From Rhodothermales bacterium (GTDB taxonomy: Bacteria; Bacteroidota; Rhodothermia; Rhodothermales; VXPQ01): a stretch of DNA of 64,000 nucleotides. Shown one piece after another: positions 1-64,000 of the stretch; the stretch's first letter is position 1, and every line of letters starts with the position of its first letter. Both the position numbers and the translations under genes were made by a program. The stretch covers positions 248,001 to 312,000 of the forward strand of contig OX638295.1 in assembly GCA_951812345.1 (NCBI GenBank), read 5' to 3'. The notes under the pieces were generated by a model that searched no databases, was not told the DNA's origin, and saw only the letters and a program-made list of their open reading frames with translations.

Positions 1-476
1 GGCCCCCGGAAACCATACTTCATCGAAATGTGCCCGCTCGCGATGTCCGGGATCATCATCGGAATGAAGAACGGCGAGATACGGCGGGGGCCTTTGTCGA
101 GATGAATCGACGTTTGGTCCTGAAACGTCTCCAACCCCCCGATGCCACTTCCGAAGACGACGCCGATACGATCTTTCACAGCTTGCGGCAGGTCCTCGTC
201 CAGGCCGGCATCATGCACGGCCTGTTCCGCTGCGACCATTGCAAATTGGGCGAACCTGTCCAGCCGGTTCACCGCCTTAGACCCAAGGGCCTGCCTGGCG
301 TCAAACCCCTTGAGTTCGCAGGCGAACTTCGTTGGGAATGCTTCCGTGTCGAACAGGGTGATCGGGGCCGCCCCGCTTTCCCCCCGCATCATGGCCTCCC
401 AGAAGGCGTCAACGGAGTTTCCGAGCGGGGTCAGGGCACCCATCCCCGTGATTACAACTCTGCGTTCTTTTGGCAT
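1..476 (-). CDS. fabF: Beta-ketoacyl-ACP synthase II, N-terminal part (runs off left edge)
   Basis: The minus-strand frame starting at the ATG at 474-476 reads MPKERRVVITGMGALTPLG, the classic start of KAS II (FabF), and later shows the family segment VVFGSGVGGLETF. FabF elongates acyl-ACP with malonyl-ACP in fatty-acid synthesis. Only about 158 residues are inside the window; the catalytic Cys and the two His residues lie beyond the left edge, so activity cannot be judged. It lies 24 bp downstream of acpP on the same strand, the usual acpP-fabF order. In many Bacteroidota rnc follows fabF, but here rnc is found about 30 kb away. Confidence 0.93.
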   Translation of the reverse strand, partial: MPKERRVVITGMGALTPLGNSVDAFWEAMMRGESGAAPITLFDTEAFPTKFACELKGFDARQALGSKAVNRLDRFAQFAMVAAEQAVHDAGLDEDLPQAVKDRIGVVFGSGIGGLETFQDQTSIHLDKGPRRISPFFIPMMIPDIASGHISMKYGFRG

Positions 477-500
477 AAGGGACGTAGGCGTAGCGCGGCC

Positions 501-740
501 TTACGAAACCTTTTCCTCGAGATAACTCACCGCATCGCCCACCGTTGCGATGGTTTCTGCTTCCTCATCGGAAATGGTGATATCGAATTCCTTCTCGAAC
601 TCCATGATCAACTCAACCGTGTCAAGCGAGTCCGCACCGAGATCATTCGTGAACGAAGCGTCGGAAACGACATCGGACTCTTCAACGCCCAGCTTCTCCA
701 CGATGATGGATGTGACCTTCTCTGCGATCGGGTTCGCCAT
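501..740 (-). CDS. acpP: Acyl carrier protein
   Basis: A 79-residue acidic protein of typical ACP length. The segment [16 protein letters not shown] contains the DSL motif, and Ser38 is the expected attachment site for 4'-phosphopantetheine. It carries growing acyl chains between enzymes of fatty-acid synthesis in the cytoplasm. It precedes fabF on the same strand. The roughly 280-bp gap to metK on the other strand must hold the promoters of both directions; I see no obvious riboswitch in it. Confidence 0.97.
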
Positions 741-1024
741 GATTCAAAGCCTCCGGTAAATTGGTGGAACAGGCCGCGGCGCTTCCCGGAAAGCGGAAGT
801 CAACCTAACGGCAGTGGTTTGGTAAGAACCTTTTTGTCAGGAACGCCCGAAGTTACGGCAGGGTGCTTGTATAAGCAACGTTGTGTTACGCTGAAACCCG
901 GACGCAGTCTTTGTAAAATCGTATTGAGGGGCCGTTGGAGCGAATCTATCTTGCGTATTTCCCGTTGGATTAACCCTTTCCGGGCATCAGGGAGCCACCG
1001 GTTTTATCACACCACAATCGTTAT

Positions 1025-2176
1025 ATGTCGTACCTGTTTACTTCTGAATCCGTATCCGAAGGCCATCCAGATAAAGTGGCGGACCAGATATCCGACGCTG
1101 TGCTGGACGCTGCGCTGACGGACGATCCGTACAGCCGCGTAGCGGTCGAAACGCTTGTGACGACAGGGCTCGTACTTGTAGCCGGAGAAATGACGACCCG
1201 GACCTACGTGGACGTCGAAAAAATCACACGCGAGACGATCAGGGAAATCGGGTACACGGACCCCGCGTTGCGTTTCGATGCGGAGTCATGCGCTGTCCTG
1301 ACGGCTATTCACGAACAGAGCGGGGATATCAGGCAGGGAGTCGATACGGGGGGCGCAGGCGATCAGGGTATCATGTTCGGATATGCCTGCCGCGAGTCGG
1401 AGAACCTTATGCCGCTTCCCATCACGTATGCGCACAGACTGGTCCGCGAACTGGCGAGCATTCGCAAGCGGGACAGTATCATGCCGTATTTGCGGCCGGA
1501 TGCCAAGAGTCAGGTTACGATCGAGTATGAGGATGATCGCCGTACACCGAGGCGCATTCATACGGTGGTCCTGTCGACCCAGCACGACGCCGAAATCGAA
1601 CGAGCCGATATCGAGGCCGATATTCGCGCCCATTTGCTGCCGAGGGTGATCGACGACTACCTGCTGGACGACGAGTACATTCTGCATGTGAATCCCACGG
1701 GACGGTTCGTGCTCGGGGGGCCGCATGCCGATGCAGGGCTTACGGGCCGCAAGATCATTGTAGATACGTATGGCGGAAAGGGCGCTCACGGCGGCGGAGC
1801 CTTCAGCGGAAAAGATGCATCCAAGGTGGATCGGTCCGGCGCCTATGCGGCGCGGCATATAGCGAAAAACATTGTGCAGGCCCATCTTGCGGAAGAGGTA
1901 GAGGTTCAGATATCCTATGCGATCGGCGTCGAGGAGCCGGTTTCTGTTGCTCTCGACACGAAGGGCACGGGCAGCGCGCTACCGGATCGGGAACTGGCGG
2001 CGATCGTGCGCGATACGTTCGACCTGCGACCGGCAGCTATTATAGAACGCTTCGATTTGCGCAAGCCACAGTTCCGTCGCACAGCGGCGTACGGGCATTT
2101 TGGACGTTCCGGATTTGCGTGGGAGGAAACGGATTGCGTCGATATGCTGAAAGACGCTGCGGGCGTGGGCGTGTAG
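1025..2176 (+). CDS. metK: S-adenosylmethionine synthetase
   Basis: A 383-residue protein, normal length for bacterial MetK. It makes S-adenosylmethionine from methionine and ATP. Visible motifs are GHPDK near the N terminus (ATP and Mg binding), [12 protein letters not shown] in the middle and the P-loop-like GGGAFSGKD, followed by KVDRS. The ATG at 1025 gives the conserved start [17 protein letters not shown]. The next genes on the strand are a secreted protease and then ahcY, which recycles the SAH left after SAM-dependent methylation. No SAM-I riboswitch is recognisable in the leader. Confidence 0.97.
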
Positions 2177-2198
2177 CCCGTTTCCGCGCGAAAGTACA

Positions 2199-2230
2199 GT
2201 GCTGAGCGAGGCGGTTTTGATCAGAGTATC
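2199..2230 (-). repeat. Dispersed 32-bp repeat, copy 1
   Basis: This segment matches the copy at 37217-37248 at 27 of 32 positions and the copy at 30177-30208 at 28 of 32, with core GATCAGAGTATC (reading the plus strand). It overlaps the annotated start of the protease gene, so the proposed GTG start lies inside a repeat. Confidence 0.7.
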
Positions 2231-5200
2231 ATTAAAAGTTGTCGGCCTTGTTGCACTGAGTTTCCTTGCAGTGCAAGAAGGACAGGCACAGGAAAGGCAG
2301 GCCCGGGAAGGCGGTCGCACCCCCGTATATGACCAAGCCCTGCTTCAATTCAGGCCGGAAGTGCGAGGCCGGATTGCAGGAGAGGACACGGTGCGGGCGC
2401 CGCGTACCCGGTCGGTCGCCGATGGGCGCGTCGATATGGAAGAAGGCGTCTTTCGCGCCAGATACCGCATCGGGGATCGTGTGGCGGAAGGGTTGTCTAC
2501 GGCGCAGGCCGCCCTTGCGCATCTCGAACAGCACGGCGAAGCGTACGGCATGACCGCCGCCGCGGAGCATCTCCGCGTCGAGCATATCCGGGAAGGGAGC
2601 TACGCTCGCCATGTCCGCTTCCGGCAGACCCTTGCCGGCGTACCGGCGTACCGAGCCGACGTTACGGTGAGCCTCGACCGGCGCGGGCAGCCAACCATGG
2701 TCGTCAGCGGGTATCTTCCCCGCCTTGAACAGGTGCGTGGATTCGATCCCGTTCCCGCTTTGTCGCCCACCGCCGCGCAGGACATCGCGCGCAGAGCCGC
2801 CGATCCCGAACTGACCGTATCCGAGCCGGAACTGGTCGTTTATGCGTTGGATCCTCCCCGGCTTGTCTGGAAAATCCCGGCCGTCTCTTCAGGGTTGCCC
2901 GTTTCGTGGCACGTACTTGTTGACGCCGGGACGGGTGAAATTCACCGGATGCTCAACACATCGCTGCATGCACACAAGGCGTCGCCCGGATTGCCCGGAG
3001 CCGGTCGAGCGGCGGTCCGCGCTGCCCCTGCTCATGCCGCCGGGGTTGCCGCATCGCCCGTGGTGCTGGCGCCGTCGACGCCCCCGCCGTTCGTTGTTTC
3101 CACACCGGTTTCCGGGGAAAATGTCCGGACAGTGGACGGGACCGGGTTGGTCTTCGACCCCGATCCGCTCACGTCCGCCGGCGTGGAGTACGGAGGAGAC
3201 TACCAGGACGGCGACGATGCGGACACGGCGGCGCTGAGCGCACAACTTGTGCAGGTAACATTGCGCGACATCACGCAGGGAACGGACGGATTGCACCGGC
3301 TGGACGGCCCGTACGTCCGCATCGAAGGGGATCCGCATACCGTACCGGCAATGCCCAGCCCCGACGCCTTTAATTTTTCGCGCTCGGACGACCGTTTCGA
3401 AGCCGTGAACGCCTATTACCATATCGACAAAAGCCGCCGTTACGCAGAGTCGCTCAATGTCGGCTATGCACTTATCGATTTTCCGGTGAGGGTCAATCCG
3501 CAAGGGCTCGATAGCGATAACTCTGTTTATCTTCCGGACGACCAGTCCCTGCATTTCGGCACGGGCGGCATAGACGATGCCGAAGACGCCGATGTCCTGT
3601 GGCACGAGTATGCGCATGCCCTTCTGGACCATACGACGCCCGGACTTGTAGGGCCGTTCGAGGGCATGGCGTTGCATGAGGGCTGGGCAGACTACTGGGC
3701 CGCTTCGTATTCCCGCTTTTTGTCCGAGGAGGACCCCCGGATTCCCCCGCACGACTGGAAACGGCTGTACAATTGGGACGGCAATGCTTCCTGCTGGTCC
3801 GGCCGGACACTGGATCATACGGGACACTACAGAGACAACATGGCTTACGAGGTGTCGGGGTGTCAGGTTTTGCCCGACATTTATCAGTGGGGACTGCTTT
3901 GGGCCACCACCCTGATGGACATATACACGCATGTCGGGCGAGGCGTCCTGGACCGTTTGCACCTTGCCTCGCATGCCTATCTTGCCTCCGGGTCCGATTT
4001 CCGCGATGCGGGCGAGGCCCTGATCCAGGCCGACGAGGATATATACGGCGGCGCCCACACTGGCGTACTGGTTCAGGAATTGAGCGAAGCCGGATACGTC
4101 GATACCGGAGCGTACGGACCGGTTCTGGCCCATGATCCCCTGGAGAGAACCGAAAATGTGGGGGGGACGATCGAGGTTCGCGTCGAGGCAAGGGGCGTCG
4201 CTGACCCCGTGGACAGGGTTTTTGTGCAATACAAGACCGACCCGGGAGACCCGTTTCTTCGTTTTCACCTGTCGCGTCGAAGCGCCACCCTGTTCACAGG
4301 TGATCTTCCCCTGCCCGATATGCCGGACACTGTACACTACTATATCGTGGCAGTCGATGCGCAGGGGCGGCACCGTGCTCTCCCTGCGCTTGCGCCGCGC
4401 GTAGTGTTCACGTTGGATGTCAGGAAGGACACGACAGCCCCCTCCATCACGCATGAGGCGCCTCTGCGCGTTCCGACCTTTGCCTGGCCGGTTACGCTCT
4501 ACGCGCAGGCACAGGACGATCTGGGCGTCGATTCTGTCTGGGTGGAGTATGTGCGCCGCGGCGTCGGCGGCGTGCGCGAACAGGGCGCGTTCGGATTAGT
4601 GGAGCAGGACGGGAGGTATTCGGGTCGTTTCCCGGAACCGACGCCGCCGGTTCTGGGGGGCGATGTGGTCGAATACCGCATTGTGGCCCGGGATGTGTCC
4701 ATGGCGGGCAACGAGACCCGGCTCCCTGCGGAGGGGTTTTTCTCCGTGTTGCTCGTGCTGGAAGGCGAGTTGTATGCGTACGATTTCGAGCACGACGATC
4801 CGGGGATAACTGCGCAGGGGTGGCGTCGCGGACAGCCTGCATTCGGCCTGCGGGTGGCGTTTTCCGGCGAAAATGCGTGGGCGACGGCGCCCGGCGGCGC
4901 ATATCCCGCCGAGGCCGGGCGCGCAACGCTTGACCTTCCCCCCGTCAGTCTTGCAACGATTGACTCGGCGTACCTGATATTCTGGCACTGGTACGATTTC
5001 GAGCATGGCGGCAATGTCTCGCCCGGGGTATTCAACGAGCAGGCGGATATCCGGGACGGGGGAAACGTCAAGGTATCGACGGACGGCGGTGTATCCTGGG
5101 AAGTGCTTGCGCCCGAAGGAGGGTATAACGGGAGAATTGGCGGGGGGACCGGTAATCCGCTGGCTGGACAACCCGGTTTCGGGGGATACAGCTACGGGTG

Positions 5201-6455
5201 GCGCCGCGAGATCGTCGCATTGCCGATTTCAGGGGACGTACGGGTGCGGTTCGAGGCGGGTACCGACGAGGGCAACGAGGGCGAAGCGCGTTATTTCGCC
5301 GGGTGGTATCTGGATAATGTTGCACTTGTGACAGAAAGGCCTCGGGATGTCGATGCGCCTCGGGCGGAAGGGTTGCCCGTGGAACGGCTCGTGCGCGTGG
5401 CCGGCAGAGATATGCTGGCTCCTTTGTCGGTCCGGGTGCACGATGATACGGGGGTCGAGGCCGTGATCTCCCGCTACGAAATTACGGACCGGAACGGCGC
5501 AACGACAGGCAGTATGCGGCTGGCCATGTCGGGGTTGGATACGAGCGTCTACGAGGGATATGTGGCTCCCTCGCGGCCGTTTTCTCCTGGAGATCGGGTT
5601 GCCTACACACTCCGGGTACGTGACTTCGATGGCAACGAAACGGTGTATGGTCCCCCGTTCGTGATCGACTTCCGGTCCGAAGCGTATGCTGCCGCTACGC
5701 CCGCCAGCGTCGTTCCCGTGGGAATATGGCGGCGCGCGGGCAGCGAATGGCTTGCCCGCAGTGTGGCCTCGGCGACCCTGCACGAAGTCGTTTCGAGCCT
5801 TGTGTTCGAGCCGGTTACGATTCCGATAAACAGTGAATCGACTGTGCTCGAATTTGCGCACGCCTACACCTTGGGAGAAAACTTCGGCGGTAACGTGAAA
5901 ATCTCCGAGGACGACGGGCTTACCTGGCGCGTGCTGGAGCCCGAGGGGGGGTACGACCGGGACTATGCCCCCAATGTCGATCATCCGATGAAGGGCGAAT
6001 CGGTATTCGGAGCTAATTCGGACGGATCAGGGAAAGAGCCTTTCGACCTGACGCGGTACGCGGGAAAAACGGTGCGTCTTCGAATAGATCTTGCGCATGC
6101 GGAATCGTTCGGTCCCGACAATGTCTGGCGCATCGGGAATATCGCGTACCGTTCTCTTTCCCCCGACGACGCCATCGAAGTCCAGTACGAACTGGCGCTG
6201 CACGCCAATTTTCCGGATCCGGTGCGGGACATAACGCACATCTCCTACACCGTTCCGGGAGACGGCATGGTTCCGGTTCGCTTGTCGGCCTACGATGTCA
6301 CAGGGCGCCGCGTGGCCGTACTTCAGGATGGGCAACAGGAACCGGGAACGTATACGGTGCACTACGATGCAGGGCAACTTGCGAGCGGGGTCTATATTCT
6401 GCATCTCGAAACGCCGCGGGGTATCCGGCTCGAGCGCATGATCGTCATCCGTTAG
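2199..6455 (+). CDS. Secreted M36/thermolysin-like metalloprotease with T9SS sorting domain
   Basis: About 1418 residues. An N-terminal signal peptide (hydrophobic VVGLVALSFLAV, ending near QAQ) is followed by a propeptide-like region (FTP/PepSY type, about residues 60-260) and a zinc-peptidase domain with HEYAH at 469-473 and the third ligand in EGWADY (Glu494). Several beta-sandwich regions follow, with immune-inhibitor-A-like phrases such as GGNVKVSTDGGVSWEVL and GGNVKISEDDGLTWRVL. The last 80 residues (NFPDPVRDITHISY, YDVTGRRVAVL, GVYILHLE) are a type IX secretion C-terminal domain. It is probably exported and surface-attached or released as an extracellular protease. The start is uncertain: GTG 2199 lies inside a dispersed repeat, and TTG 2217 gives a tidier signal peptide. 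Confidence 0.9.
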   Translation: MLSEAVLIRVSLKVVGLVALSFLAVQEGQAQERQAREGGRTPVYDQALLQFRPEVRGRIAGEDTVRAPRTRSVADGRVDMEEGVFRARYRIGDRVAEGLSTAQAALAHLEQHGEAYGMTAAAEHLRVEHIREGSYARHVRFRQTLAGVPAYRADVTVSLDRRGQPTMVVSGYLPRLEQVRGFDPVPALSPTAAQDIARRAADPELTVSEPELVVYALDPPRLVWKIPAVSSGLPVSWHVLVDAGTGEIHRMLNTSLHAHKASPGLPGAGRAAVRAAPAHAAGVAASPVVLAPSTPPPFVVSTPVSGENVRTVDGTGLVFDPDPLTSAGVEYGGDYQDGDDADTAALSAQLVQVTLRDITQGTDGLHRLDGPYVRIEGDPHTVPAMPSPDAFNFSRSDDRFEAVNAYYHIDKSRRYAESLNVGYALIDFPVRVNPQGLDSDNSVYLPDDQSLHFGTGGIDDAEDADVLWHEYAHALLDHTTPGLVGPFEGMALHEGWADYWAASYSRFLSEEDPRIPPHDWKRLYNWDGNASCWSGRTLDHTGHYRDNMAYEVSGCQVLPDIYQWGLLWATTLMDIYTHVGRGVLDRLHLASHAYLASGSDFRDAGEALIQADEDIYGGAHTGVLVQELSEAGYVDTGAYGPVLAHDPLERTENVGGTIEVRVEARGVADPVDRVFVQYKTDPGDPFLRFHLSRRSATLFTGDLPLPDMPDTVHYYIVAVDAQGRHRALPALAPRVVFTLDVRKDTTAPSITHEAPLRVPTFAWPVTLYAQAQDDLGVDSVWVEYVRRGVGGVREQGAFGLVEQDGRYSGRFPEPTPPVLGGDVVEYRIVARDVSMAGNETRLPAEGFFSVLLVLEGELYAYDFEHDDPGITAQGWRRGQPAFGLRVAFSGENAWATAPGGAYPAEAGRATLDLPPVSLATIDSAYLIFWHWYDFEHGGNVSPGVFNEQADIRDGGNVKVSTDGGVSWEVLAPEGGYNGRIGGGTGNPLAGQPGFGGYSYGWRREIVALPISGDVRVRFEAGTDEGNEGEARYFAGWYLDNVALVTERPRDVDAPRAEGLPVERLVRVAGRDMLAPLSVRVHDDTGVEAVISRYEITDRNGATTGSMRLAMSGLDTSVYEGYVAPSRPFSPGDRVAYTLRVRDFDGNETVYGPPFVIDFRSEAYAAATPASVVPVGIWRRAGSEWLARSVASATLHEVVSSLVFEPVTIPINSESTVLEFAHAYTLGENFGGNVKISEDDGLTWRVLEPEGGYDRDYAPNVDHPMKGESVFGANSDGSGKEPFDLTRYAGKTVRLRIDLAHAESFGPDNVWRIGNIAYRSLSPDDAIEVQYELALHANFPDPVRDITHISYTVPGDGMVPVRLSAYDVTGRRVAVLQDGQQEPGTYTVHYDAGQLASGVYILHLETPRGIRLERMIVIR

Positions 6456-6474
6456 CGCCCGCGATTGAATTTTC

Positions 6475-6524
6475 AGGGGAGGCGGAGCAAGCCCCGCACA
6501 TGCGGGTACTTGCCTGATTCCCCT
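6475..6524 (+). promoter_or_regulatory. Structured leader upstream of ahcY (candidate RNA element)
   Basis: Nested complementary segments lie 35-84 bp before the ahcY start: AGGGGA (6475-6480) with TCCCCT (6519-6524), CAAG (6488-6491) with CTTG (6509-6512), and an inner stem CCCGC (6493-6497) with GCGGG (6502-6506). No T tract follows, so a simple terminator is less likely. I could not match it to the SAH riboswitch consensus that I remember. Confidence 0.4.
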
Positions 6525-6558
6525 CGTTTAACGACCTGTTGATCTGACCCCTCGAAAC

Positions 6559-7836
6559 ATGGATTACAAGCACGGCGCCTACAAGGTGCGCGACCTGGGC
6601 CTGGCCGACAGCGGGCGCCGGGACATTGCATGGGCGGAGAGCCGGATGCCGGTGCTGATGCGCCTGCGCGAACACTACGCCGAAAGCAAACCGTTCGAGG
6701 GATACCGGATTACCGGATGTCTCCATGTCACCAAAGAGACCGCCGTGCTGGTTGAGACGTTCGCCGCGTGCGGCGCGGACGTGGCGTGGTCGGGATGCAA
6801 CCCGCTCAGCACCAACGACGAGGTGGCCGCTGCCCTGGCGCAGGCCGGCATCGAGATTTACGCATGGCATGGACAGAGCGTGGAGGATTTCTACTGGAGC
6901 ATCGAACGGACGCTGGATATCCCGCCCCATCTGACGCTCGACGACGGCGCCGATCTGATCTTCCGGGTGCATAATGCCTTTCCGGAACTGGCCGACCATA
7001 TCGTCGGAGGCAGCGAGGAGACGACCACGGGGGTGCACCGCCTGCGCGCCATGGCCGCCGACGGGAAATTGCTGTATCCCGTGTATGCCGTCAACGATGC
7101 AGAAACCAAGTGGGATTTCGATAACGTGTACGGCACCGGACAAAGCACGCTGGACGGGATTCTGCGCGCTTCCTCCATTCTTATCGCCGGCAAGAATTTC
7201 GTCGTGGCCGGGTACGGACACTGCGGACGCGGCGTGGCGATGCGGGCAAAGGGACTGGGCGCCAATGTGATCGTCACCGAAGTCCGGCCTACCGTTGCCC
7301 TCAAGGCCACGCTGGAGGGCTGCCGGGTGATGACGATGGACGAGGCGGCTGCCGTCGGCGACGTGTTCGTAACCGCGACGGGCATGAAGGACGTCATTCG
7401 CGGGCGGCACTTCGATTCCATGAAGGAAGGCGCCGTGGTATGCAATACCGGGCACTACGATGTCGAACTCAACCTTGAGGAATTGGCCGAAATCTCCGAA
7501 AAAACATCCCAGGTTCGCACCGACAACCGCGAGTATCTGCTGAAGAACGGCAGGACCATTTATGTGCTTGCGGACGGACGGCTCGTCAATCTGGCCGCTG
7601 CGGAGGGGCACCCCTCCGAAGTGATGGACATGAGCTTTGCGAATCAGTTCAATGCGCATCTCAAGCTGGTGCAGGCGCATCGGAAGGGGGAGCAACTCGA
7701 AAACACGGTCATTGACTTGCCCGAAGCGCTGGATCAGGAGATTGCCTCCGTCAAACTGGAGACGATGGGCATTTCAATAGACAAACTCACCGACGAGCAA
7801 ACGGCGTACGCCACGGATTACTCCGCCGGAACGTAG
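6559..7836 (+). CDS. ahcY: Adenosylhomocysteinase
   Basis: A 425-residue protein that hydrolyses S-adenosylhomocysteine to adenosine and homocysteine using tightly bound NAD. The signatures GCLHVTKETAVLVETF and SGCNPLSTNDEVAAAL near the N terminus and the NAD-binding GYGHCGRGVAMRAKGLGA are intact, and the C terminus (ETMGISIDKLTDEQTAYATDY) is close to the family's usual end. It removes the product inhibitor of SAM-dependent methyltransferases, matching metK about 4.4 kb upstream. A foldable leader lies just upstream. Confidence 0.97.
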   Translation: MDYKHGAYKVRDLGLADSGRRDIAWAESRMPVLMRLREHYAESKPFEGYRITGCLHVTKETAVLVETFAACGADVAWSGCNPLSTNDEVAAALAQAGIEIYAWHGQSVEDFYWSIERTLDIPPHLTLDDGADLIFRVHNAFPELADHIVGGSEETTTGVHRLRAMAADGKLLYPVYAVNDAETKWDFDNVYGTGQSTLDGILRASSILIAGKNFVVAGYGHCGRGVAMRAKGLGANVIVTEVRPTVALKATLEGCRVMTMDEAAAVGDVFVTATGMKDVIRGRHFDSMKEGAVVCNTGHYDVELNLEELAEISEKTSQVRTDNREYLLKNGRTIYVLADGRLVNLAAAEGHPSEVMDMSFANQFNAHLKLVQAHRKGEQLENTVIDLPEALDQEIASVKLETMGISIDKLTDEQTAYATDYSAGT

Positions 7837-7877
7837 CGGAACTGCGAAGCCGGTCAGGCGACGGGAAGCGTTTCGGA

Positions 7878-7905
7878 GGGAGCCGACGGGTTTAGTCGGC
7901 TTCCC
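7878..7905. terminator. Stem-loop between converging ahcY and ferredoxin genes
   Basis: AGCCGAC (7881-7887) and GTCGGCT (7895-7901) are perfect complements with a 7-nt loop, extended by GGG and CCC. The ferredoxin stop codon lies in the loop. There is no T tract, so it is a possible bidirectional stop or RNA-stabilising hairpin rather than a clear intrinsic terminator. Confidence 0.4.
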
Positions 7906-8239
7906 AGGTGAGAATGTCTTCCTCTGATTTTTCCTTGCTCTCCCATTCCTCCGCATCCGGGAGCCCATCGGTTTTCTCGGTGATATTGTATCCGAGATCG
8001 CGCCATTGATTGGCAAGGTGCTCGTTCCACTCCAGGTAATGGGCCCATTCCTCGGGCAACTCATCGTCCGCATAGATCGCTTCGGTCGGACAGACCGGCA
8101 CGCACGCATTGCAGTCGATGCATTCTTCCGGGTGAATGACCAGGAAATTAGGCCCCTGATAAAAGCAATCGACAGGACATACTTCTACGCAATCGGTGTA
8201 TCTGCAATTGATGCACGGCTCTGCAACGACGTACGGCAT
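7892..8239 (-). CDS. fdxA: 7Fe ferredoxin ([3Fe-4S][4Fe-4S], FdxA-like)
   Basis: A 115-residue electron carrier. Cys9, Cys17 and Cys50 fit the 3Fe-4S ligand pattern (Cys12 lies between), and Cys21, Cys40, Cys43 and Cys46 fit the 4Fe-4S cluster, as in Azotobacter FdI/FdxA. Pro residues follow Cys21 and Cys50. The C-terminal third is acidic ([16 protein letters not shown]), as usual for this family. It probably serves as a low-potential cytoplasmic electron donor; the context (ruvB upstream on the same strand, ahcY converging) does not name a partner. Confidence 0.93.
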
Positions 8240-8313
8240 ATCGAAGCGATAATAAATGTGGCAGAAAAGAGGGATTACGGGAAGCCCCTGTGCGAACAGG
8301 TACGAAGATAAGG

Positions 8314-8345
8314 CATACTCCGATTAAGTCCACAAGGCTCAGAGG
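8314..8345 (+). repeat. Dispersed 32-bp repeat, diverged copy
   Basis: In the gap between ruvB and the ferredoxin gene, the reverse complement of this segment lines up with the repeat family at roughly two thirds of positions (CTGAGC, GTGG, AATCGGAGTAT). It is the most diverged of the five full-length copies. Confidence 0.5.
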
Positions 8346-8385
8346 CTGCGAGGGGCGCCCGGACAAGCGCACCCGGAGAATTCGC

Positions 8386-9417
8386 TTATTCGAACAGAGG
8401 TTGCGCCGGCCCGGGCGGTTTCAGCCCCAGGTGTCTGTAGGCCCGCTCCGTGGCGATGCGCCCCCGCGGCGTTCTCTCCAGAAAGCCCTCCTGAATCAGG
8501 TACGGCTCGTAGACTTCCTCGATAGTGCCTGCGTCTTCTCCTACCGAAACGGAAAGATTGTTCAGTCCCGTGGGGCCGCCCCCGAACTTTTCGATGAGCG
8601 TCACGAGGATGCGGGTATCCATGTCGTCCAGCCCGTGTTCGTCGACATCGAGGGCGTTCAGGGAGCGGTCCGCCGCCTTGCGGTCGATGCTCCCATCGCC
8701 TTCCACCTCGGCGAAATCCCTTGTCCGGCGCAGCAGCCGGTTGGCGATCCGCGGCGTGCCTCGGCTCCGGCGGGCGATTTCGAGGGCCCCGTCGTCCGTA
8801 ATCTCTATATCGAGAATATGCGACGAGCGAGCGACGATCTGCCGGAGGAGCGCCGCCGTGTAGTAATCGTACCGGAAGTCGATCCCGAATCGCGCCCGAA
8901 GAGGCGCCGTGAGGAGTCCTTTCCGGGTCGTGGCGCCAATCAGCGTGAACGGGGGAAGCGCAAGTTTGACGCTCCGCGCGCTGGGTCCCGAATCGATCAC
9001 GATGTCGATCCGGTAATCTTCCATGGCGGAATAGAGATATTCCTCCACGACGGGGCTGAGCCGGTGAATTTCGTCGACGAAGAGGATATCGCCCTCTTCC
9101 AGGTTCGTCAGGATGCCGGCGATGTTCGCCGGTTTTTCCAGGACCGGCCCGCTTGTCGTGCGGATGCCGGTAGCCATTTCTTCCGCGATGATGTACGCAA
9201 GCGTCGTTTTGCCCAATCCGGGCGGCCCGGAAAGCAACACATGGTCCAGCGTTTCGCCGCGTCGCTTGGCCGCCGTCATGAAGACCCGCAGGTTATCCTT
9301 GATTTTTTCCTGCCCGACGAAGTCGTCGAGCGTGCGCGGGCGCAGCACTTTTTCGAGATCTTCTTCGGAATGCCGGGGATTCGGCGACAGGTTCTCGGGA
9401 TGTTCGGAGCTGTTCAT
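8386..9417 (-). CDS. ruvB: Holliday junction branch migration helicase RuvB
   Basis: A 343-residue AAA+ motor that drives branch migration of Holliday junctions with RuvA and feeds RuvC. Visible features are the N-terminal [18 protein letters not shown], Walker [12 protein letters not shown], Walker B DEIHRLS, the sensor segment [19 protein letters not shown] and the C-terminal winged helix ending [15 protein letters not shown]. The length is normal and no catalytic residue is missing. ruvA and ruvC are not in the window. Confidence 0.98.
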
Positions 9418-9735
9418 GCGTATTCCTGCAATGAGGCGCCTTGCGCGGATCGTACCGGGTACCGGTCAAGATAATATTCCTTAATACCCTGCGCCCGGAA
9501 AAGTACGGACTGCGGGCCGTGAAACGGGTTCCTTTCCGTGTAAACCGCCAGTGGAAGCGGACCGGTCCCGGGTCGTTCCAGGGCGTGTCAGGGTAGGGGC
9601 ATATTAAAAATTAGGCACAATATTTGCGGTAAAACATATCATAGAGTACATACGGGTTTGAGAGAGTTCATCGAGGTGGTGATATCCCCACCTGAAAAAC
9701 ACGTTTGAAGCGCCTTTTTGGCAGTACGCCCGATT
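9418..9735. other. Divergent intergenic region between ruvB and rpoN
   Basis: About 318 bp without a gene. The rpoN-proximal half becomes AT-rich and carries the sigma-54-type promoter described separately. A short inverted pair (GGTGGGGATATC-like, around 9674-9692) lies near the rpoN start. I see no other feature. Confidence 0.5.
9613..9627 (+). promoter_or_regulatory. Sigma-54 (RpoN) promoter upstream of rpoN
   Basis: The sequence AGGCAC, then five bases (AATAT), then TTGC matches the sigma-54 consensus TGGCAC-N5-TTGC at every position except the first. The invariant GG and GC are present with correct spacing. Predicted transcription would begin near 9638, about 100 bp before the rpoN start, implying positive autoregulation. 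Confidence 0.6.
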
Positions 9736-11202
9736 ATGCTGAATCTCCAGCAAACACAGCGGCTCCAGCAAAAGCTGTCTCCTCAGCAAATCCAGTATAT
9801 CCAGTTGCTGCAGTTGCCTACCCTTGCACTCGAACAGCGTATCGAGGCGGAACTGGAAGAGAATCCCTTGCTGGAAGACACCGCGACCGAGGCCGTGGAC
9901 GTCCTGGAGGATATTGCGGAGGAGCCTGTCGAGGCGGAAAGCGAGCGGGACCCCGACGAGGAGTACGACTGGGCCGAACTGCTCGACAATACCGAGGATA
10001 TGTACGGCTACAAGGCGCGCGTCGATTACAGCCAGGAAGAGGACCGGGAACTGCCCATTCCGGCTACCGGGACGCTGATCGAGCATCTTCGGGACCAGTT
10101 GACGCTGCAGGAGCTCACGGAAGAGGAGGAAATCATTGCCGAGCAGATTATCGGTTCGATCGACGAGGACGGTTACCTGCGCCGCCCCCTCGAATCCATC
10201 GTGGACGATCTTTCCTTCAATGCCGGGTTCACGCCCGATCTTTCGGACATCGAGGAAGTGCTGGAGCGCGTCCAGCACCTGGATCCGATAGGAATCGCCG
10301 CCCGCGATCTCCAGGAATGCCTGCTGGTGCAGCTTCGCGCCATGCCCCCCGCCGTAGCCGGCCGCGACGTAGCCATCCGCATGCTTGCGGAAACGTACAA
10401 GGCGTTCACCATGAAGCATTTCGATGCGATCCGGAAGAAGCTGCGCGTTACCGGCGAAGAGCTTCGGGAAGCGTTCGACCTGATCCGTCACCGGCTCGAT
10501 CCGAAACCCGGCGAGGGCCAGTTCTCCCCCCGGCAGAATTACATCACCCCGGATTTCACGGTGGAATCTGTCGACGACGAGTTCATCGTCACGCTCAACG
10601 GACGCAATGCGCCGCCGCTGCACATCTCGCGGCAGTACCGGCAGATGCTCCAGAATATGGTGGCCCGAAAGAAGGCATCCGGATCATCTTCCGTAGACGC
10701 CGCCACGCGCAAATTTCTCAAGAGCAAGTTCGAGTCGGCGCGCTGGTTTATCCAGTCCATCCACCAGCGCCGTCATACGATGACCCGGGTGATGCACGCC
10801 ATCGTCCGCCTGCAGGAGGATTTCTTCCGGTATGGGGAAGGGCATCTCAAGCCCATGATTCTGAACGATGTGGCGGAGATCATCGAGATGGATATCTCGA
10901 CCGTCAGCCGGGTGGTCAACGGCAAATACGTGCAGACCCGGTTCGGGGTGTACGAATTGAAATATTTCTTTTCCGAGGGAATCCGGGGCGCCGACGGCGA
11001 GGATGTGTCCAACAAGGAAATCAAGGCGATCCTCGAAGGGATCGTCGACGGGGAGGATAAGGCGAAACCCTTGTCCGATCAGCGCCTGGTGGGGTCTCTT
11101 GAAGAACGGGGGTTCCGGATTGCGCGCCGGACCGTCACGAAATACCGCGAGCAATTAGGCATACCCGCAGCGCGCCTGAGGAAGGAGATAGTGGTGGGGT
11201 GA
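9736..11202 (+). CDS. rpoN: RNA polymerase sigma-54 factor
   Basis: About 488 residues from the ATG at 9736; a TTG at 9718 would add six residues. Region I is Gln-rich (LNLQQTQRLQQKLSPQQIQYIQLLQLP, the activator-responsive part). It is followed by an acidic Region II (about 40-100), a core-binding domain and a C-terminal DNA-binding part with ARRTVTKYRE, the RpoN box that contacts the -24 element. The helix-turn-helix segment DISTVSRVVNGKYVQTRFGVYELKYFFSEG is also present. Sigma-54 needs AAA+ activators, none of which is visible here. The promoter just upstream is itself of sigma-54 type. Confidence 0.97.
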   Translation: MLNLQQTQRLQQKLSPQQIQYIQLLQLPTLALEQRIEAELEENPLLEDTATEAVDVLEDIAEEPVEAESERDPDEEYDWAELLDNTEDMYGYKARVDYSQEEDRELPIPATGTLIEHLRDQLTLQELTEEEEIIAEQIIGSIDEDGYLRRPLESIVDDLSFNAGFTPDLSDIEEVLERVQHLDPIGIAARDLQECLLVQLRAMPPAVAGRDVAIRMLAETYKAFTMKHFDAIRKKLRVTGEELREAFDLIRHRLDPKPGEGQFSPRQNYITPDFTVESVDDEFIVTLNGRNAPPLHISRQYRQMLQNMVARKKASGSSSVDAATRKFLKSKFESARWFIQSIHQRRHTMTRVMHAIVRLQEDFFRYGEGHLKPMILNDVAEIIEMDISTVSRVVNGKYVQTRFGVYELKYFFSEGIRGADGEDVSNKEIKAILEGIVDGEDKAKPLSDQRLVGSLEERGFRIARRTVTKYREQLGIPAARLRKEIVVG

Positions 11203-11290
11203 TGTGGTTGGGGAGATCGGGTGCAGGGGCCGCATCGAATATCCCCTCCTCCGGTCGCCCGCGTTTGGGCTTCGGGCCGGGCTTATCCAT
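11135..11290 (-). CDS. Small basic ORF with AT-hook-like start (doubtful)
   Basis: A 51-residue frame starting MDKPGPKPKRGRPEEG overlaps the stop of the DUF2335-type gene (ATGATGGATAA) and runs into the 3' end of rpoN on the opposite strand. KRGRP resembles an AT-hook. The rest is Pro-rich and its overlap with rpoN makes it likely to be spurious; it is listed only because its start is positioned as if translationally coupled. Confidence 0.2.
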   Translation of the reverse strand: MDKPGPKPKRGRPEEGIFDAAPAPDLPNHITPPLSPSSGALRVCLIARGIS

Positions 11291-11715
11291 CATTCGGACT
11301 GTCCGGGGGCGGAAAGAAAGGTATCTCCTTTTTGTTTCGTGTAAATCTGGAAATAATTGCAGGTAAGATGCTGACAAGGAAGAAGCCCAGGCTGTTCCAT
11401 TCCGCTCCTTGGCTGAACAGAAATGCCGTTATTCCCAAGCCCAACACGCTTAATGCAAAGTTGAATATCTGGCCGCGAGAAAACGCGCGAAAAAAAAATC
11501 CTGTTATTGAAATGCCGTTGTTTTTGTTCTTCTTCAGCCATAACGACAATCCTTTCCGCCAGCCCGGTATATACTTCCTCGTATCGTGCAAGCATCTCTG
11601 GTGGCGGAAGTGGCCCAGCGTGGACATGTCTTTCATGATGAAGAAGCAATTGGCAATCGTTCTCGCCTTGGGCCACTTCCTTGGACTGGTCGGTTCTCGC
11701 AGGCTTGTCAGACAT
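11283..11715 (-). pseudogene. DUF2335-type membrane protein, split by a frameshift
   Basis: Two overlapping minus-strand frames together give one DUF2335-like protein. The first (from ATG 11715) supplies HAGPLPPPEMLARYEEVYTG and LAERIVVMAEEEQKQRH, the typical N-terminal half. The second, one base out of frame, supplies RGQIFNFALSVLGLGITAFLF and a second hydrophobic segment, the typical two-helix membrane end. They switch at a run of nine A on the plus strand (11490-11498). Removing one base restores a single product of about 143 residues. It could be a real mutation, a sequencing or assembly error, or slippage. Family function is unknown. It starts 2 bp after the preceding small gene. Confidence 0.7.
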
Positions 11716-11717
11716 AG

Positions 11718-11966
11718 CTATGTCCCCGACTCGGCTTCATGGAAGTCCAGTACGGCTTGTTTGGCCTGGTCTTCCTTGATGTCCTCTTCTACTTGGGCAA
11801 GCACGTTCCGCCAGTCCTGGCCTATAGCCTCCCAGTCGCTGGCGAGATGCTCAGCGTCGCTTCTTATTACCAGGTGCTTTGCATATTCATATCCTTCTCC
11901 GCACATACTACCTATACCAGCCCAAAAACCGAGAAGATAATAGGCTCTCTTCGCTTCTGAATACAT
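11718..11966 (-). CDS. Hypothetical protein, 82 residues
   Basis: From the ATG at 11964-11966 the product reads MYSEAKRAYYLLGFWAGIG and ends with a charged helical tail (DWRNVLAQVEEDIKEDQAKQAVLDFHEAESGT). I do not recognise the family. The stop is 2 bp before the start of the DUF2335-type gene, so the two probably form one transcript. An upstream ATG would add 19 less convincing residues. A small palindrome lies upstream at 12026-12042. Confidence 0.5.
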   Translation of the reverse strand: MYSEAKRAYYLLGFWAGIGSMCGEGYEYAKHLVIRSDAEHLASDWEAIGQDWRNVLAQVEEDIKEDQAKQAVLDFHEAESGT

Positions 11967-12025
11967 GTGATTTCGTCCGGAAACGGCAAAGGTGGAGAAC
12001 CGAGGCATACATATAGTATACATAA

Positions 12026-12042
12026 TGCAACATATTGTTGCA
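12026..12042. promoter_or_regulatory. Palindromic site upstream of the 82-residue gene
   Basis: TGCAACA-TAT-TGTTGCA is a perfect 7-bp inverted repeat in a strongly AT-rich stretch (about 12005-12100) that also has several TATA-like tracts. It is a candidate operator or promoter element for the two minus-strand genes that follow. Confidence 0.4.
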
Positions 12043-12113
12043 ACCCGTCATATTTTTTATAAGTACTGTAAATATAGTATCTTATATAAATAAATGTCAA
12101 CGATCTGAGGCCC

Positions 12114-12269
12114 TCAAGCGATCGAATCGGCGTGCCATATCCGCTTCTGATCCATACCGCGTACGCTGGCGGCCATTTGTTTCTCTGTATCGAGCGACCG
12201 GATGTTGTGCTGGGCCTTCGGCATGCCGAGAGCCTCAAGAATTTCCCGTGCTTCTTCGATCTCAGGCAA
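12114..12269 (-). pseudogene. Truncated BsuBI/PstI-type restriction endonuclease N terminus
   Basis: Overlapping the methyltransferase stop, a minus-strand frame reads LPEIEEAREILEALGMPKAQ, then HNIRS. This resembles the start of BsuBI/PstI-family endonucleases (EEAREIL-ALGLP--Q--RS). After about 24 residues the similarity stops and the frame ends at 51 residues; the catalytic domain is missing. Another frame here ends RYGSEADMARRFDRLRASDR, possibly a second fragment, but I cannot place it. The position directly after the methyltransferase is where the cognate nuclease gene would be. Confidence 0.6.
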
Positions 12270-13890
12270 CGACAGCCTCCTTCAAGTCCGGTTGGGTAAC
12301 CAATTTCATAACCAGGCTGTTCAGATCCTTCATGGGATCGGCGAGATGCTTCGCACGCTGGCCAAGGGCGATGATCGTTCGGTGTGCGGGTAGCGGCATG
12401 GCGCGCAGTTCGGTGGCGCTCACCTGCGTATTGCCGTTGATCGTGCGAAACCAGGTATCGAGTAGTCGACTGTTGTAGAGCGCCGCCAGACCCCAGGCTT
12501 CATCCTCGGAGAGAGAACCGCCGGGGCGGTGAACGTAGTTGAGATGATTCTCGAATCCGACCTCGGGGATTGCGAACTTCTCTGCAATGTAGGGAGCTGC
12601 GGTCAACCTACGCGGTTCCTCCTTTGCGCTGAAGCGGCGCAGAAGCACGTAATTTCTGTTCGGCACGAGCAGCGTCCTGGCGCCGGTGCGCAGAATATAT
12701 TCCGGTTTGTGTCGGTCCAGGGGCCATGTGGTCTGCATGGCTCGTACATGGTTCATCCATAGCAGAGGCACATGACTCTCCGGCACATTGCCTTCCTTGC
12801 CGATGCGTTCCGTTGCCCGAAACGGCACCACGGGTCCTGTGGAGATGTTCAGGCCAAGGCTTCGGAGAGTGCTCGGCCAGGAATCCATCAGGGCCAGCGT
12901 CTCTTCGTCCTCGTCCCGGATCGGCAGACGCAGAATCTTGTCTGCGGAAGTCAGATCAAGTACTGTGTTCATCGCGACCTCGCGGCTGCTGGGCTCGCCG
13001 ATGTCACGGACCCCGCGACTCGATGAAACAATAAGCGGCGCATTATGCCCGCTCCGATGCCAGTGGTCCTGACGGATGCCGGAGACAATAACGTTTTCCT
13101 GCAATACCTCATCCCGGCTGAAGGCGTCTCGTCGCGATCCGAACACATGGACTTTTGTCAACCGGATCATGTCGAAGAATACCTGCCGGAACCGCCGGAA
13201 GTACGGGCCGGACGCAAAGCTTCGGGGCGTAATGAAGATGAAATCGCCATGCTCCCGCAGCAGTACGCTGCCGACCGCCATGAAGAGAGCGTAGATGTTC
13301 GGCTGGCCGTGTACCACCGTGGAAGCGGCCATTGCGCGCGGATCGGCTTTGCTGATCTTGAAATAAGGAGGATTCGAGATAACGATGTCGAAGTTTTCGA
13401 CCTCTGACCGAGAGGGAAAGAGTTGGCCGAGCGTACGCAACACCTCGGCGTGCGCCATGACGAAATCGGTTGCCTCGATCCGAATAGCAACCGTCACCCC
13501 ATAATTATGGCACCAGTCCGCAAGATAGTCGAGGACGGCCCGCAATGGCGCAATCAGGCTCTGATCGACTTCATGAGCGACCAGTTGTACGGTATCCGGT
13601 TTTGGATCGCGGGAGGCAAGCACCTCCAGAGCTGCACAGCAGAGAATGCCGGCGCCGGCGGCGGGATCGAGGATACGAAGCCTCGATCCGCCGGCTGTGA
13701 TTCTCGCCGCCATAAAATCAGCCACAGGGACCGGTGTGAGATAAAGGCCATGCGCTTTGCGGTGCTCGTCGGACTTGCTTTCGACGTACCAGGCGCCGAC
13801 GCGGTCGGCATAAACAGTGGGTCGTTCTCCTTGCCGGGGAGTCGGTATTGCGGGGCGACTTTCCTGGGGGGAAGACCGGGCCACTTGCAT
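12262..13890 (-). CDS. BsuBI/PstI-type N6-adenine DNA methyltransferase
   Basis: A 542-residue Eco57I-like (gamma-type) methyltransferase. Residues 26-60 (VYADRVGAWYVESKS, HRKAHGLYLTPVPVADFMA) match the N terminus of such modification enzymes. The SAM-binding motif LDPAAGAG is at 74-81 and the catalytic NPPY at 173-176. The C-terminal part (IPEVGFENHLNYVHRP, WGLAALYNSRLLDTWFRTINGNTQVSATELRAMPLP) looks like the target-recognition end. It would methylate adenine in a specific duplex site. Only a remnant of a restriction gene follows, so it is now probably an orphan methyltransferase. A repeated operator-like array lies upstream. Confidence 0.88.
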   Translation of the reverse strand: MQVARSSPQESRPAIPTPRQGERPTVYADRVGAWYVESKSDEHRKAHGLYLTPVPVADFMAARITAGGSRLRILDPAAGAGILCCAALEVLASRDPKPDTVQLVAHEVDQSLIAPLRAVLDYLADWCHNYGVTVAIRIEATDFVMAHAEVLRTLGQLFPSRSEVENFDIVISNPPYFKISKADPRAMAASTVVHGQPNIYALFMAVGSVLLREHGDFIFITPRSFASGPYFRRFRQVFFDMIRLTKVHVFGSRRDAFSRDEVLQENVIVSGIRQDHWHRSGHNAPLIVSSSRGVRDIGEPSSREVAMNTVLDLTSADKILRLPIRDEDEETLALMDSWPSTLRSLGLNISTGPVVPFRATERIGKEGNVPESHVPLLWMNHVRAMQTTWPLDRHKPEYILRTGARTLLVPNRNYVLLRRFSAKEEPRRLTAAPYIAEKFAIPEVGFENHLNYVHRPGGSLSEDEAWGLAALYNSRLLDTWFRTINGNTQVSATELRAMPLPAHRTIIALGQRAKHLADPMKDLNSLVMKLVTQPDLKEAVVA

Positions 13891-13921
13891 AACGATACAG
13901 GGGGATGAAGTACGCCTTGCA

Positions 13922-14005
13922 GATACCTTTTTGAGTAAAAACTCTCCTTAAAAGGAGAGAAATTGTGCTAAAAAGGTATAAAAACTACTCAAAAGGGATA
14001 AAAAC
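13922..14005. promoter_or_regulatory. Operator-like repeat array upstream of the methyltransferase
   Basis: Two tandem 20-bp units (13966-13985 and 13986-14005) agree at 17 of 20 positions, with core AAAAGG-ATAAAAAC. A third copy lies inverted at 13922-13941. Between them is a perfect 8-bp inverted repeat with a 2-nt spacer (CTCTCCTT at 13942-13949, AAGGAGAG at 13952-13959). Such arrays typically bind a repressor or controller protein that sets methyltransferase expression. Confidence 0.6.
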
Positions 14006-14477
14006 GGGTCGTTGGAGCAAGGCAAGTTTTGCCAACGCGCTGTCGCCGCACGGCGGTGAGGGCTACCTTTGCCTCGGACGAAGGGCTATGGATTCTGTGT
14101 GTTCGCCCGGACGATGAATCGTACCCGTTCGACGATACCGCGCAACCGTTCGTTTTCCTGTTCGAGGTTTTCGATCCGGGAATGCCCTTGCGCAGATTCG
14201 CGTTCGCCCCCTTTTTTCTTGCGGGTGAACATGGGTGTCCCTGCTTTAAGCAAAGGGTACTGCAACATACGGAGGGTCCACACCGTACGCAATGCCAAAA
14301 CGAGAGACAAACAGGGCTGCTACCAGAAGAGGGAACAACCGGATATTTGCATCCTAAAACCGATGTGCAAGGACTTGATTTTAGCGAGCTGCCCTGCGAA
14401 ATTACGAGCAACGCCGAAAGGGACACTGCACGTGGGCGGTCCGATTGGCCCGCCCCTGCGCAAAACGGACAAAAACG
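14006..14477. other. Gene-poor stretch in the island
   Basis: About 470 bp with only one doubtful small ORF (14086-14232, minus). No other coding frame shows recognisable features. It separates the methyltransferase operator array from the small gene pair at 14478. Confidence 0.4.
14086..14232 (-). CDS. Small coiled-coil ORF (doubtful)
   Basis: From the ATG at 14230-14232 a 48-residue frame reads MFTRKKKGGERESAQGHS, then RIENLEQENERLRGIVERVRF, a short leucine-zipper-like coiled coil after a basic start. It is not recognised as any family. The heptad pattern gives slight support for a real peptide, perhaps a DNA-binding dimer, but the length is short and nothing else supports it. Confidence 0.3.
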   Translation of the reverse strand: MFTRKKKGGERESAQGHSRIENLEQENERLRGIVERVRFIVRANTQNP

Positions 14478-14795
14478 ATGGCCAGGGAGTCAGAAACCCC
14501 GTTTTTCAGAATAACCGGCGCCCGCGCCGAACTGTTCAAGAATCAGTTTGCACTGCAGATTGTAGCGCATGAGGCTGATGGTGGTCGCGAGAAGGCCGAA
14601 ATGCTTATAACGGCGCACAGATATATCCTAACTATGGAGTTGGAAAGCGGCAAGTTCACGTATACAGTGAAAATAGGGGATTCGGACGCGATACCAGAGT
14701 CTTACGTGGACGTTGGACGCAATGTAGTTGAGCGGATACTTGGTAATAACGTACCAAGCATAAAACCGACGGCGGGCAATCTCGAATATGCATGA
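14478..14795 (+). CDS. Hypothetical protein, 105 residues
   Basis: The ATG at 14478 gives MARESETPFFRITGARAELF; an upstream in-frame ATG would add 11 residues. The product looks like a small alpha/beta protein (YILTMELESGKFTYTVKIGDSDAIPESYVDVGRNVVERILG) with no signal or membrane segment. I do not recognise it. Its stop overlaps the start of the next gene (ATGA at 14788-14795 region), which suggests translational coupling. The pair lies just beyond the 3' end of the NACHT-nuclease gene, on the opposite strand. Confidence 0.5.
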   Translation: MARESETPFFRITGARAELFKNQFALQIVAHEADGGREKAEMLITAHRYILTMELESGKFTYTVKIGDSDAIPESYVDVGRNVVERILGNNVPSIKPTAGNLEYA

Positions 14796-15054
14796 GTATA
14801 AAAAAATGTCATCCCCCGCAGAGTTCAGAAGTTCACTTGAGGAAAACCAAGTCCGGCTTGAGAGGGAAAGTTGGGAAAGGCACTCCAGTTTGGTTGGGAG
14901 GGTAAGTGCCTTGGAGGCGGACTTGAAGCATCGGGCTACAAAAGCAGAATTGGAAAACGCAAAAACGTGGGCCATTGTAACCATTGTTATGGGCAGCGTA
15001 GCAATTTTTGGTGCCCTCGCTTCTATTATTGAAATAATATCGCGGATACGCTGA
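14788..15054 (+). CDS. Small coiled-coil protein with one C-terminal membrane helix
   Basis: An 88-residue protein whose start overlaps the end of the previous gene. Residues 10-58 are highly charged and helical (EFRSSLEENQVRLERESWERH, ALEADLKHRATKAELENA), consistent with a coiled coil. Residues about 61-84 (WAIVTIVMGSVAIFGALASIIEII) form a single transmembrane helix, leaving a short basic tail. The layout is that of a tail-anchored inner-membrane protein. Family and function are unknown. Similar small coiled-coil/membrane proteins occur among phage and defence accessory genes, but that link is only an inference here. Confidence 0.5.
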   Translation: MHEYKKMSSPAEFRSSLEENQVRLERESWERHSSLVGRVSALEADLKHRATKAELENAKTWAIVTIVMGSVAIFGALASIIEIISRIR

Positions 15055-15217
15055 CCTGTCCATTAGAGGTGGGTTCGGGTTGATTGGGCAGATTTCGTCG
15101 GGAATTAAGCTGTAGGATTACGCCATATCATGCAGGAACCGGTGTGTCGCAAACACTACCCGAGGCGCGACGAACGCCATTGTGGAAAGCCGCCGTGCCG
15201 TACAGCCCCGGCGCAGG

Positions 15218-18200
15218 CTAGGGATCCGTAAGATCGAGCCCAAAGACCCCAAGCCGAACATCTCGTTTTTCTTGCTCAAGGGCCTGCGCTTTGCGGTTTA
15301 GCCATGCGACTGCCTCCGAAAAATTGAGGCGCTTCCCGGTTTTAGGACATATCCAGTATTTCTTTCTCCCATGGTACGTCAGTAACAGACAGCCGGCCTT
15401 GCAATTCTCATGGCGCAAATACTGCCCTACCAATTGATTGCGGAGCGCTTTGTCAAAATCGGTCAATGACCAGTCATTGTCTGCGATTTTCACTTCTATG
15501 ACCGCTTTCTGAGCGCTCCTGACGGCCAAGAGCCGGATATCTGTCTGTTTCTGGTCGGCGACCTCTTCTTCACGCGTCACTATGTAAGCACCATTCGCCT
15601 TATCGCGGATACGCCCGGCAAGCGTACGCTGCATTTCTGTTTCCTTCTTGATACTTCTGACCGTCGGCCGGTCCGTAAAATCGTCGTTGATGAAGTAGTC
15701 CTGAAGGTCTTCGAGACGATCCATCATGACTTTGAACAGGCCGTTTCGGTCTTGCGGCGGCATTTCAAGACTTTTCTCCAGTTTAGCCACATCTTCCGGT
15801 GCATATGGGGCAAACTCGGCATCGGTGGCTGTTCGTTGCTGAACACAAAATCGGATATAATCTGCATCGTCCTTGAACTCGTTTTCGTCCGCGAGAGCCA
15901 AGGCGATACGGCGGGCTTCCGGTCCAGGCGTGCCGAGCAATCTATCCAGCAAGAAGCTTCTGGCCCTTTGGGCATTATCCCTTGTATCTGGAGAGAATAC
16001 CCCTTCGTGACTCTGATCTTCTTTTGGTCGGATGAATATATAGGCGTGCCGGACAAGTTGTCCGAGAGTTTCGGCGTACCGCTCAGGATCTGCAATCTTG
16101 AAAACGACAATGTCGCGGCCCTCAAAAAAGTCGGCGAATATTCCGATCGCCCGTTCGCGAATGACCGGATCCTCGCTGTCCGCCAAGCTCCCAATCAGCA
16201 CCTGTGTTCCACGTTCTGCATCGAATCGGAATAAACCTTTGAGCCATATGAGCGCCAATGGGCCGGCCGGATCGGCTTCGTAGCGTTCGGCGCATTTCTG
16301 TGCAATTTCCCTCCGTTTCTCTCTATTTTCCTCTTCGATTGCGTCGTCCAGAATACTTAGTACAGATGTGATACGACGCACACCCCACTTTTCCTGTGAG
16401 GAGGCGTTTGCTTCCGACAGCAATGCATCCAGCAAGCGAGGCGCCAGAAGTTGCTTGAGGTTATCCGGCGCATTCGTCAGTTTGTGCAGAATCGGCGGGA
16501 GGCCGTTGCTATCGCTGGCGCTGAGTTCGGCACTCAGTTCGTCGCCGATAGATTCGTCCACTTTCTCGGAATGCGATTGCACGAGATCTGCAATGAAAGA
16601 GGGAAAGTTATTCAACTCGACGGTTGCGTAAACTGCTGCAGTACGAGCTTCATCGGGCGACAAGGAATCTGTCCATCCCGGCGTTGAAGCCTCAGCCAAG
16701 ACACACCAAAATCCACAGTGCCATTCCCAATTCCAAGGTATGCTGTTCCTTTTTTCAACCGGGCGTGTGGACCAAAGTACCGGCGGAGTAGCTGTACGCC
16801 AGAATTTCCGCATAGCCTGCTCGGCGCGGTCGGCGATGTCCCGGTTAAAGGCTTGCGTTATCGTCTCCTTGTTCCAAATATTGTATTTGGATCCCGGATC
16901 CGGCTCACACCACCATCGAAAAAGCCAGCGCACAGTATTTTCTCGTTTCTCCTCTGAAAAAGCGTCATCAGGGTTGGCAAGCAACTCGTTTCGCCATTTT
17001 GTCCATTGCTGAATATGCGATGCCTGATGGTTGTTCTGTACGCCTTGATTATTTGCAGATCCATGTGGCGAGTGCTCTTGCCTTTTTTCGTCTTGCTCCG
17101 GCATCGCCGTATTTTCTGCTAATATCTGTTCAAGGGCCGGATCATCCTTCAGCATGGAGTGGATAGTATCCAATGCCGAAGCATCTCGCCCACGTTCGCG
17201 CCAAATCTGCAACCAGGCGTGGAGTGCTACGCCGCGCCGTTTGGGCCGGCTTGGGTCCGCAATGGCTTTTTCCAGCCAAGGGCGGTCTGTCTCTTTTAAA
17301 CCATCGACAAGATTCCCATTCCACATCCTCTCATTATGCATATCCAGAAAACGGTTCCAGTCGTCTCGTTCTCGAGCAACTCTGTCCATAAAGGTCAGTT
17401 CGGCCCAGAAAGCATCTCTGCGTAGTTCCACATTATCTTCAAAGTGCGTTTTGAGATTTTCAAGAGGCTTACGCAAGTAGCTTTTGTTGGAACTGAACCG
17501 GGAAGCAATAACACAAGCTCGGATCAGGCCGTCGTCCGGGTGCCGATATGGTTCTTCGGATAATTGTCGATCACACAATCTTGCAAGTGCTTCTGCAAGA
17601 TAGTCGAACTTGCTGGAGGCAGGACGAAATGGCCGTATTGGTTCCCGTTCGCGCCAGATGAGGTCCACCATTTTGTCTCGGAAAGCAACGGCAGATTCCG
17701 ACCAGGAGTCAATGGTTGCTGCGATGTTATCTGATGTCCAGGCAAAGCCTCCTGTAATGGCCTTCGATTCGGGTCTCTGCTCCATAAGCGTCATCAACTC
17801 GTCCGCCGTGATGATCTTAGGGAACATATATTCTACGACCCGACGCACGATTTCATTAGGCCAGGATGACTCCTTGAGCAACATATTGTCTGCAATCTCG
17901 CGAACGGCATCGTCGAGACCGCAAGCGAGCATGGCTTGGATGGCAGTAATGCGATGGAAGGGATCCCAATCCGGATCAAGCGCGGCCTGATGAGCCAGAT
18001 CGGCACAGTCCATGATTGGCCCTTCGAGAATCATATCGAGTAGCAACCCGCGCACATCTTCGTTTGTCGGGCCATTGCCCCAACACTCACGTATTACAGA
18101 TGCGAGCCCTAGATCCGCGAACCTGGGAACTTCGGAAAATATCTCCCAGCCGAAGCCGCACCGACCTCCTTGGCCATATGTGGCAACAAACGCCCGTAGA

Positions 18201-19630
18201 ACTTTCTTTCGCGTGGCAAGGTCGAGCGTCTCGGGATCGCCGAGCGAGAGAAGCGCCTCCGGTTCGCGCTCGATCAGTTCTTTGCACACGGCATCATCCC
18301 AGAGAGCAAGCCACGCAGCAATCTCTCGCATAGAGGGAAATACAACCTTGATGCCATATTGCTCTGCGAACAACATGCGGAACACTGCTTTTGTGGACAT
18401 GCCTTTATCACGCAGGGCCCGCAAGCGACAGGCGGCGAGGTATTCCTGAACCGAACGATGATGGAAACGGATGCGTCCGTAGGTAGCGGGGTCGAAAATG
18501 CTCCTTCGAAGCAGTGTCTGCCACTCTCTGTCAGTCCGGTCCGGCAGGATTTTCGCCGCTTCGAGAACGTTGTCCGTTCGGGTGATATCCAGCGTTTGAT
18601 CGGATGATCGGATCGTGCGTGTACGTGTAAGCGCGAGCGCGAGCGCCAGACGCTCTGCCCCAAGCCGAGCTTTTTCATCAGTCAGGACACCCCGATCCGG
18701 GCGTTCGGGATCGTCCTTCAATCTGGTTTGGACATTGTCTTCGTGCTGCTCTGCCCGGGTGCCGAGATGCCTCGACTTGCTCCACGTGGCAATGAGTTGG
18801 ATTAAGTCCAGGGGACGATGTGCGAAAGACCATGCTTTTTGTTTGAAAACCTCATCAAGAAACGCTGCGGGATCATTCATGCCGTACCGTTTCACAAAAC
18901 GTTGGATTTGCTCCCCGCTCATCGGAAGCATAGCGACTGTTTGTATACTATCCTCAATTGAAACAAATCTTTCCGGTTGGCCGGTATCGGTAAACTGGTT
19001 CTGCATAGCTTCTTCCGCGCGGAAGATGTCTATGTCCTGGTTTCGCTCAAGCGATTCAAGGAATACTTCCGCGGACGAACGAGAAGGTATATTTTCACGT
19101 TTTTGAAGCACTGGCAGTCTATCCTGCACTGTGGGCAAGTCGCGATCTGGACGCCAGTCGCTGGGGCGACAGGATATAATGACATGGACACGGTGGAGGT
19201 GGCCATCTATTTCTCTCGATAGTCGATTAAGTGCCCGGTCGAGCTTTCCGTCGGTAAGTTTGAGTTCATCCAGCGCGTCAAGGAAAAACCAGCCCGGTTC
19301 CTGCCCATCCAATTTCCATGTCTCGAATTTCCTCTCATCCTCCGATGAAAGGCACTCGGTTAAACGATCACTATCCAGGGATTCCAGCGGAACGAAGAAG
19401 GCGAATTTCTCTGCTTCAACAAGCTTCTTCTGTTGCTGCTTCATCTCTTCAGTTTTGCCAGACCCCGCCTCCGCCAGCAGGATAACCCGACTGTATTTCA
19501 GCAATTTTGGCCAGCCGAAAACTCCCGGCTGAAAATCATAGCTTCTCATAAAGCCAAACCGCCCCATATCTCCGAGTTCCTCGTCCGTGGGTTCTCGGAA
19601 TCGCCGGTCAAGGTCGATAAAATTTGTCAT
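15218..19630 (-). CDS. NACHT-like STAND NTPase with C-terminal PD-(D/E)XK nuclease-like domain
   Basis: A 1470-residue protein. Walker A (AEAGSGKT) is at 53-60 and the Walker B region WFFLDALDEL, with the acidic pattern of NACHT proteins, at 114-123; a sensor-like IISCRPSDWRP follows near 150. A long helical, HEAT/TPR-like region (about 400-1300) would be the sensing part. The last 110 residues contain TDIRL (Asp1364) and AVIEVK (Glu1379, Lys1381) in the D-x(n)-ExK order of PD-(D/E)XK nucleases. No effector domain precedes the NTPase. By analogy with Avs and bNACHT proteins it may sense phage and activate DNA cleavage; this is inference. It is flanked by restriction-modification genes. Confidence 0.75.
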   Translation of the reverse strand: MTNFIDLDRRFREPTDEELGDMGRFGFMRSYDFQPGVFGWPKLLKYSRVILLAEAGSGKTEEMKQQQKKLVEAEKFAFFVPLESLDSDRLTECLSSEDERKFETWKLDGQEPGWFFLDALDELKLTDGKLDRALNRLSREIDGHLHRVHVIISCRPSDWRPDRDLPTVQDRLPVLQKRENIPSRSSAEVFLESLERNQDIDIFRAEEAMQNQFTDTGQPERFVSIEDSIQTVAMLPMSGEQIQRFVKRYGMNDPAAFLDEVFKQKAWSFAHRPLDLIQLIATWSKSRHLGTRAEQHEDNVQTRLKDDPERPDRGVLTDEKARLGAERLALALALTRTRTIRSSDQTLDITRTDNVLEAAKILPDRTDREWQTLLRRSIFDPATYGRIRFHHRSVQEYLAACRLRALRDKGMSTKAVFRMLFAEQYGIKVVFPSMREIAAWLALWDDAVCKELIEREPEALLSLGDPETLDLATRKKVLRAFVATYGQGGRCGFGWEIFSEVPRFADLGLASVIRECWGNGPTNEDVRGLLLDMILEGPIMDCADLAHQAALDPDWDPFHRITAIQAMLACGLDDAVREIADNMLLKESSWPNEIVRRVVEYMFPKIITADELMTLMEQRPESKAITGGFAWTSDNIAATIDSWSESAVAFRDKMVDLIWREREPIRPFRPASSKFDYLAEALARLCDRQLSEEPYRHPDDGLIRACVIASRFSSNKSYLRKPLENLKTHFEDNVELRRDAFWAELTFMDRVARERDDWNRFLDMHNERMWNGNLVDGLKETDRPWLEKAIADPSRPKRRGVALHAWLQIWRERGRDASALDTIHSMLKDDPALEQILAENTAMPEQDEKRQEHSPHGSANNQGVQNNHQASHIQQWTKWRNELLANPDDAFSEEKRENTVRWLFRWWCEPDPGSKYNIWNKETITQAFNRDIADRAEQAMRKFWRTATPPVLWSTRPVEKRNSIPWNWEWHCGFWCVLAEASTPGWTDSLSPDEARTAAVYATVELNNFPSFIADLVQSHSEKVDESIGDELSAELSASDSNGLPPILHKLTNAPDNLKQLLAPRLLDALLSEANASSQEKWGVRRITSVLSILDDAIEEENREKRREIAQKCAERYEADPAGPLALIWLKGLFRFDAERGTQVLIGSLADSEDPVIRERAIGIFADFFEGRDIVVFKIADPERYAETLGQLVRHAYIFIRPKEDQSHEGVFSPDTRDNAQRARSFLLDRLLGTPGPEARRIALALADENEFKDDADYIRFCVQQRTATDAEFAPYAPEDVAKLEKSLEMPPQDRNGLFKVMMDRLEDLQDYFINDDFTDRPTVRSIKKETEMQRTLAGRIRDKANGAYIVTREEEVADQKQTDIRLLAVRSAQKAVIEVKIADNDWSLTDFDKALRNQLVGQYLRHENCKAGCLLLTYHGRKKYWICPKTGKRLNFSEAVAWLNRKAQALEQEKRDVRLGVFGLDLTDP

Positions 19631-19926
19631 GACTATCTTCGATTCGGTTTCTCCGTGATCCTATGACCCATTGCCCTGTATACCGGCAACCTGTGGCAGG
19701 ATTGGTTCATACGAGGCTTCTATGCGCTACTCATGGATAAAATCCATACATTGGCGGGCAATGCTCGAACAGGATCGGATCTTCTGGCCAAAGCGGAAAG
19801 TCCTCATTGAACCTGATCTCGTGTCGAGTGGATTCGTTCGCACATCAGGCGTTCTGTACCATATAACTTTAAGATTTCGCGGGGAGTGACAACCAGTACC
19901 TCCTGACATAACTATCGAATAATTTC
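19631..19926. other. Divergent promoter region between the NACHT and RM genes
   Basis: About 296 bp between two divergently transcribed genes. No convincing small gene is seen; the short frames on both strands lack family features. It must hold both promoters, but I cannot point to clear elements. Confidence 0.4.
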
Positions 19927-22900
19927 GTGGCCTCCCAAGCCTTCTTTTCAGCGTATTTACGGAACCTTGCTACGGTGCACCGGCAGGGCGACGCACGGGA
20001 GGAGTCTTTCTACCCGGCGCTGGCGGATATGCTGGGGGAGATGGCCCGCGCTGCCGGGAAAAAGCACATCCATGTCACTACGCTTCCCAAACCGACCGAG
20101 GGTGGCAATCCGGATTTCCGTCTCTGGAACGGCAGTGACCGGATAGTCGGCTATATCGAAGCCAAGCCTCCCAAAGAAGAACGGCTGGATAGCATTCAGG
20201 GCACCGAGCAACTTAAACGTTACCGTTCGACGTTTCCCAATCTCATCCTCACCAATTTTCTCGAGTTCCGCCTGTACAGAGATGGCGATCTCGTGGAGAC
20301 AGTTCAGGCAGGTCGGCCTTTTATACTCAACGCAGCGCGCACAATCCCACCCCTCGAAAATCAGGACGAACTCTATGCTCTGCTTGATCGCTTCCTGGGC
20401 TTTGCGCTACCCCAGACATTCACTGCCGAATCTCTCGCCGTTGAGTTGGCGAAACGTACGCGCCTTCTCCGCGATGTGATCGGCGAACAGTTCGATCAGG
20501 AACAAGATGCCCCCGGTGCTCTCACAGGTTTTTTCGAGGCATTTCAGACATACCTGATCGGTTCGTTGAAGCGGGAGGATTTTGCCGACCTATTCGCCCA
20601 GACCATTACGTACGGCCTGTTTGCTGCTCGCACCCGGGCCGGTGACGGTTTCAATCGACGCGTTGCGTTCGACAACATCCCGCGCACCATCGGTGTTTTG
20701 CGCGATTTGTTTCGCTTCGTTTCACTCGACGACTTGCCCGAGTCACTTGCCTGGTGCGTGGACGATCTTGCCGAAGTGCTGGCCGTAGCCGACGCGCCCG
20801 GCATCCTCGACCGGTATTACCACGAGGGCAAGGGCAGCGATCCGATCGTTCATTTCTATGAGACCTTTCTGGCGCAATACGATCCCAACGAGCGCGAGCG
20901 CAGGGGAGTATACTACACGCCTGAGCCGGTGGTCGGCTACATTGTGCGTTCCCTGCATAGCCTGCTCAAGACAGAATTCGACCAGCGCGACGGGTTGGCC
21001 TCTGATGGAGTGACGCTACTGGACCCGGCAGCGGGAACCATGACCTTTGTCGCTCGCGCCGCCCAGCAGGCCGTCGCCGAGTTCGAGGACAAATACGGGA
21101 GTGGGGGAAGAGAGGATTTTATCCGGCGGCATATTCTTAAGAACTTCTATGCTCTCGAGTTGATGATGGCCCCCTATGCCGTCGGCCACCTCAAGATGGG
21201 CTTTTTTCTTGAGGAACTTGGCCACCGCCTCTCCGATGACGAACGTGTGCCCTTTTACCTCACGAATACTCTCGACGTGGAGGAACTAGAAGAAAGCCGC
21301 ATTCCCGGCCTCTCCGCGCTGGCCGAAGAATCCCGTCTTGCCGGCGAGGTCAAGAAAAAGGCGCCGATTCTTTGCATCCTGGGCAATCCACCCTATTCGG
21401 GCCATTCCAGCAACAAGGGTGAATGGATAACGGGGTTGATTGAGGATTACAAGCAGGTAGATGGCAAGCCCCTGGGTGAGAAAAATCCGAAATGGCTCCA
21501 GAACGATTACGTCAAGTTTCTCCGGTTTGCCCAGTGGAAAATTGAACAGGCTGGGCAGGGTGTCGTGGGAATGATCACCGACCATAGCTACCTGGAAAAC
21601 GCCACCTTTCGCGGAATGCGCCAGAGTCTGATGCGCACCTTTGACGACATCTATATTCTTGATTTGCACGGCAATTCGCGCAAGAAGGAAATCGGCCCCG
21701 ACGGGAGTCCCGATCAGAACGTTTTCGATATTCAACAGGGTGTGGCGATTGCCTTTTTCGTGAAGCGCGACAACAAAAATGAGCGGGATGCCCAAGTCCA
21801 TTATGCCGAACGATACGGGACTCAGAAGAGCAAGTATGATTGGCTGGACGCTTATGACCGTGACAACACCGACTGGCAAGAGATAAATCCATCCTCGCCG
21901 GAGTATTTGTTTACACCGCGTGATGAGGCGCTTGAAGCCGAGTATCGCCGGTTCACTTCCATTTCTGATATATTCCCGATCAACAGCGTTGGCATAGTTA
22001 CGGCACGTGACAAACTGACGATTCACTGGTCAGAGCAAAAAGCATGGGATACGGTCCGCACTTTTTCGCGAATGGAGCCAGAACTGGCCCGTGAAGGATA
22101 TGAACTCGGCGAAGATGCCCGAGACTGGAAGGTGACGATGGCGCAGGATGATCTGCTCGATTCTGGTCTTAATCGTGAGCAAGTTACTTCGATTCTGTAT
22201 AGACCCTTTGATGTGCGCCATACCTACTACACCGGCCACTCTCGGGGCTTCATCTGTATGCCTCGCTCCGATGTCATGCGACACATGCTGGCCGGTCAAA
22301 ATCTGGCGCTGTGTATTGGGCGCCAAGGACATGTTGTCGGCGCTGGCGAATGGAATCTTATTTACTGCTCACAGAGCATAGAGGATTTTAATTTGTTCTA
22401 TCGTGGCGGAAATGTGAATCTTCCTCTATATCTCTACCCTACTGCCGACCGCAACGATCTTTTCGCTCATCACGAGATATCCGAACGGCAATCGAACCTG
22501 AATCCCAAACTGGTCGCGGCACTAACAGGGGCACATGGTCAAGTGCCCTCACCCGAAGAAATTTTCCACTATGTTTACGCCATTCTGTATTCCCCGGCCT
22601 ATCGCGGGAAATACGCCGAGTTTCTTCGGACCGACTTCCCGCAAGTACCATTTACGTCGGACCGAGAATTGTTTATCGAAGTTGCCGCTCTTGGCGAGCG
22701 CCTGACCGCTCTGCATCTGCTCACGTCGCCGGAACTTGATCCGCCGATCTGTCGCTTCGAGGGCCAAGGCGATGCGGTCGTTGCGCGGACGAAGCCGCAG
22801 GGCTTTCGCTATGACGCCGACGAAGAACGCATGTACATCAACAAGGCTCAGTACTTCGGTCCGGTTTCTTCGGACGTGTACACATACCGAATAGGCGGTT

Positions 22901-23073
22901 ATCAGGTCTGCGACAAATGGTTGAAGGACCGCAAGGAACGTCGCCTTGATCTCGACGACATCCGTACCTATTGCCGAGTAGTGACGGCCATCGAACACAC
23001 AATCGTCATTCAAGAGGAGATTGACAGCCTCTATCCGGATGCCGAAGAAAATTGCGTAACGATTCCGGATTAG
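19927..23073 (+). CDS. Single-chain restriction-modification enzyme (type IIG / type ISP-like)
   Basis: A 1048-residue protein starting at GTG 19927. The N terminus has a PD-(D/E)XK pattern: Asp63 in GGNPDFRLW and Glu78-Ala-Lys80 in GYIEAKPP. A helical connector (about 140-330) leads to RRGVYYTPEPVVGYIV. The N6-adenine methyltransferase domain follows, with SAM motif DPAAG at 366-370 and catalytic NPPY at 487-490. The C-terminal third resembles the type ISP specificity domain. No SF2 helicase motifs are visible, which fits type IIG rather than full type ISP. One protein would therefore recognise, methylate and cut DNA. Confidence 0.85.
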   Translation: MASQAFFSAYLRNLATVHRQGDAREESFYPALADMLGEMARAAGKKHIHVTTLPKPTEGGNPDFRLWNGSDRIVGYIEAKPPKEERLDSIQGTEQLKRYRSTFPNLILTNFLEFRLYRDGDLVETVQAGRPFILNAARTIPPLENQDELYALLDRFLGFALPQTFTAESLAVELAKRTRLLRDVIGEQFDQEQDAPGALTGFFEAFQTYLIGSLKREDFADLFAQTITYGLFAARTRAGDGFNRRVAFDNIPRTIGVLRDLFRFVSLDDLPESLAWCVDDLAEVLAVADAPGILDRYYHEGKGSDPIVHFYETFLAQYDPNERERRGVYYTPEPVVGYIVRSLHSLLKTEFDQRDGLASDGVTLLDPAAGTMTFVARAAQQAVAEFEDKYGSGGREDFIRRHILKNFYALELMMAPYAVGHLKMGFFLEELGHRLSDDERVPFYLTNTLDVEELEESRIPGLSALAEESRLAGEVKKKAPILCILGNPPYSGHSSNKGEWITGLIEDYKQVDGKPLGEKNPKWLQNDYVKFLRFAQWKIEQAGQGVVGMITDHSYLENATFRGMRQSLMRTFDDIYILDLHGNSRKKEIGPDGSPDQNVFDIQQGVAIAFFVKRDNKNERDAQVHYAERYGTQKSKYDWLDAYDRDNTDWQEINPSSPEYLFTPRDEALEAEYRRFTSISDIFPINSVGIVTARDKLTIHWSEQKAWDTVRTFSRMEPELAREGYELGEDARDWKVTMAQDDLLDSGLNREQVTSILYRPFDVRHTYYTGHSRGFICMPRSDVMRHMLAGQNLALCIGRQGHVVGAGEWNLIYCSQSIEDFNLFYRGGNVNLPLYLYPTADRNDLFAHHEISERQSNLNPKLVAALTGAHGQVPSPEEIFHYVYAILYSPAYRGKYAEFLRTDFPQVPFTSDRELFIEVAALGERLTALHLLTSPELDPPICRFEGQGDAVVARTKPQGFRYDADEERMYINKAQYFGPVSSDVYTYRIGGYQVCDKWLKDRKERRLDLDDIRTYCRVVTAIEHTIVIQEEIDSLYPDAEENCVTIPD

Positions 23074-23175
23074 CCACAGGCGGGGATTTCTCCCATTGGT
23101 GTCGATGCGCACGCAACTTCTGTCTTTCACCGCAAGCCACAATCCTCCACGCGATACCAGCAACATAACGCCAAA

Positions 23176-24147
23176 ATGAATTCAGCGATGCGTTCTTCAA
23201 AGATTGGGTCCCTTATAGTCGGGGCTGTAATGGTTTATGGGGTAATGGGCATCTCGATCCCGACGGTTTTGCTTGCCCAGTCGGTGCAGGGTCCTACCAC
23301 TCAGGAAACCAATACACTAAGCGAGGCTTCGGGGGCTGACACGATAAACGGTACGCAGATGGCGTACGGTGATATTCCGCAGGATTCCGAACGTTATTCC
23401 AATGCAGAAATCGACCACAGATTCAACGAGGTACGACGCGAACTACTGGATGACCGGGCGAGCACTATCGAATGGTGGTTGGCTGCCGTTGGTGTGTTTC
23501 TGGCTTTGCTCGCTATCCTCGGCCTTTTTGGATTCAGGGAATTTCGGGAACTCAAAAAAGAGGCACGTGCAGCGACTGAAATAGCGGAAGAAAGTGCGAA
23601 TAAGGCGCGGGATCTTGTTGAAGAGATTGAGCAAATTCGGGATAAATCTCATGAGTATTATCAGGGTATGACCGCTAAAAAGGCGGGCGATGACCCTGCT
23701 GCGGAGGAAAAGGCGGAGGCTGTCAGCAAGGATCCCCAAGCATCCCTGAAGGACAAATTGATCGCTAGCGCCATTGCTCTCCAGAAAGAAGGAAAGACAG
23801 ACGAAGCTATTAAAAGATGGAGATCCATTGCCTCTGCAACTGAAGGAATCGATAACGATCTTGCTGCTGATGCCTGGTTCTCAATTGGTTATCTGGAAGC
23901 GGAGAAAGGGGGTGATGCAAACCTTGAGAAAGGAATTTTGGCTTATGACCGAGCAATTGACCTGGCTTCAGACCATGTCGAATACCACCATAACCGTGGC
24001 GCTACGCTAGTCTCATTGGGCCGTATAGCCGAAGCCCGTGCCGCCTTCGAGAAAGCACGGGATATCGCGAAAAATGCCGGAGATGAAGAGATGGTTTCTA
24101 TGGTGGAAAAGAATCTTCAAGAACTCGAAGACAGCGAAAACACCTGA
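23176..24147 (+). CDS. Membrane-anchored TPR protein
   Basis: A 323-residue protein. A signal-like hydrophobic stretch covers about 11-35, and a strong transmembrane helix covers about 100-120 (WLAAVGVFLALLAILGLFGF). A charged coiled-coil linker (121-165, REFRELKKEARAATEIAEE) and TPR-like helices follow (about 180-310; ALQKEGKTDEAIKRWRSIA, LASDHVEYHHNRGATLVSLGRIAEARAAFEKA). It probably holds a cytoplasmic or periplasmic protein-binding platform at the membrane. It follows the RM gene by 102 bp on the same strand but may be independent. Function unknown. Confidence 0.7.
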   Translation: MNSAMRSSKIGSLIVGAVMVYGVMGISIPTVLLAQSVQGPTTQETNTLSEASGADTINGTQMAYGDIPQDSERYSNAEIDHRFNEVRRELLDDRASTIEWWLAAVGVFLALLAILGLFGFREFRELKKEARAATEIAEESANKARDLVEEIEQIRDKSHEYYQGMTAKKAGDDPAAEEKAEAVSKDPQASLKDKLIASAIALQKEGKTDEAIKRWRSIASATEGIDNDLAADAWFSIGYLEAEKGGDANLEKGILAYDRAIDLASDHVEYHHNRGATLVSLGRIAEARAAFEKARDIAKNAGDEEMVSMVEKNLQELEDSENT

Positions 24148-24172
24148 CCTGCCACCCCAACCCCACCACCCC

Positions 24173-25387
24173 ATGCGCATTGCCATCCTCACCAACGAGT
24201 ACCCCCCGCACATTTACGGGGGCGCGGGCGTTCATGTCGAGTATCTCGTAAAAGAACTCCTTGCGGTGGACGGGGGGGCGCACGAGGTAGACGTGTGCTG
24301 CTTCGGAGACCAGCGCGAAGAGCGGGACAGGCTGCGCGTGCATGGGGTCGAACCGGGCGCGGACCTGCCGGCGACGGACCCCCGCCATACCCGGTTCCTC
24401 GAAACGATGCTGCGCAACGTGCGCATGGCCGGGCTGGTCTCCGGCGCCGACATCGTACACTGCCATACGTGGTATTCGCACTTTGCGGGATGCCTGCTTC
24501 GCCAACTGGACGATGCCCGCCTGGTGCTGAGCACCCATTCGCTGGAGCCGCACCGCCCCTGGAAGGTGGAGCAACTTGGAAGCGCCTACCACGCCAGTTC
24601 CTGGGTCGAGAAAACGGCATACCGGAATGCCGACGGCGTCGTGGCCGTATCCGACGCCATGCGCGAGGACGTGATGGCGCTCTACGAGGTGCCGGAAAAC
24701 AAGGTGCGCGTGATTCCGAACGGCATCGACCCGGACGAATACCGGCCGGTGGAACGGTCCGAAATCCTGCAAAAACACGGCGTCGATCCTTCGAGGCCGT
24801 TCGTGCTGTTCGTGGGGCGCATTACCCGGCAGAAAGGGATCGTTCATCTGGTGAACGCCATCGAACATCTGCGCGAAGGTACGCAGGTCGTGCTGTGCGC
24901 CGGAGCGCCGGACACGGAAGACATCGCCCGGGAAATGGAGGCGGCGGTTGCTGCGGCCCGGTCCGCGGGGCGGCACGACATCATCTGGATTGCCAATATG
25001 CTTCCGCGCGAAGAGACTATCGCCCTGTACGCGGGGGCCGACGTGTTCGTGTGCCCCTCGGTGTACGAGCCGTTCGGGATCATCAATCTCGAAGCGATGG
25101 CGTGCGAAACCGCCGTGGTCGCTTCCGCCGTGGGAGGCATTCCGGGTATTGTGGTGGATGGAGAAACGGGCGTGCTCGTGCCGCTCGAAGCGCGCGGCGC
25201 CATCGATTTCGAACCGAAGGATGCGGACCGGTTTTCCGGAGACCTTGCCGAGGCCGTCAACCGGCTGATGGACGACGAGGAACTGCGCCGCCGGATGGGC
25301 GAAGCGGGCCGCCGCCGCGTGGTGGAGCGGTACAGTTGGCGGGCCGTGGCGGAACGGACCGTACGGTTCTACGAGGAATTGCTGTAG
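24173..25387 (+). CDS. glgA: Glycogen synthase-like GT4 glycosyltransferase
   Basis: About 404 residues. The ATG at 24173 gives MRIAILTNEYPPHIYGGAGVHVEYLVKEL, the conserved start of the actinobacterial-type GlgA/GlgM group; earlier in-frame codons overlap the preceding gene and are not conserved-looking. The nucleotide-sugar site shows FVGRITRQKGI and the GT4 E-x7-E motif in YEPFGIINLEAMA. The protein probably transfers glucose from ADP-glucose or a related donor in glycogen or maltose-1-phosphate synthesis. A strong terminator follows. It marks the return from the accessory island to core genes. Confidence 0.85.
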   Translation: MRIAILTNEYPPHIYGGAGVHVEYLVKELLAVDGGAHEVDVCCFGDQREERDRLRVHGVEPGADLPATDPRHTRFLETMLRNVRMAGLVSGADIVHCHTWYSHFAGCLLRQLDDARLVLSTHSLEPHRPWKVEQLGSAYHASSWVEKTAYRNADGVVAVSDAMREDVMALYEVPENKVRVIPNGIDPDEYRPVERSEILQKHGVDPSRPFVLFVGRITRQKGIVHLVNAIEHLREGTQVVLCAGAPDTEDIAREMEAAVAAARSAGRHDIIWIANMLPREETIALYAGADVFVCPSVYEPFGIINLEAMACETAVVASAVGGIPGIVVDGETGVLVPLEARGAIDFEPKDADRFSGDLAEAVNRLMDDEELRRRMGEAGRRRVVERYSWRAVAERTVRFYEELL

Positions 25388-25436
25388 TCTTTTGGCCTGA
25401 ATAACCCGGCGCCACGCCTGCGCCGCGTTGCAGCAC

Positions 25437-25476
25437 AAAAAAGGCGGATCCCGCATGAAGCAGGGTCCGCCTTTTT
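25437..25476. terminator. Bidirectional intrinsic terminator between glgA and groEL
   Basis: GGCGGATCC (25443-25451) pairs with GGGTCCGCC (25463-25471) with one G-U pair. An A run lies before it and five T after it, so it can stop transcription in both directions, serving the converging glgA and groEL genes. Confidence 0.9.
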
Positions 25477-25502
25477 GTATTCCTCGTTGAACGGAGCCTG
25501 GC

Positions 25503-27251
<1,749 letters not shown>

Positions 27252-27539
27252 TTAGCTGATGACGCCGAGGATGTCGCTCTCGCGCATGATGAGTACGTCC
27301 TGGTTGTCGAGGGTGATCTCCGTCCCGGAATACTTGCCGTAGAGCACGGTGTCGCCCGCCTTGACGGTCATCCCGACATGTTTGCCGTTCTCGACCTGGC
27401 CGGGACCCACGAACAGGACGGTGCCCCGCTGGGGCTTCTCCTGCGCCGTGTCGGGTATGAATAATCCGCTCGAGGTCTTCTCCTCGGCAGCCTCCGGCTG
27501 CACCACCACGCGGTCGCCTATCGGTGTAATGCTGGTCAT
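27252..27539 (-). CDS. groS: Co-chaperonin GroES (10 kDa)
   Basis: A 95-residue protein from the ATG at 27537-27539 (MTSITPIGDRVVVQPEAAEEKTSSGLFIP). The mobile loop and the C-terminal YGKYSGTEITLDNQDVLIMRESDILGVI are conserved. It forms the lid on the GroEL ring. An upstream in-frame ATG would add 41 residues that do not resemble GroES and is rejected. It is the first gene of the groES-groEL operon; the upstream region holds a weak sigma-54-like site. Confidence 0.98.
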   Translation of the reverse strand: MTSITPIGDRVVVQPEAAEEKTSSGLFIPDTAQEKPQRGTVLFVGPGQVENGKHVGMTVKAGDTVLYGKYSGTEITLDNQDVLIMRESDILGVIS

Positions 27540-27622
27540 GGTTTCTTTTTTCCTCCTTCCGGCAGAAACCGGACGATGTTGGGTTATTGGTGGGTTACGA
27601 AACAGGGAACGCCCCGCCCCTA

Positions 27623-27638
27623 TCAAACAGCGTGCCAA
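27623..27638 (-). promoter_or_regulatory. Weak sigma-54-like site upstream of groES
   Basis: On the minus strand TTGGCAC, five bases (GCTGT), then TTGA lie 84 bp before the groES ATG. The -24 half is perfect, but the -12 half has TTGA instead of TTGC, losing an important C. The overlapping TTTGATAG could instead belong to a Bacteroidota -7 element. Confidence 0.3.
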
Positions 27639-27704
27639 TTCCATATTCTGCCGTACTGACACACTCCGGCCCAGAGGAATACGGCATTTCAGGACAAACA
27701 GGAG

Positions 27705-27861
27705 CCCTACCCTGACGAAAGGACAGGACTCCCCCGGGGTCCCCGATTTTCATATCTTTTCGAACAGCCCATCGAATATGGACATACCTTCCCGGATTAT
27801 TCTACGCATATTTTGCGTAGAATAAAATTTACCCTACCCTGGCGAAAAGACAGAAGGCTCC
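27705..27861. repeat. Direct repeats flanking a 12-bp-stem hairpin
   Basis: A 29-31 bp segment at 27705-27733 recurs imperfectly at 27831-27861, sharing CCCTACCCTG, CGAAA and GACAG. Between them a perfect 10-bp stem (ATTCTACGCA 27799-27808, TGCGTAGAAT 27814-27823; 12 bp with flanking T-A pairs) forms a hairpin downstream of the minus-strand receptor gene. It may be that gene's terminator, or the whole could be a small mobile or processing element. Confidence 0.5.
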
Positions 27862-27897
27862 GGCTTGCATGTAGCAAGTGGAGGTAGAGGCGGCGTC

Positions 27898-29805
27898 TCA
27901 GCGGGTTTGCACGACGAGGCGAAGGCGCGCGTGACGCGGCGGCATGGGGTATCCTCCGACAATGATGTACTGCTTGTCGAACGCGTTCTCTACAATGGTC
28001 GAAAGCCGTCCGCTGAACGGTCCCGCATTCCAGACGAAGCCGACCTGTGCGCCGGCAACGAACGCCGGGTCGAGGCTATCCTCTTTGTCCGCCGCCGGCG
28101 TCGTGAAGCGGCGATCCATGAACCGGCCGTGCAGGTCTACGCTGACCCGTCCGAACCTCGCCGACACGTAGGGCTTCACGAGGTGTGCCGGCAAAAAAGG
28201 GATCGGCTTGTTATAGGCGGGAGAAGACGCATCCGAGCGGTCGACGGCGTGCATCCAGGTATGCAGCGCCCCCACGGTCAGTTCTTCGTTCACGCGCGCG
28301 GAGATCGACGTTTCGATGCCCAGCGACCGGGTCTTCGCCAGGTTTTTGGGCGACCATACGAAGCCGGTCTCGTCGTCGGGGGTCCATATGATTCGGTTCG
28401 AATACCGCGCAGCGTACGCGGACATCTCGAACTCCACGGCCCGTCCGTCAACGTGCAGGCCCCCGTCCGCCGAATACAACCGTTCGGGTTCCAGGTCGGG
28501 ATTGCCGGCGCCCGCCCAGAACCGGTCGTTGAAGGTGGGTACCCGGAAACCGCCGCCGACATTCGCTTTTACGAAAAGCGGGAGTCGGTCGGCCGGCTGT
28601 ACGTTCAGCCCGAGGCGCGGGCTGAGCGCCGACAGGGTGCGGTCGCTTTCGCGGTACGCATCGAACCGGACCGCCGGGTAGATCCGCCAGCGCCCGAACA
28701 CGCCCGTCGCCGAAACGAACGCGCCCGATCTGAATTCGGAGACCGACGATACCAAAGAGGGATTATCGGCGGCGCCGTATCCGGCGGTCGCTCCGGCGGA
28801 TATATCCAGACGGGTTCCTGCAGGCAGTCGGTACACGGCTTCCAGTCCGCTTGTCGTCGTGCGCCCGGTATTGTCCTGTCCCCATACAGGGTGGGGGTTC
28901 AGGTACCGGAGTTTCCCGCGATGCAGAAATCCGCGCAAGACAAGAGCCCCGGCGCCCAGCGACACCGCATCTTCCAGCCACAGGCGCGAGTGCGTATCCC
29001 ATTGTTGTTCTCCCTGGGCTCCGAACAGGGACGAGCCCGGAAGACGTCGTTGCCAGTCTATGTGGAAGAATGCGCCGCGAAGCGTATGCCGGCCTGTGCG
29101 CCCTTGCAGCGCACCCATGACGGACCAACCTTCCCGGTCTGCGTTTTCGAGCCGCATCTCTTCTCCGGTCTCCGTTTCGTACGGGAAATTTCCCTTGCCG
29201 CGGCGGTATTCCCCGGAAACGAGGCCGGATACGCTGCCTTTGCCGAAGGCCCAGCCCGCTGATGTCAGCAGTTCGCCCCAGGCCCCGACTTCCGTGGCCA
29301 CGCTCGCGCGTCCGCCTCCGCCCCGCGCGCCTCGCAGGTACACGGCGCCGGACATCCCGTCTGCGCCATAGATAGAGGACGAGGGGCCGTGCAGCACCTC
29401 CATGGAATCGAACAGATGGAGCGGAAGCAGGCTCAGATCGAACTGGCCCGCTTGCGCATCGGACAGATGCATGCCGTCGATCAGGACCTGCGTGTGCCCC
29501 GCCGCGCCGCCCCGGTGGGAGACGGTGGCCAGCCCCTGTCCGTATTGGCGGATGAAGAATCCGGAGCGGGCAGACAGTATATCGGCGACCGTACGGGAAC
29601 CCGTGGCCACGATTTCCTCTTGCCCAAGCACCGTAATGCGTTGCGGGGCCCGCGAAGCAGGTGTCCCCATCCGCGAGGCGGACACCGTGATTTCCTGCAG
29701 GGCGAACACGGAATCCGGGATCTGACCGAACGATGCGGCCGGGTATCCGGAAAAAACGAATAGAACAAGGAGAGCCCAGCGAAGGGCGCGAAGGCGAGCG
29801 ATCAT
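27898..29805 (-). CDS. btuB: TonB-dependent outer-membrane receptor (BtuB-like)
   Basis: About 635 residues from the ATG at 29803-29805, which gives a signal peptide (RWALLVLFVFSGYPAASFGQ). The TonB box lies near ALQEITVSASRM. The plug domain (about 45-160) shows RITVLGQEEIVATGSRTVADIL, TQVLIDGMHLSD and VLHGPSSSIYGADGMSGAVYL. The rest is a beta-barrel ending in an aromatic-poor LVVQTR. A cobalamin riboswitch upstream indicates that the substrate is vitamin B12 or a related corrinoid taken up with TonB energy. Partner ABC transporter genes are not adjacent. Confidence 0.9.
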   Translation of the reverse strand: MIARLRALRWALLVLFVFSGYPAASFGQIPDSVFALQEITVSASRMGTPASRAPQRITVLGQEEIVATGSRTVADILSARSGFFIRQYGQGLATVSHRGGAAGHTQVLIDGMHLSDAQAGQFDLSLLPLHLFDSMEVLHGPSSSIYGADGMSGAVYLRGARGGGGRASVATEVGAWGELLTSAGWAFGKGSVSGLVSGEYRRGKGNFPYETETGEEMRLENADREGWSVMGALQGRTGRHTLRGAFFHIDWQRRLPGSSLFGAQGEQQWDTHSRLWLEDAVSLGAGALVLRGFLHRGKLRYLNPHPVWGQDNTGRTTTSGLEAVYRLPAGTRLDISAGATAGYGAADNPSLVSSVSEFRSGAFVSATGVFGRWRIYPAVRFDAYRESDRTLSALSPRLGLNVQPADRLPLFVKANVGGGFRVPTFNDRFWAGAGNPDLEPERLYSADGGLHVDGRAVEFEMSAYAARYSNRIIWTPDDETGFVWSPKNLAKTRSLGIETSISARVNEELTVGALHTWMHAVDRSDASSPAYNKPIPFLPAHLVKPYVSARFGRVSVDLHGRFMDRRFTTPAADKEDSLDPAFVAGAQVGFVWNAGPFSGRLSTIVENAFDKQYIIVGGYPMPPRHARLRLVVQTR

Positions 29806-29944
29806 AAAACATCCCGAAGTTTTATGAGGATCGGGATGAGCTCGACCCGGAAACGTAACGATCGCCCGGCGGAAACCCGGGCAGACGGGCAGGAAGACCA
29901 CCACACGAACCTCTGATTCCCGAAGGTTTGCGGCAGATAACTTG

Positions 29945-30140
29945 CAGGCAGGTCTCCTGGCTTGCTACGCACTACGACTTCCGGCTCTTCGTCTTGCCTT
30001 CCCATTCGCAGGAACAGTGGCGCGACGCGTCGTGACCGGTGTATCGGCGCAGCTTACAGTTGCGGGTACAGCTCCGGAATGGCGCCTGCGGCGCGCACCG
30101 GATTCCCTGTTATCCAAACCCTTGTCCGACGAATCGGGGG
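29945..30140 (-). promoter_or_regulatory. Cobalamin riboswitch
   Basis: Reading the minus strand, the hallmark segments come in order: GGGTTTGGATAACAGGGAA, TGTACCCGCAACTGTAAGC, GCCACTGT, TGGGAAGG, and the B12 box AGCCAGGAGACCTGCC at about 29950-29966. The element lies directly before the TonB receptor gene, whose expression it should shut off when adenosylcobalamin is plentiful. Confidence 0.95.
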
Positions 30141-30176
30141 CATGGAACCTGACAAGCGTATACCAAAGAACGTGAA

Positions 30177-30208
30177 GCGCTGATCGAAGCGATTTTGATC
30201 AGAGTATC
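30177..30208 (-). repeat. Dispersed 32-bp repeat, copy 2
   Basis: It agrees with copy 1 (2199-2230) at 28 of 32 positions and carries the same core GATCAGAGTATC on the plus strand. It lies just upstream of the cobalamin riboswitch. Confidence 0.7.
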
Positions 30209-30531
30209 CGTACACATCATAGCGAGGCGCCGCGTACCATCGCAAACGAAGAATCCGCGAAGAGGCGACAAGAGGAACTAAATATTCTCCGTTTTATGGA
30301 AAGAGAAGAGTTCGGTATGTCCTTTTTCCGGCGTATTTTGCAGGCGGGCAGGTGGATGTTTTGGGGTCTGTTTGACAGGGCGAATCGACCTGTGATCCGC
30401 TGGCGACAAATACGCTTATTTTCCATAAAGAAGTCTTTGTTCAAAGCGCTTTCCGACGTAGCATAAGATTTTCGCAGCCGATCAGCGAGGCGCTTGACTC
30501 ACGGACACGATAACGCATAGGCCCGGCAACA
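30209..30531. other. Intergenic stretch before rnc
   Basis: About 320 bp lying between two repeat copies. A 75-residue minus-strand frame here (30217-30444) has no recognisable features and is judged spurious. No other element is seen. Confidence 0.4.
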
Positions 30532-30563
30532 GGGCTCCTCGAAGTGGAGTTAATCAGAGCACC
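30532..30563 (-). repeat. Dispersed 32-bp repeat, copy 3
   Basis: It shares CGAAGTGG and ATCAGAG with the family, about three quarters identical to copy 1. It ends 18 bp before the rnc start. Confidence 0.6.
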
Positions 30564-30581
30564 CTTAACATCTTCTGCGTC

Positions 30582-31394
30582 TTGACCTCCTCTCGAAAAG
30601 GTCTTTTTGCTTTTTTCCGGCGATTCCGGAGCGCATCGGAAGCGCGCGGCGGGAAAGCGGCCGAAAAACCGGTAGCGGAAAGGCCGCGCGCGGCACGTTC
30701 CGACATAGAAAAACTGGTCGGGATGCCCGTCCGAACCATCGAGATCTACGAACAGGCGCTCCGACACCGTTCCTCGCTTTCCGAAACGAACGGGGAGGAG
30801 CATACGGATTCCAATGAGCGTCTCGAGTTTCTGGGGGACGCCGTGCTTGATTTTGTTACGGCGGAACATCTTTATCGTCATTTTCCGGCCGAAGACGAGG
30901 GCTTTCTGACGCGCTTGCGGGCCCAGATCGTCAATGGGCAGGCCCTGGCGCGGTTTGCCTCCGAGTTGGGACTCGGGGACCTGATTCTGATGAGCGACGC
31001 CGTGTACCGGGACGGGGGCCGTGACAGCGCGGCTATTCTGGCCGATACCTTTGAAGCCGTCATCGGGGCGCTGTATCTCGATATGGGAGAACAAGCGGCC
31101 CGTACGTTTATCCGGACCAGCATATTTGCGCGACTCGATCTGAACGATCTCGCGCATGTTCGGGACAATTACAAAAGCCTGCTGTTGGAACATGTGCAGG
31201 CGCTCGGATGGCCCCAGCCCTACTACCGCGTGGTGCACGAAACGGGCCCGCCGCACGAGAGGATATTTACGATCGACGTGTTCCTGCACGACGAAGCGTA
31301 TGGCCGCGGCCGGGCGCAAAGCAAGAAAAAGGCCGAACAGAAAGCCGCCGCGCAAGCGCTCGACCGATTGCGTCGCGAATCGCCGAACGAGTAG
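30582..31394 (+). CDS. rnc: Ribonuclease III
   Basis: A 270-residue enzyme that cuts double-stranded RNA in rRNA and mRNA processing. The catalytic signature NERLEFLGDAVLDF is at about 78-91 and the second acidic site is in DTFEAVIGALYLD. A dsRNA-binding domain follows (about 195-265; DNYKSLLLEHVQALGWPQPYYRV, SKKKAEQKAAAQALDRL). The start is a TTG at 30582; the first 40 residues are basic and poorly conserved, so translation might begin later. A dispersed repeat lies immediately upstream. Confidence 0.95.
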   Translation: MTSSRKGLFAFFRRFRSASEARGGKAAEKPVAERPRAARSDIEKLVGMPVRTIEIYEQALRHRSSLSETNGEEHTDSNERLEFLGDAVLDFVTAEHLYRHFPAEDEGFLTRLRAQIVNGQALARFASELGLGDLILMSDAVYRDGGRDSAAILADTFEAVIGALYLDMGEQAARTFIRTSIFARLDLNDLAHVRDNYKSLLLEHVQALGWPQPYYRVVHETGPPHERIFTIDVFLHDEAYGRGRAQSKKKAEQKAAAQALDRLRRESPNE

Positions 31395-31451
31395 CGCTTT
31401 CCCTGTACAGCAACAACACATACACGCTCCGCATACCTGTTTCAACCCACC

Positions 31452-34328
31452 ATGCCCACCGCGTTTTCCTCTACCGACCGCTTCGCAGAACGGCACAACG
31501 GGCCGACGGAAGAAGACATCCGAGGGATGCTCGAACACGTAGGGTGTTCCTCGCTGGACGAACTGATCGCCTGTACGATTCCGGCGGATATCCGCCTGGA
31601 CGGAATGCCTGATCTGCCCGAAGCGCTCAGCGAACGGGACCTTCTTGTGAAAGCGCATACGCTGGCCGACAAGAATCGCTTCGGCCGGTCGTACATAGGG
31701 ATGGGGTACCACGATACGGTGACGCCTGCGGTGATCCGGCGCAACGTACTGGAAAATCCGAACTGGTACACGCAGTACACGCCCTACCAGGCTGAAATCT
31801 CGCAAGGCCGGCTGGAGGCGCTCCTGAATTTTCAGACGGCGGTGGCGGACCTGACCGGGCTGCCTATCGCCAACGCCTCGTTGCTCGACGAGGCGACCGC
31901 CGCCGCCGAGGCCATGACCATGCTGGTCCGGAGTTCGACACGGCGGGACGCTCACACTTTTCTGGTGGATGCAGCCTGTCATCCCCAGACGATCCGGGTG
32001 GTGCAAGCCCGGGCAAGACCCCTCGGCATCGCGGTAGTTGTAGGGGACTGGCGCACTTTCACGTTCGGCGACGGGGTTTTCGGGGCGCTCGTGCAGTACC
32101 CGACCACCGATGGGGTCATTTGCGACTATTCGGACCTGTGCGCGCAGGCGCGCCATGCGCAGGCGCATGTGGTCGTGGCTGCCGATCTGCTCAGCCTGAC
32201 GCTCCTGACCCCGCCGGGCGACTTCGGGGCGGATGTTGCGGTGGGGACCACGCAGCGGTTCGGGATGCCCATGGGCTACGGCGGCCCGCATGCCGCCTAT
32301 CTGGCTGCCACCGAGCCGTTCAAGCGCAAGATACCCGGACGAATCATCGGTATGTCGGTGGACGCGCACGGCGATCCCGCCTTGAGAATGGCGCTCCAGA
32401 CCCGGGAGCAGCACATCCGGCGGGCCAAAGCGACCTCCAACATTTGCACGGCGCAGGTACTTCCCGCCATCATGTCCGGCATGTACGCGGTTTACCATGG
32501 GCCGGACGGGCTCCGCGCCATTGCCGAGCGGATACACGGTCTCGCCAAACTGCTTGCGGACGGCCTGGGTCGTCTCGGACACGATGTCCGGCATGAACAT
32601 TTCTTCGACACGTTGCGCATCGATCCGAGGGGAGGCAGCGCGGAACGCATTCTCCGGAACGCCGAACGGCATGGCGTCAACCTGCGTCGCTACGACGACG
32701 ATTCGCTCGGCGTGGCCCTCGACGAAACCACCTGTCTCGAAGAGGTGGATACGCTCCTGCATATCTTTGCCGGGGATCGCAACGGTGTGTCGGCGGGGGC
32801 GCTTGCCCCGGAAGAGCCGGCTGCGTATGCCGGACCCCTGCGGCGCGTCACGCCTTTTCTCGAACATCCGGTGTTCCGCCGGTATCGTTCCGAAACGGAG
32901 ATGATGCGCTACCTGCAACGCCTTGCATCCAGAGACTTGTCCCTGACAACCAGCATGATTCCCCTCGGATCGTGCACGATGAAACTGAATGCCGCTGCCG
33001 AGTTGCTGCCGATAACCCTGCCGGGTTTCAGCGAGCCGCATCCCTACGTTCCGGCAGATCAGGCGCAGGGGTATGCCGCGTTGATCGAGGAACTGGATGC
33101 CTGGCTCTGCGAAATCACCGGGTTCGCGCGCACCTTCTTCCAGCCCAATTCGGGCGCCTCGGGGGAATATACGGGCCTACTTGTCATCAAGGCCTGGCAC
33201 GAATCCCGAGGAGAGGGGCGCCGCGCGGTTTGCCTGATCCCCGAATCGGCCCACGGGACGAATCCCGCCAGCGCCGTGATGGCGGGCATGCAGGTGGTCG
33301 TGGTCAAAACGGACGAGGCGGGCAATGTGGATGTGGATGCGCTGCGCCATGCTGCGGAAACGCATTCGGACCGCCTTGCGGCGCTGATGATCACCTATCC
33401 GTCCACGCACGGGGTGTTCGAAAAAGACATCCGGGAGATTATCGATATCGTGCACAAGCACGGGGGACAGGTATACCTCGACGGCGCCAACATGAACGCT
33501 CAGGTGGGATTGTGCCGTCCCGGCGATTTCGGCGCGGATGTGTGCCACCTGAATCTGCACAAGACGTTCTGCATTCCGCACGGCGGCGGGGGGCCGGGGA
33601 TGGGCCCGATCTGCGTAGCGGAGCATCTGGCGCCGTTTCTGCCTGGTTCGCCGCTCCCTGGAGAGGGAGACGAAGAGGCTGCCGTGGGGCCTGTGGCGGC
33701 GGCTCCGTACGGCAGTGCGAATATTCTGGTCATATCATGGGCCTATATCGCCATGATGGGGGCGGAAGGGCTCGCCCGGGCGACGAAACTGGCTATCCTG
33801 AACGCCAACTACATGATGGCGCGCCTCGAAAAGAGCTATCCGGTGCTGTACAAGGGGGCCTTCGGCCGGTGCGCGCACGAATTTCTGCTCGATCTGCGTC
33901 CTTTCAACCGCAGCGCGGGCATTTCCGAGCGCGATGTGGCCAAGCGCCTGATGGACTACGGCTTCCATGCGCCGACGGTCTCTTTTCCCGTGGCGGGTAC
34001 GCTTATGATCGAGCCGACGGAAAGCGAGACGAAAGAAGAACTGGATCGTTTTTGCGAAGCGCTCGAATGTATCCGGGAGGAGATCCGGCAAATCGAGGAA
34101 GGGGAGGCCGACCCCGAGCAGAATGTGCTCAGGAATGCCCCACACACGGCGCGTATGGTCGCATCCGATACCTGGGAGTATCCGTACAGCCGGGAAACGG
34201 CGGCTTTTCCGACGGAATGGACCCGCGCGCACAAGTTCTGGCCCGCCGTGCGGCGCGTCGACGACGCCTACGGGGACCGCAACCTTGTTTGCGCGTGTCC
34301 GCCCATAGAGGAATACGCCGGACTATAA
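31452..34328 (+). CDS. gcvP: Glycine dehydrogenase (decarboxylating), full-length P protein
   Basis: A 958-residue PLP enzyme, a single chain as in E. coli rather than split into GcvPA/GcvPB. It decarboxylates glycine and passes the aminomethyl group to the lipoyl arm of GcvH. The N-terminal [17 protein letters not shown] and [13 protein letters not shown], and the C-terminal PLP-lysine segment [16 protein letters not shown], are present. Partners gcvT and gcvH are not in the window. glyA, 12 kb away, performs the linked serine-glycine reaction. Its last six bases overlap the converging GDPD gene. Confidence 0.97.
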
Positions 34329-35198
34329 GTCCGCAACCGTCCGGGCAAGGTCCGGGTAGTCCGTTATAAGTCCGTCTACCCCAAGAGCCTTCAATCGCTT
34401 CATGTCGGAGACCTCGTTCACGGTCCACGGGACGATCCGCATGCCGCGGGCGTGCGCGGCGCGCACGGTGGATTCATCTACCAGACGGAAATTAGGGGAG
34501 TACACCTCGGGCGTGAAGCCAAGCCGGGCAAGGATGGACGCAAGGTCTGTGTCTGAAGCCACAAGCAGCGCCAGTTTCCAGGGGGCTCGGGTCCTGTGCG
34601 CGGCCTGAAGCGAACGCGTGTCGAAGGACTGGACAATGACGCGGTCCATAATGCCGGTGGCGGCCACTGCGTCATGTACGAGCTGCGCAAATACCGGTGG
34701 AGGCGGCGTAAAAACGCTGTCCCATTCGGGGCGCGACTTGATTTCAATGTTGTATTGCACTGGCTCAAGTCCGTGTTCTGTCGTGTACTTCTCGACAGCA
34801 TCGATCACGTCCAGCAGCCGGGGCTTTACGGCGGGCTGTTTTTCCTGGCGCGGAAAGTCGGGATGCCCGCGGCTGCCGCAATCGTATTGCGCGACGGCCT
34901 CGTAGGAAAGGCGAAAGATGTTGTGGCTTCTGCCGTGCGTAACGGGACGGCCCGTCGTGTCGCTGCAGATCGTCTCCGACATCCATGGTTCATGGGAGAC
35001 GACGACCGTAGAATCGCCCGCGACCACGACATCCATCTCGAGTGTGGTTACGCCGAGGTCTACCGCGCGCAGGAATCCGGCGGTGGAATTTTCGGGCAGC
35101 AGGCCCCGGGCGCCCCGGTGTCCCTGGATGTCGAAGCGTGGCTGGGCCGGGCCTGTGACGACCTGTATCGCCAGGACCAGAATGATAGAGATCGGCAT
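34323..35198 (-). CDS. Glycerophosphodiester phosphodiesterase, exported
   Basis: A 291-residue protein with an N-terminal signal-like segment ([14 protein letters not shown]). The GDPD catalytic features are [13 protein letters not shown] (His27, Arg28), Glu54 and Asp56 in LEMDVVV, and His69 in VSHEP. Near the C terminus [13 protein letters not shown] and DGLITDYPD complete the TIM barrel. It should hydrolyse glycerophosphodiesters to glycerol-3-phosphate and an alcohol, probably in the periplasm or outside. The gene converges on gcvP with a small overlap. Confidence 0.93.
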
Positions 35199-35483
35199 GG
35201 GAAATGCTCCATTTTGTTAGGGATAATGCGGGCCGGGGTCTCGTCTATGTTCTTTTCCAGTGCGCGCCGGACAAAATAGTGGTCGCGAAGAGCAAGACGC
35301 GATTGCGTCGTACAATTTATCCTAAACTAACGCACCAACGCTTTATGGATGGCAAGCATTCGGCGTCTTGCCGATAGCCTGTGCAGGAAGTATCTTCATT
35401 TGTCGGCCGCCGCGCGAATTTCTATCGGCAGCCGCTGTCCATTCACCAGCGCACGACAGCCGCTTACGGAGCGGCCTGCATCT

Positions 35484-36179
35484 ATGGCCGGTAATTCGAT
35501 GGAAGGCCGGACGATTCTGATCGTGGACGACGAACAGGATCTGCTGGATCTTCTGAAGTACAATTTCGAGCAAGAGGGTTTTCGAACCGTCACGGCCCTT
35601 GATGGCGCCGAGGGGTTGCAGTGTGCGCAGCGAGACGACCCGGACCTCATTGTGCTCGATATCATGATGCCGGAAATGGATGGTATCGAGGTGTGTCAAA
35701 AGATTCGCCAGGACGCGAACCTGCGCGGGAAGCCGGTCATCATGCTGACGGCCCGCACCGAAGAACAGGATTACATCGAGGGGTTGGATGTGGGGGCGGA
35801 CGTATACATAGGCAAGCCCGTTTCGGTACCTGTCCTCATCAGTCAGGTCAATGCCCTCCTCAGGAGTACGGGGCGGACGCAGAACCCCCCGGACATTTTG
35901 TATCTGGGTACCCTCGAGATCAACCGCGAGCGCTATCTCGTGGTGCATAAGGGGGAGGAAATACGGATGCCAAGAAAGGAATTCGATCTTCTTTATTTCC
36001 TGGCCTCGAATCCCGGCAAAGTGTTTCGCCGGCAGGACTTACTGGATGCTGTCTGGGGGCGCGATGTGTATGTGGTGGATCGCACGGTGGATGTGCATGT
36101 ACGCAAGATTCGTGAAAAGCTCGGCAACGGACTCATTGAAACCGTAACCGGCGTGGGGTACAAATTAAGGATGCTCTGA
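35484..36179 (+). CDS. phoB: PhoB-like response regulator
   Basis: About 231 residues from ATG 35484; ATG 35499 is also possible, and a longer upstream frame has no regulator similarity. The receiver domain (1-130) has Asp15-Asp16 in LIVDDE, phosphoacceptor Asp59 in LIVLDIMMPEMDG and Lys in IGKPVSV. The OmpR-type winged helix follows (about 135-231; PRKEFDLLYFLASNPGKVFRRQDLLDAVWG, VDVHVRKIREKLG). It pairs with the overlapping histidine kinase gene. The signal, possibly phosphate, is inferred only from similarity to PhoB; no pst genes are near. Confidence 0.92.
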   Translation: MAGNSMEGRTILIVDDEQDLLDLLKYNFEQEGFRTVTALDGAEGLQCAQRDDPDLIVLDIMMPEMDGIEVCQKIRQDANLRGKPVIMLTARTEEQDYIEGLDVGADVYIGKPVSVPVLISQVNALLRSTGRTQNPPDILYLGTLEINRERYLVVHKGEEIRMPRKEFDLLYFLASNPGKVFRRQDLLDAVWGRDVYVVDRTVDVHVRKIREKLGNGLIETVTGVGYKLRML

Positions 36180-36180
36180 T
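36169..36180 (+). repeat. Core of the dispersed repeat at the phoB-phoR junction
   Basis: GGATGCTCTGAT spans the end of phoB and the start of phoR. It matches the core of the repeat family but the rest of the 32-bp unit is absent. Confidence 0.3.
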
Positions 36181-37216
36181 GCAGCGTATTGCGATGAAGA
36201 CGGCGTTGACCGCAGCGCTTCTGGCGGGAGGAGCTTGCCTGCTGGTTGCGCTGTTCACGCGTATATCGTATGTGTGGCCCGTATGCGTTGCTGTCGCGGT
36301 CGGCCTGGCAATGTACTTCGTCATGCATCGTCTGGTTACGCAACGCCTGCAGAGTGTCTACGATGCACTGAGCGCGATCCGCCGCGAACAAGGCTACGCG
36401 GAAGCGCCGATCGACAATAGCGGGGACGAAATAGATCGGCTTATCCGCCGGGGGGATCAGACCCGGTACGCGGTCAGGAATCACATCGCCGATCTGAGCA
36501 GGGCGGACAGTTACCGGCGGGAATATGTAGGCGATGTTTCCCACGAAATAAAAACCCCGGTGTTCGCTATCCAGGGGTTTGCCGAGACGCTGCTGAACGG
36601 CGCCCTGCACGACCCGGAGGTCAACCGCGGATTCGTGCAGAAAATTCTGCATCATGCGTTCCGGTTGAATACGCTCGCAAAAGACCTCGGGGAAATTTCA
36701 CGCCTTGAAACCGGGGCGTTCCAACTGGACCGCGAGCCGTTTTTCGCTGGCCAGGTTTTCGACGAGGTCAAGGAATCGCTCGAACACGCGGCCCGGAAAA
36801 AGAATATTCGTTTGCGCAGCCAGATACACCCCGGAGTGGAATGGGTGGACGGGGACCGCGATCAACTCCGGCAGGTGCTCGTCAATCTGGTCGATAATGC
36901 TGTCAAGTACAACAACAACGGCGGCTATGTAGAGATCGCTGCCCAGCCGTCAGAGGAATTTGTGCGCGTATCCGTGGAAGACAACGGCATCGGCATGCTT
37001 GAGGAAGATGTGCCCCGGGTGACGGAGCGTTTCTTCCGGGTGGACAAGAGCCGGTCGCGCGCGCAGGGAGGGACCGGCCTGGGCTTGTCCATTGTCAAGC
37101 ATATTCTCGGGGCGCACGGGGCCACGCTCGACATACAGAGCACGCCCGGTTCCGGCACGACGTTTTCGTTTTTGCTGCCTGCGGTGGAGCGGCCGGTTTC
37201 CGCCGAAGCCGTTTAG
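36179..37216 (+). CDS. phoR: PhoR-like sensor histidine kinase
   Basis: A 345-residue protein whose ATG overlaps the phoB stop (TGATG), so translation is coupled. Two membrane helices lie in residues 8-50 (TAALLAGGACLLVALF, VCVAVAVGLAMYFVM) with almost no external domain, as in PhoR. The dimerisation helix has His122 in VSHEIKTPVF, and the ATPase domain has Asn240 in NLVDNAVKYN, the VEDNGIGM box and GTGLGLSIVKHI near 299-310. It should autophosphorylate and pass phosphate to the response regulator before it. Confidence 0.93.
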   Translation: MQRIAMKTALTAALLAGGACLLVALFTRISYVWPVCVAVAVGLAMYFVMHRLVTQRLQSVYDALSAIRREQGYAEAPIDNSGDEIDRLIRRGDQTRYAVRNHIADLSRADSYRREYVGDVSHEIKTPVFAIQGFAETLLNGALHDPEVNRGFVQKILHHAFRLNTLAKDLGEISRLETGAFQLDREPFFAGQVFDEVKESLEHAARKKNIRLRSQIHPGVEWVDGDRDQLRQVLVNLVDNAVKYNNNGGYVEIAAQPSEEFVRVSVEDNGIGMLEEDVPRVTERFFRVDKSRSRAQGGTGLGLSIVKHILGAHGATLDIQSTPGSGTTFSFLLPAVERPVSAEAV

Positions 37217-37248
37217 AATACCCTGATCGAAACCACTTCGCTCAGCAC
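37217..37248 (+). repeat. Dispersed 32-bp repeat, copy 4
   Basis: Directly after the phoR stop codon, the reverse complement of this segment matches copy 1 (2199-2230) at 27 of 32 positions, including GTGCTGAGCGA and GATCAGGGTAT. Confidence 0.7.
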
Positions 37249-37289
37249 GTTACTTTTACGCGTTCCCGGTTGCCGAACAGAGACATAGC

Positions 37290-38075
37290 ATGCTGCGCAA
37301 GGCTTACGAACTTACCCGTCCGCAAAAGCTGTTCGTCTTTTGCGCCGCTGTGTTCCTCACGGCCCTGGTGGTGGCCGAAGCGACGGCGGGCAAATTCTTT
37401 ACGGCATTCGAACTCCCCCGGGGCATTGTCATTTTCGGGGTCACGTTCAATGAAGTGATTATGACCGCCGGGGTGATCGCCTTTCCCGTCACGTTTATCG
37501 TGACGGACCTGATCAACGAGTACTACGGCAAGAAGGGTATTCGCTTCGTGACCTTCGTGGGCATGGTCATGATCGGCTTCGAGTTTGCGTTGTTGCAGGT
37601 GGCTATGGCCGTCCCGACAGCTCCTTCTTCGCCCATCTCCGACGAGGCGTTCACGACCGTTTTCGGCACGACGGGCCGGATTATTTTCGGCAGCATGACC
37701 GCCTATCTGGTGGGGCAGCTCGTGGATATCCATCTCTTCCACAGGTTGCGCAAACTTACCGCCGGGCGCATGTTGTGGCTGCGCGCCACCGGCTCCACGT
37801 TCGGCTCCCAGTTCATCGACACCTTTGTGGTGCTGGGCGTCGCCTTCTGGGGACAACTCAGGGTTCAGGACATTCTGGCGATTACGCTGTTCAATTACGC
37901 CTACAAGTTCATCATTGCCGTCGTGATTACGCCGATTATTTATCTGGCGCACTGGGGTATGGACCGGTATCTGGCCCATGACGGCGAAGATCAGGCTTCG
38001 GGAGGCGCCGGCGCGATAGCCGGCGGTATGAAAGGGGCGATCCGGGCCGGATCGCAGACGGACGGCTTCAGTTGA
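37290..38075 (+). CDS. Queuosine precursor transporter (YhhQ/VUT family)
   Basis: A 261-residue inner-membrane protein with about six hydrophobic helices. The segment TGSTFGSQFIDTFVVL is the signature of the queuosine-precursor ECF-like uptake family (YhhQ/QPTR), and VTDLINEYYGKKGIRFVTFVGMV fits its first half. It should import queuine or preQ precursors for tRNA modification. No que genes are adjacent. The last bases overlap the converging ilvE gene by 8 bp. The C-terminal 20 residues are Gly/Ala-rich and probably disordered. Confidence 0.88.
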   Translation: MLRKAYELTRPQKLFVFCAAVFLTALVVAEATAGKFFTAFELPRGIVIFGVTFNEVIMTAGVIAFPVTFIVTDLINEYYGKKGIRFVTFVGMVMIGFEFALLQVAMAVPTAPSSPISDEAFTTVFGTTGRIIFGSMTAYLVGQLVDIHLFHRLRKLTAGRMLWLRATGSTFGSQFIDTFVVLGVAFWGQLRVQDILAITLFNYAYKFIIAVVITPIIYLAHWGMDRYLAHDGEDQASGGAGAIAGGMKGAIRAGSQTDGFS

Positions 38076-39009
38076 TTTCCGCCACTTCGTTGAACGTGCG
38101 GTTTACGAACGAGAGCCACCCGTGCGGGTCCTTCCCCTTTTTGACGACGTCGAAGAACGCTTCCTGCAGTTCTTTGGTGACAGGTCCCCGCCGCCCGCTT
38201 CCGATCCGGTGCTTATCGACCGTGCGTATCGGCGTTACCTCGGCTGCCGTGCCCGTAAAGAAAAGCTCGTCGGCAATGTAGAGCGCCTCCCGGGGGATGC
38301 GCGTTTCCACGATCTCGTACCCGCGCTCTTTGGCCAGTATTATGACGGTGTCGCGCGTGATGCCCGGAAGAATGGACAGCGCCAGAGGCGTCGTAAGGAT
38401 TTTCCCGTCGCGCACCAGAAACAGGTTCTCGCCGCTGCCCTCTCCCACGTGCCCGTCGTGGGAAAGCATGATGCCTTCCACGTACCCGTTCAGCACCGCA
38501 TCCATTTTTGCGAGCGAGGCGTTCAGGTAATTGCCCCCGGCTTTTGCAAGCGCCGGAAAGGTGTTCGGCGCCATGCGGTTCCAGGAGGACACATGGACAT
38601 CCACCCCTTCGCTGAGCGCTTCGGGACCGAGGTATTTGCCCCATTCCCACACGGCGATAATCGTTTCGACCGGGTTGTTCATCGGATTGACGCCCATCGG
38701 ACCTTCGCCGCGGAAGGACAGCGGACGAATGTAACATTCCCTCATGCCGCTCTCGCGCACCGTCTCGAGCGCTGCTTCCACCAACTCGTCGATGGAGTAC
38801 GGGATGTCCATCCGGTGAATCCGTCCGGATTCGACCATCCGCCGCATATGCTCCCGCAGCCGGAAAACGCCCGGACCGGCGTCCGTGTCGTAGCAGCGAA
38901 TCCCTTCGAAAACGGAGGACCCGTAGTGCAGGGCATGGGTCAGCACATGCACTTTGGCGTCCTCGTGCGGCACCAGCTTGCCGTTGAACCAGATAGGGTG
39001 CAAAGTCAT
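38068..39009 (-). CDS. ilvE: Branched-chain amino acid aminotransferase
   Basis: About 313 residues from the ATG at 39007-39009 (MTLHPIWFNGKLVPHEDAKVHVLTHALHYGSSVFEGIRCY). An upstream in-frame ATG would add 47 residues without similarity. It is a class IV PLP enzyme with the Schiff-base lysine Lys156 in FPALAKAGGNYLNA and the phosphate-binding EGSGENLFLV near 190. It interconverts Leu, Ile and Val with their 2-oxo acids. It has no operon partner here; a glycosyltransferase gene lies 100 bp upstream on the same strand. Confidence 0.95.
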   Translation of the reverse strand: MTLHPIWFNGKLVPHEDAKVHVLTHALHYGSSVFEGIRCYDTDAGPGVFRLREHMRRMVESGRIHRMDIPYSIDELVEAALETVRESGMRECYIRPLSFRGEGPMGVNPMNNPVETIIAVWEWGKYLGPEALSEGVDVHVSSWNRMAPNTFPALAKAGGNYLNASLAKMDAVLNGYVEGIMLSHDGHVGEGSGENLFLVRDGKILTTPLALSILPGITRDTVIILAKERGYEIVETRIPREALYIADELFFTGTAAEVTPIRTVDKHRIGSGRRGPVTKELQEAFFDVVKKGKDPHGWLSFVNRTFNEVAEIN

Positions 39010-39109
39010 GGGGTACGTATGATGGATAAGAGGAATGAATCCTCCGGCAAGTTTTTGAAACGGCGCGAAAAATGCAAACCGGTAGACTACCCTGCAACGA
39101 GAAAATCGC

Positions 39110-39853
39110 TCAAAGGTTCTTTCCGAGTTCGCTGTGTTTTTTGAAGGCAAATTTGCCGATAGTCCAAAGTATTTTTACCGAAGCCTTGATTGTTCCTGAA
39201 ACAGAGCCGGTTACTTTGGATACGCCGACCCGGCGCCGGTACGATACGGGCGCTTCTTGGCAGCGCAGCCCGGCCCGCACGGCCTTGATCTGCATTTCGA
39301 CGGTCCACCCGAATGTCTTGTCCTGCATGGCGAGTTCCTCCAGCGCCTCGAACCGGATGGCGCGGAACGGTCCGAGATCGGTGAACCGGACGCCCCATAT
39401 CCACTTTATCAGGGAGCAGGCCACATAATTGCCAATCAGCGCCTGGGGCAACATGGCTCCCGGTTCCCGGTCGCCCGTCATGCGGGAGCCGATGACGAAG
39501 TCGGCCTCGCCGCGCAGAATCGGCGCCAGTAGGCGCGGCATTTCCCCGGGATAGTCGCTGTGGTCTCCATCCAGAAATACGATAATGTCCGGTTGCCGCC
39601 CGCGGGCATATTCGATTCCTCGGAGACAGGCCCAGCCATACCCCTTCCGGTCCTCGCGCAGGACGGTGGCGCCCGACGCCCGCGCATGGCGTTCCGTTTC
39701 GTCCGTGGATGCATTGTTCACGACAATGATCTCTTCGATCTGGCCGGCGGGAATGTCCCTTATGACGCGGCCGATAGCGCGCGCTTCATTGAAGGCGGGA
39801 ATGACGACAAGCACGCGCGGGTCCTTCGTTTCGATCGTAGCGTCCCTGGTCAT
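39110..39853 (-). CDS. GT2 glycosyltransferase, polyprenyl-phosphate type
   Basis: A 247-residue family-2 glycosyltransferase (DPM1/dolichyl-phosphate glucosyltransferase-like). The N-terminal VLVVIPAFNEARAIGRVIRDI, NNASTDET and the metal-binding FLDGDHSDYPGEM (DxD-like) are present. The segment FRAIRFEALEELAMQDKTFGWTVEMQIKA is typical of bacterial homologues. It has no membrane helices, so it probably attaches a sugar to undecaprenyl phosphate at the inner face of the membrane. The substrate cannot be read from the sequence. Confidence 0.9.
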   Translation of the reverse strand: MTRDATIETKDPRVLVVIPAFNEARAIGRVIRDIPAGQIEEIIVVNNASTDETERHARASGATVLREDRKGYGWACLRGIEYARGRQPDIIVFLDGDHSDYPGEMPRLLAPILRGEADFVIGSRMTGDREPGAMLPQALIGNYVACSLIKWIWGVRFTDLGPFRAIRFEALEELAMQDKTFGWTVEMQIKAVRAGLRCQEAPVSYRRRVGVSKVTGSVSGTIKASVKILWTIGKFAFKKHSELGKNL

Positions 39854-40020
39854 CGTTCTTGTCCTTGATTATAGTGTTCAGGATACCGCCGGGGTACGCG
39901 GTTTCCGCACGGACGCTCGTTATTTGAAGCCCGCTTATAATCCCATCCCAAAGATTTTCATGTCGAAGCGATTCGTCTCCGCAAGGACACGATTCGCCAC
40001 CGGGTTTTCCCGGGATTGCG

Positions 40021-41067
40021 TCACCCGGAGGGCCGCCAGATATACAGACGAAGCTCCGGCTCGGGGCTCGATACCGCGACAGCAATGACATAGGTTCCGT
40101 CCGCGCGGCTTCGGACATCCAGGTCCTGTGGAAAAAACCCGGCGTCCCAGGCGTGATCGGGCTCCGTCAGGCGGTGTACAAGGCGGCCCGTCCGGTCGAA
40201 GGCGTCGATACGCAACCAGCCGGCGCGCAGGTTCAGGACGAAGAGCAGATCGTTTTCCGCCGCCGCCGAAGGGGTCAACAGGGGCGCCTGGTGGATGTCT
40301 TCCCGCATCCAGGAGCGGCTGCGGGCCAGCATCGGCGAGTCGAACCCATGCAGCGCGAGCGTATCGAGCGCCCCGTCTTGCGCAATTACGTCCACGACAG
40401 GGCGAAACCCGGACAGGCTCAGGAGCGAGTCGCCCCAGAACCGGAGCATGCCTGCATGCCGCCAGTGCGGCCCGGGCAGCGGCTGGCGGGTCGTTGCGTT
40501 GCCGGATGGGTCGATCCCGGCGACGAACCCTCCGGCCTCCGGGTCGACGCGCTTGTAGTAGATGGCGCGGTTTCCGGAATGGCCCCCGAAGGCGCCGTAC
40601 ACCAGCGCGGTTTCCGAGCGTTCCGCATCCTGTATCGGGACGGTCCCGACCAGCGCGCCTCGGACGAAAAAGTGCATGGCCGGCGCCTCCGGTTCGAAGA
40701 CAGCCGCCGTGTCTCCGCGTACGCCGGCAAGGTAGGGAATAGGCGCCGTGGCAAAGGTGTCGATCGGCTCCCCGGCCGGATCGAAAACGAACACGAGCGC
40801 CTGTTCTGCATCGCCCAGATAGATGGGGCCGTTTTGGGCGGTGCTGAAGCGTACGGTCCGGGGATATGCGTCCCCGCGCTCGTCGCCGATGGGGCGGGTC
40901 CATGCGAGCGCAAGCGTGTCCATCGGGATCGACGAGGCCAGTGCGCGGGAGAGGGAATCGGCGGGCGTCAGCGCCACAGATTCCTGGCGCCGGCAGGAAT
41001 AGGGAAGGCAGCCGGACAGAAGCAGCAGCGCGGCGGCTGCGAAAATACGAAGACGATGTCCGTTCAT
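40021..41067 (-). CDS. Beta-propeller lipoprotein coupled to htrA
   Basis: About 348 residues from the ATG at 41065-41067, which overlaps the htrA stop (ATGA). Earlier in-frame codons lie inside htrA in another frame and are not used. The N terminus has a lipobox (AAALLLLSGC, Cys at about 19). Repeats of beta-strand units (YLGDAEQALVFVFDPAGEPIDTF, RAGWLRIDAFDRTGRLVHRL) suggest a 6-bladed NHL-like propeller. It is probably a membrane-anchored periplasmic protein. Translational coupling hints that it works with the HtrA protease, perhaps as adaptor or substrate receptor; that is inference. Confidence 0.75.
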   Translation of the reverse strand: MNGHRLRIFAAAALLLLSGCLPYSCRRQESVALTPADSLSRALASSIPMDTLALAWTRPIGDERGDAYPRTVRFSTAQNGPIYLGDAEQALVFVFDPAGEPIDTFATAPIPYLAGVRGDTAAVFEPEAPAMHFFVRGALVGTVPIQDAERSETALVYGAFGGHSGNRAIYYKRVDPEAGGFVAGIDPSGNATTRQPLPGPHWRHAGMLRFWGDSLLSLSGFRPVVDVIAQDGALDTLALHGFDSPMLARSRSWMREDIHQAPLLTPSAAAENDLLFVLNLRAGWLRIDAFDRTGRLVHRLTEPDHAWDAGFFPQDLDVRSRADGTYVIAVAVSSPEPELRLYIWRPSG

Positions 41068-42302
41068 CCGGACTGCCGGCCAATGCGCATCGTCACCTGC
41101 TGGATCGATCCGTTGCGAAAGACGCCGAAGCGGACCTGGTCTCCGGGCCGGTAATCCTGCATCTTGCCGCTCAGATCTTCGTGTCCCTGGATGGATTCCC
41201 CCTCCATGGACACAATCACATCGTAGGGTTCGAATCCGGCCTCGTCCGCCGGGGAATCCCGATCTATGTCGCGCACCAGCACGCCCAGTTCGGATGTCAT
41301 GCCCAGCGCCTGGGCAATATCGCGACTGACTGCGGAGACGTACAGCCCGGTGTAGAAGGCCCGATCGACACGGCCGTGCTCGCGGAGCTCGTCGATAATG
41401 CGCTGTACCTTGTAGGCCGGCACGGCGAATCCGATACCTATCGAGCCTCCGGTCCGGCTGTAGATCGCCGTGTTCACCCCGATGACCTTCCCGACGGCAT
41501 TGACGAGGGGGCCGCCGGAGTTGCCCCGGTTGATGGCGGCGTCCGTCTGGATCATGTCGCGGTACACGCGCCCGTCCCCGGGCGATTCGAGGTTGCGCTC
41601 CACGGCGCTGACGACGCCGACGGTGACGGTGGGCTGGGCCGCTTCGAAAAGGCCAAAGGGATTGCCCAGGGCGATGACCCATTCTCCCGCGAAGGCGTCT
41701 TCCTCGAGTTCGAAGGCGAGGTGAGGCAACGGATCCTCGGGCTCCACCTTGATCAGGGCGATGTCGGAGACCGGGTCGGAGCCGATAAGGGCGCCTTCCA
41801 GCGCTTTACCGTCCGGAAAAGCGACCGTGATTCTTGTGGCGTTGCCTGCGACATGGTCATTGGTGACAATGTAGCCGTCGGGCGAGATCACAAAACCCGA
41901 GCCGAGATTTTCCACCTCTTGCTCGAGTTGTTGCCTGCCGAAGAAGTATTCGAGCCAGGGGTCGGAGAAGAAAGGATCCTGATACCGGACCTGTTCTATG
42001 ACATTGATGCTTACCACGGCGGGGGAGGCGGTCTCCACGGCGCGGGTGATGGCCGTTTGGCGCGAGGCCTCGACTTCGGACTGGACCGCCCCGGCACGCA
42101 GCACGGGTTCCGAATTTTCGGCAGCGGGTTGCTCCTCGGCAGCGTCTTGCTCCGGGACCGCCTGGGATAATGCATTGTGTTTGCACCCGAATGTGGTCAG
42201 GAGCAACAGCATGCAGCCGAGAAGGCGCGGTATGGCGAGGGAGATGTTTTTCAAGCGCTTTAGCGGGGCAGGGTGTGGGGAAACGCAGCAGGGAAAGCGC
42301 AT
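41064..42302 (-). CDS. HtrA/DegP-type serine protease lipoprotein
   Basis: Up to 412 residues. A membrane-targeting segment ends in a lipobox (LTTFGC, Cys40), so this HtrA is probably lipid-anchored rather than soluble; a TTG at 42254 is another possible start. The trypsin-like triad is visible as His150 (VTNDHVAG), Asp180 (SDIALI) and Ser262 (NRGNSGGPL). One PDZ domain follows (about 320-405, LGVLVRDIDRDSPADEAGFEPYDVIVSMEG). It degrades or refolds damaged envelope proteins. Its stop overlaps the start of a propeller lipoprotein. Confidence 0.93.
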   Translation of the reverse strand: MRFPCCVSPHPAPLKRLKNISLAIPRLLGCMLLLLTTFGCKHNALSQAVPEQDAAEEQPAAENSEPVLRAGAVQSEVEASRQTAITRAVETASPAVVSINVIEQVRYQDPFFSDPWLEYFFGRQQLEQEVENLGSGFVISPDGYIVTNDHVAGNATRITVAFPDGKALEGALIGSDPVSDIALIKVEPEDPLPHLAFELEEDAFAGEWVIALGNPFGLFEAAQPTVTVGVVSAVERNLESPGDGRVYRDMIQTDAAINRGNSGGPLVNAVGKVIGVNTAIYSRTGGSIGIGFAVPAYKVQRIIDELREHGRVDRAFYTGLYVSAVSRDIAQALGMTSELGVLVRDIDRDSPADEAGFEPYDVIVSMEGESIQGHEDLSGKMQDYRPGDQVRFGVFRNGSIQQVTMRIGRQSG

Positions 42303-42354
42303 AGGCCGTTGTATCGCCTGTTACGAGATCGTCGGGAGGGTGGTTTCGGAAGAA

Positions 42355-43185
42355 TCACCCCGCCACTACATCCCAAAGCAGCCGCAACGCCACGATGCCA
42401 GCCAGTGCGGCAAACAGCAGTTGCAGCATGCGCTGGTTGAGGCGGTGCGCCGCGCGTACGCCCAGCCGGGCGGTAAGCGTAGCCGGTATCGCCAGAAAAA
42501 GGCCTCGTATGGCGTCCACATACCCGAGCGTGAGTTCCGGCGTGTTCGCTTCCTGTCCCAACCAGCCGTATGCCAGAATACCGGCAAGTGAAATGAATAC
42601 GATGGTGGCGCTGGAGGTGCCGGTGGCTATATGCATCGGCAGGCGCAGGAAGTGATTGTACGCCGGCACGAGCACGACTCCTCCTCCTACGCCGGCAGCC
42701 GAAGCAATGGCGCCCGCAGCAGTCCCCGTACCCGCAAGCATGCCTCCCCCGAGTCGCCGCGTGTCAAAAACGTCTTTTTCCGGCTCGGATTCGAAACGCA
42801 CCAGCATGCGCGCGACCAGTGCGAGCAGGACAATGCTGAAAACGATCTGGAATGCTTCGCCGTCGTACCAGGGCCGCGTGGTGACCCAGCGGGTCATGAC
42901 CAGAACGATGGCGGCGCTGAAAAGACCGACGATCACAGCCACTCTGTTCACGACCGCCTTTTTTTCGTACTGCACCCAGGTGCTGGCGGCGGCGGAAATC
43001 ATCGTGCAGAACAGACTCGACCCGATCGTAAGCGGCGCAAGCGCCTCCGGGGAAACGCCTATCTCCTGGTAATAGAAGAAAAGCACCGGGGCGAAGACGA
43101 TGCCTCCGCCAACCCCGAAAAGCCCGGCCACGAATCCTCCACTGAGGCCGGCAGTTACCAGAAGCACCACGTGGACGACATCCAT
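42355..43185 (-). CDS. TauE/SafE-family anion permease
   Basis: A 276-residue membrane protein with about eight helices and the family's glycine-rich repeats, GFVAGLFGVGGGIVFAPVLF near the N terminus and AIASAAGVGGGVVLVPAYNHFLRLP in the second half. These families export sulfite, sulfoacetate or other organic anions. Substrate unknown; no sulfur genes are adjacent. It stands between htrA and the CtpA protease on the same strand, with about 50-60 bp on each side. Confidence 0.88.
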   Translation of the reverse strand: MDVVHVVLLVTAGLSGGFVAGLFGVGGGIVFAPVLFFYYQEIGVSPEALAPLTIGSSLFCTMISAAASTWVQYEKKAVVNRVAVIVGLFSAAIVLVMTRWVTTRPWYDGEAFQIVFSIVLLALVARMLVRFESEPEKDVFDTRRLGGGMLAGTGTAAGAIASAAGVGGGVVLVPAYNHFLRLPMHIATGTSSATIVFISLAGILAYGWLGQEANTPELTLGYVDAIRGLFLAIPATLTARLGVRAAHRLNQRMLQLLFAALAGIVALRLLWDVVAG

Positions 43186-43244
43186 GACGGATAAACCGGT
43201 TGAGCGGATCGGGCGGGCGCCGCCCTGACAGTTTAGCTAACTGT

Positions 43245-44903
43245 TTAACGAGGCGCCAGTACCTGGCGATATGCGGGAATGTCTTCGAGCAGGTGTACGG
43301 CTGCCAGAATTTGCGCATCATGATCGAATGAGGCGGCAATTTGCGCCGATTGCCCGAAATACCGGGCCAGTATCTCTTCGCGAAGTTGTTTTTTCAGGTT
43401 TTCGTTGTTCCGTTCGAAGGCGGTGCGCTTTTCGGACAACATGGCCTCTCGAAGCGCCTCCATTTCGTCCTGTGCCGATTCGTAGCCGTTCTGAGCCAGT
43501 TGGACATTCAGTGCTTGAAGGGCGTGTTCAGCGGCGGTCCGGTAGGTGAACCGTTCCTCCTCCAGCCATGCCGCAAAGTCTGCGATGATGTCATCGGATA
43601 CGGTAAAGCCGGGCGGGATCGAATCGTTGCGGGCGGCGAAATGGTTCGCATAAAAGAAGAAGGCGGCCCGGCGGATGAGCGCTTTCTCCAGTTCACTCTC
43701 AGTTTCGAGCGGCGTCGGACGGTCCGGCTCGACGCCGCGGCCATTGCTGACCGGCCGCCCGTTGCGGGTTGTGAATCGCTGTTGCAACGAATCGGCAGTC
43801 GTTATCCCGGCGCCTTGCTCCTCGTTGTAGTCGATCGCCTGAATGCTTCGTCCACTGGGCGTGTAATACTTTGAGGTGGTCATTTTCAGGGACGTATTGT
43901 ACGGTAGGGGCTTGATGACCTGCACCAGCCCCTTGCCGAAGGTAGGCGTGCCGAGCACGACGGCCCGGTCGAGGTCCTGCAGGGCGCCCGACACGATTTC
44001 TGCGGCGGAGGCCGTGATGTTGCCGACCAGCACGACCAGCGGGAGGTCCGGTGCAATGGGAGGGCTTGTGCTGCGATAGACCCGCTCATTCCGGAGGGTT
44101 CGTCCGCGTGTGGATACGATTACGGAGCCTTGCGGGACAAACAATTGCGTGACCTCTACCGCTTCATCGAGGAGGCCTCCGGGGTTGTCCCGCAGGTCGA
44201 TGACGAGTCCCTCCAGCCGATCCGTTTTTTGCAGGGTTTGCACCGTCTCGCGGAGTTCCGAGGCTGCCCCGCGGGCAAACCGGTCGAACTTGATATATCC
44301 GATGCCTGCCAACGAATCCGCGAATCCGGCAAACGATACATTTTTCAGCGTGACCTGCTGGCGGGACAGCAGAAAATGAATAGGTTCGGACGTTCCCTCA
44401 CGTTCGACAATCAGTTCGACAGCGGTTCCGGGTTCGCCCCGCATCAGGTTCCGGAGGTCGCTGAGCGTCATACCGTCGGTCGATTGCCCTTCGATTTCGA
44501 CAATGACGTCCCCGGTGCGCACGCCCTGTTTGTACCCGCTTGTCCCCTCGATCGGCGCAACGACGATGACCTTTTCGTTGCGCATATCGACGCTCAGGCC
44601 CACACCCCCGTAGCTGCCCCGGGTGATGATATGAATCTGTGTATTGTCGGCTTCGTCGATGAACGTGGTGTACGGATCCAGGTCTTCCAGCATGGCATGG
44701 ATACCCACCCGCATGAGTCGTTCGGGATCGGGGCGGTCCACATAGCCGGTGACCAATTCTTCGTAAACCGAGCCGAAAATCCGGAAGTTTTTTTGCAGTT
44801 CGAAGAAATCGTCATCGTCCACTGCGAAAAAACCGGCCGCCAGCACGCCGAGTGCGAGGACGATGATCGTCGGGCGTTTTTTCATTGCAGGAGGTATACG
44901 CAT
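43245..44903 (-). CDS. C-terminal processing protease (CtpA/Prc, S41)
   Basis: About 552 residues from the ATG at 44901-44903; ATG 44885 is also possible. A single hydrophobic signal or anchor segment (TIIVLALGVLAAGFFAV) is followed by the S41 N-terminal part. The PDZ domain (about 90-180; GVGLSVDMRNEKVIVVAPIEGTSGY, GVRTGDVIVEIEGQS) comes next. The catalytic domain shows GYIKFDRFA, LVIDLRDNPGG, the nucleophile region NITASAAEIVSGAL and the general-base lysine in TPTFGKGLVQ. It trims C termini of periplasmic proteins. It follows tatC by 16 bp. Confidence 0.93.
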   Translation of the reverse strand: MRIPPAMKKRPTIIVLALGVLAAGFFAVDDDDFFELQKNFRIFGSVYEELVTGYVDRPDPERLMRVGIHAMLEDLDPYTTFIDEADNTQIHIITRGSYGGVGLSVDMRNEKVIVVAPIEGTSGYKQGVRTGDVIVEIEGQSTDGMTLSDLRNLMRGEPGTAVELIVEREGTSEPIHFLLSRQQVTLKNVSFAGFADSLAGIGYIKFDRFARGAASELRETVQTLQKTDRLEGLVIDLRDNPGGLLDEAVEVTQLFVPQGSVIVSTRGRTLRNERVYRSTSPPIAPDLPLVVLVGNITASAAEIVSGALQDLDRAVVLGTPTFGKGLVQVIKPLPYNTSLKMTTSKYYTPSGRSIQAIDYNEEQGAGITTADSLQQRFTTRNGRPVSNGRGVEPDRPTPLETESELEKALIRRAAFFFYANHFAARNDSIPPGFTVSDDIIADFAAWLEEERFTYRTAAEHALQALNVQLAQNGYESAQDEMEALREAMLSEKRTAFERNNENLKKQLREEILARYFGQSAQIAASFDHDAQILAAVHLLEDIPAYRQVLAPR

Positions 44904-44905
44904 AG

Positions 44906-44918
44906 GATCAGAGCATCC
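44906..44918 (-). repeat. Core of the dispersed repeat in the tatC-ctpA gap
   Basis: GATCAGAGCATCC (reading the plus strand) fills most of the 16-bp gap between tatC and ctpA. It matches the core of the repeat family, but the remainder of the unit is absent. Confidence 0.35.
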
Positions 44919-44919
44919 T

Positions 44920-45795
44920 TTATTCGAGGGCTTTTTCCAATCGTCGTTTCTCGCGCCGCTCCACGTGTCTCGCAATCCATATGGAAAGTTCGTAGAGTCC
45001 CACCATGGGTACAGCCACCAGCAACTGCGAAACAGGATCCGGAGGCGTGAGAATCGCGCCAAGGATCAGGATAGCAATAAGCGCATATTTGCGTCCCTTG
45101 CGCAAGATCGTGGAATCGACGATGCCTATTTTCGACAGAAAAAACATGACCACGGGCAGTTCGAAGAGCAGGCCCACCCCGAACACCCACATGGTTACCA
45201 GGCTGAAATACTTGGTGATGTCGAATTCATTGACGATCTGTTCGGAAATGACAAAATTTGCAAAGAACTGCAGGGCCATCGGGGTAATGACGCAGTAGCC
45301 GAATCCGACGCCCAGCACGAAGAACCCGGTGGCGAAGAAGGACGCGAAGCGCATGCCCTTTTTCTCTTCAGGATACAGGCCCGGTTCAATGAATTTCCAG
45401 AACTGGTAGATGGCGATGGGCGCGCCGATAATGATGCCCACCACGAACACCGATCCCCAGTAGGCGAAAAACTGACCGGTCACGGTGCGGTTTTGCAGAA
45501 TCAGCGCCTTCGCCTCGAAGCCGAAGAGCTGATACATGAAGAAGTCCTCCTTCGTGGGGCCGAGAAGAATCTGGTCGATGACGAAATCGTCAAAGATCCC
45601 GCAAACAATGGCCCCGAGGATGACGGCGCCGATACCCTTCAGGATGCGCCACCGGAATTCCTCGAGGTGATCGAGGAAAGACATCTCTTCCAGCGCATCG
45701 GCCAGATCGAATCCGTTCGATTCGCCGCTCCCTTCGATCGCCTGGATCGTTTTTCGGGCGGCAGCGGATGTATTGCGAAATCCGAACAGTCTCAT
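44920..45795 (-). CDS. tatC: Sec-independent protein translocase TatC
   Basis: A 291-residue membrane protein with six predicted helices. The family signatures MSFLDHLEEFRWRILK (cytoplasmic N terminus, twin-arginine signal recognition), EPGLYPEEKKGMRFASFFATGFF and the C-terminal LTPPDPVSQLLVAVPMVGLYELSIWI are intact. An acidic 40-residue extension precedes the usual start. It forms the receptor of the Tat pathway for folded proteins. tatA is not adjacent. A candidate Tat substrate, the sugar isomerase lipoprotein at 56-57 kb, is in this window. Confidence 0.97.
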   Translation of the reverse strand: MRLFGFRNTSAAARKTIQAIEGSGESNGFDLADALEEMSFLDHLEEFRWRILKGIGAVILGAIVCGIFDDFVIDQILLGPTKEDFFMYQLFGFEAKALILQNRTVTGQFFAYWGSVFVVGIIIGAPIAIYQFWKFIEPGLYPEEKKGMRFASFFATGFFVLGVGFGYCVITPMALQFFANFVISEQIVNEFDITKYFSLVTMWVFGVGLLFELPVVMFFLSKIGIVDSTILRKGRKYALIAILILGAILTPPDPVSQLLVAVPMVGLYELSIWIARHVERREKRRLEKALE

Positions 45796-45798
45796 CGG

Positions 45799-46398
45799 TT
45801 ACGCCGGATCGGATGTGTCTCGTTTATCTTCACGCAGGTTCAATTCGAGCAGTGAATCCACCCAGACCCCGTCCTTTTCCACCTGCGCCTTGCCGCCGCT
45901 CCATGCAAAGTTGAAGAGGGTCATAACGCCGACCACCTCGAACCCGTCCTGTCGAAGTTGCGAAATCGCGCGCAGGGCGCTCCGCCCGCTGTTGAGAATG
46001 TCGTCAAGAAGTACGACAGGTTCCTGCCGGTCGAGCGGTCCTTCGATGAGCCGGCGGCGTCCATGCGGTTTGCGGTTCTCCCGTACGAAACCTGCCAAAA
46101 ACGGCGGGGATCCTTCCGCAGCGAGAACCGAGCATACCATGGCGTACGCCCCGAAGCCGTGCCCTGCAACCTGGTGCGCTCCCTTGCTGCGGAGGCGGTC
46201 GGCCAGCACCTGCCCGACTTCATCGAACATGGCGGCGTCGAGCATGGGGATGCGTATGTCCAGCAGCCACCCGATAGGCCGTCCCCGAGGGTCGGTAAGG
46301 TTTTCCTCCCCGCGCCGGACCAGCGCCCGCTCGTACAGGCGGCGACCCAGATCGACCAGATCCGTATGGGTGGATGGGGATGGCGCGCCATTCGACAT
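45799..46398 (-). CDS. Type I phosphoribosyltransferase, orotate PRTase-like
   Basis: A 199-residue protein with the PRPP-binding loop VVLLDDILNSGRSALRAI near residues 127-144, matching orotate phosphoribosyltransferase-like enzymes. The flexible-loop region FVRENRKPHGRRRLIEGPL fits the RK-x-x-H-G pattern of PyrE. It probably forms nucleotide precursors with PRPP, but the N terminus differs from standard PyrE, so the base is uncertain. It lies 3 bp upstream of tatC on the same strand, so the two are probably cotranscribed. Confidence 0.75.
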   Translation of the reverse strand: MSNGAPSPSTHTDLVDLGRRLYERALVRRGEENLTDPRGRPIGWLLDIRIPMLDAAMFDEVGQVLADRLRSKGAHQVAGHGFGAYAMVCSVLAAEGSPPFLAGFVRENRKPHGRRRLIEGPLDRQEPVVLLDDILNSGRSALRAISQLRQDGFEVVGVMTLFNFAWSGGKAQVEKDGVWVDSLLELNLREDKRDTSDPA

Positions 46399-46446
46399 GG
46401 TATACGCAGGTTGGTTTGGCCTGCAAGTGGTGCGATAATACGGGTT

Positions 46447-47754
46447 TTATGCCACGGCGAAATCGTACAGTGGGAAACGGCTGCACAACGCGCGCACTTC
46501 TTCTTGTACATGGCGCTGCACATCTTCGTTGCCCATATCGGAAAGAATTCGGTCCATCAACTCGACCACCCACTCGAACTCCGCTTCTCCAAAGCCACGC
46601 GTTGTCATTGCGGGCGTTCCGATCCGCATGCCGCTCGTCACGAACGGGCTCGTTTCGTCGAACGGCACCATGTTCTTGTTTACCGTGATCTCCGCCATTT
46701 GCAGGGCCGCTTCGGCCTCCTTGCCGGTGAGCCCCTTGCTGCGCAGGTCGATCAGCACAAGGTGATTGTCCGTGCCGCCCGACACCAGTTCGTACCCCCG
46801 ATCCATGAAGGCCTTCGCCATGGCTTTGGCGTTCGCAATGATCTGCTTGCCGTATTCGACGAAATCCGGCTGCAAGGCTTCACGGAAGGAAACGCCCTTG
46901 GCTGCAATCACGTGCATGAGCGGTCCGCCCTGCGTACCCGGAAACACCGCCGAATCGAACAATTCGCTCATGCGCTTCACGCGTCCCGAGGCAGGCGCCG
47001 TCTTTCCGAAGGGATTCTCGTAATCCTTTCCGATAAGGAGCATGCCTCCCCTCGGCCCGCGCAGCGTCTTGTGCGTGGTGGTGGAAACGATGTGGCAATG
47101 CGGCATCGGATCGTTCAGCAGACCCGCTGCGATCAGCCCTGCCGTGTGCGCCATGTCCATCCAGAGGAAGGCCCCCACTTCGTCGGCGATGTCGCGGAAG
47201 GCGGCGTAGTCGAAGTCGCGGGAATAGGCGCTAGCGCCGATGGAAATCATCCGGGGTTTCTGTTTCCGGGCCAGATCGCGCACCTTGTTCATGTCGATGC
47301 GCCCGGCCAGCGGGCCGTCCTTTTCGACGCCGTAATGGGCGGATTCGTACAGAATCCCCGAAAAGTTGACGGGACTGCCGTGCGTGAGGTGCCCGCCGTG
47401 GGAAAGATCCAGCCCGAGAAAGGTGTCTCCAGGTTTCAGGAGCGTCAGAAACACGGCGGCGTTCGCGCTGGCGCCGGAATGCGGCTGTACGTTGACCCAG
47501 TCGCAGCCGAACAATTCCTTCGCCCGCTCTCGCGCGAGCTCTTCCGCGGTGTCCACATGCTGGCATCCGCCGTAATACCGTTTTCCGGGGAGGCCTTCCG
47601 CGTATTTGTTGGTCAGCGGGCTGCCCAGCGCTTGCAGGACGGCCCGGCTGACGAAGTTTTCCGACGCAATCAGTTCAAGTCCTTCGTTCTGACGATCGAC
47701 CTCCTGCTGGATGGCTTCATACATCCGGGGGTCGTTTTTCTGAAGATCGTTCAT
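46447..47754 (-). CDS. glyA: Serine hydroxymethyltransferase
   Basis: A 435-residue PLP enzyme of normal length. [41 protein letters not shown], the PLP-lysine segment [14 protein letters not shown] and [12 protein letters not shown] are all present. It interconverts serine and glycine while charging tetrahydrofolate with a one-carbon unit. It is functionally linked to gcvP at 31.4 kb. The upstream gene on the same strand (DUF4159 protein) ends 10 bp before it. Confidence 0.98.
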
Positions 47755-47764
47755 GGAGGTGCGG

Positions 47765-48526
47765 TTAGTGCATCATGGCGTAGGTGAGAATGTTTGTGCC
47801 CATACGAAACGCGGTCTCGCGCGTTTCCGGGGAGTCGTTATGCACTTCCGGCGATTCCCACCCGTCGCTGATGTTCGTTTCGTAGGTGTAGAACACGATG
47901 AGGCGCCCTTCGTGGAAAAGCCCGTACCCCCGGGGCGGGGCGTCGTCATGTTCGTGAATCTTCGGAAGCCCGTTCGGAAACGGGTAATGGGTATGGTAAA
48001 TTTCATGGTCGAACGGCAATTCCACGAAGGATTTTTCGGGAAAGACCTTTTTCATCTCCCGGCGGATGTATTCGTCGAGGCCGTAGTCGTCGTCCACGTA
48101 CAGGAACCCCCCGTTTTGCAAATAACGCCGGAGCCGTTGCGCTTCTTCGTCCGAGAGCACGATGTTGCCGTGGCCGGACAGAAAAAGGAACGGAAAACCG
48201 AACACCTTGTCGCTGGAGAGTTCGATCACATCGGGACGGGTATCGACCTGCAGGAGCGTGTTGTCGCGGATATACCGCAGGAAATTGGGAAGCGGTGTGC
48301 TGGCCTGGTACCAGTCTCCGCCCCCGGCGTATTTCACGGCGGCGATTCGCAGGAGACCGGCGTTGGATGTCGTGGCCTGTTCCTGCACGGCTTGTATGTT
48401 CGCATCTTCCCCGGCTTGTATATTCACGGCCTGCCCGTTCGCAATCTGCCCTGCGGCAAGATGCGCCGAAATGCACAGCAAAGCGGTGCGCAACAAGGCG
48501 CCTGTTCGAGAGATATGCGTCCGCAT
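47765..48526 (-). CDS. DUF4159 exported protein
   Basis: A 253-residue protein with a signal peptide ending near SAHLAAGQ. After a variable Gln/Ala-rich linker, the DUF4159 core begins at [33 protein letters not shown] and includes [45 protein letters not shown]. The fold resembles a glutamine-amidotransferase-like flavodoxin unit. In Bacteroidota these proteins are often near MoxR/BatA aerotolerance genes, but none is here. Function unknown; probably periplasmic. Confidence 0.8.
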
Positions 48527-48590
48527 GAGGTCGCGTTTACGGTGTGTTCGGAGGGGTCTCTATTAAAGAAAAAAACAGCGATGCGGTTTC

Positions 48591-48779
48591 ATGTTTGAGC
48601 GTTCTGCGAATAGGGAATGCCCGTCTTGTGCGCTGTCCATCGATGCGCATGCGGACGTGTGTCCGTACTGCGGGTACGATCTGCCCCGGACCGCCTCTTC
48701 GATCAAGGTGGCTGCCCTTGTATTCGCGGTGCTGATGCTCTGGCCGCTCTTCGAACTGGTGCGGTACCTGCTGCGCTGA
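48591..48779 (+). CDS. Zinc-ribbon membrane micro-protein
   Basis: A 62-residue protein. CPSC (residues 10-13) and CPYCGYDLP (24-32) form a four-cysteine zinc ribbon, followed by one membrane helix (about 39-57, KVAALVFAVLMLWPLFELV) and a short basic tail. It resembles small zinc-ribbon proteins of unknown role that are common in Bacteroidota. It faces the DUF4159 gene divergently. Being short, it could be missed by gene finders, but the paired CxxC motifs make it convincing. Confidence 0.75.
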   Translation: MFERSANRECPSCALSIDAHADVCPYCGYDLPRTASSIKVAALVFAVLMLWPLFELVRYLLR

Positions 48780-48882
48780 ATCCTTATAGACATGACATGT
48801 CTGCCTTTGCCTCGTTCATGCGGACAATGATTCAACCTGGCGATTTTCGTAATATAATCCCCTAAAAAATCACACACGCCAC

Positions 48883-50073
48883 ATGCCGCTGCCCTCCGAT
48901 TCGTCCCACCTGCCCAAATGCCTGCCGGGAGGCATGTCTGTCGATACCTTTCTCCGCGACTGGTGGCGGAAGAAACCTCTCCTCATCCGGAATGCGTTCC
49001 CGGATTTCGAATCCCCGATCACGCCGGAGGAACTGGCGGGCCTGGCGCTCGAGGAAGAGGCGGTCTCGCGCCTTATCCTGGAGCGCGGCGGGGAGTATCC
49101 CTGGCAACTCCGCCACGGACCGTTCCGGGAAGAAGATTTCGCGGACCTTCCCGCGTCCCACTGGACCCTGCTTGTGCAGGAGGTGGATCGCTGGGTTCCC
49201 GAAGTAGCGGCCCTGTTCGAGCGGTTTCTTTTCGTGCCGTCGTGGCGGTTCGACGACATTATGGCGAGTTACGCCCCGGAGGGCGGGAACGTGGGCGCGC
49301 ATGTGGACCGGTACGACGTGTTTCTGATCCAGGCGCTCGGGCGGCGCGAATGGCGGATCGGGGCGAAGCCGCTGCCTGTCGAAGAGGAAGTGAGCGTGCC
49401 GGATATCGATGTGGATATGCTGGCGGATTTCGAGCCGGACGAGGTGCTGGTGCTCGAAGAGGGCGATATGCTCTACCTGCCGCCCCGCGTGGCGCACCAT
49501 GGCATTGCGCTTGATCCCTGCATGACCTTTTCGGTCGGGTTTCGGGCGCCGGGTCATGCGGAGTACCTTGACGCCGTGCTGCGCCGGGCGATCGGGGACG
49601 CCGATCCGCTGGGGAGCTTTTCCGGGAAGGAGTCGGCTCCGCCCGATCATCCGGGGCGCATCGGCGAGGATGTGCTGGATCAGTTGTACATTTTCGTATG
49701 GGACACCTTGACCGCCCCCGTCCTTGAGCAAGCCTTCGGCGCACTCGTTACCGAGTCGCGGCGCGGCGAGGAGTTGTCGGCGCCGGAACGGGAATGGACA
49801 GGCGAAGACCTTGCCGGGGCGCTGCGGGGTGGCGCCGAATTGGTGCGCGTGGCGCCGAACCGTTTTGCGTTCGTCGAACGCCGCGACGGATGCGCTATCC
49901 TGTTTGTCCACGGCGAGACGTATCCGTTGGAGCCGAATTTGGCCTATGCCGCTCCGCTTATTGCGGGCCGGGAACCGCTGGATGCGGAAACGCTTGGGGA
50001 GGCGCTGGAGGATGGGGATTTTCGGGAGTTACTGGTGGTGCTGGCGAATGTGGGGAGTGTGGAGGTGGGGTAG
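48883..50073 (+). CDS. JmjC-type ribosomal oxygenase (ROXA/YcfD-like)
   Basis: A 396-residue cupin-fold 2-oxoglutarate/Fe(II) oxygenase. The iron ligands are His140 and Asp142 in GAHVDRYDVFLIQ and a distal His (205 or 206) in LPPRVAHHGIAL. The N terminus FLRDWWRKKPLLIRNAF and FRAPGHAEYLDAV fit the YcfD family, which hydroxylates arginine in ribosomal protein L16. The C-terminal 150 residues form the winged-helix dimerisation part of this group. Substrate assignment is by family. An ATG at 48883 starts the protein. Confidence 0.88.
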   Translation: MPLPSDSSHLPKCLPGGMSVDTFLRDWWRKKPLLIRNAFPDFESPITPEELAGLALEEEAVSRLILERGGEYPWQLRHGPFREEDFADLPASHWTLLVQEVDRWVPEVAALFERFLFVPSWRFDDIMASYAPEGGNVGAHVDRYDVFLIQALGRREWRIGAKPLPVEEEVSVPDIDVDMLADFEPDEVLVLEEGDMLYLPPRVAHHGIALDPCMTFSVGFRAPGHAEYLDAVLRRAIGDADPLGSFSGKESAPPDHPGRIGEDVLDQLYIFVWDTLTAPVLEQAFGALVTESRRGEELSAPEREWTGEDLAGALRGGAELVRVAPNRFAFVERRDGCAILFVHGETYPLEPNLAYAAPLIAGREPLDAETLGEALEDGDFRELLVVLANVGSVEVG

Positions 50074-50090
50074 GAACATTGTTTTTAAGT

Positions 50091-50124
50091 GGACATATTA
50101 TATGACCAGACATATATTATGTCC
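50091..50124. promoter_or_regulatory. Palindromic operator of the phd-vapC pair
   Basis: Two 14-bp arms (50091-50104 and 50111-50124) are inverted repeats agreeing at 12 of 14 positions, starting GGACATA and ending TATGTCC, with a 6-bp spacer. They lie 20-54 bp before the antitoxin start, where Phd-type antitoxins autoregulate. Confidence 0.7.
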
Positions 50125-50144
50125 ATAACAAAAGAGAACCCGTC

Positions 50145-50363
50145 ATGAAAACGATAGGAGCCGCAAAGTTCAAGGAGCAGTGCCTCGCGTTGCTGGACGA
50201 ACTGGATCCGGAGGGGCTGGTCGTCACCAAGCATGGCAAGCCGGTTGCGCGCGTCGTGCCCTATGACCGGGAGTATGCCGGCCTGATCGGTGCGTTGAAA
50301 GACGAGATCGAGGTCTGCGGGGACATTTTCACGACCGGCGTTCGCTGGGACGCCGATGCTTAA
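50145..50363 (+). CDS. Phd/YefM-family antitoxin
   Basis: A 72-residue protein with the Phd/YefM pattern: IGAAKFKEQCLALLDEL followed by LVVTKHGKPVARVVPYD, a short DNA-binding N-terminal fold. The C-terminal tail would wrap around and inhibit the toxin. It overlaps the downstream PIN toxin start by 8 bp and lies behind a palindromic operator, as usual for these self-regulated modules. Confidence 0.9.
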   Translation: MKTIGAAKFKEQCLALLDELDPEGLVVTKHGKPVARVVPYDREYAGLIGALKDEIEVCGDIFTTGVRWDADA

Positions 50364-50754
50364 TCTCGACACCCACATCCTTGTTTTTGCCCTCAGCGGC
50401 GCACTGCGACCGTCCGAAGAAGCCCTTCTGGCTCAGAGCAGATGGTCCATTTCCGCCATCGTGCTGTGGGAACTGGCGAAACTCGTTCAGCTTGGGCGGA
50501 TAACTATGGACCTCGACGATGGCGACGTGGTTCGGGCGCTGAGCCGCATGCATGTGTGGCCGATCGATCTCGAAACGGCCCGCGCCTCGACCCGACTCGA
50601 TTTCGAAGGCGATCCTGCGGATCGACTCATTGCCGCCACCAGCATTGTGCATGACGTTCCGCTACTCACCCGGGACCGCGTTATTCGGCGCTCGAAGATG
50701 GTTCCGCTTGCTGGGGTATCCACGAAACGGAGAGAAGACGATGGCTGTCCGTAG
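50356..50754 (+). CDS. vapC: VapC-type PIN-domain toxin
   Basis: A 132-residue PIN-domain RNase. The acidic residues are Asp5 (LDTHILVF), Glu39 (LWELAKL), Asp89 in GDPADRLIAATS and Asp107 (LLTRDRVI), the standard metal site. It would cut specific RNAs, often tRNA, when free from the antitoxin. The start overlaps the antitoxin gene, giving tight coupling. No residue of the active site is missing, so it should be functional. Confidence 0.93.
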   Translation: MLNLDTHILVFALSGALRPSEEALLAQSRWSISAIVLWELAKLVQLGRITMDLDDGDVVRALSRMHVWPIDLETARASTRLDFEGDPADRLIAATSIVHDVPLLTRDRVIRRSKMVPLAGVSTKRREDDGCP

Positions 50755-50808
50755 GGATAGGCTGGGTGGTTGATTTAAGAGGGGATGGCCTAGCAAGAAG
50801 TTGCATGC

Positions 50809-50827
50809 TGTACTGTAACACCGTACA
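50809..50827. promoter_or_regulatory. Possible operator of higBA
   Basis: TGTAC and GTACA form an inverted repeat with a 9-bp spacer, ending 10 bp before the higB ATG. The arms are short and the site could be chance. Confidence 0.3.
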
Positions 50828-50836
50828 TTCAATGCG

Positions 50837-51127
50837 ATGATCATTCGCTCCATCCGCCACCGGGGTTTGCGTCGGCTGATCGAACACGACGATCCCCGGT
50901 TTCTGCGGCATGATCTGGTTGATCGGATACGCAAGGTATTAACGGCGCTGATTCTTGCGGAGAATGTGGATGGCTTTATTACCTCTGCTCCTCCTGGCTG
51001 GCGTGTCCATCGGCTTTCGGGAAAACGGTGCAACGAATGGAGCGTTTCGGTATCCGGCAAATGGCGGATCACGTTTGAAGAAAATGCCGATTGCATCGAC
51101 TACTTGAACCTGGAAGATTACCACTAA
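50837..51127 (+). CDS. higB: HigB-type RelE-superfamily toxin
   Basis: A 96-residue protein with the HigB pattern (IIRSIRHRGLRRLIEHDDPR at the start, then PGWRVHRLSGKRCNEWSVSVSGKWRITFEENADCIDYLNLEDYH). This is the RelE-fold group of ribosome-dependent mRNA interferases. The toxin gene comes first and its stop overlaps the antitoxin ATG (TAATG), the characteristic HigBA order. Confidence 0.9.
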   Translation: MIIRSIRHRGLRRLIEHDDPRFLRHDLVDRIRKVLTALILAENVDGFITSAPPGWRVHRLSGKRCNEWSVSVSGKWRITFEENADCIDYLNLEDYH

Positions 51128-51432
51128 TGGCTACCAATGGCGTCAAAGTGAACATGACTCCCTCGCATCCGGGCGACTTCATCCGCACGGAAATCCTTGA
51201 GGAGTTGGGTCTGAGCGTGACGAAGGCGGCAGAGATTCTGTGTGTTCGCCGGGCAACGCTTTCGGATCTGGTACATGGCCATGCCGCGCTATCGCCGGAG
51301 ATGGCCCTGCGCATCGAAAAGGCTTTTGGCACGCCCATGGACCTTATGCTGCGGATGCAGGCCTGGTACGATGCTGCGCGGATGCGGGCCCGGGCAAACG
51401 AGATCAGCGTTCGGCGGTACGAACCTGCGTGA
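51127..51432 (+). CDS. higA: HigA-type helix-turn-helix antitoxin
   Basis: A 101-residue protein with an XRE-type helix-turn-helix: HPGDFIRTEILEELGLSVTKAAEILCV, then RRATLSDLVHGHAALSPEMALRIEKAFG. ATG 51127 overlaps the higB stop; an earlier in-frame ATG inside higB is not used. It should neutralise HigB and repress the operon. It ends 48 bp before the macrodomain gene. Confidence 0.92.
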   Translation: MATNGVKVNMTPSHPGDFIRTEILEELGLSVTKAAEILCVRRATLSDLVHGHAALSPEMALRIEKAFGTPMDLMLRMQAWYDAARMRARANEISVRRYEPA

Positions 51433-51480
51433 AAGTGGGGAGCAGATTTGGGTCATTGTTTTGCAGAAGGGGCGGCTGTT

Positions 51481-52533
51481 ATGATTCAGTTCAAGACGGG
51501 AAACATCCTCAATGAAGACGCAGAGGCTCTGGTCAACACAGTCAACTGTGTTGGAGTCATGGGGCGTGGCATAGCGCTTCATTTCAAGAAGGCGTTCCCG
51601 GACAATTTCAAGGCCTATGCCTCTGCTTGCAAGCGAGAGGAAGTGCATCTCGGCCAAATGTTCACCTTCGAGACTGGTCAACTTACGTACCCGCATTATA
51701 TCATCAACTTTCCCACCAAGCGCCACTGGCGCGCTAAAAGCCGGATAGAGGACATTGAGGCGGGCCTTGGCGATCTGGCCCGGGAAATCCGTGAACGGAA
51801 TATCCGATCCATTGCTATTCCCCCGCTGGGAAGCGGATTGGGCAAGCTTGACTGGGCCGATGTCCGTGCGCGCATTGAAGGGATGTTGGGGCAATGCCCT
51901 GATTTAAAGGTCATTGTATTCGAACCGAATCCTGAATTTGAAGATGCGAGGCCTAATCGTTCGAGCAAGCCACCCAAAATGACTCCTGGAAGGGCTGCAC
52001 TGGTCGGTTTGATGCGCCGCTATTTCGACGGGTTCCTGGACCCGTTCGTAACGCTGCTCGAAGTTCATAAATTGATGTATTTCATGCAATGCGCCGGAGA
52101 ACCGCTTCGTCTTGAGTTTCGGGCGGCGCATTATGGGCCATACGCCGAAAACCTGCGGCATGTCCTGAGGGCGATGGAGGGGCATATGATATCCGGTTAT
52201 GTCGATGATGGCGATAAACCCGACAAGGAGTTGAATTTGCTGCCGGGCGCTGCGGAGGAGACGCTTGCCTTTCTCAAGGGGCATCCTGAATCTCGTAAGC
52301 GTTTCGAAAAGGTGGCGAATCTGGTGGAAGGATTCGAATCTTCGTTTGGTCTTGAACTGCTTGCCACGGTCCATTGGCTGGTTGATCACGATGAATCCAT
52401 CAAGAACAATCAGGATATAGTGAATCGGATGTACAACTGGAACGACGCGAAACAACAGTTCACTCCTCGCCAGATAGGAATCGCGGCGGATACGCTTGCC
52501 CGGAAAGGGTGGATGCGGGAAGTGGCTGCTTGA
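51481..52533 (+). CDS. darG: DarG-like macrodomain antitoxin without adjacent DarT
   Basis: About 350 residues from ATG 51481. The N-terminal macrodomain (about 1-150) has GNILNEDAEALVNTVNCVG, VMGRGIALHFKKAFPDN, INFPTKRHWR (the lysine used for DNA ADP-ribose removal in DarG) and IPPLGSGLGKLDW. The C-terminal half (about 165-350; ALVGLMRRYFDGFLDPFVTLLEVHKLMYF, YGPYAENLRHVL) matches the extra DarG domain that binds the toxin. DarG reverses ADP-ribosylation of thymidine by DarT. No DarT gene lies upstream or downstream; higA is the neighbour instead. Confidence 0.88.
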   Translation: MIQFKTGNILNEDAEALVNTVNCVGVMGRGIALHFKKAFPDNFKAYASACKREEVHLGQMFTFETGQLTYPHYIINFPTKRHWRAKSRIEDIEAGLGDLAREIRERNIRSIAIPPLGSGLGKLDWADVRARIEGMLGQCPDLKVIVFEPNPEFEDARPNRSSKPPKMTPGRAALVGLMRRYFDGFLDPFVTLLEVHKLMYFMQCAGEPLRLEFRAAHYGPYAENLRHVLRAMEGHMISGYVDDGDKPDKELNLLPGAAEETLAFLKGHPESRKRFEKVANLVEGFESSFGLELLATVHWLVDHDESIKNNQDIVNRMYNWNDAKQQFTPRQIGIAADTLARKGWMREVAA

Positions 52534-52735
52534 CTATTTGCACAGGCGGACGACCAGAGTAATGCGGCGCCTGCCTTTGTGAATGTTTTCCGAATAGGGT
52601 GCTCGGAAGATTCAAATCTCCCTCCCGGATGTGTCTAACGGGGCTGACGGCCGAATGTGCACACGGCCGGCTTATTTGAGACCGAAGCAGTTCGCAGAGG
52701 CGCGGGTATTTCATGGGAGAAGGTAATCCCCGTCA

Positions 52736-53173
52736 TTGCGCCGGCGTCCGTCCACGTGCAACGAAGCCGAAGGAGCAGGACCCTTGCTCGATGCTACGGG
52801 CAATGAAACAAAACGCCGAAACCCATATACTATTCTTTACAAATCATCCGCGAAAGCCGTGATCGATACCCTTTCCATCGTTGAAAGCCTTACCGACGCA
52901 GGCGTCGAACAGAAACAGGCCAAAGCGCACGCCCAGGCGATTGCGAATGCCATAAGCGAGCAACGCAAGGACGGCGTCATGCATTCAGACCTTGCCGATC
53001 TGAAAGCAGGTATCGCCGCAAACAAGGAGGCGATCATCGCGAACAAGGAGGCGATCATCGCGAACAAGGCGGCGATCATTGCGAACAAGGCGGGGATCGA
53101 TGCCCTGAAATGGATGGCAGGCGTAAACATGGCGATTACGCTTGCTTTGTTCGCCGTCGTTCTCGCCGGGTAG
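52736..53173 (+). CDS. Coiled-coil protein with C-terminal membrane helix (DUF1640-like)
   Basis: Up to 145 residues. The start is uncertain: ATG 52736 or, more likely, GTG 52859, because similarity to small DUF1640-like proteins begins with IDTLSIVESLTDAGVEQKQAKAHAQAIANAI. A heptad-repeat coil of ANKEAII units follows, made by 21-bp tandem repeats in the DNA. A single membrane helix ends the protein (KWMAGVNMAITLALFAVVLAG). It is tail-anchored and of unknown function. Such genes are often near toxin-antitoxin and phage-related loci. Confidence 0.6.
   Translation: MRRRPSTCNEAEGAGPLLDATGNETKRRNPYTILYKSSAKAVIDTLSIVESLTDAGVEQKQAKAHAQAIANAISEQRKDGVMHSDLADLKAGIAANKEAIIANKEAIIANKAAIIANKAGIDALKWMAGVNMAITLALFAVVLAG
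53018..53098 (+). repeat. 21-bp tandem repeat inside the coiled-coil gene
   Basis: Units start at 53018, 53039, 53060 and 53081 (the last one partial), each close to GCGAACAAGGAGGCGATCAT. They encode repeated ANKEAII heptads. Copy number may vary between strains. Confidence 0.85.
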
Positions 53174-53274
53174 CCGGGAACCGGGAGACTACGATGTTTG
53201 CCGGGAGTTGCACGGCGTAGACGCCCGGTTAATGGATACCAGAGGCGGTTCGGGATGATGGAACAATATCCCCC

Positions 53275-55860
53275 TCACCTCCCCCCTAACACCATCTCCT
53301 CTGCCGGAGCGCGCATGTTGTATTCGTTGCTCATCACGCGCCCGTAGGCGCCTGCGGTAGCAATCAGCATGACGTCCCCTTCCCCGGTGCTCGGAAGGCG
53401 CCGTCCGTAGCCCAGCACATCCCCCGTTTCGCAGATCGGGCCTACCACGTCGGCGGTGATTTCCAGCGGTTCGTCCAGCCGGGACAGGTTGACGATTTCG
53501 TGCCAGGCTCCATAGAGAGCCGGCCGGATGAGCGAGTTCATGCCGGTTTCGATACCCACATAGCCCGTCGCCCCTTTCCACTTGGTTTGCGTCACGCGGG
53601 CCAGCAGCACGCCGGCGCGGGCCACAAGGAAGCGTCCCGGCTCCATCCAGAGTTCCAGGCCGGGATGCTCCTGCTTGAAGGCGTCGAGCGTCTCCGCGAT
53701 GTCGATCATATCCGGTTCCGGCGCATTCCGCCGCTCCGAAACGGGAAGCCCCCCGCCCACATCGAGGATGCGGGCCTCCGGGAAACGATCCCGCAGCGAG
53801 GCAAGAAACATGGCCGTTTCGGCCCAGGTGTCCGGCGCGACGATGCCGCTGCCTACATGGGCATGAAATCCCACGATGCGCACATCCGCTGCATCCGCAA
53901 GCTGCGCAAGGCGCTCCATTTCTTCCGGCGCCACGCCGAACTTGCTCTGCGATCCGGCCGTCTGTACGTATTTGTGGTGCCCGCGGCCCCGCCCCGGGTC
54001 CATGCGCACGAGGAGGTCCCTTCCGCGGAACACATCCGGCCATGCTTCCAGCGGATAGATATTGTCCAGCGTAACGTACGCGCCCAGTTCATACCCCTCG
54101 GCGTATTCTTCTTTCGGGGCGAAATTGGGAGTGAACAGGATGCGCTTCCGGTCGATGTCCGGGAAGAGATCGATCAAAAACCGTATCTCGCGCGGCGACA
54201 CGCACTCGAATCCGATTCCTCCCTCGTGGAAAAGACGAAGGATGTCGGGGTGCCCGTTTGCCTTAACGGAATAGAATACGCGATCCAGGGCGCCGATCGA
54301 CAACACCCGCTGCAACGATTCCCGCAACGTGTCCTCGTTGTATACATAGACCGGGCTCGTTTCGGCAGCGATGGCCAGCAGTTCCTCGCGGCGGCCCTGC
54401 CACCAGGCAATCCGGCTTGGCGCCTCTTTGCCCGATGCTTCCATCAATTCCCGCCAGTCGGGTCCGATCAGGGCGTCCGGCTCCCGCTTTCCGAAGAACT
54501 GCGCATGCAGTTTGCGGGTCAGGCGACGGGCCTGATCTTCGTCCACCACGAAGCTGAAGTTCAGATCGCCGGCCGCCTGCGAGACCTGATGCACCTGCTG
54601 TTCGTGAAACACCTCGAACGCGGCCCCCATTTCGTGGAGTATCGACCGGATGTTGCGCCCGATCAGGCTCACGATGGCGCAGGGACCGATCTGCCGGGCG
54701 CTGCAATACCCGTTCAGTGCGTCGAGCAGCGCATCGAGGCGCGCCGGTTCGAGGGCGTTTGCGTTGCGGTCCAGCGAGACGGTAACGTTCGTTTCGGAAG
54801 TCGCCACCAGGTCGATCGAAAGACCGTGTTCCTTGAACGTGGCGAACACATCGGCGAGGAAGCCCACCTCCTGCCACATGCCCGCCGACTCCATGGAAAT
54901 CAGCATGACGCCGGTCTTTGTGGCGATCGCCTTGATTTGCGCCCCGAAGTCGGAGGTGTCGTCGGAGATGACGGTTCCCGGCAGGTCGGGAGCGCTCGTG
55001 CATTTGATATGGAGCGGGATGCGCTGCCGCTGTGCCGGTTCGATCGACCGGGGATGCAGGACCTTGGCGCCCATGGTGGCCAGTTCCTGTGCCTCGGCGT
55101 AGTCCAGTTGGCGGAGCAGGCGAGCCGAGGGAATGTCATGCGGGTTTGCAGTGAACATGCCCGGCACATCGGTCCATATTTCGATGCGTTCGGCGCCGAG
55201 TACAGCCCCGAGGCAAGAAGCGGAGGTGTCGGAGCCTCCGCGTCCCAGCAAAACCGTTTCTCCGGCCTTGTTCGAAACGATGAAACCCTGCGTGATGACG
55301 AGATCGCCGGCGGTGCGGCTCAGGTCTTCCTGGAGCGCCGTATCCGGATCGAACCGGCATGTGGCCGACAGGTATTGCCGCCGTTCCGGAAGCAGGCGCT
55401 GCTCGTCCGCGCGCAGCATTTCGCGGGCGTCCTTCCAAGTGGGATTCAGGCCCCGCGACGCGAGGAAGGCGGCGCCCATTTTCGTGGACATGAGTTCGCC
55501 GAGCGCCAGCAGCCGGGCATGGAGCCGCGGGCCTGCTTCGCGCGTGAGAGAGGCGCCTAGGGCAAGGCGCTTCAGCTCGGCAAGGTCCTCTTCCAGCAGG
55601 CTGGTCCCGTCTATATCGAGGTCGGCGGCGATGCCGAGATGGCGGTTCCGAATCGTCTCGAGGGTATGCTCGTAATCTTCCCCGACCGCATCCTCCAGCA
55701 GGCGTTCGAGCAGGTTGGAAATCTCGCTCAGGGCGGAGCAGACCACGACGGGAACGAAGCCGTCGTCGATACGCGCCCGGACGATGCGCTCAATGATATC
55801 CCAGCGGGCACGACTCGAAACGCTCGTGCCGCCGAATTTGAGAATGACCCAGCGGGGCAT
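53275..55860 (-). CDS. lysAC: Bifunctional aspartate kinase / diaminopimelate decarboxylase
   Basis: An 861-residue fusion. Residues about 1-290 are aspartokinase (VILKFGGTSVSSRARWD at the start, GRGGSDTSASCLGAVLGA), with two ACT regulatory parts at about 300-450 (VATSETNVTVSLDRN). From about 500 onward it is a PLP diaminopimelate decarboxylase with the lysine in FYSVKANGHPDILRLF, then HAHVGSGI, DVGGGLPVSE, EPGRFLVARAG and CETGDVLGYGR. It joins the first and last enzymes of lysine synthesis in one chain, which allows feedback control at both ends. Confidence 0.95.
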   Translation of the reverse strand: MPRWVILKFGGTSVSSRARWDIIERIVRARIDDGFVPVVVCSALSEISNLLERLLEDAVGEDYEHTLETIRNRHLGIAADLDIDGTSLLEEDLAELKRLALGASLTREAGPRLHARLLALGELMSTKMGAAFLASRGLNPTWKDAREMLRADEQRLLPERRQYLSATCRFDPDTALQEDLSRTAGDLVITQGFIVSNKAGETVLLGRGGSDTSASCLGAVLGAERIEIWTDVPGMFTANPHDIPSARLLRQLDYAEAQELATMGAKVLHPRSIEPAQRQRIPLHIKCTSAPDLPGTVISDDTSDFGAQIKAIATKTGVMLISMESAGMWQEVGFLADVFATFKEHGLSIDLVATSETNVTVSLDRNANALEPARLDALLDALNGYCSARQIGPCAIVSLIGRNIRSILHEMGAAFEVFHEQQVHQVSQAAGDLNFSFVVDEDQARRLTRKLHAQFFGKREPDALIGPDWRELMEASGKEAPSRIAWWQGRREELLAIAAETSPVYVYNEDTLRESLQRVLSIGALDRVFYSVKANGHPDILRLFHEGGIGFECVSPREIRFLIDLFPDIDRKRILFTPNFAPKEEYAEGYELGAYVTLDNIYPLEAWPDVFRGRDLLVRMDPGRGRGHHKYVQTAGSQSKFGVAPEEMERLAQLADAADVRIVGFHAHVGSGIVAPDTWAETAMFLASLRDRFPEARILDVGGGLPVSERRNAPEPDMIDIAETLDAFKQEHPGLELWMEPGRFLVARAGVLLARVTQTKWKGATGYVGIETGMNSLIRPALYGAWHEIVNLSRLDEPLEITADVVGPICETGDVLGYGRRLPSTGEGDVMLIATAGAYGRVMSNEYNMRAPAEEMVLGGR

Positions 55861-56177
55861 GGGACAGGGTTTGCAGGATGGATCGGGACGCTTTCCAACG
55901 TCGAGATGCGCCGCATAAGTTCCTTGGCGAAGGGGTATCGGCCAGCCGATCCGATACGCGCCACAGGCTTATCGCGGTTTACGCCATGAGGGCCGACCTG
56001 CGAAGTACCGTGCTCGCAGACATGTCAAATTGGCAAGGCGGGAAAGATGATTACTGTGTGATGGATGCCGAATCCGTGGTCGCACGCAATCCGGATCACG
56101 CCGAACTCTGCATCGGGATACACGAACGCCTTACAGGGCAAGCAGGCCGAGTCTGCCGGGCGATGAGCCCCCTACCC
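55861..56177. other. Intergenic stretch between lysAC and the Tat-exported isomerase gene
   Basis: About 317 bp. Frames here are antisense extensions of the neighbouring gene and show no family features. It must contain the lysAC promoter; no clear element is visible. Confidence 0.4.
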
Positions 56178-57059
56178 TCAAACTCGCGCCAGCCCGTTTT
56201 CCGTGAGATACGCAAAACTTTGCGCAGCGGCCTCGAACATGTCGGTTTCGCAATCGTCCATTTCCACGATCATCCACTCTATATGGCCTTTGCCCGCCTC
56301 CGCAATGGCCGGGAAATCCTGCAGACCGCTTCCCGCCGCCACCATGGGTCCTTCGGTGGAGAGCACCGTCGCGTCCTTGATATGCAGCAACGGAGCGTGC
56401 GCGCCGAAATCACGCACCACCTCTGCAGGATCGAGACCGGCCACCTTGGCCCAGTACGTGTCTATCTCGAAGAAAATTCCCGGGTCGATCAGGGGTCTGA
56501 TTTCATAGAACGGAAGCACCCCATCCTCGATCGGTTCGAATTCCCACCAGTGATTGTGCAGCCCGAATTGCAGGCCGTTCGCTTGACAGAAGGCATAGGC
56601 CTCGTTATAGATGTCGGCCAGTTCCTTAATGCCGTCCATCGTCTGGTACCGCTCGTCCTCGGGCCATCCATGCCACACCATGAGGTCACAGTTGTAGGCC
56701 TCGGCGGCCTCCAGCACGGCAGCCTGGTGCTCTCCTGTCGGAATCTCTACATGCACCGCGAACACGCTTAGCCCCGTGTCCTTGAGCAATTGACCTCCCT
56801 GCGCCAGGGTCATGCCTTCCGGCCAGAAGGCCGTTTCCACGGCGGTATAGCCCATCTCGGCGACACGGCCAAGGGCCGCCGCCGTATCCGCCTCGATGGC
56901 GTCCCGCACCGTGTACAACTGGAATCCGATCCTGGGCAGGGGCGGCTCGGGCGCGGCGGGCTCCGTGTACGGCTCGGAAGTTTCCTGGCAACCGCCCACA
57001 ACGACCCCGGCGGCGGCTGCGCCCAGCGTTTTCAAGAATGTTCGACGTGTATTATTCAT
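56178..57059 (-). CDS. Tat-exported sugar phosphate isomerase/epimerase-like lipoprotein
   Basis: About 293 residues from ATG 57057-57059. The N terminus NNTRRTFLKTLGAAAAGVVVGGC combines a twin-arginine motif (RRTFLK) with a lipobox (VVGGC), so it is exported folded by Tat and then lipid-anchored. The rest is a xylose-isomerase-like TIM barrel (IGFQLYTVRDAIEADTAAALGRVAEMGYTAVE, LHNHWWEFEP, FEIDTYWAK, LLHIKDAT) with the metal-ligand His, Glu and Asp residues. Substrate unknown. tatC is in the same window. Confidence 0.9.
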   Translation of the reverse strand: MNNTRRTFLKTLGAAAAGVVVGGCQETSEPYTEPAAPEPPLPRIGFQLYTVRDAIEADTAAALGRVAEMGYTAVETAFWPEGMTLAQGGQLLKDTGLSVFAVHVEIPTGEHQAAVLEAAEAYNCDLMVWHGWPEDERYQTMDGIKELADIYNEAYAFCQANGLQFGLHNHWWEFEPIEDGVLPFYEIRPLIDPGIFFEIDTYWAKVAGLDPAEVVRDFGAHAPLLHIKDATVLSTEGPMVAAGSGLQDFPAIAEAGKGHIEWMIVEMDDCETDMFEAAAQSFAYLTENGLARV

Positions 57060-57198
57060 GGGCTTTTTCTGTCCTTGTCGATACGATCGGCGTGTTTTCG
57101 AGAGTCCTGTCCTAAAAATAAAGGGAATTACGGACAAAGGTTGAATATTCAATCTTAAGTTCATATATTACAAATATTTATATCAAATAGACCAAATC

Positions 57199-57475
57199 AT
57201 GAATAAAGCATCTCGAAAAGCGCACCGCAACGGCATAATCCTGATGCAACCGGCCGACATGTTTCCTGACGAGGAAGCGGCTCGGAAATGATTCGAGGCG
57301 CGTATCTGGCCGGACGGGCGCCATTGCCCGCGCTGCAAAAGTAGAAGAAGGACCGGGCCGCGGGCAAGATCGAGGCGCAGGGCGCCAAGGCATAAGAAGT
57401 CTCGACACGCTGGAGCGAATGGGCCGTGTGGCGGAAGCAATGGCAGGAAAACTGCTTCCATACAAAACGCTGGGG
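57199..57475 (+). pseudogene. Degenerate IS1595-family transposase remnant
   Basis: From ATG 57199 the frame reads MNKASRKAHRNGIILMQPAD, then MFPDEEAARK, then a TGA at 57289-57291, then FEARIWPDGRHCPRCKS. This is the N terminus of IS1595 transposases, with a Trp codon turned into stop. In another frame, LDTLERMGRVAEAMAGKLLPYKTL (about 57401-57472) resembles the C terminus. The central catalytic part is missing, so the element is internally deleted and inactive. Confidence 0.75.
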
Positions 57476-57783
57476 GCCTGCAATGGACAGGGCGCCGCCC
57501 ACCTTTCCGGGTACTTCCCTTTTTTCCACTGTGCTTGCCGCCTTGTCGTCTGTTTCTGCAGGCAGCAAATCGTTCGTATTTCTCCATAATGAGTCGGCGG
57601 ATTTTCGTCTGTTCGACTTCAAACTCGTCCGCACATCCCTCTTTACCGTGTTGAGAAAGGAGGATATGCTCTGCATTTACATATATCGCACATACCTTGT
57701 GCAAAAAATACCTGTTCTATATCACTTTTTTGCCCATAAAGGTCTTGACATTACAGATTTCCGCCGTAATTTGACCAGTCAAG
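57476..57783. other. Gap between IS remnant and mraZ leader
   Basis: About 300 bp without a convincing gene. Minus-strand frames across it (57183-57704) have no recognisable features, although one carries a plausible-looking stretch (SADSLWRNTNDLLPAE). AT-rich tracts near 57665-57740 probably hold the mraZ promoter. Confidence 0.4.
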
Positions 57784-57803
57784 TGGGGAAAAGTGGGGAA
57801 CAT
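57784..57803 (+). promoter_or_regulatory. MraZ-box direct repeats
   Basis: TGGGG recurs at a 10-bp period (57784 and 57794, TGGGGAAAAG then TGGGGAACAT), 85-104 bp before the mraZ ATG. MraZ binds such TGGGN direct repeats with 5-bp spacers and represses its own operon. Confidence 0.6.
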
Positions 57804-57887
57804 TCCCATAATTCAAACGATGAACCGGTATAATGCACCGGATGGGCTCCGCCGGTTCATGGTTCCAACCGCTGCTTCTTTGGCGTC

Positions 57888-58340
57888 ATGGCAAGCTTCA
57901 AGGGACAGGCAGAATACTCCGTAGACAGCAAGGGTCGCGTAGCGATCCCGGCCAGAATGCGGAATGCGCTGAACCCGGATGCGAATAACAGCTTTACGAT
58001 CACGCGCGGCTTCGAGCAATGCATTCTTTTGTTTCCGCTGGACGAATGGGCGAGGCGGGAGGAAGAGATTGCTCGGCTGAACACGTATCGATCCGAAGCG
58101 CGCAGTTTTGTGCGCACGATCATGCGTTGGGCGGATGAAGTGACGCTGGATGGTCAGGGGCGGATTGTGGTTCCCAAGAACCTGATCTCCTTCGCCGGTC
58201 TGAAGGACGCCGTGCTGATCATCGGCGTGCTGGATCGTATCGAGATATGGAATCCGGATGTGTTTGCCGCGCAGGCCGAGCAGGAAGCCGATTATTCGGA
58301 GGTAGCGGAAAGGATATTCGATATGGGAAGGGACCTGTAG
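57888..58340 (+). CDS. mraZ: Transcriptional regulator MraZ
   Basis: A 150-residue protein made of two SpoVT/AbrB-like halves: FKGQAEYSVDSKGRVAIPARMR at the start and VTLDGQGRIVVPKNLISFAGL in the middle. It forms rings that bind the repeated boxes upstream and repress the division and cell-wall cluster. It is the first gene of that cluster, in the usual place before rsmH. Confidence 0.96.
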   Translation: MASFKGQAEYSVDSKGRVAIPARMRNALNPDANNSFTITRGFEQCILLFPLDEWARREEEIARLNTYRSEARSFVRTIMRWADEVTLDGQGRIVVPKNLISFAGLKDAVLIIGVLDRIEIWNPDVFAAQAEQEADYSEVAERIFDMGRDL

Positions 58341-58375
58341 CGCTATGACAGGCGGAAAATTTTCCGTCACAGGGG

Positions 58376-59389
58376 ATGAATGGAGGAGACGGACATAAAC
58401 GAATGGGGAATACGGAGGCGTGCGATTTCGCAACCTCTTTCCACATTCCTGTTCTTTGCAAGGCTGTTACAGAAGGACTGATTACGAAAACCGGCGGCGT
58501 GTACGTGGATACTACCTTGGGTGGGGGTGGACACAGTGCTGCATTGCTCGAGTTGTTATCACCGAGAGGCAGGGTGTTTGGCATCGATCACGATGTCGAA
58601 GCGCTCGATGCATCTTGCAGCAGACTCGTCGCCGATATGGAGCGCGGGCGGTTTACGCCTCTCCGGGGCAATTTCGAGGATATCGAACGATTGCTCGAAA
58701 AAGCCGGAGAGTCGAAGGTGGACGGTCTGGTGGTGGACCTCGGGGTTTCCTCCCACCAGATCGACACCGCCTCGCGCGGATTCAGTTATCTCGCCGAAGG
58801 CGCGCTCGACATGCGCATGGATATGCGTGGGGGGCGCTCCGCCCACAAGGTGGTGAACTCGTGGGATCGGGGGATGCTGAAAGATGTGTTCTCGACATTT
58901 GGCGAAGAGCCGCGGTCGGGCCGGATCGCTCGTGCGATCGTGGAGGCCCGGCCGCTCGAGAGCACGACAGAACTGGCCGAAGTCGTTCGTGGCGTAGTGC
59001 CGGGGCGCGAGGCGGTTCGGACCCTCTCTCGCGTATTTCAGGCGCTGCGCATTGTGGTGAATCGTGAGCTGGAAGTGCTTGAGCGGCTGCTCGAAGCATC
59101 GGTTCATGTGGTCCGGCCAGGCGGGCGGATGGCTGTGATAAGCTATCATTCGCTTGAGGACAGAAGGGTCAAACGGTTTTTCAGAAACGGGAATTTCGAA
59201 AGGGAGCCGTTGCGCGATGTGTACGGCAACCCGCTGGTCCCGTGGAAGGAACGCATGCGGAAACCGATACAGCCGGACGCTGAAGAGGTGGAAGCCAATC
59301 CGCGGGCGCGCAGTGCGCGCCTCCGCATCGCGGAGCGCACGAAATTGGCGTGGGCTCCGGGGGAGGATGTGCAGACGATTAGGCGATGA
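58376..59389 (+). CDS. rsmH: 16S rRNA (cytosine-1402 N4) methyltransferase
   Basis: A 337-residue SAM-dependent methyltransferase that N4-methylates C1402 of 16S rRNA. The start of the conserved part is FHIPVLCKAVTEGLITKTGGVYVDTTLGGGGHSAALLE, with the SAM loop GGGGHS. Further on are GIDHDVEALD, GLVVDLGVSSHQID, RGFSYLAEGALDMRMD and the C-terminal AVISYHSLEDRRVKRFF. ATG 58376 is used; ATG 58403 would also fit. It follows mraZ by 35 bp. Confidence 0.97.
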   Translation: MNGGDGHKRMGNTEACDFATSFHIPVLCKAVTEGLITKTGGVYVDTTLGGGGHSAALLELLSPRGRVFGIDHDVEALDASCSRLVADMERGRFTPLRGNFEDIERLLEKAGESKVDGLVVDLGVSSHQIDTASRGFSYLAEGALDMRMDMRGGRSAHKVVNSWDRGMLKDVFSTFGEEPRSGRIARAIVEARPLESTTELAEVVRGVVPGREAVRTLSRVFQALRIVVNRELEVLERLLEASVHVVRPGGRMAVISYHSLEDRRVKRFFRNGNFEREPLRDVYGNPLVPWKERMRKPIQPDAEEVEANPRARSARLRIAERTKLAWAPGEDVQTIRR

Positions 59390-59404
59390 ACGAACGTGTG
59401 CGTC

Positions 59405-59857
59405 ATGTACAAGCCAAAAACACATATCCGGAACAGGTTTGGAGAAGCAAGTCCGGCTTCGGGGGCGGTTCGCATTGAAGAACCTGTCCCGGCGTACCGG
59501 CAAGGGCATACGTTGCCCGGCTGGTCGGATATCCAGGGCCTGAACCAGCGCAGATCAGCTACTCCCCGGGAAGAAGCCACATTTTTGGGACGCATTTCGA
59601 CGGCGCGGTTTGCCCTGATCGTTCTGGGGCTTGGGGTTCTTTTCACGCTGTATGTCGGGCATGTTCACGCCACGCAGCAGATTCTGGCAGAGCTCGAAGA
59701 AGAGCGCCGGGAGAATCTTCGGCTTCACCTGCAGCACAATCGCCTGAAAGGGGATTTCGATCAGATGGTCGGTCCTTCCGTCATCTACGAGCGCGCTCAT
59801 GCGCTGGGGCTTGTTACGGACCCCGCGCCCGGACCGCCGGTCGAGGTGGGGGAATGA
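59405..59857 (+). CDS. ftsL: FtsL-like cell division protein
   Basis: About 150 residues from ATG 59405. A long cytoplasmic N terminus is followed by one membrane helix (about 66-82, RFALIVLGLGVLFTLYVG) and a periplasmic coiled coil (QQILAELEEERRENLRLHLQHNRLKGDFDQM) with the motif ERAHALGLV near the end. This is the FtsL layout, and its place between rsmH and the PBP gene is the canonical one. FtsL bridges FtsB and FtsI/FtsW in the divisome. Sequence conservation is low, so the name rests mainly on position and layout. Confidence 0.8.
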   Translation: MYKPKTHIRNRFGEASPASGAVRIEEPVPAYRQGHTLPGWSDIQGLNQRRSATPREEATFLGRISTARFALIVLGLGVLFTLYVGHVHATQQILAELEEERRENLRLHLQHNRLKGDFDQMVGPSVIYERAHALGLVTDPAPGPPVEVGE

Positions 59858-59905
59858 CGGGAAACACACGAACATGGCGCAAGACGGTTGCGAGAGGTAT
59901 CTCAC

Positions 59906-61873
59906 GTGGAAGCAAAGGATTCCATACTGGTCCGGATGTACGTGGTGCTGACGGCGCTGAGCCTGCTGCCGCTGCTTGTGCTTGGTCAGGTGTTTCGTAT
60001 TCACCTTACGGAGGGCGGCGATCTGCGGGATCAGGGACGGCGGCAGACGAATTCGTTCGTCGGTATCCCGGCGATGCGGGGCGCCATCCACGATCGCGCG
60101 GGCAGGACGCTGGCGGTGAACACGGCGCGCTACGATCTGGCGCTCGATCCGACGGTTTCCGGCTTCGACGAACAACAGCATACGTTCTTTGAAAGATTGT
60201 CAAAGCTGACTGGTGCGTCATCGGCGTACTACCGGCAGCGCGTACGCGAACGAACCAGTCCGCAGTATGTGCAGCTCGTTCGGGGCATGCCTCAGCGGCA
60301 GAAGGAAGAGGTCGAGCGCTGGGATGTGCCCGGGGTAATCCTCGATCCGGCCTTCGCGCGCCGGTACAACCACGGACCCACGGCTTCGCATGTGTTGGGG
60401 TATGTGAGTCCCGAGGGGGCCGGACTGGCCGGCCTGGAATTGCAATACGACGAGTATTTGAGAGGGGTGGACGGTCGCCGTCCCGTACAGCGCAACCGGC
60501 TGGGCCGGATCAGGGCGCTTGTTTCCGGGAAAGTGGTCGAACCTGTTCACGGGGGGTCTCTCATCCTCACGATAGATCTGCTGAGGCAGACCATTCTGGA
60601 GGAAGAACTGGCTCGGGGCGTTGCCGAAGCGCAGGCCGCGGCCGGAACGGCGGTGGCGCTCGACCCGCGCACCGGGGCGGTGCTCGCCATGGCCAATGTG
60701 CCTACGTTCGATCCCAACCGGGCCGGAGCGTATTCGGCGGAAACGCGCCGTAACCGCGTCATCACGGATCGGCTGGAACCGGGCTCCACGTTCAAACTCG
60801 TGGCCGCCGTCTCCGCCATCGAGCAAGGTCTCATTGGCATGGAAGATTCCGTCGAGACAGGGGACGGTTGGGCTGTGATCCACGGACGTACGCTCACCGA
60901 TACCCGCGCGCACGGCACGATCTCCTTTCGGGAAGTGATCTCGTTTTCGAGCAATGTGGGAACGGGCAAAGTGATATCCCGCGCAGATCGGGGGACGTTC
61001 TACCGGCATGCCCGCAGTCTCGGATTCGGGCAGCCTACATGGATCGATCTCCCCGGGGAGGTGCAGGGATTGCTGAAGCGGCCCGATCAATGGAGCGGCA
61101 CGACGCTGACGGCCATGGGCTTGGGCTACGAAGTGGATGTAACGCCTCTGCAACTTGCCGTGGCTTATGCGGCGCTTGCGAACGGCGGGCTGCTTGTGCA
61201 ACCGCACATTGTAGCCGAGCGCCGGGATGTAACCGGGCGGACCACATGGATAGCCCGCCAGGATTCCGTGCGCCGGGCGTTTATGTCCTCGACGGCGAAA
61301 ACCATTCTGCCTGCTTTTCTGGGCGCGGTGGAAGAGGGCACGGCGACCCGGGCGCAGATAGAGGGGCTGAAGGTTGCCGGAAAAACGGGCACGGCGCGCA
61401 AAGCGGACGCCGGCGGGTATCGCGAAGGGGCGTACCGTGCTTCGTTTGCAGGATTTTTCCCCGCCGACGATCCGCAGGTCGTGCTTGCGGTCGTGGTGGA
61501 CGAGCCGAAAACGTCCCATTACGGGGGATTGGTTGCTGCGCCGGTTTTCCAGCGTGCCGCCGCGCGGTGGCTTGCGACGTTTCCCGAACTGGCCCGGCAG
61601 GCTTTCCCGGTCGAGGAACTTCCGTACGCGGCAGCGACCGGTTCGCCGGGGAGTGTGCGTCCTGTACTGCTGCAGGAGCAGGGCGAACCGAACGCATCGG
61701 CGGGGTCCGGCGATACCGTTCCCGATTTCCAGGGATGGACCATGCGCGAGGCCACATACTGGTTATCACGCCGGAATATCCCGTTCCGCGTCGAGGGGAG
61801 AGGGATCGTAGCAGCCCAATATCCCGGAGCGGGTAGTCCTCCCGGACAAACAGTGGTGTTGCGGTCCCGATGA
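59906..61873 (+). CDS. ftsI: Division-specific penicillin-binding protein (FtsI) with PASTA domain
   Basis: About 655 residues from GTG 59906; TTG 59888 would add six. One membrane helix (YVVLTALSLLPLLVLGQVF) is followed by the PBP dimerisation domain (PAMRGAIHDRAGRTLAVNTARYDLALDP) and the transpeptidase. In numbering from 59888, the active-site motifs are Ser300-Lys303 (STFK), Ser354-Asn356 (SSN) and Lys499 (KTG). A C-terminal PASTA repeat (about 606-661, VPDFQGWTMREATYWLSRRNIPFRVEG) is like that of several Bacteroidota FtsI proteins. It crosslinks septal peptidoglycan. Its TGA overlaps the murE ATG. Confidence 0.95.
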   Translation: MEAKDSILVRMYVVLTALSLLPLLVLGQVFRIHLTEGGDLRDQGRRQTNSFVGIPAMRGAIHDRAGRTLAVNTARYDLALDPTVSGFDEQQHTFFERLSKLTGASSAYYRQRVRERTSPQYVQLVRGMPQRQKEEVERWDVPGVILDPAFARRYNHGPTASHVLGYVSPEGAGLAGLELQYDEYLRGVDGRRPVQRNRLGRIRALVSGKVVEPVHGGSLILTIDLLRQTILEEELARGVAEAQAAAGTAVALDPRTGAVLAMANVPTFDPNRAGAYSAETRRNRVITDRLEPGSTFKLVAAVSAIEQGLIGMEDSVETGDGWAVIHGRTLTDTRAHGTISFREVISFSSNVGTGKVISRADRGTFYRHARSLGFGQPTWIDLPGEVQGLLKRPDQWSGTTLTAMGLGYEVDVTPLQLAVAYAALANGGLLVQPHIVAERRDVTGRTTWIARQDSVRRAFMSSTAKTILPAFLGAVEEGTATRAQIEGLKVAGKTGTARKADAGGYREGAYRASFAGFFPADDPQVVLAVVVDEPKTSHYGGLVAAPVFQRAAARWLATFPELARQAFPVEELPYAAATGSPGSVRPVLLQEQGEPNASAGSGDTVPDFQGWTMREATYWLSRRNIPFRVEGRGIVAAQYPGAGSPPGQTVVLRSR

Positions 61874-63375
61874 AAACGCTTGAAGACTTGCTGAACGCAT
61901 TGCAGGCCGCGGGCCTGCTCATGGAGACATGGCAAAGCATTGACAATATCGATATCGACCATGTGGCTGGAGACAGCCGCGAGGTCGGGCCGAACGGTCT
62001 TTTTGTAGCCATTCCAGGCGTTGAGGTCGACGGCCACCTGTTCATTGACAAGGCTGTTAAAAACGGAGCCATCGCGATCGTGTGCGAGGCGGCGCCGGCG
62101 AACCGGACTCATCGGTATCCCGGCGTCGCTTTCGCGCGCGTCCGTGATTCCCGATCCGCACTGGCTGTGCTTGCCGCCGCCTGGTACGGCGACCCGTCGC
62201 ATGCGTTGCGTATCGTCGGCGTAACCGGCACCAACGGCAAGACAACGGTTGCTTTTCTTGTGCAGCAGGCGCTCGGGTTGCTTGGCGTACCGGCCGGTTT
62301 TATAGGGACAGTCGGGATTCGTATAGCGGGCGAGGCACTTGCCACCCGACTTACGACCCCGGACGCCCCGGACATGCAGCGCCTGCTCCGCCGCATGGCG
62401 GACAAGGGATGCGACGCATGCGCCATGGAGGTGTCCTCCCATGCATTGGATCAGGAGCGGGTCCAGGGTATTGCGTTCGACGTGGCCGTGTTTACGAATC
62501 TCGCACACGATCATCTCGACTACCACACTACATTCGACGCATATTTTGCGTCGAAAAAGAGGCTTTTCGATCGGCTGGATGCGGACGCTGCCGCCCTGTT
62601 CAACGCCGATGATCCGGTCGGCGCCCGTATGGTGGCCGATACGCGTGCGACCTGCACCTCGTACGGCCTGGATGCGCCGGCCGATATCCGTGCGGATATC
62701 GTCGAGGAAGCCATGAGTGGACTGGTTCTTCGTATCGAGGGGCGCACGCGCCGCTTTCGGCTTGCCGGGAGGTTCAATGCATACAATCTGCTGGCGGCCT
62801 GGGGCGCTCTGTTGGCGCTGGGATGCGATGCCGGCAATGCGATGGATGCACTCGAACAGGCCCGGCCTGCGCCGGGGCGCTTCGAGCGGATCCGATTCAA
62901 AGACGGCACGGATGTCGTCATCGATTTTGCCCACACGCCCGCTGCGCTTCAGGCTGTGCTTGAGACAATCACTGCCGCCAGACCTTCCGGTGCACATGTA
63001 TGGTGCATATTCGGTTGCGGAGGAGATCGCGATCGTGCAAAGCGTCCGATGATGGGCGCCGTGGCCGAACGGTTCTCGGACCACCTGATCGTTACAAGCG
63101 ATAACCCGCGCACCGAAGATCCTGCCCGGATTATGCAAGACATCCGGGCAGGCCTCGCTGATCCCGACCGTGCGCTTCTCATTACCGATCGCGGGGAGGC
63201 TATTGCCGAAGCGGGGCGTCTTGCCTGCCCGGGAGACATCGTGCTCGTGGCCGGGAAGGGGCATGAAATCCATCAGATCGTCGGAACGGACCAAAAGCGT
63301 TTCGACGACAGGGAGGCTGTCCGGGCGGCGTTCGCCCGGAGGTCTCCAGTCCGCTTGCCGCAGCACCCCCGATAA
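61870..63375 (+). CDS. murE: UDP-MurNAc-L-Ala-D-Glu:meso-DAP ligase
   Basis: A 501-residue Mur ligase. The start overlaps ftsI (ATGA). The P-loop VTGTNGKTTVAFL lies near 115-127, the carbamate-lysine region is in TTPDAPDMQRLL-HAMEVSSHALDQERV, and DNPR (411-414, SDNPRTEDPARI) is the motif that selects meso-diaminopimelate. The end shows GKGHEIHQI. It adds the third residue of the peptide stem. The lysAC fusion in this window makes the same DAP-lysine pathway metabolites. Confidence 0.97.
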   Translation: MKTLEDLLNALQAAGLLMETWQSIDNIDIDHVAGDSREVGPNGLFVAIPGVEVDGHLFIDKAVKNGAIAIVCEAAPANRTHRYPGVAFARVRDSRSALAVLAAAWYGDPSHALRIVGVTGTNGKTTVAFLVQQALGLLGVPAGFIGTVGIRIAGEALATRLTTPDAPDMQRLLRRMADKGCDACAMEVSSHALDQERVQGIAFDVAVFTNLAHDHLDYHTTFDAYFASKKRLFDRLDADAAALFNADDPVGARMVADTRATCTSYGLDAPADIRADIVEEAMSGLVLRIEGRTRRFRLAGRFNAYNLLAAWGALLALGCDAGNAMDALEQARPAPGRFERIRFKDGTDVVIDFAHTPAALQAVLETITAARPSGAHVWCIFGCGGDRDRAKRPMMGAVAERFSDHLIVTSDNPRTEDPARIMQDIRAGLADPDRALLITDRGEAIAEAGRLACPGDIVLVAGKGHEIHQIVGTDQKRFDDREAVRAAFARRSPVRLPQHPR

Positions 63376-63417
63376 CCGGATACCGAGTTCTTTTTCAACA
63401 ACACCTTATGCTTTATT

Positions 63418-64000
63418 ACCTGATCGACTATCTGGAGCAACTGTACCAGCCTCCTGGATTCCAGGTGATACGATTCATCACGGTCCGGGCCACGCTGGGC
63501 GCCATTACGGCGCTATTCATCTCTCTGTTCATAGGGCGCCGCATCATCAATATGCTGAGCGCAAAGCAGATGGGCGAATCCGTTCGGGAAGGCGTGAGCG
63601 CCGGTGTGGTCAGTCATGCGCACAAGGCCGGTACGCCCACCATGGGGGGGCTCATCATCATCTTGTCGATTCTCATATCGACCTTCCTGTGGGGCGCGAT
63701 CGCCGAGCCGTATGTCTGGCTTGCCATGCTGGCGATGGCCTGGATGGGGGTGTTCGGATTCATGGACGACTATATCAAGACGTTCAGGAAGGACAAGCGG
63801 GGCCTTGCGCCGAAAGTCAAGCTGGCGGGACAGATTTCCATTGGACTGTTGTTTGGGGCGGCGCTTTGTTTTCACCCCGCGTTCGAGGCATACAATGCGC
63901 TCACGTACGTTCCCTTTCTGAAAGACAAGATGATCGACTATGACATCTTCGGTCAGTTTTTCGGGGGCGCCGATCTGGGTCCGATCGTGTACATACCGGT
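63418..64000 (+). CDS. mraY: Phospho-MurNAc-pentapeptide translocase, N-terminal part
   Basis: The ATG at 63418 opens a frame that runs off the right edge after about 194 residues. Membrane helices and the MraY signatures are present: AHKAGTPTMGGLIIILSILISTFLW, GFMDDYIKTFRKDKRGL and LAGQISIGLLFGAAL. It transfers phospho-MurNAc-pentapeptide to undecaprenyl phosphate to make lipid I. It follows murE directly; murF is not between them, which is the arrangement seen in Bacteroidota. Confidence 0.95.

Follow-up and report, generated by a model that had tools for sequence, protein, structure and literature searches.

The window, i.e., the whole stretch of 64,000 nucleotides that was analyzed, comprises positions 248001-312000 of the single-contig genome (2.82 Mb) of an uncultured Rhodothermales bacterium. 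Within it rpoN, the gene for the sigma-54 factor, diverges from ruvB, and the two genes have an intergenic region of 318 bp in common. The features at the locus are listed here, with conservation given over six genomes of the genus (family f1; G000 to G005, G000 being the window's genome).

8386..9417, minus strand: ruvB, divergent neighbor of rpoN (Pfam RuvB_N/RuvB_C)
9613..9618, plus strand: −24 element, aGGCAC by sequence; GGCAC invariant in 6/6 genus genomes
9624..9627, plus strand: −12 element, TTGC by sequence; TTG invariant in 6/6 genus genomes, C in 4/6, A in G001 and G002
9639..9735, plus strand: predicted 5' leader of rpoN, its start set by the −12 spacing (promoter geometry)
9736..11202, plus strand: rpoN, sigma-54 factor of 488 amino acids, ATG at 9736 and stop at 11202 (Pfam PF00309, PF04963, and PF04552, well above cut-off)

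The RpoN protein is complete, with Sigma54_AID, CBD, and DBD all matched by Pfam and an intact RpoN box (ARRTVTKYRE), and rpoN is the only gene in the genome to match PF00309. The named near relatives of the protein are from uncultured Rhodothermales MAGs.

The original prediction placed a sigma-54-like site at 9613-9627, before rpoN, and such a site is present: these positions read AGGCACAATATTTGC, and the slightly longer 9613-9628, AGGCACAATATTTGCG, lies on the same strand as rpoN, about 108 bp upstream of its ATG. The exact −24/−12 spacing claimed for it was also found, the GG at 9614-9615 and the GC at 9626-9627 being separated by exactly N10, and the spacer between the two elements consisting of five bases, AATAT (9619-9623). 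The site had further been said to match the consensus at 14 of 15 positions; it is indeed a near-match, but that count is inflated because five of the positions are N, and against TGGCAC-N5-TTGC 9 of the 10 informative bases agree, the first T being replaced by A. Directly after the GC, at 9628, the site has a G in place of the preferred W. Promoter geometry predicts a start at about 9639, in agreement with the 9638 proposed earlier. Upstream of the site, in the region examined for a bEBP enhancer (UAS), there are short palindromes at 9449-9472 and 9559-9568. The predicted leader contains an AGGTGG/CCACCT hairpin (9674-9693); a folding test of the leader RNA showed nothing special (z −0.98), and an Rfam search with it gave no match. 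Elsewhere in the window, a cobalamin riboswitch occupies 29930-30167 on the minus strand (Rfam RF00174, 89.9 bits).

The frequency of such sites was assessed on about 460 kb of sampled sequence, together with pattern searches of the whole genome. With up to two mismatches allowed, TGGCACN5TTGCW matched the window 19 times (26.8 in shuffles) and the genome 957 times (1510 for the reversed pattern); there is no excess in either case, and a loose match to the consensus thus carries no meaning. Across the 2.82 Mb, both strands included, there are 11 copies of the strict core GGCACN5TTGC, which corresponds to ~0.0005 expected per given oriented 250-bp stretch. Nine of the 11 occurrences are inside predicted genes, which leaves just two that lie between genes and are directed toward one: those of rpoN and of the CD-NTase gene that heads a CBASS operon. 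With a sigma-54 PWM whose weights were set approximately from the consensus, the top score within 250 bp upstream of rpoN was reached by 0.3% of dinucleotide shuffles. Over some 2500 genes, about one upstream site like that of rpoN is expected by chance, and the case therefore rests on conservation and not on match strength. Dyad motif discovery over 226 upstream regions was overwhelmed by the signal of a dispersed repeat, and hexamers of this repeat are over-represented in the intergenic part of the sampled sequence; 8313-8331 and 30546-30564 are diverged copies of its end (GGACTTAATCAGAGTATCC).

A gap-free alignment of the six genus genomes over 75 columns contains GGCAC.ATATTTG as its sole long invariant block, the size of which is that of a −24/−12 element. 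From the GG to the TTG of the −12 element, 12 of 13 columns are invariant, and the −12 C varies. The site reads GGGCACAATATTTGC in G003, G004, and G005, and TTGGCACTATATTTGA in G001 and G002. GG-N10-GC is intact in four of the six genomes, whereas G001 and G002 read GA, TTGA replacing TTGC at −12, a change that matters because GC ranks among the most constant parts of sigma-54 promoters. Over the same bases, these two genomes have TTGGCA-N18-TATATT, a strong sigma-70-like promoter with a crude score of 12.1 versus 7-8 elsewhere. Conservation in close relatives, proposed at the outset as a check on the site, thus gives a largely positive though mixed answer: four genomes keep it whole, and two keep the −24 element and lose the −12 C. 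An insertion in G003 has moved the rpoN promoter and leader ~520 bp away from the gene, and the site is still intact. The inserted element (~516 bp; L010/L304) has the rpoN start codon as its exact insertion point and regenerates the ATG; it ends in perfect 12-bp terminal inverted repeats, GGATGCTCTGAT and ATCAGAGCATCC, with a TATG duplication.

The other strict site precedes a type III CBASS operon (CD-NTase, HORMA, TRIP13, exonuclease, and SAVED protein), which was located in two of the genus genomes.

L301:1028-6143 (G000:C1 about 1081227-1086342): CBASS operon in the window's genome
L302:1513-6606: CBASS operon in G004

Besides that of rpoN, TTGGCACCGTATTTGC at −118 from the G000 operon is the only strict intergenic sigma-54-type site facing a gene in that genome, and G004 keeps it as TTGGCACTGTACTTGC at −117. 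Control of CBASS by sigma-54, if true, would be unexpected; a full-text search of the literature retrieved no direct report of it.

In most other families of the order, rpoN is close behind another gene or lacks such a site within 350 bp upstream. In family f14, which includes Longimonas halophila, GGAA[TC]N5TTG[CT] was found 70-200 bp upstream of rpoN in 13/13 genomes, the count covering those with a non-coding stretch before rpoN (non-operonic), and it is the only block conserved across the 13 upstream regions. The element arises in shuffles at ~0.2-1% per genome, a figure that overstates the case because the pattern was derived from these very sequences, only GG-N10-GC having been fixed beforehand. 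Placement of all GGAAYN5TTGC sites gave 32 in G018 and 44 in G037, both of f14. In G037, five of the sites are intergenic and followed by a gene within 300 bp. For three of the five, the orthologue in G018 is likewise preceded by such a site; these genes are rpoN and those for a GAF-domain protein and for an exported protein, the latter without a family in a Pfam scan. G018 and G037 are congeneric, and shared descent may explain part of the common sites; the two proteins other than RpoN are only 60-67% identical between them.

The f14 element resembles that of the window in being a conserved GG-N10-G[CT] upstream of rpoN, but its −24 element is GGAA[TC] where the window has GGCAC, and the RpoN box has SKYRK in place of TKYRE. 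Wherever an f14 genome has the GGAA[TC] site, the box is ARRTVSKYRK (C-termini L305-L313, L026, L027, L034, and L038), but f14 genomes with an operonic rpoN have ARRTVTKYRE; the box variant is possibly linked to the −24 preference. An outright shift in the −24 specificity of f14 RpoN (box E to K together with GGCAC to GGAAT) was considered and is weakened by four observations. RpoN boxes in f15 are similar to those of f14, without the site; Spirochaetes vary at the same box residue; a GGCAC site ahead of an apaG-like gene is itself shared within f14 (L388/L393); and in f1 a gene for an exported protein is preceded, at ~140 bp, by a conserved GGAAC site, AGGAACACTTTTTGC, in both L424 (G000) and L435 (G003). 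The last of these is a candidate for another sigma-54 promoter.

An activator had been thought necessary and none is visible in the window; two genuine bEBPs are encoded elsewhere in the genome, with Sigma54_activat scores of 238 and 233 bits, and are available in trans. One (L002, GAFTGA loop) is a response regulator of receiver-AAA-Fis architecture and adjoins a lolD-like gene. The other (L003, GAYTGA loop) is a stand-alone AAA-Fis protein without a receiver domain, between miaB and an lptE-like gene, the names of neighboring genes having been assigned by eye from translations.

Other accounts of the conserved block must be weighed. A chance match without function would be in keeping with the abundance of loose matches and with the roughly one strict upstream site expected per genome, but the site is conserved in four of six genus genomes and partly in all six, and an equivalent element lies before rpoN in a second family; this conservation largely refutes chance, which we consider scarcely credible. 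The block might instead be an ordinary sigma-A promoter, with TTGGCA as the −35 and a TATATT-like −10 18 bp downstream, its likeness to sigma-54 sites being coincidental. The fit is good in G001 and G002, where the GC of the −12 element is lost, but in G000, G003, G004, and G005 the matching position holds no good −10, and a scan of the ruvB-rpoN intergenic region (9400-9750) detected no standard sigma-70-like site. Moreover, the most conserved bases would be spacer; ATATTTG would fall there, and its conservation argues for sigma-54. The 13 genomes of f14 likewise conserve the 15-bp GG-N10-G[CT] block alone, with no second element further off, and we judge an ordinary sigma-A promoter to be distinctly improbable. 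The Bacteroidota-type −7 element of sigma-A, TAnnTTTG, is matched exactly by TATATTTG in G001 and G002, the other genomes having AATATTTG at this position. In the genomes inspected by eye, however, there is no TTG 17-23 bp upstream, and TAnnTTTG was rejected as an explanation, being without enrichment in the 226 upstream regions of G000 (4 versus 5.9 in shuffles); that it accounts for the block is very unlikely.

A different possibility is that sigma-54 polymerase, when unactivated, sits over a sigma-A promoter and thereby reduces transcription of rpoN. Negative autoregulation of this gene is known in some proteobacteria. Promoter-like hexamers do overlap the site, TTGCGG-N16-TATCAT in G004 and TTGGCA-N18-TATATT in G001 and G002. 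Those of the window's genome, however, score poorly (7.3-7.5 at best, against 12.1 in G001), none pass a standard sigma-70 scan, and the bases of the spacer region, ATATTTG, are conserved. We consider repression as the main role of the block unlikely, though by no means negligible; repression by bound sigma-54, or a second promoter, may also exist at rpoN, and sigma-54 binding may modulate a sigma-A start through the weak overlapping hexamers, including by repressing it.

The best explanation, to which we give a probability of roughly 60%, is that the block is a genuine sigma-54 (−24/−12) promoter of rpoN. The near-consensus site has exact spacing, is intergenic, and is oriented to rpoN; it is conserved in the genus and has an equivalent in f14; and the genome encodes an intact RpoN together with two bEBPs that look competent, all of which argue for this promoter. 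Counted against it are the TTGA at −12 and the sigma-70-like promoter of G001 and G002, the GGAA[TC] at −24 in f14 with a pattern set after the sequences had been seen, and the lack of such a site before rpoN in most other families of the order. A sigma-54-type site at rpoN is well supported, and rpoN probably controls its own transcription. Sigma-54 RNA polymerase would bind the site as a closed complex, which would be opened by one bEBP, most economically the stand-alone protein without a receiver domain; transcription would begin near 9639, giving a leader of ~97 nt, and rpoN would thereby feed back positively on itself. The loop would have to be primed by a basal sigma-A start, by read-through, or by inherited sigma-54. 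The original prediction, that rpoN is driven by sigma-54, is thus supported as to the site by conservation in the genus and in a second family, but the positive sign of the autoregulation is something that we only infer.

The sequences of G001 and G002 show what looks like promoter turnover. Tentatively, and with considerable doubt, we suggest that a sigma-54 autoregulatory promoter was kept, or arose independently, in two Rhodothermales families and that in two species of the genus the same bases are being converted to a promoter of sigma-70 type, the −12 C being lost and TTGGCA-N18-TATATT gained; this would be a natural example of an rpoN gene switched out of its own loop. If the sigma-54 promoter is real, the level of sigma-54 in a little-studied order would be set by feedback that requires a bEBP, so the supply of sigma-54 would itself be conditional. 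The few strict sites suggest a compact sigma-54 regulon, which is testable in cultured relatives such as Longimonas.

The sigma-54 (−24/−12) consensus is given as TGGCACN5-7TTGCT (PMC12316311). Like known sigma-54 promoters, the site in the window has GG-N10-GC, GGCAC at −24, TTGC at −12, an upstream position, and bEBPs in the genome; it differs in having A for T before the GG and G after the GC, and no enhancer site was found. The view that autoregulation of rpoN would be unusual was too strong. In a 2025 study, the sigma-54 targets predicted for several classes were enriched for rpoN itself, and the study cites rpoN as belonging to its own regulon in Geobacter sulfurreducens and in the Bacteroidetes Dokdonia sp. 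MED134 (PMC12316311); its main text does not mention Rhodothermota. No passage was found under the word "autoregulation" in the Geobacter paper (PMC2725144), and the Geobacter case therefore rests on PMC12316311. As cited there, both organisms share with the window a sigma-54-type promoter ahead of the rpoN gene, and the window differs in belonging to Rhodothermales and in having rpoN divergent from ruvB. Autoregulation of rpoN is thus already reported, including in one Bacteroidetes (PMC12316311), and the putative Rhodothermales case adds another member.
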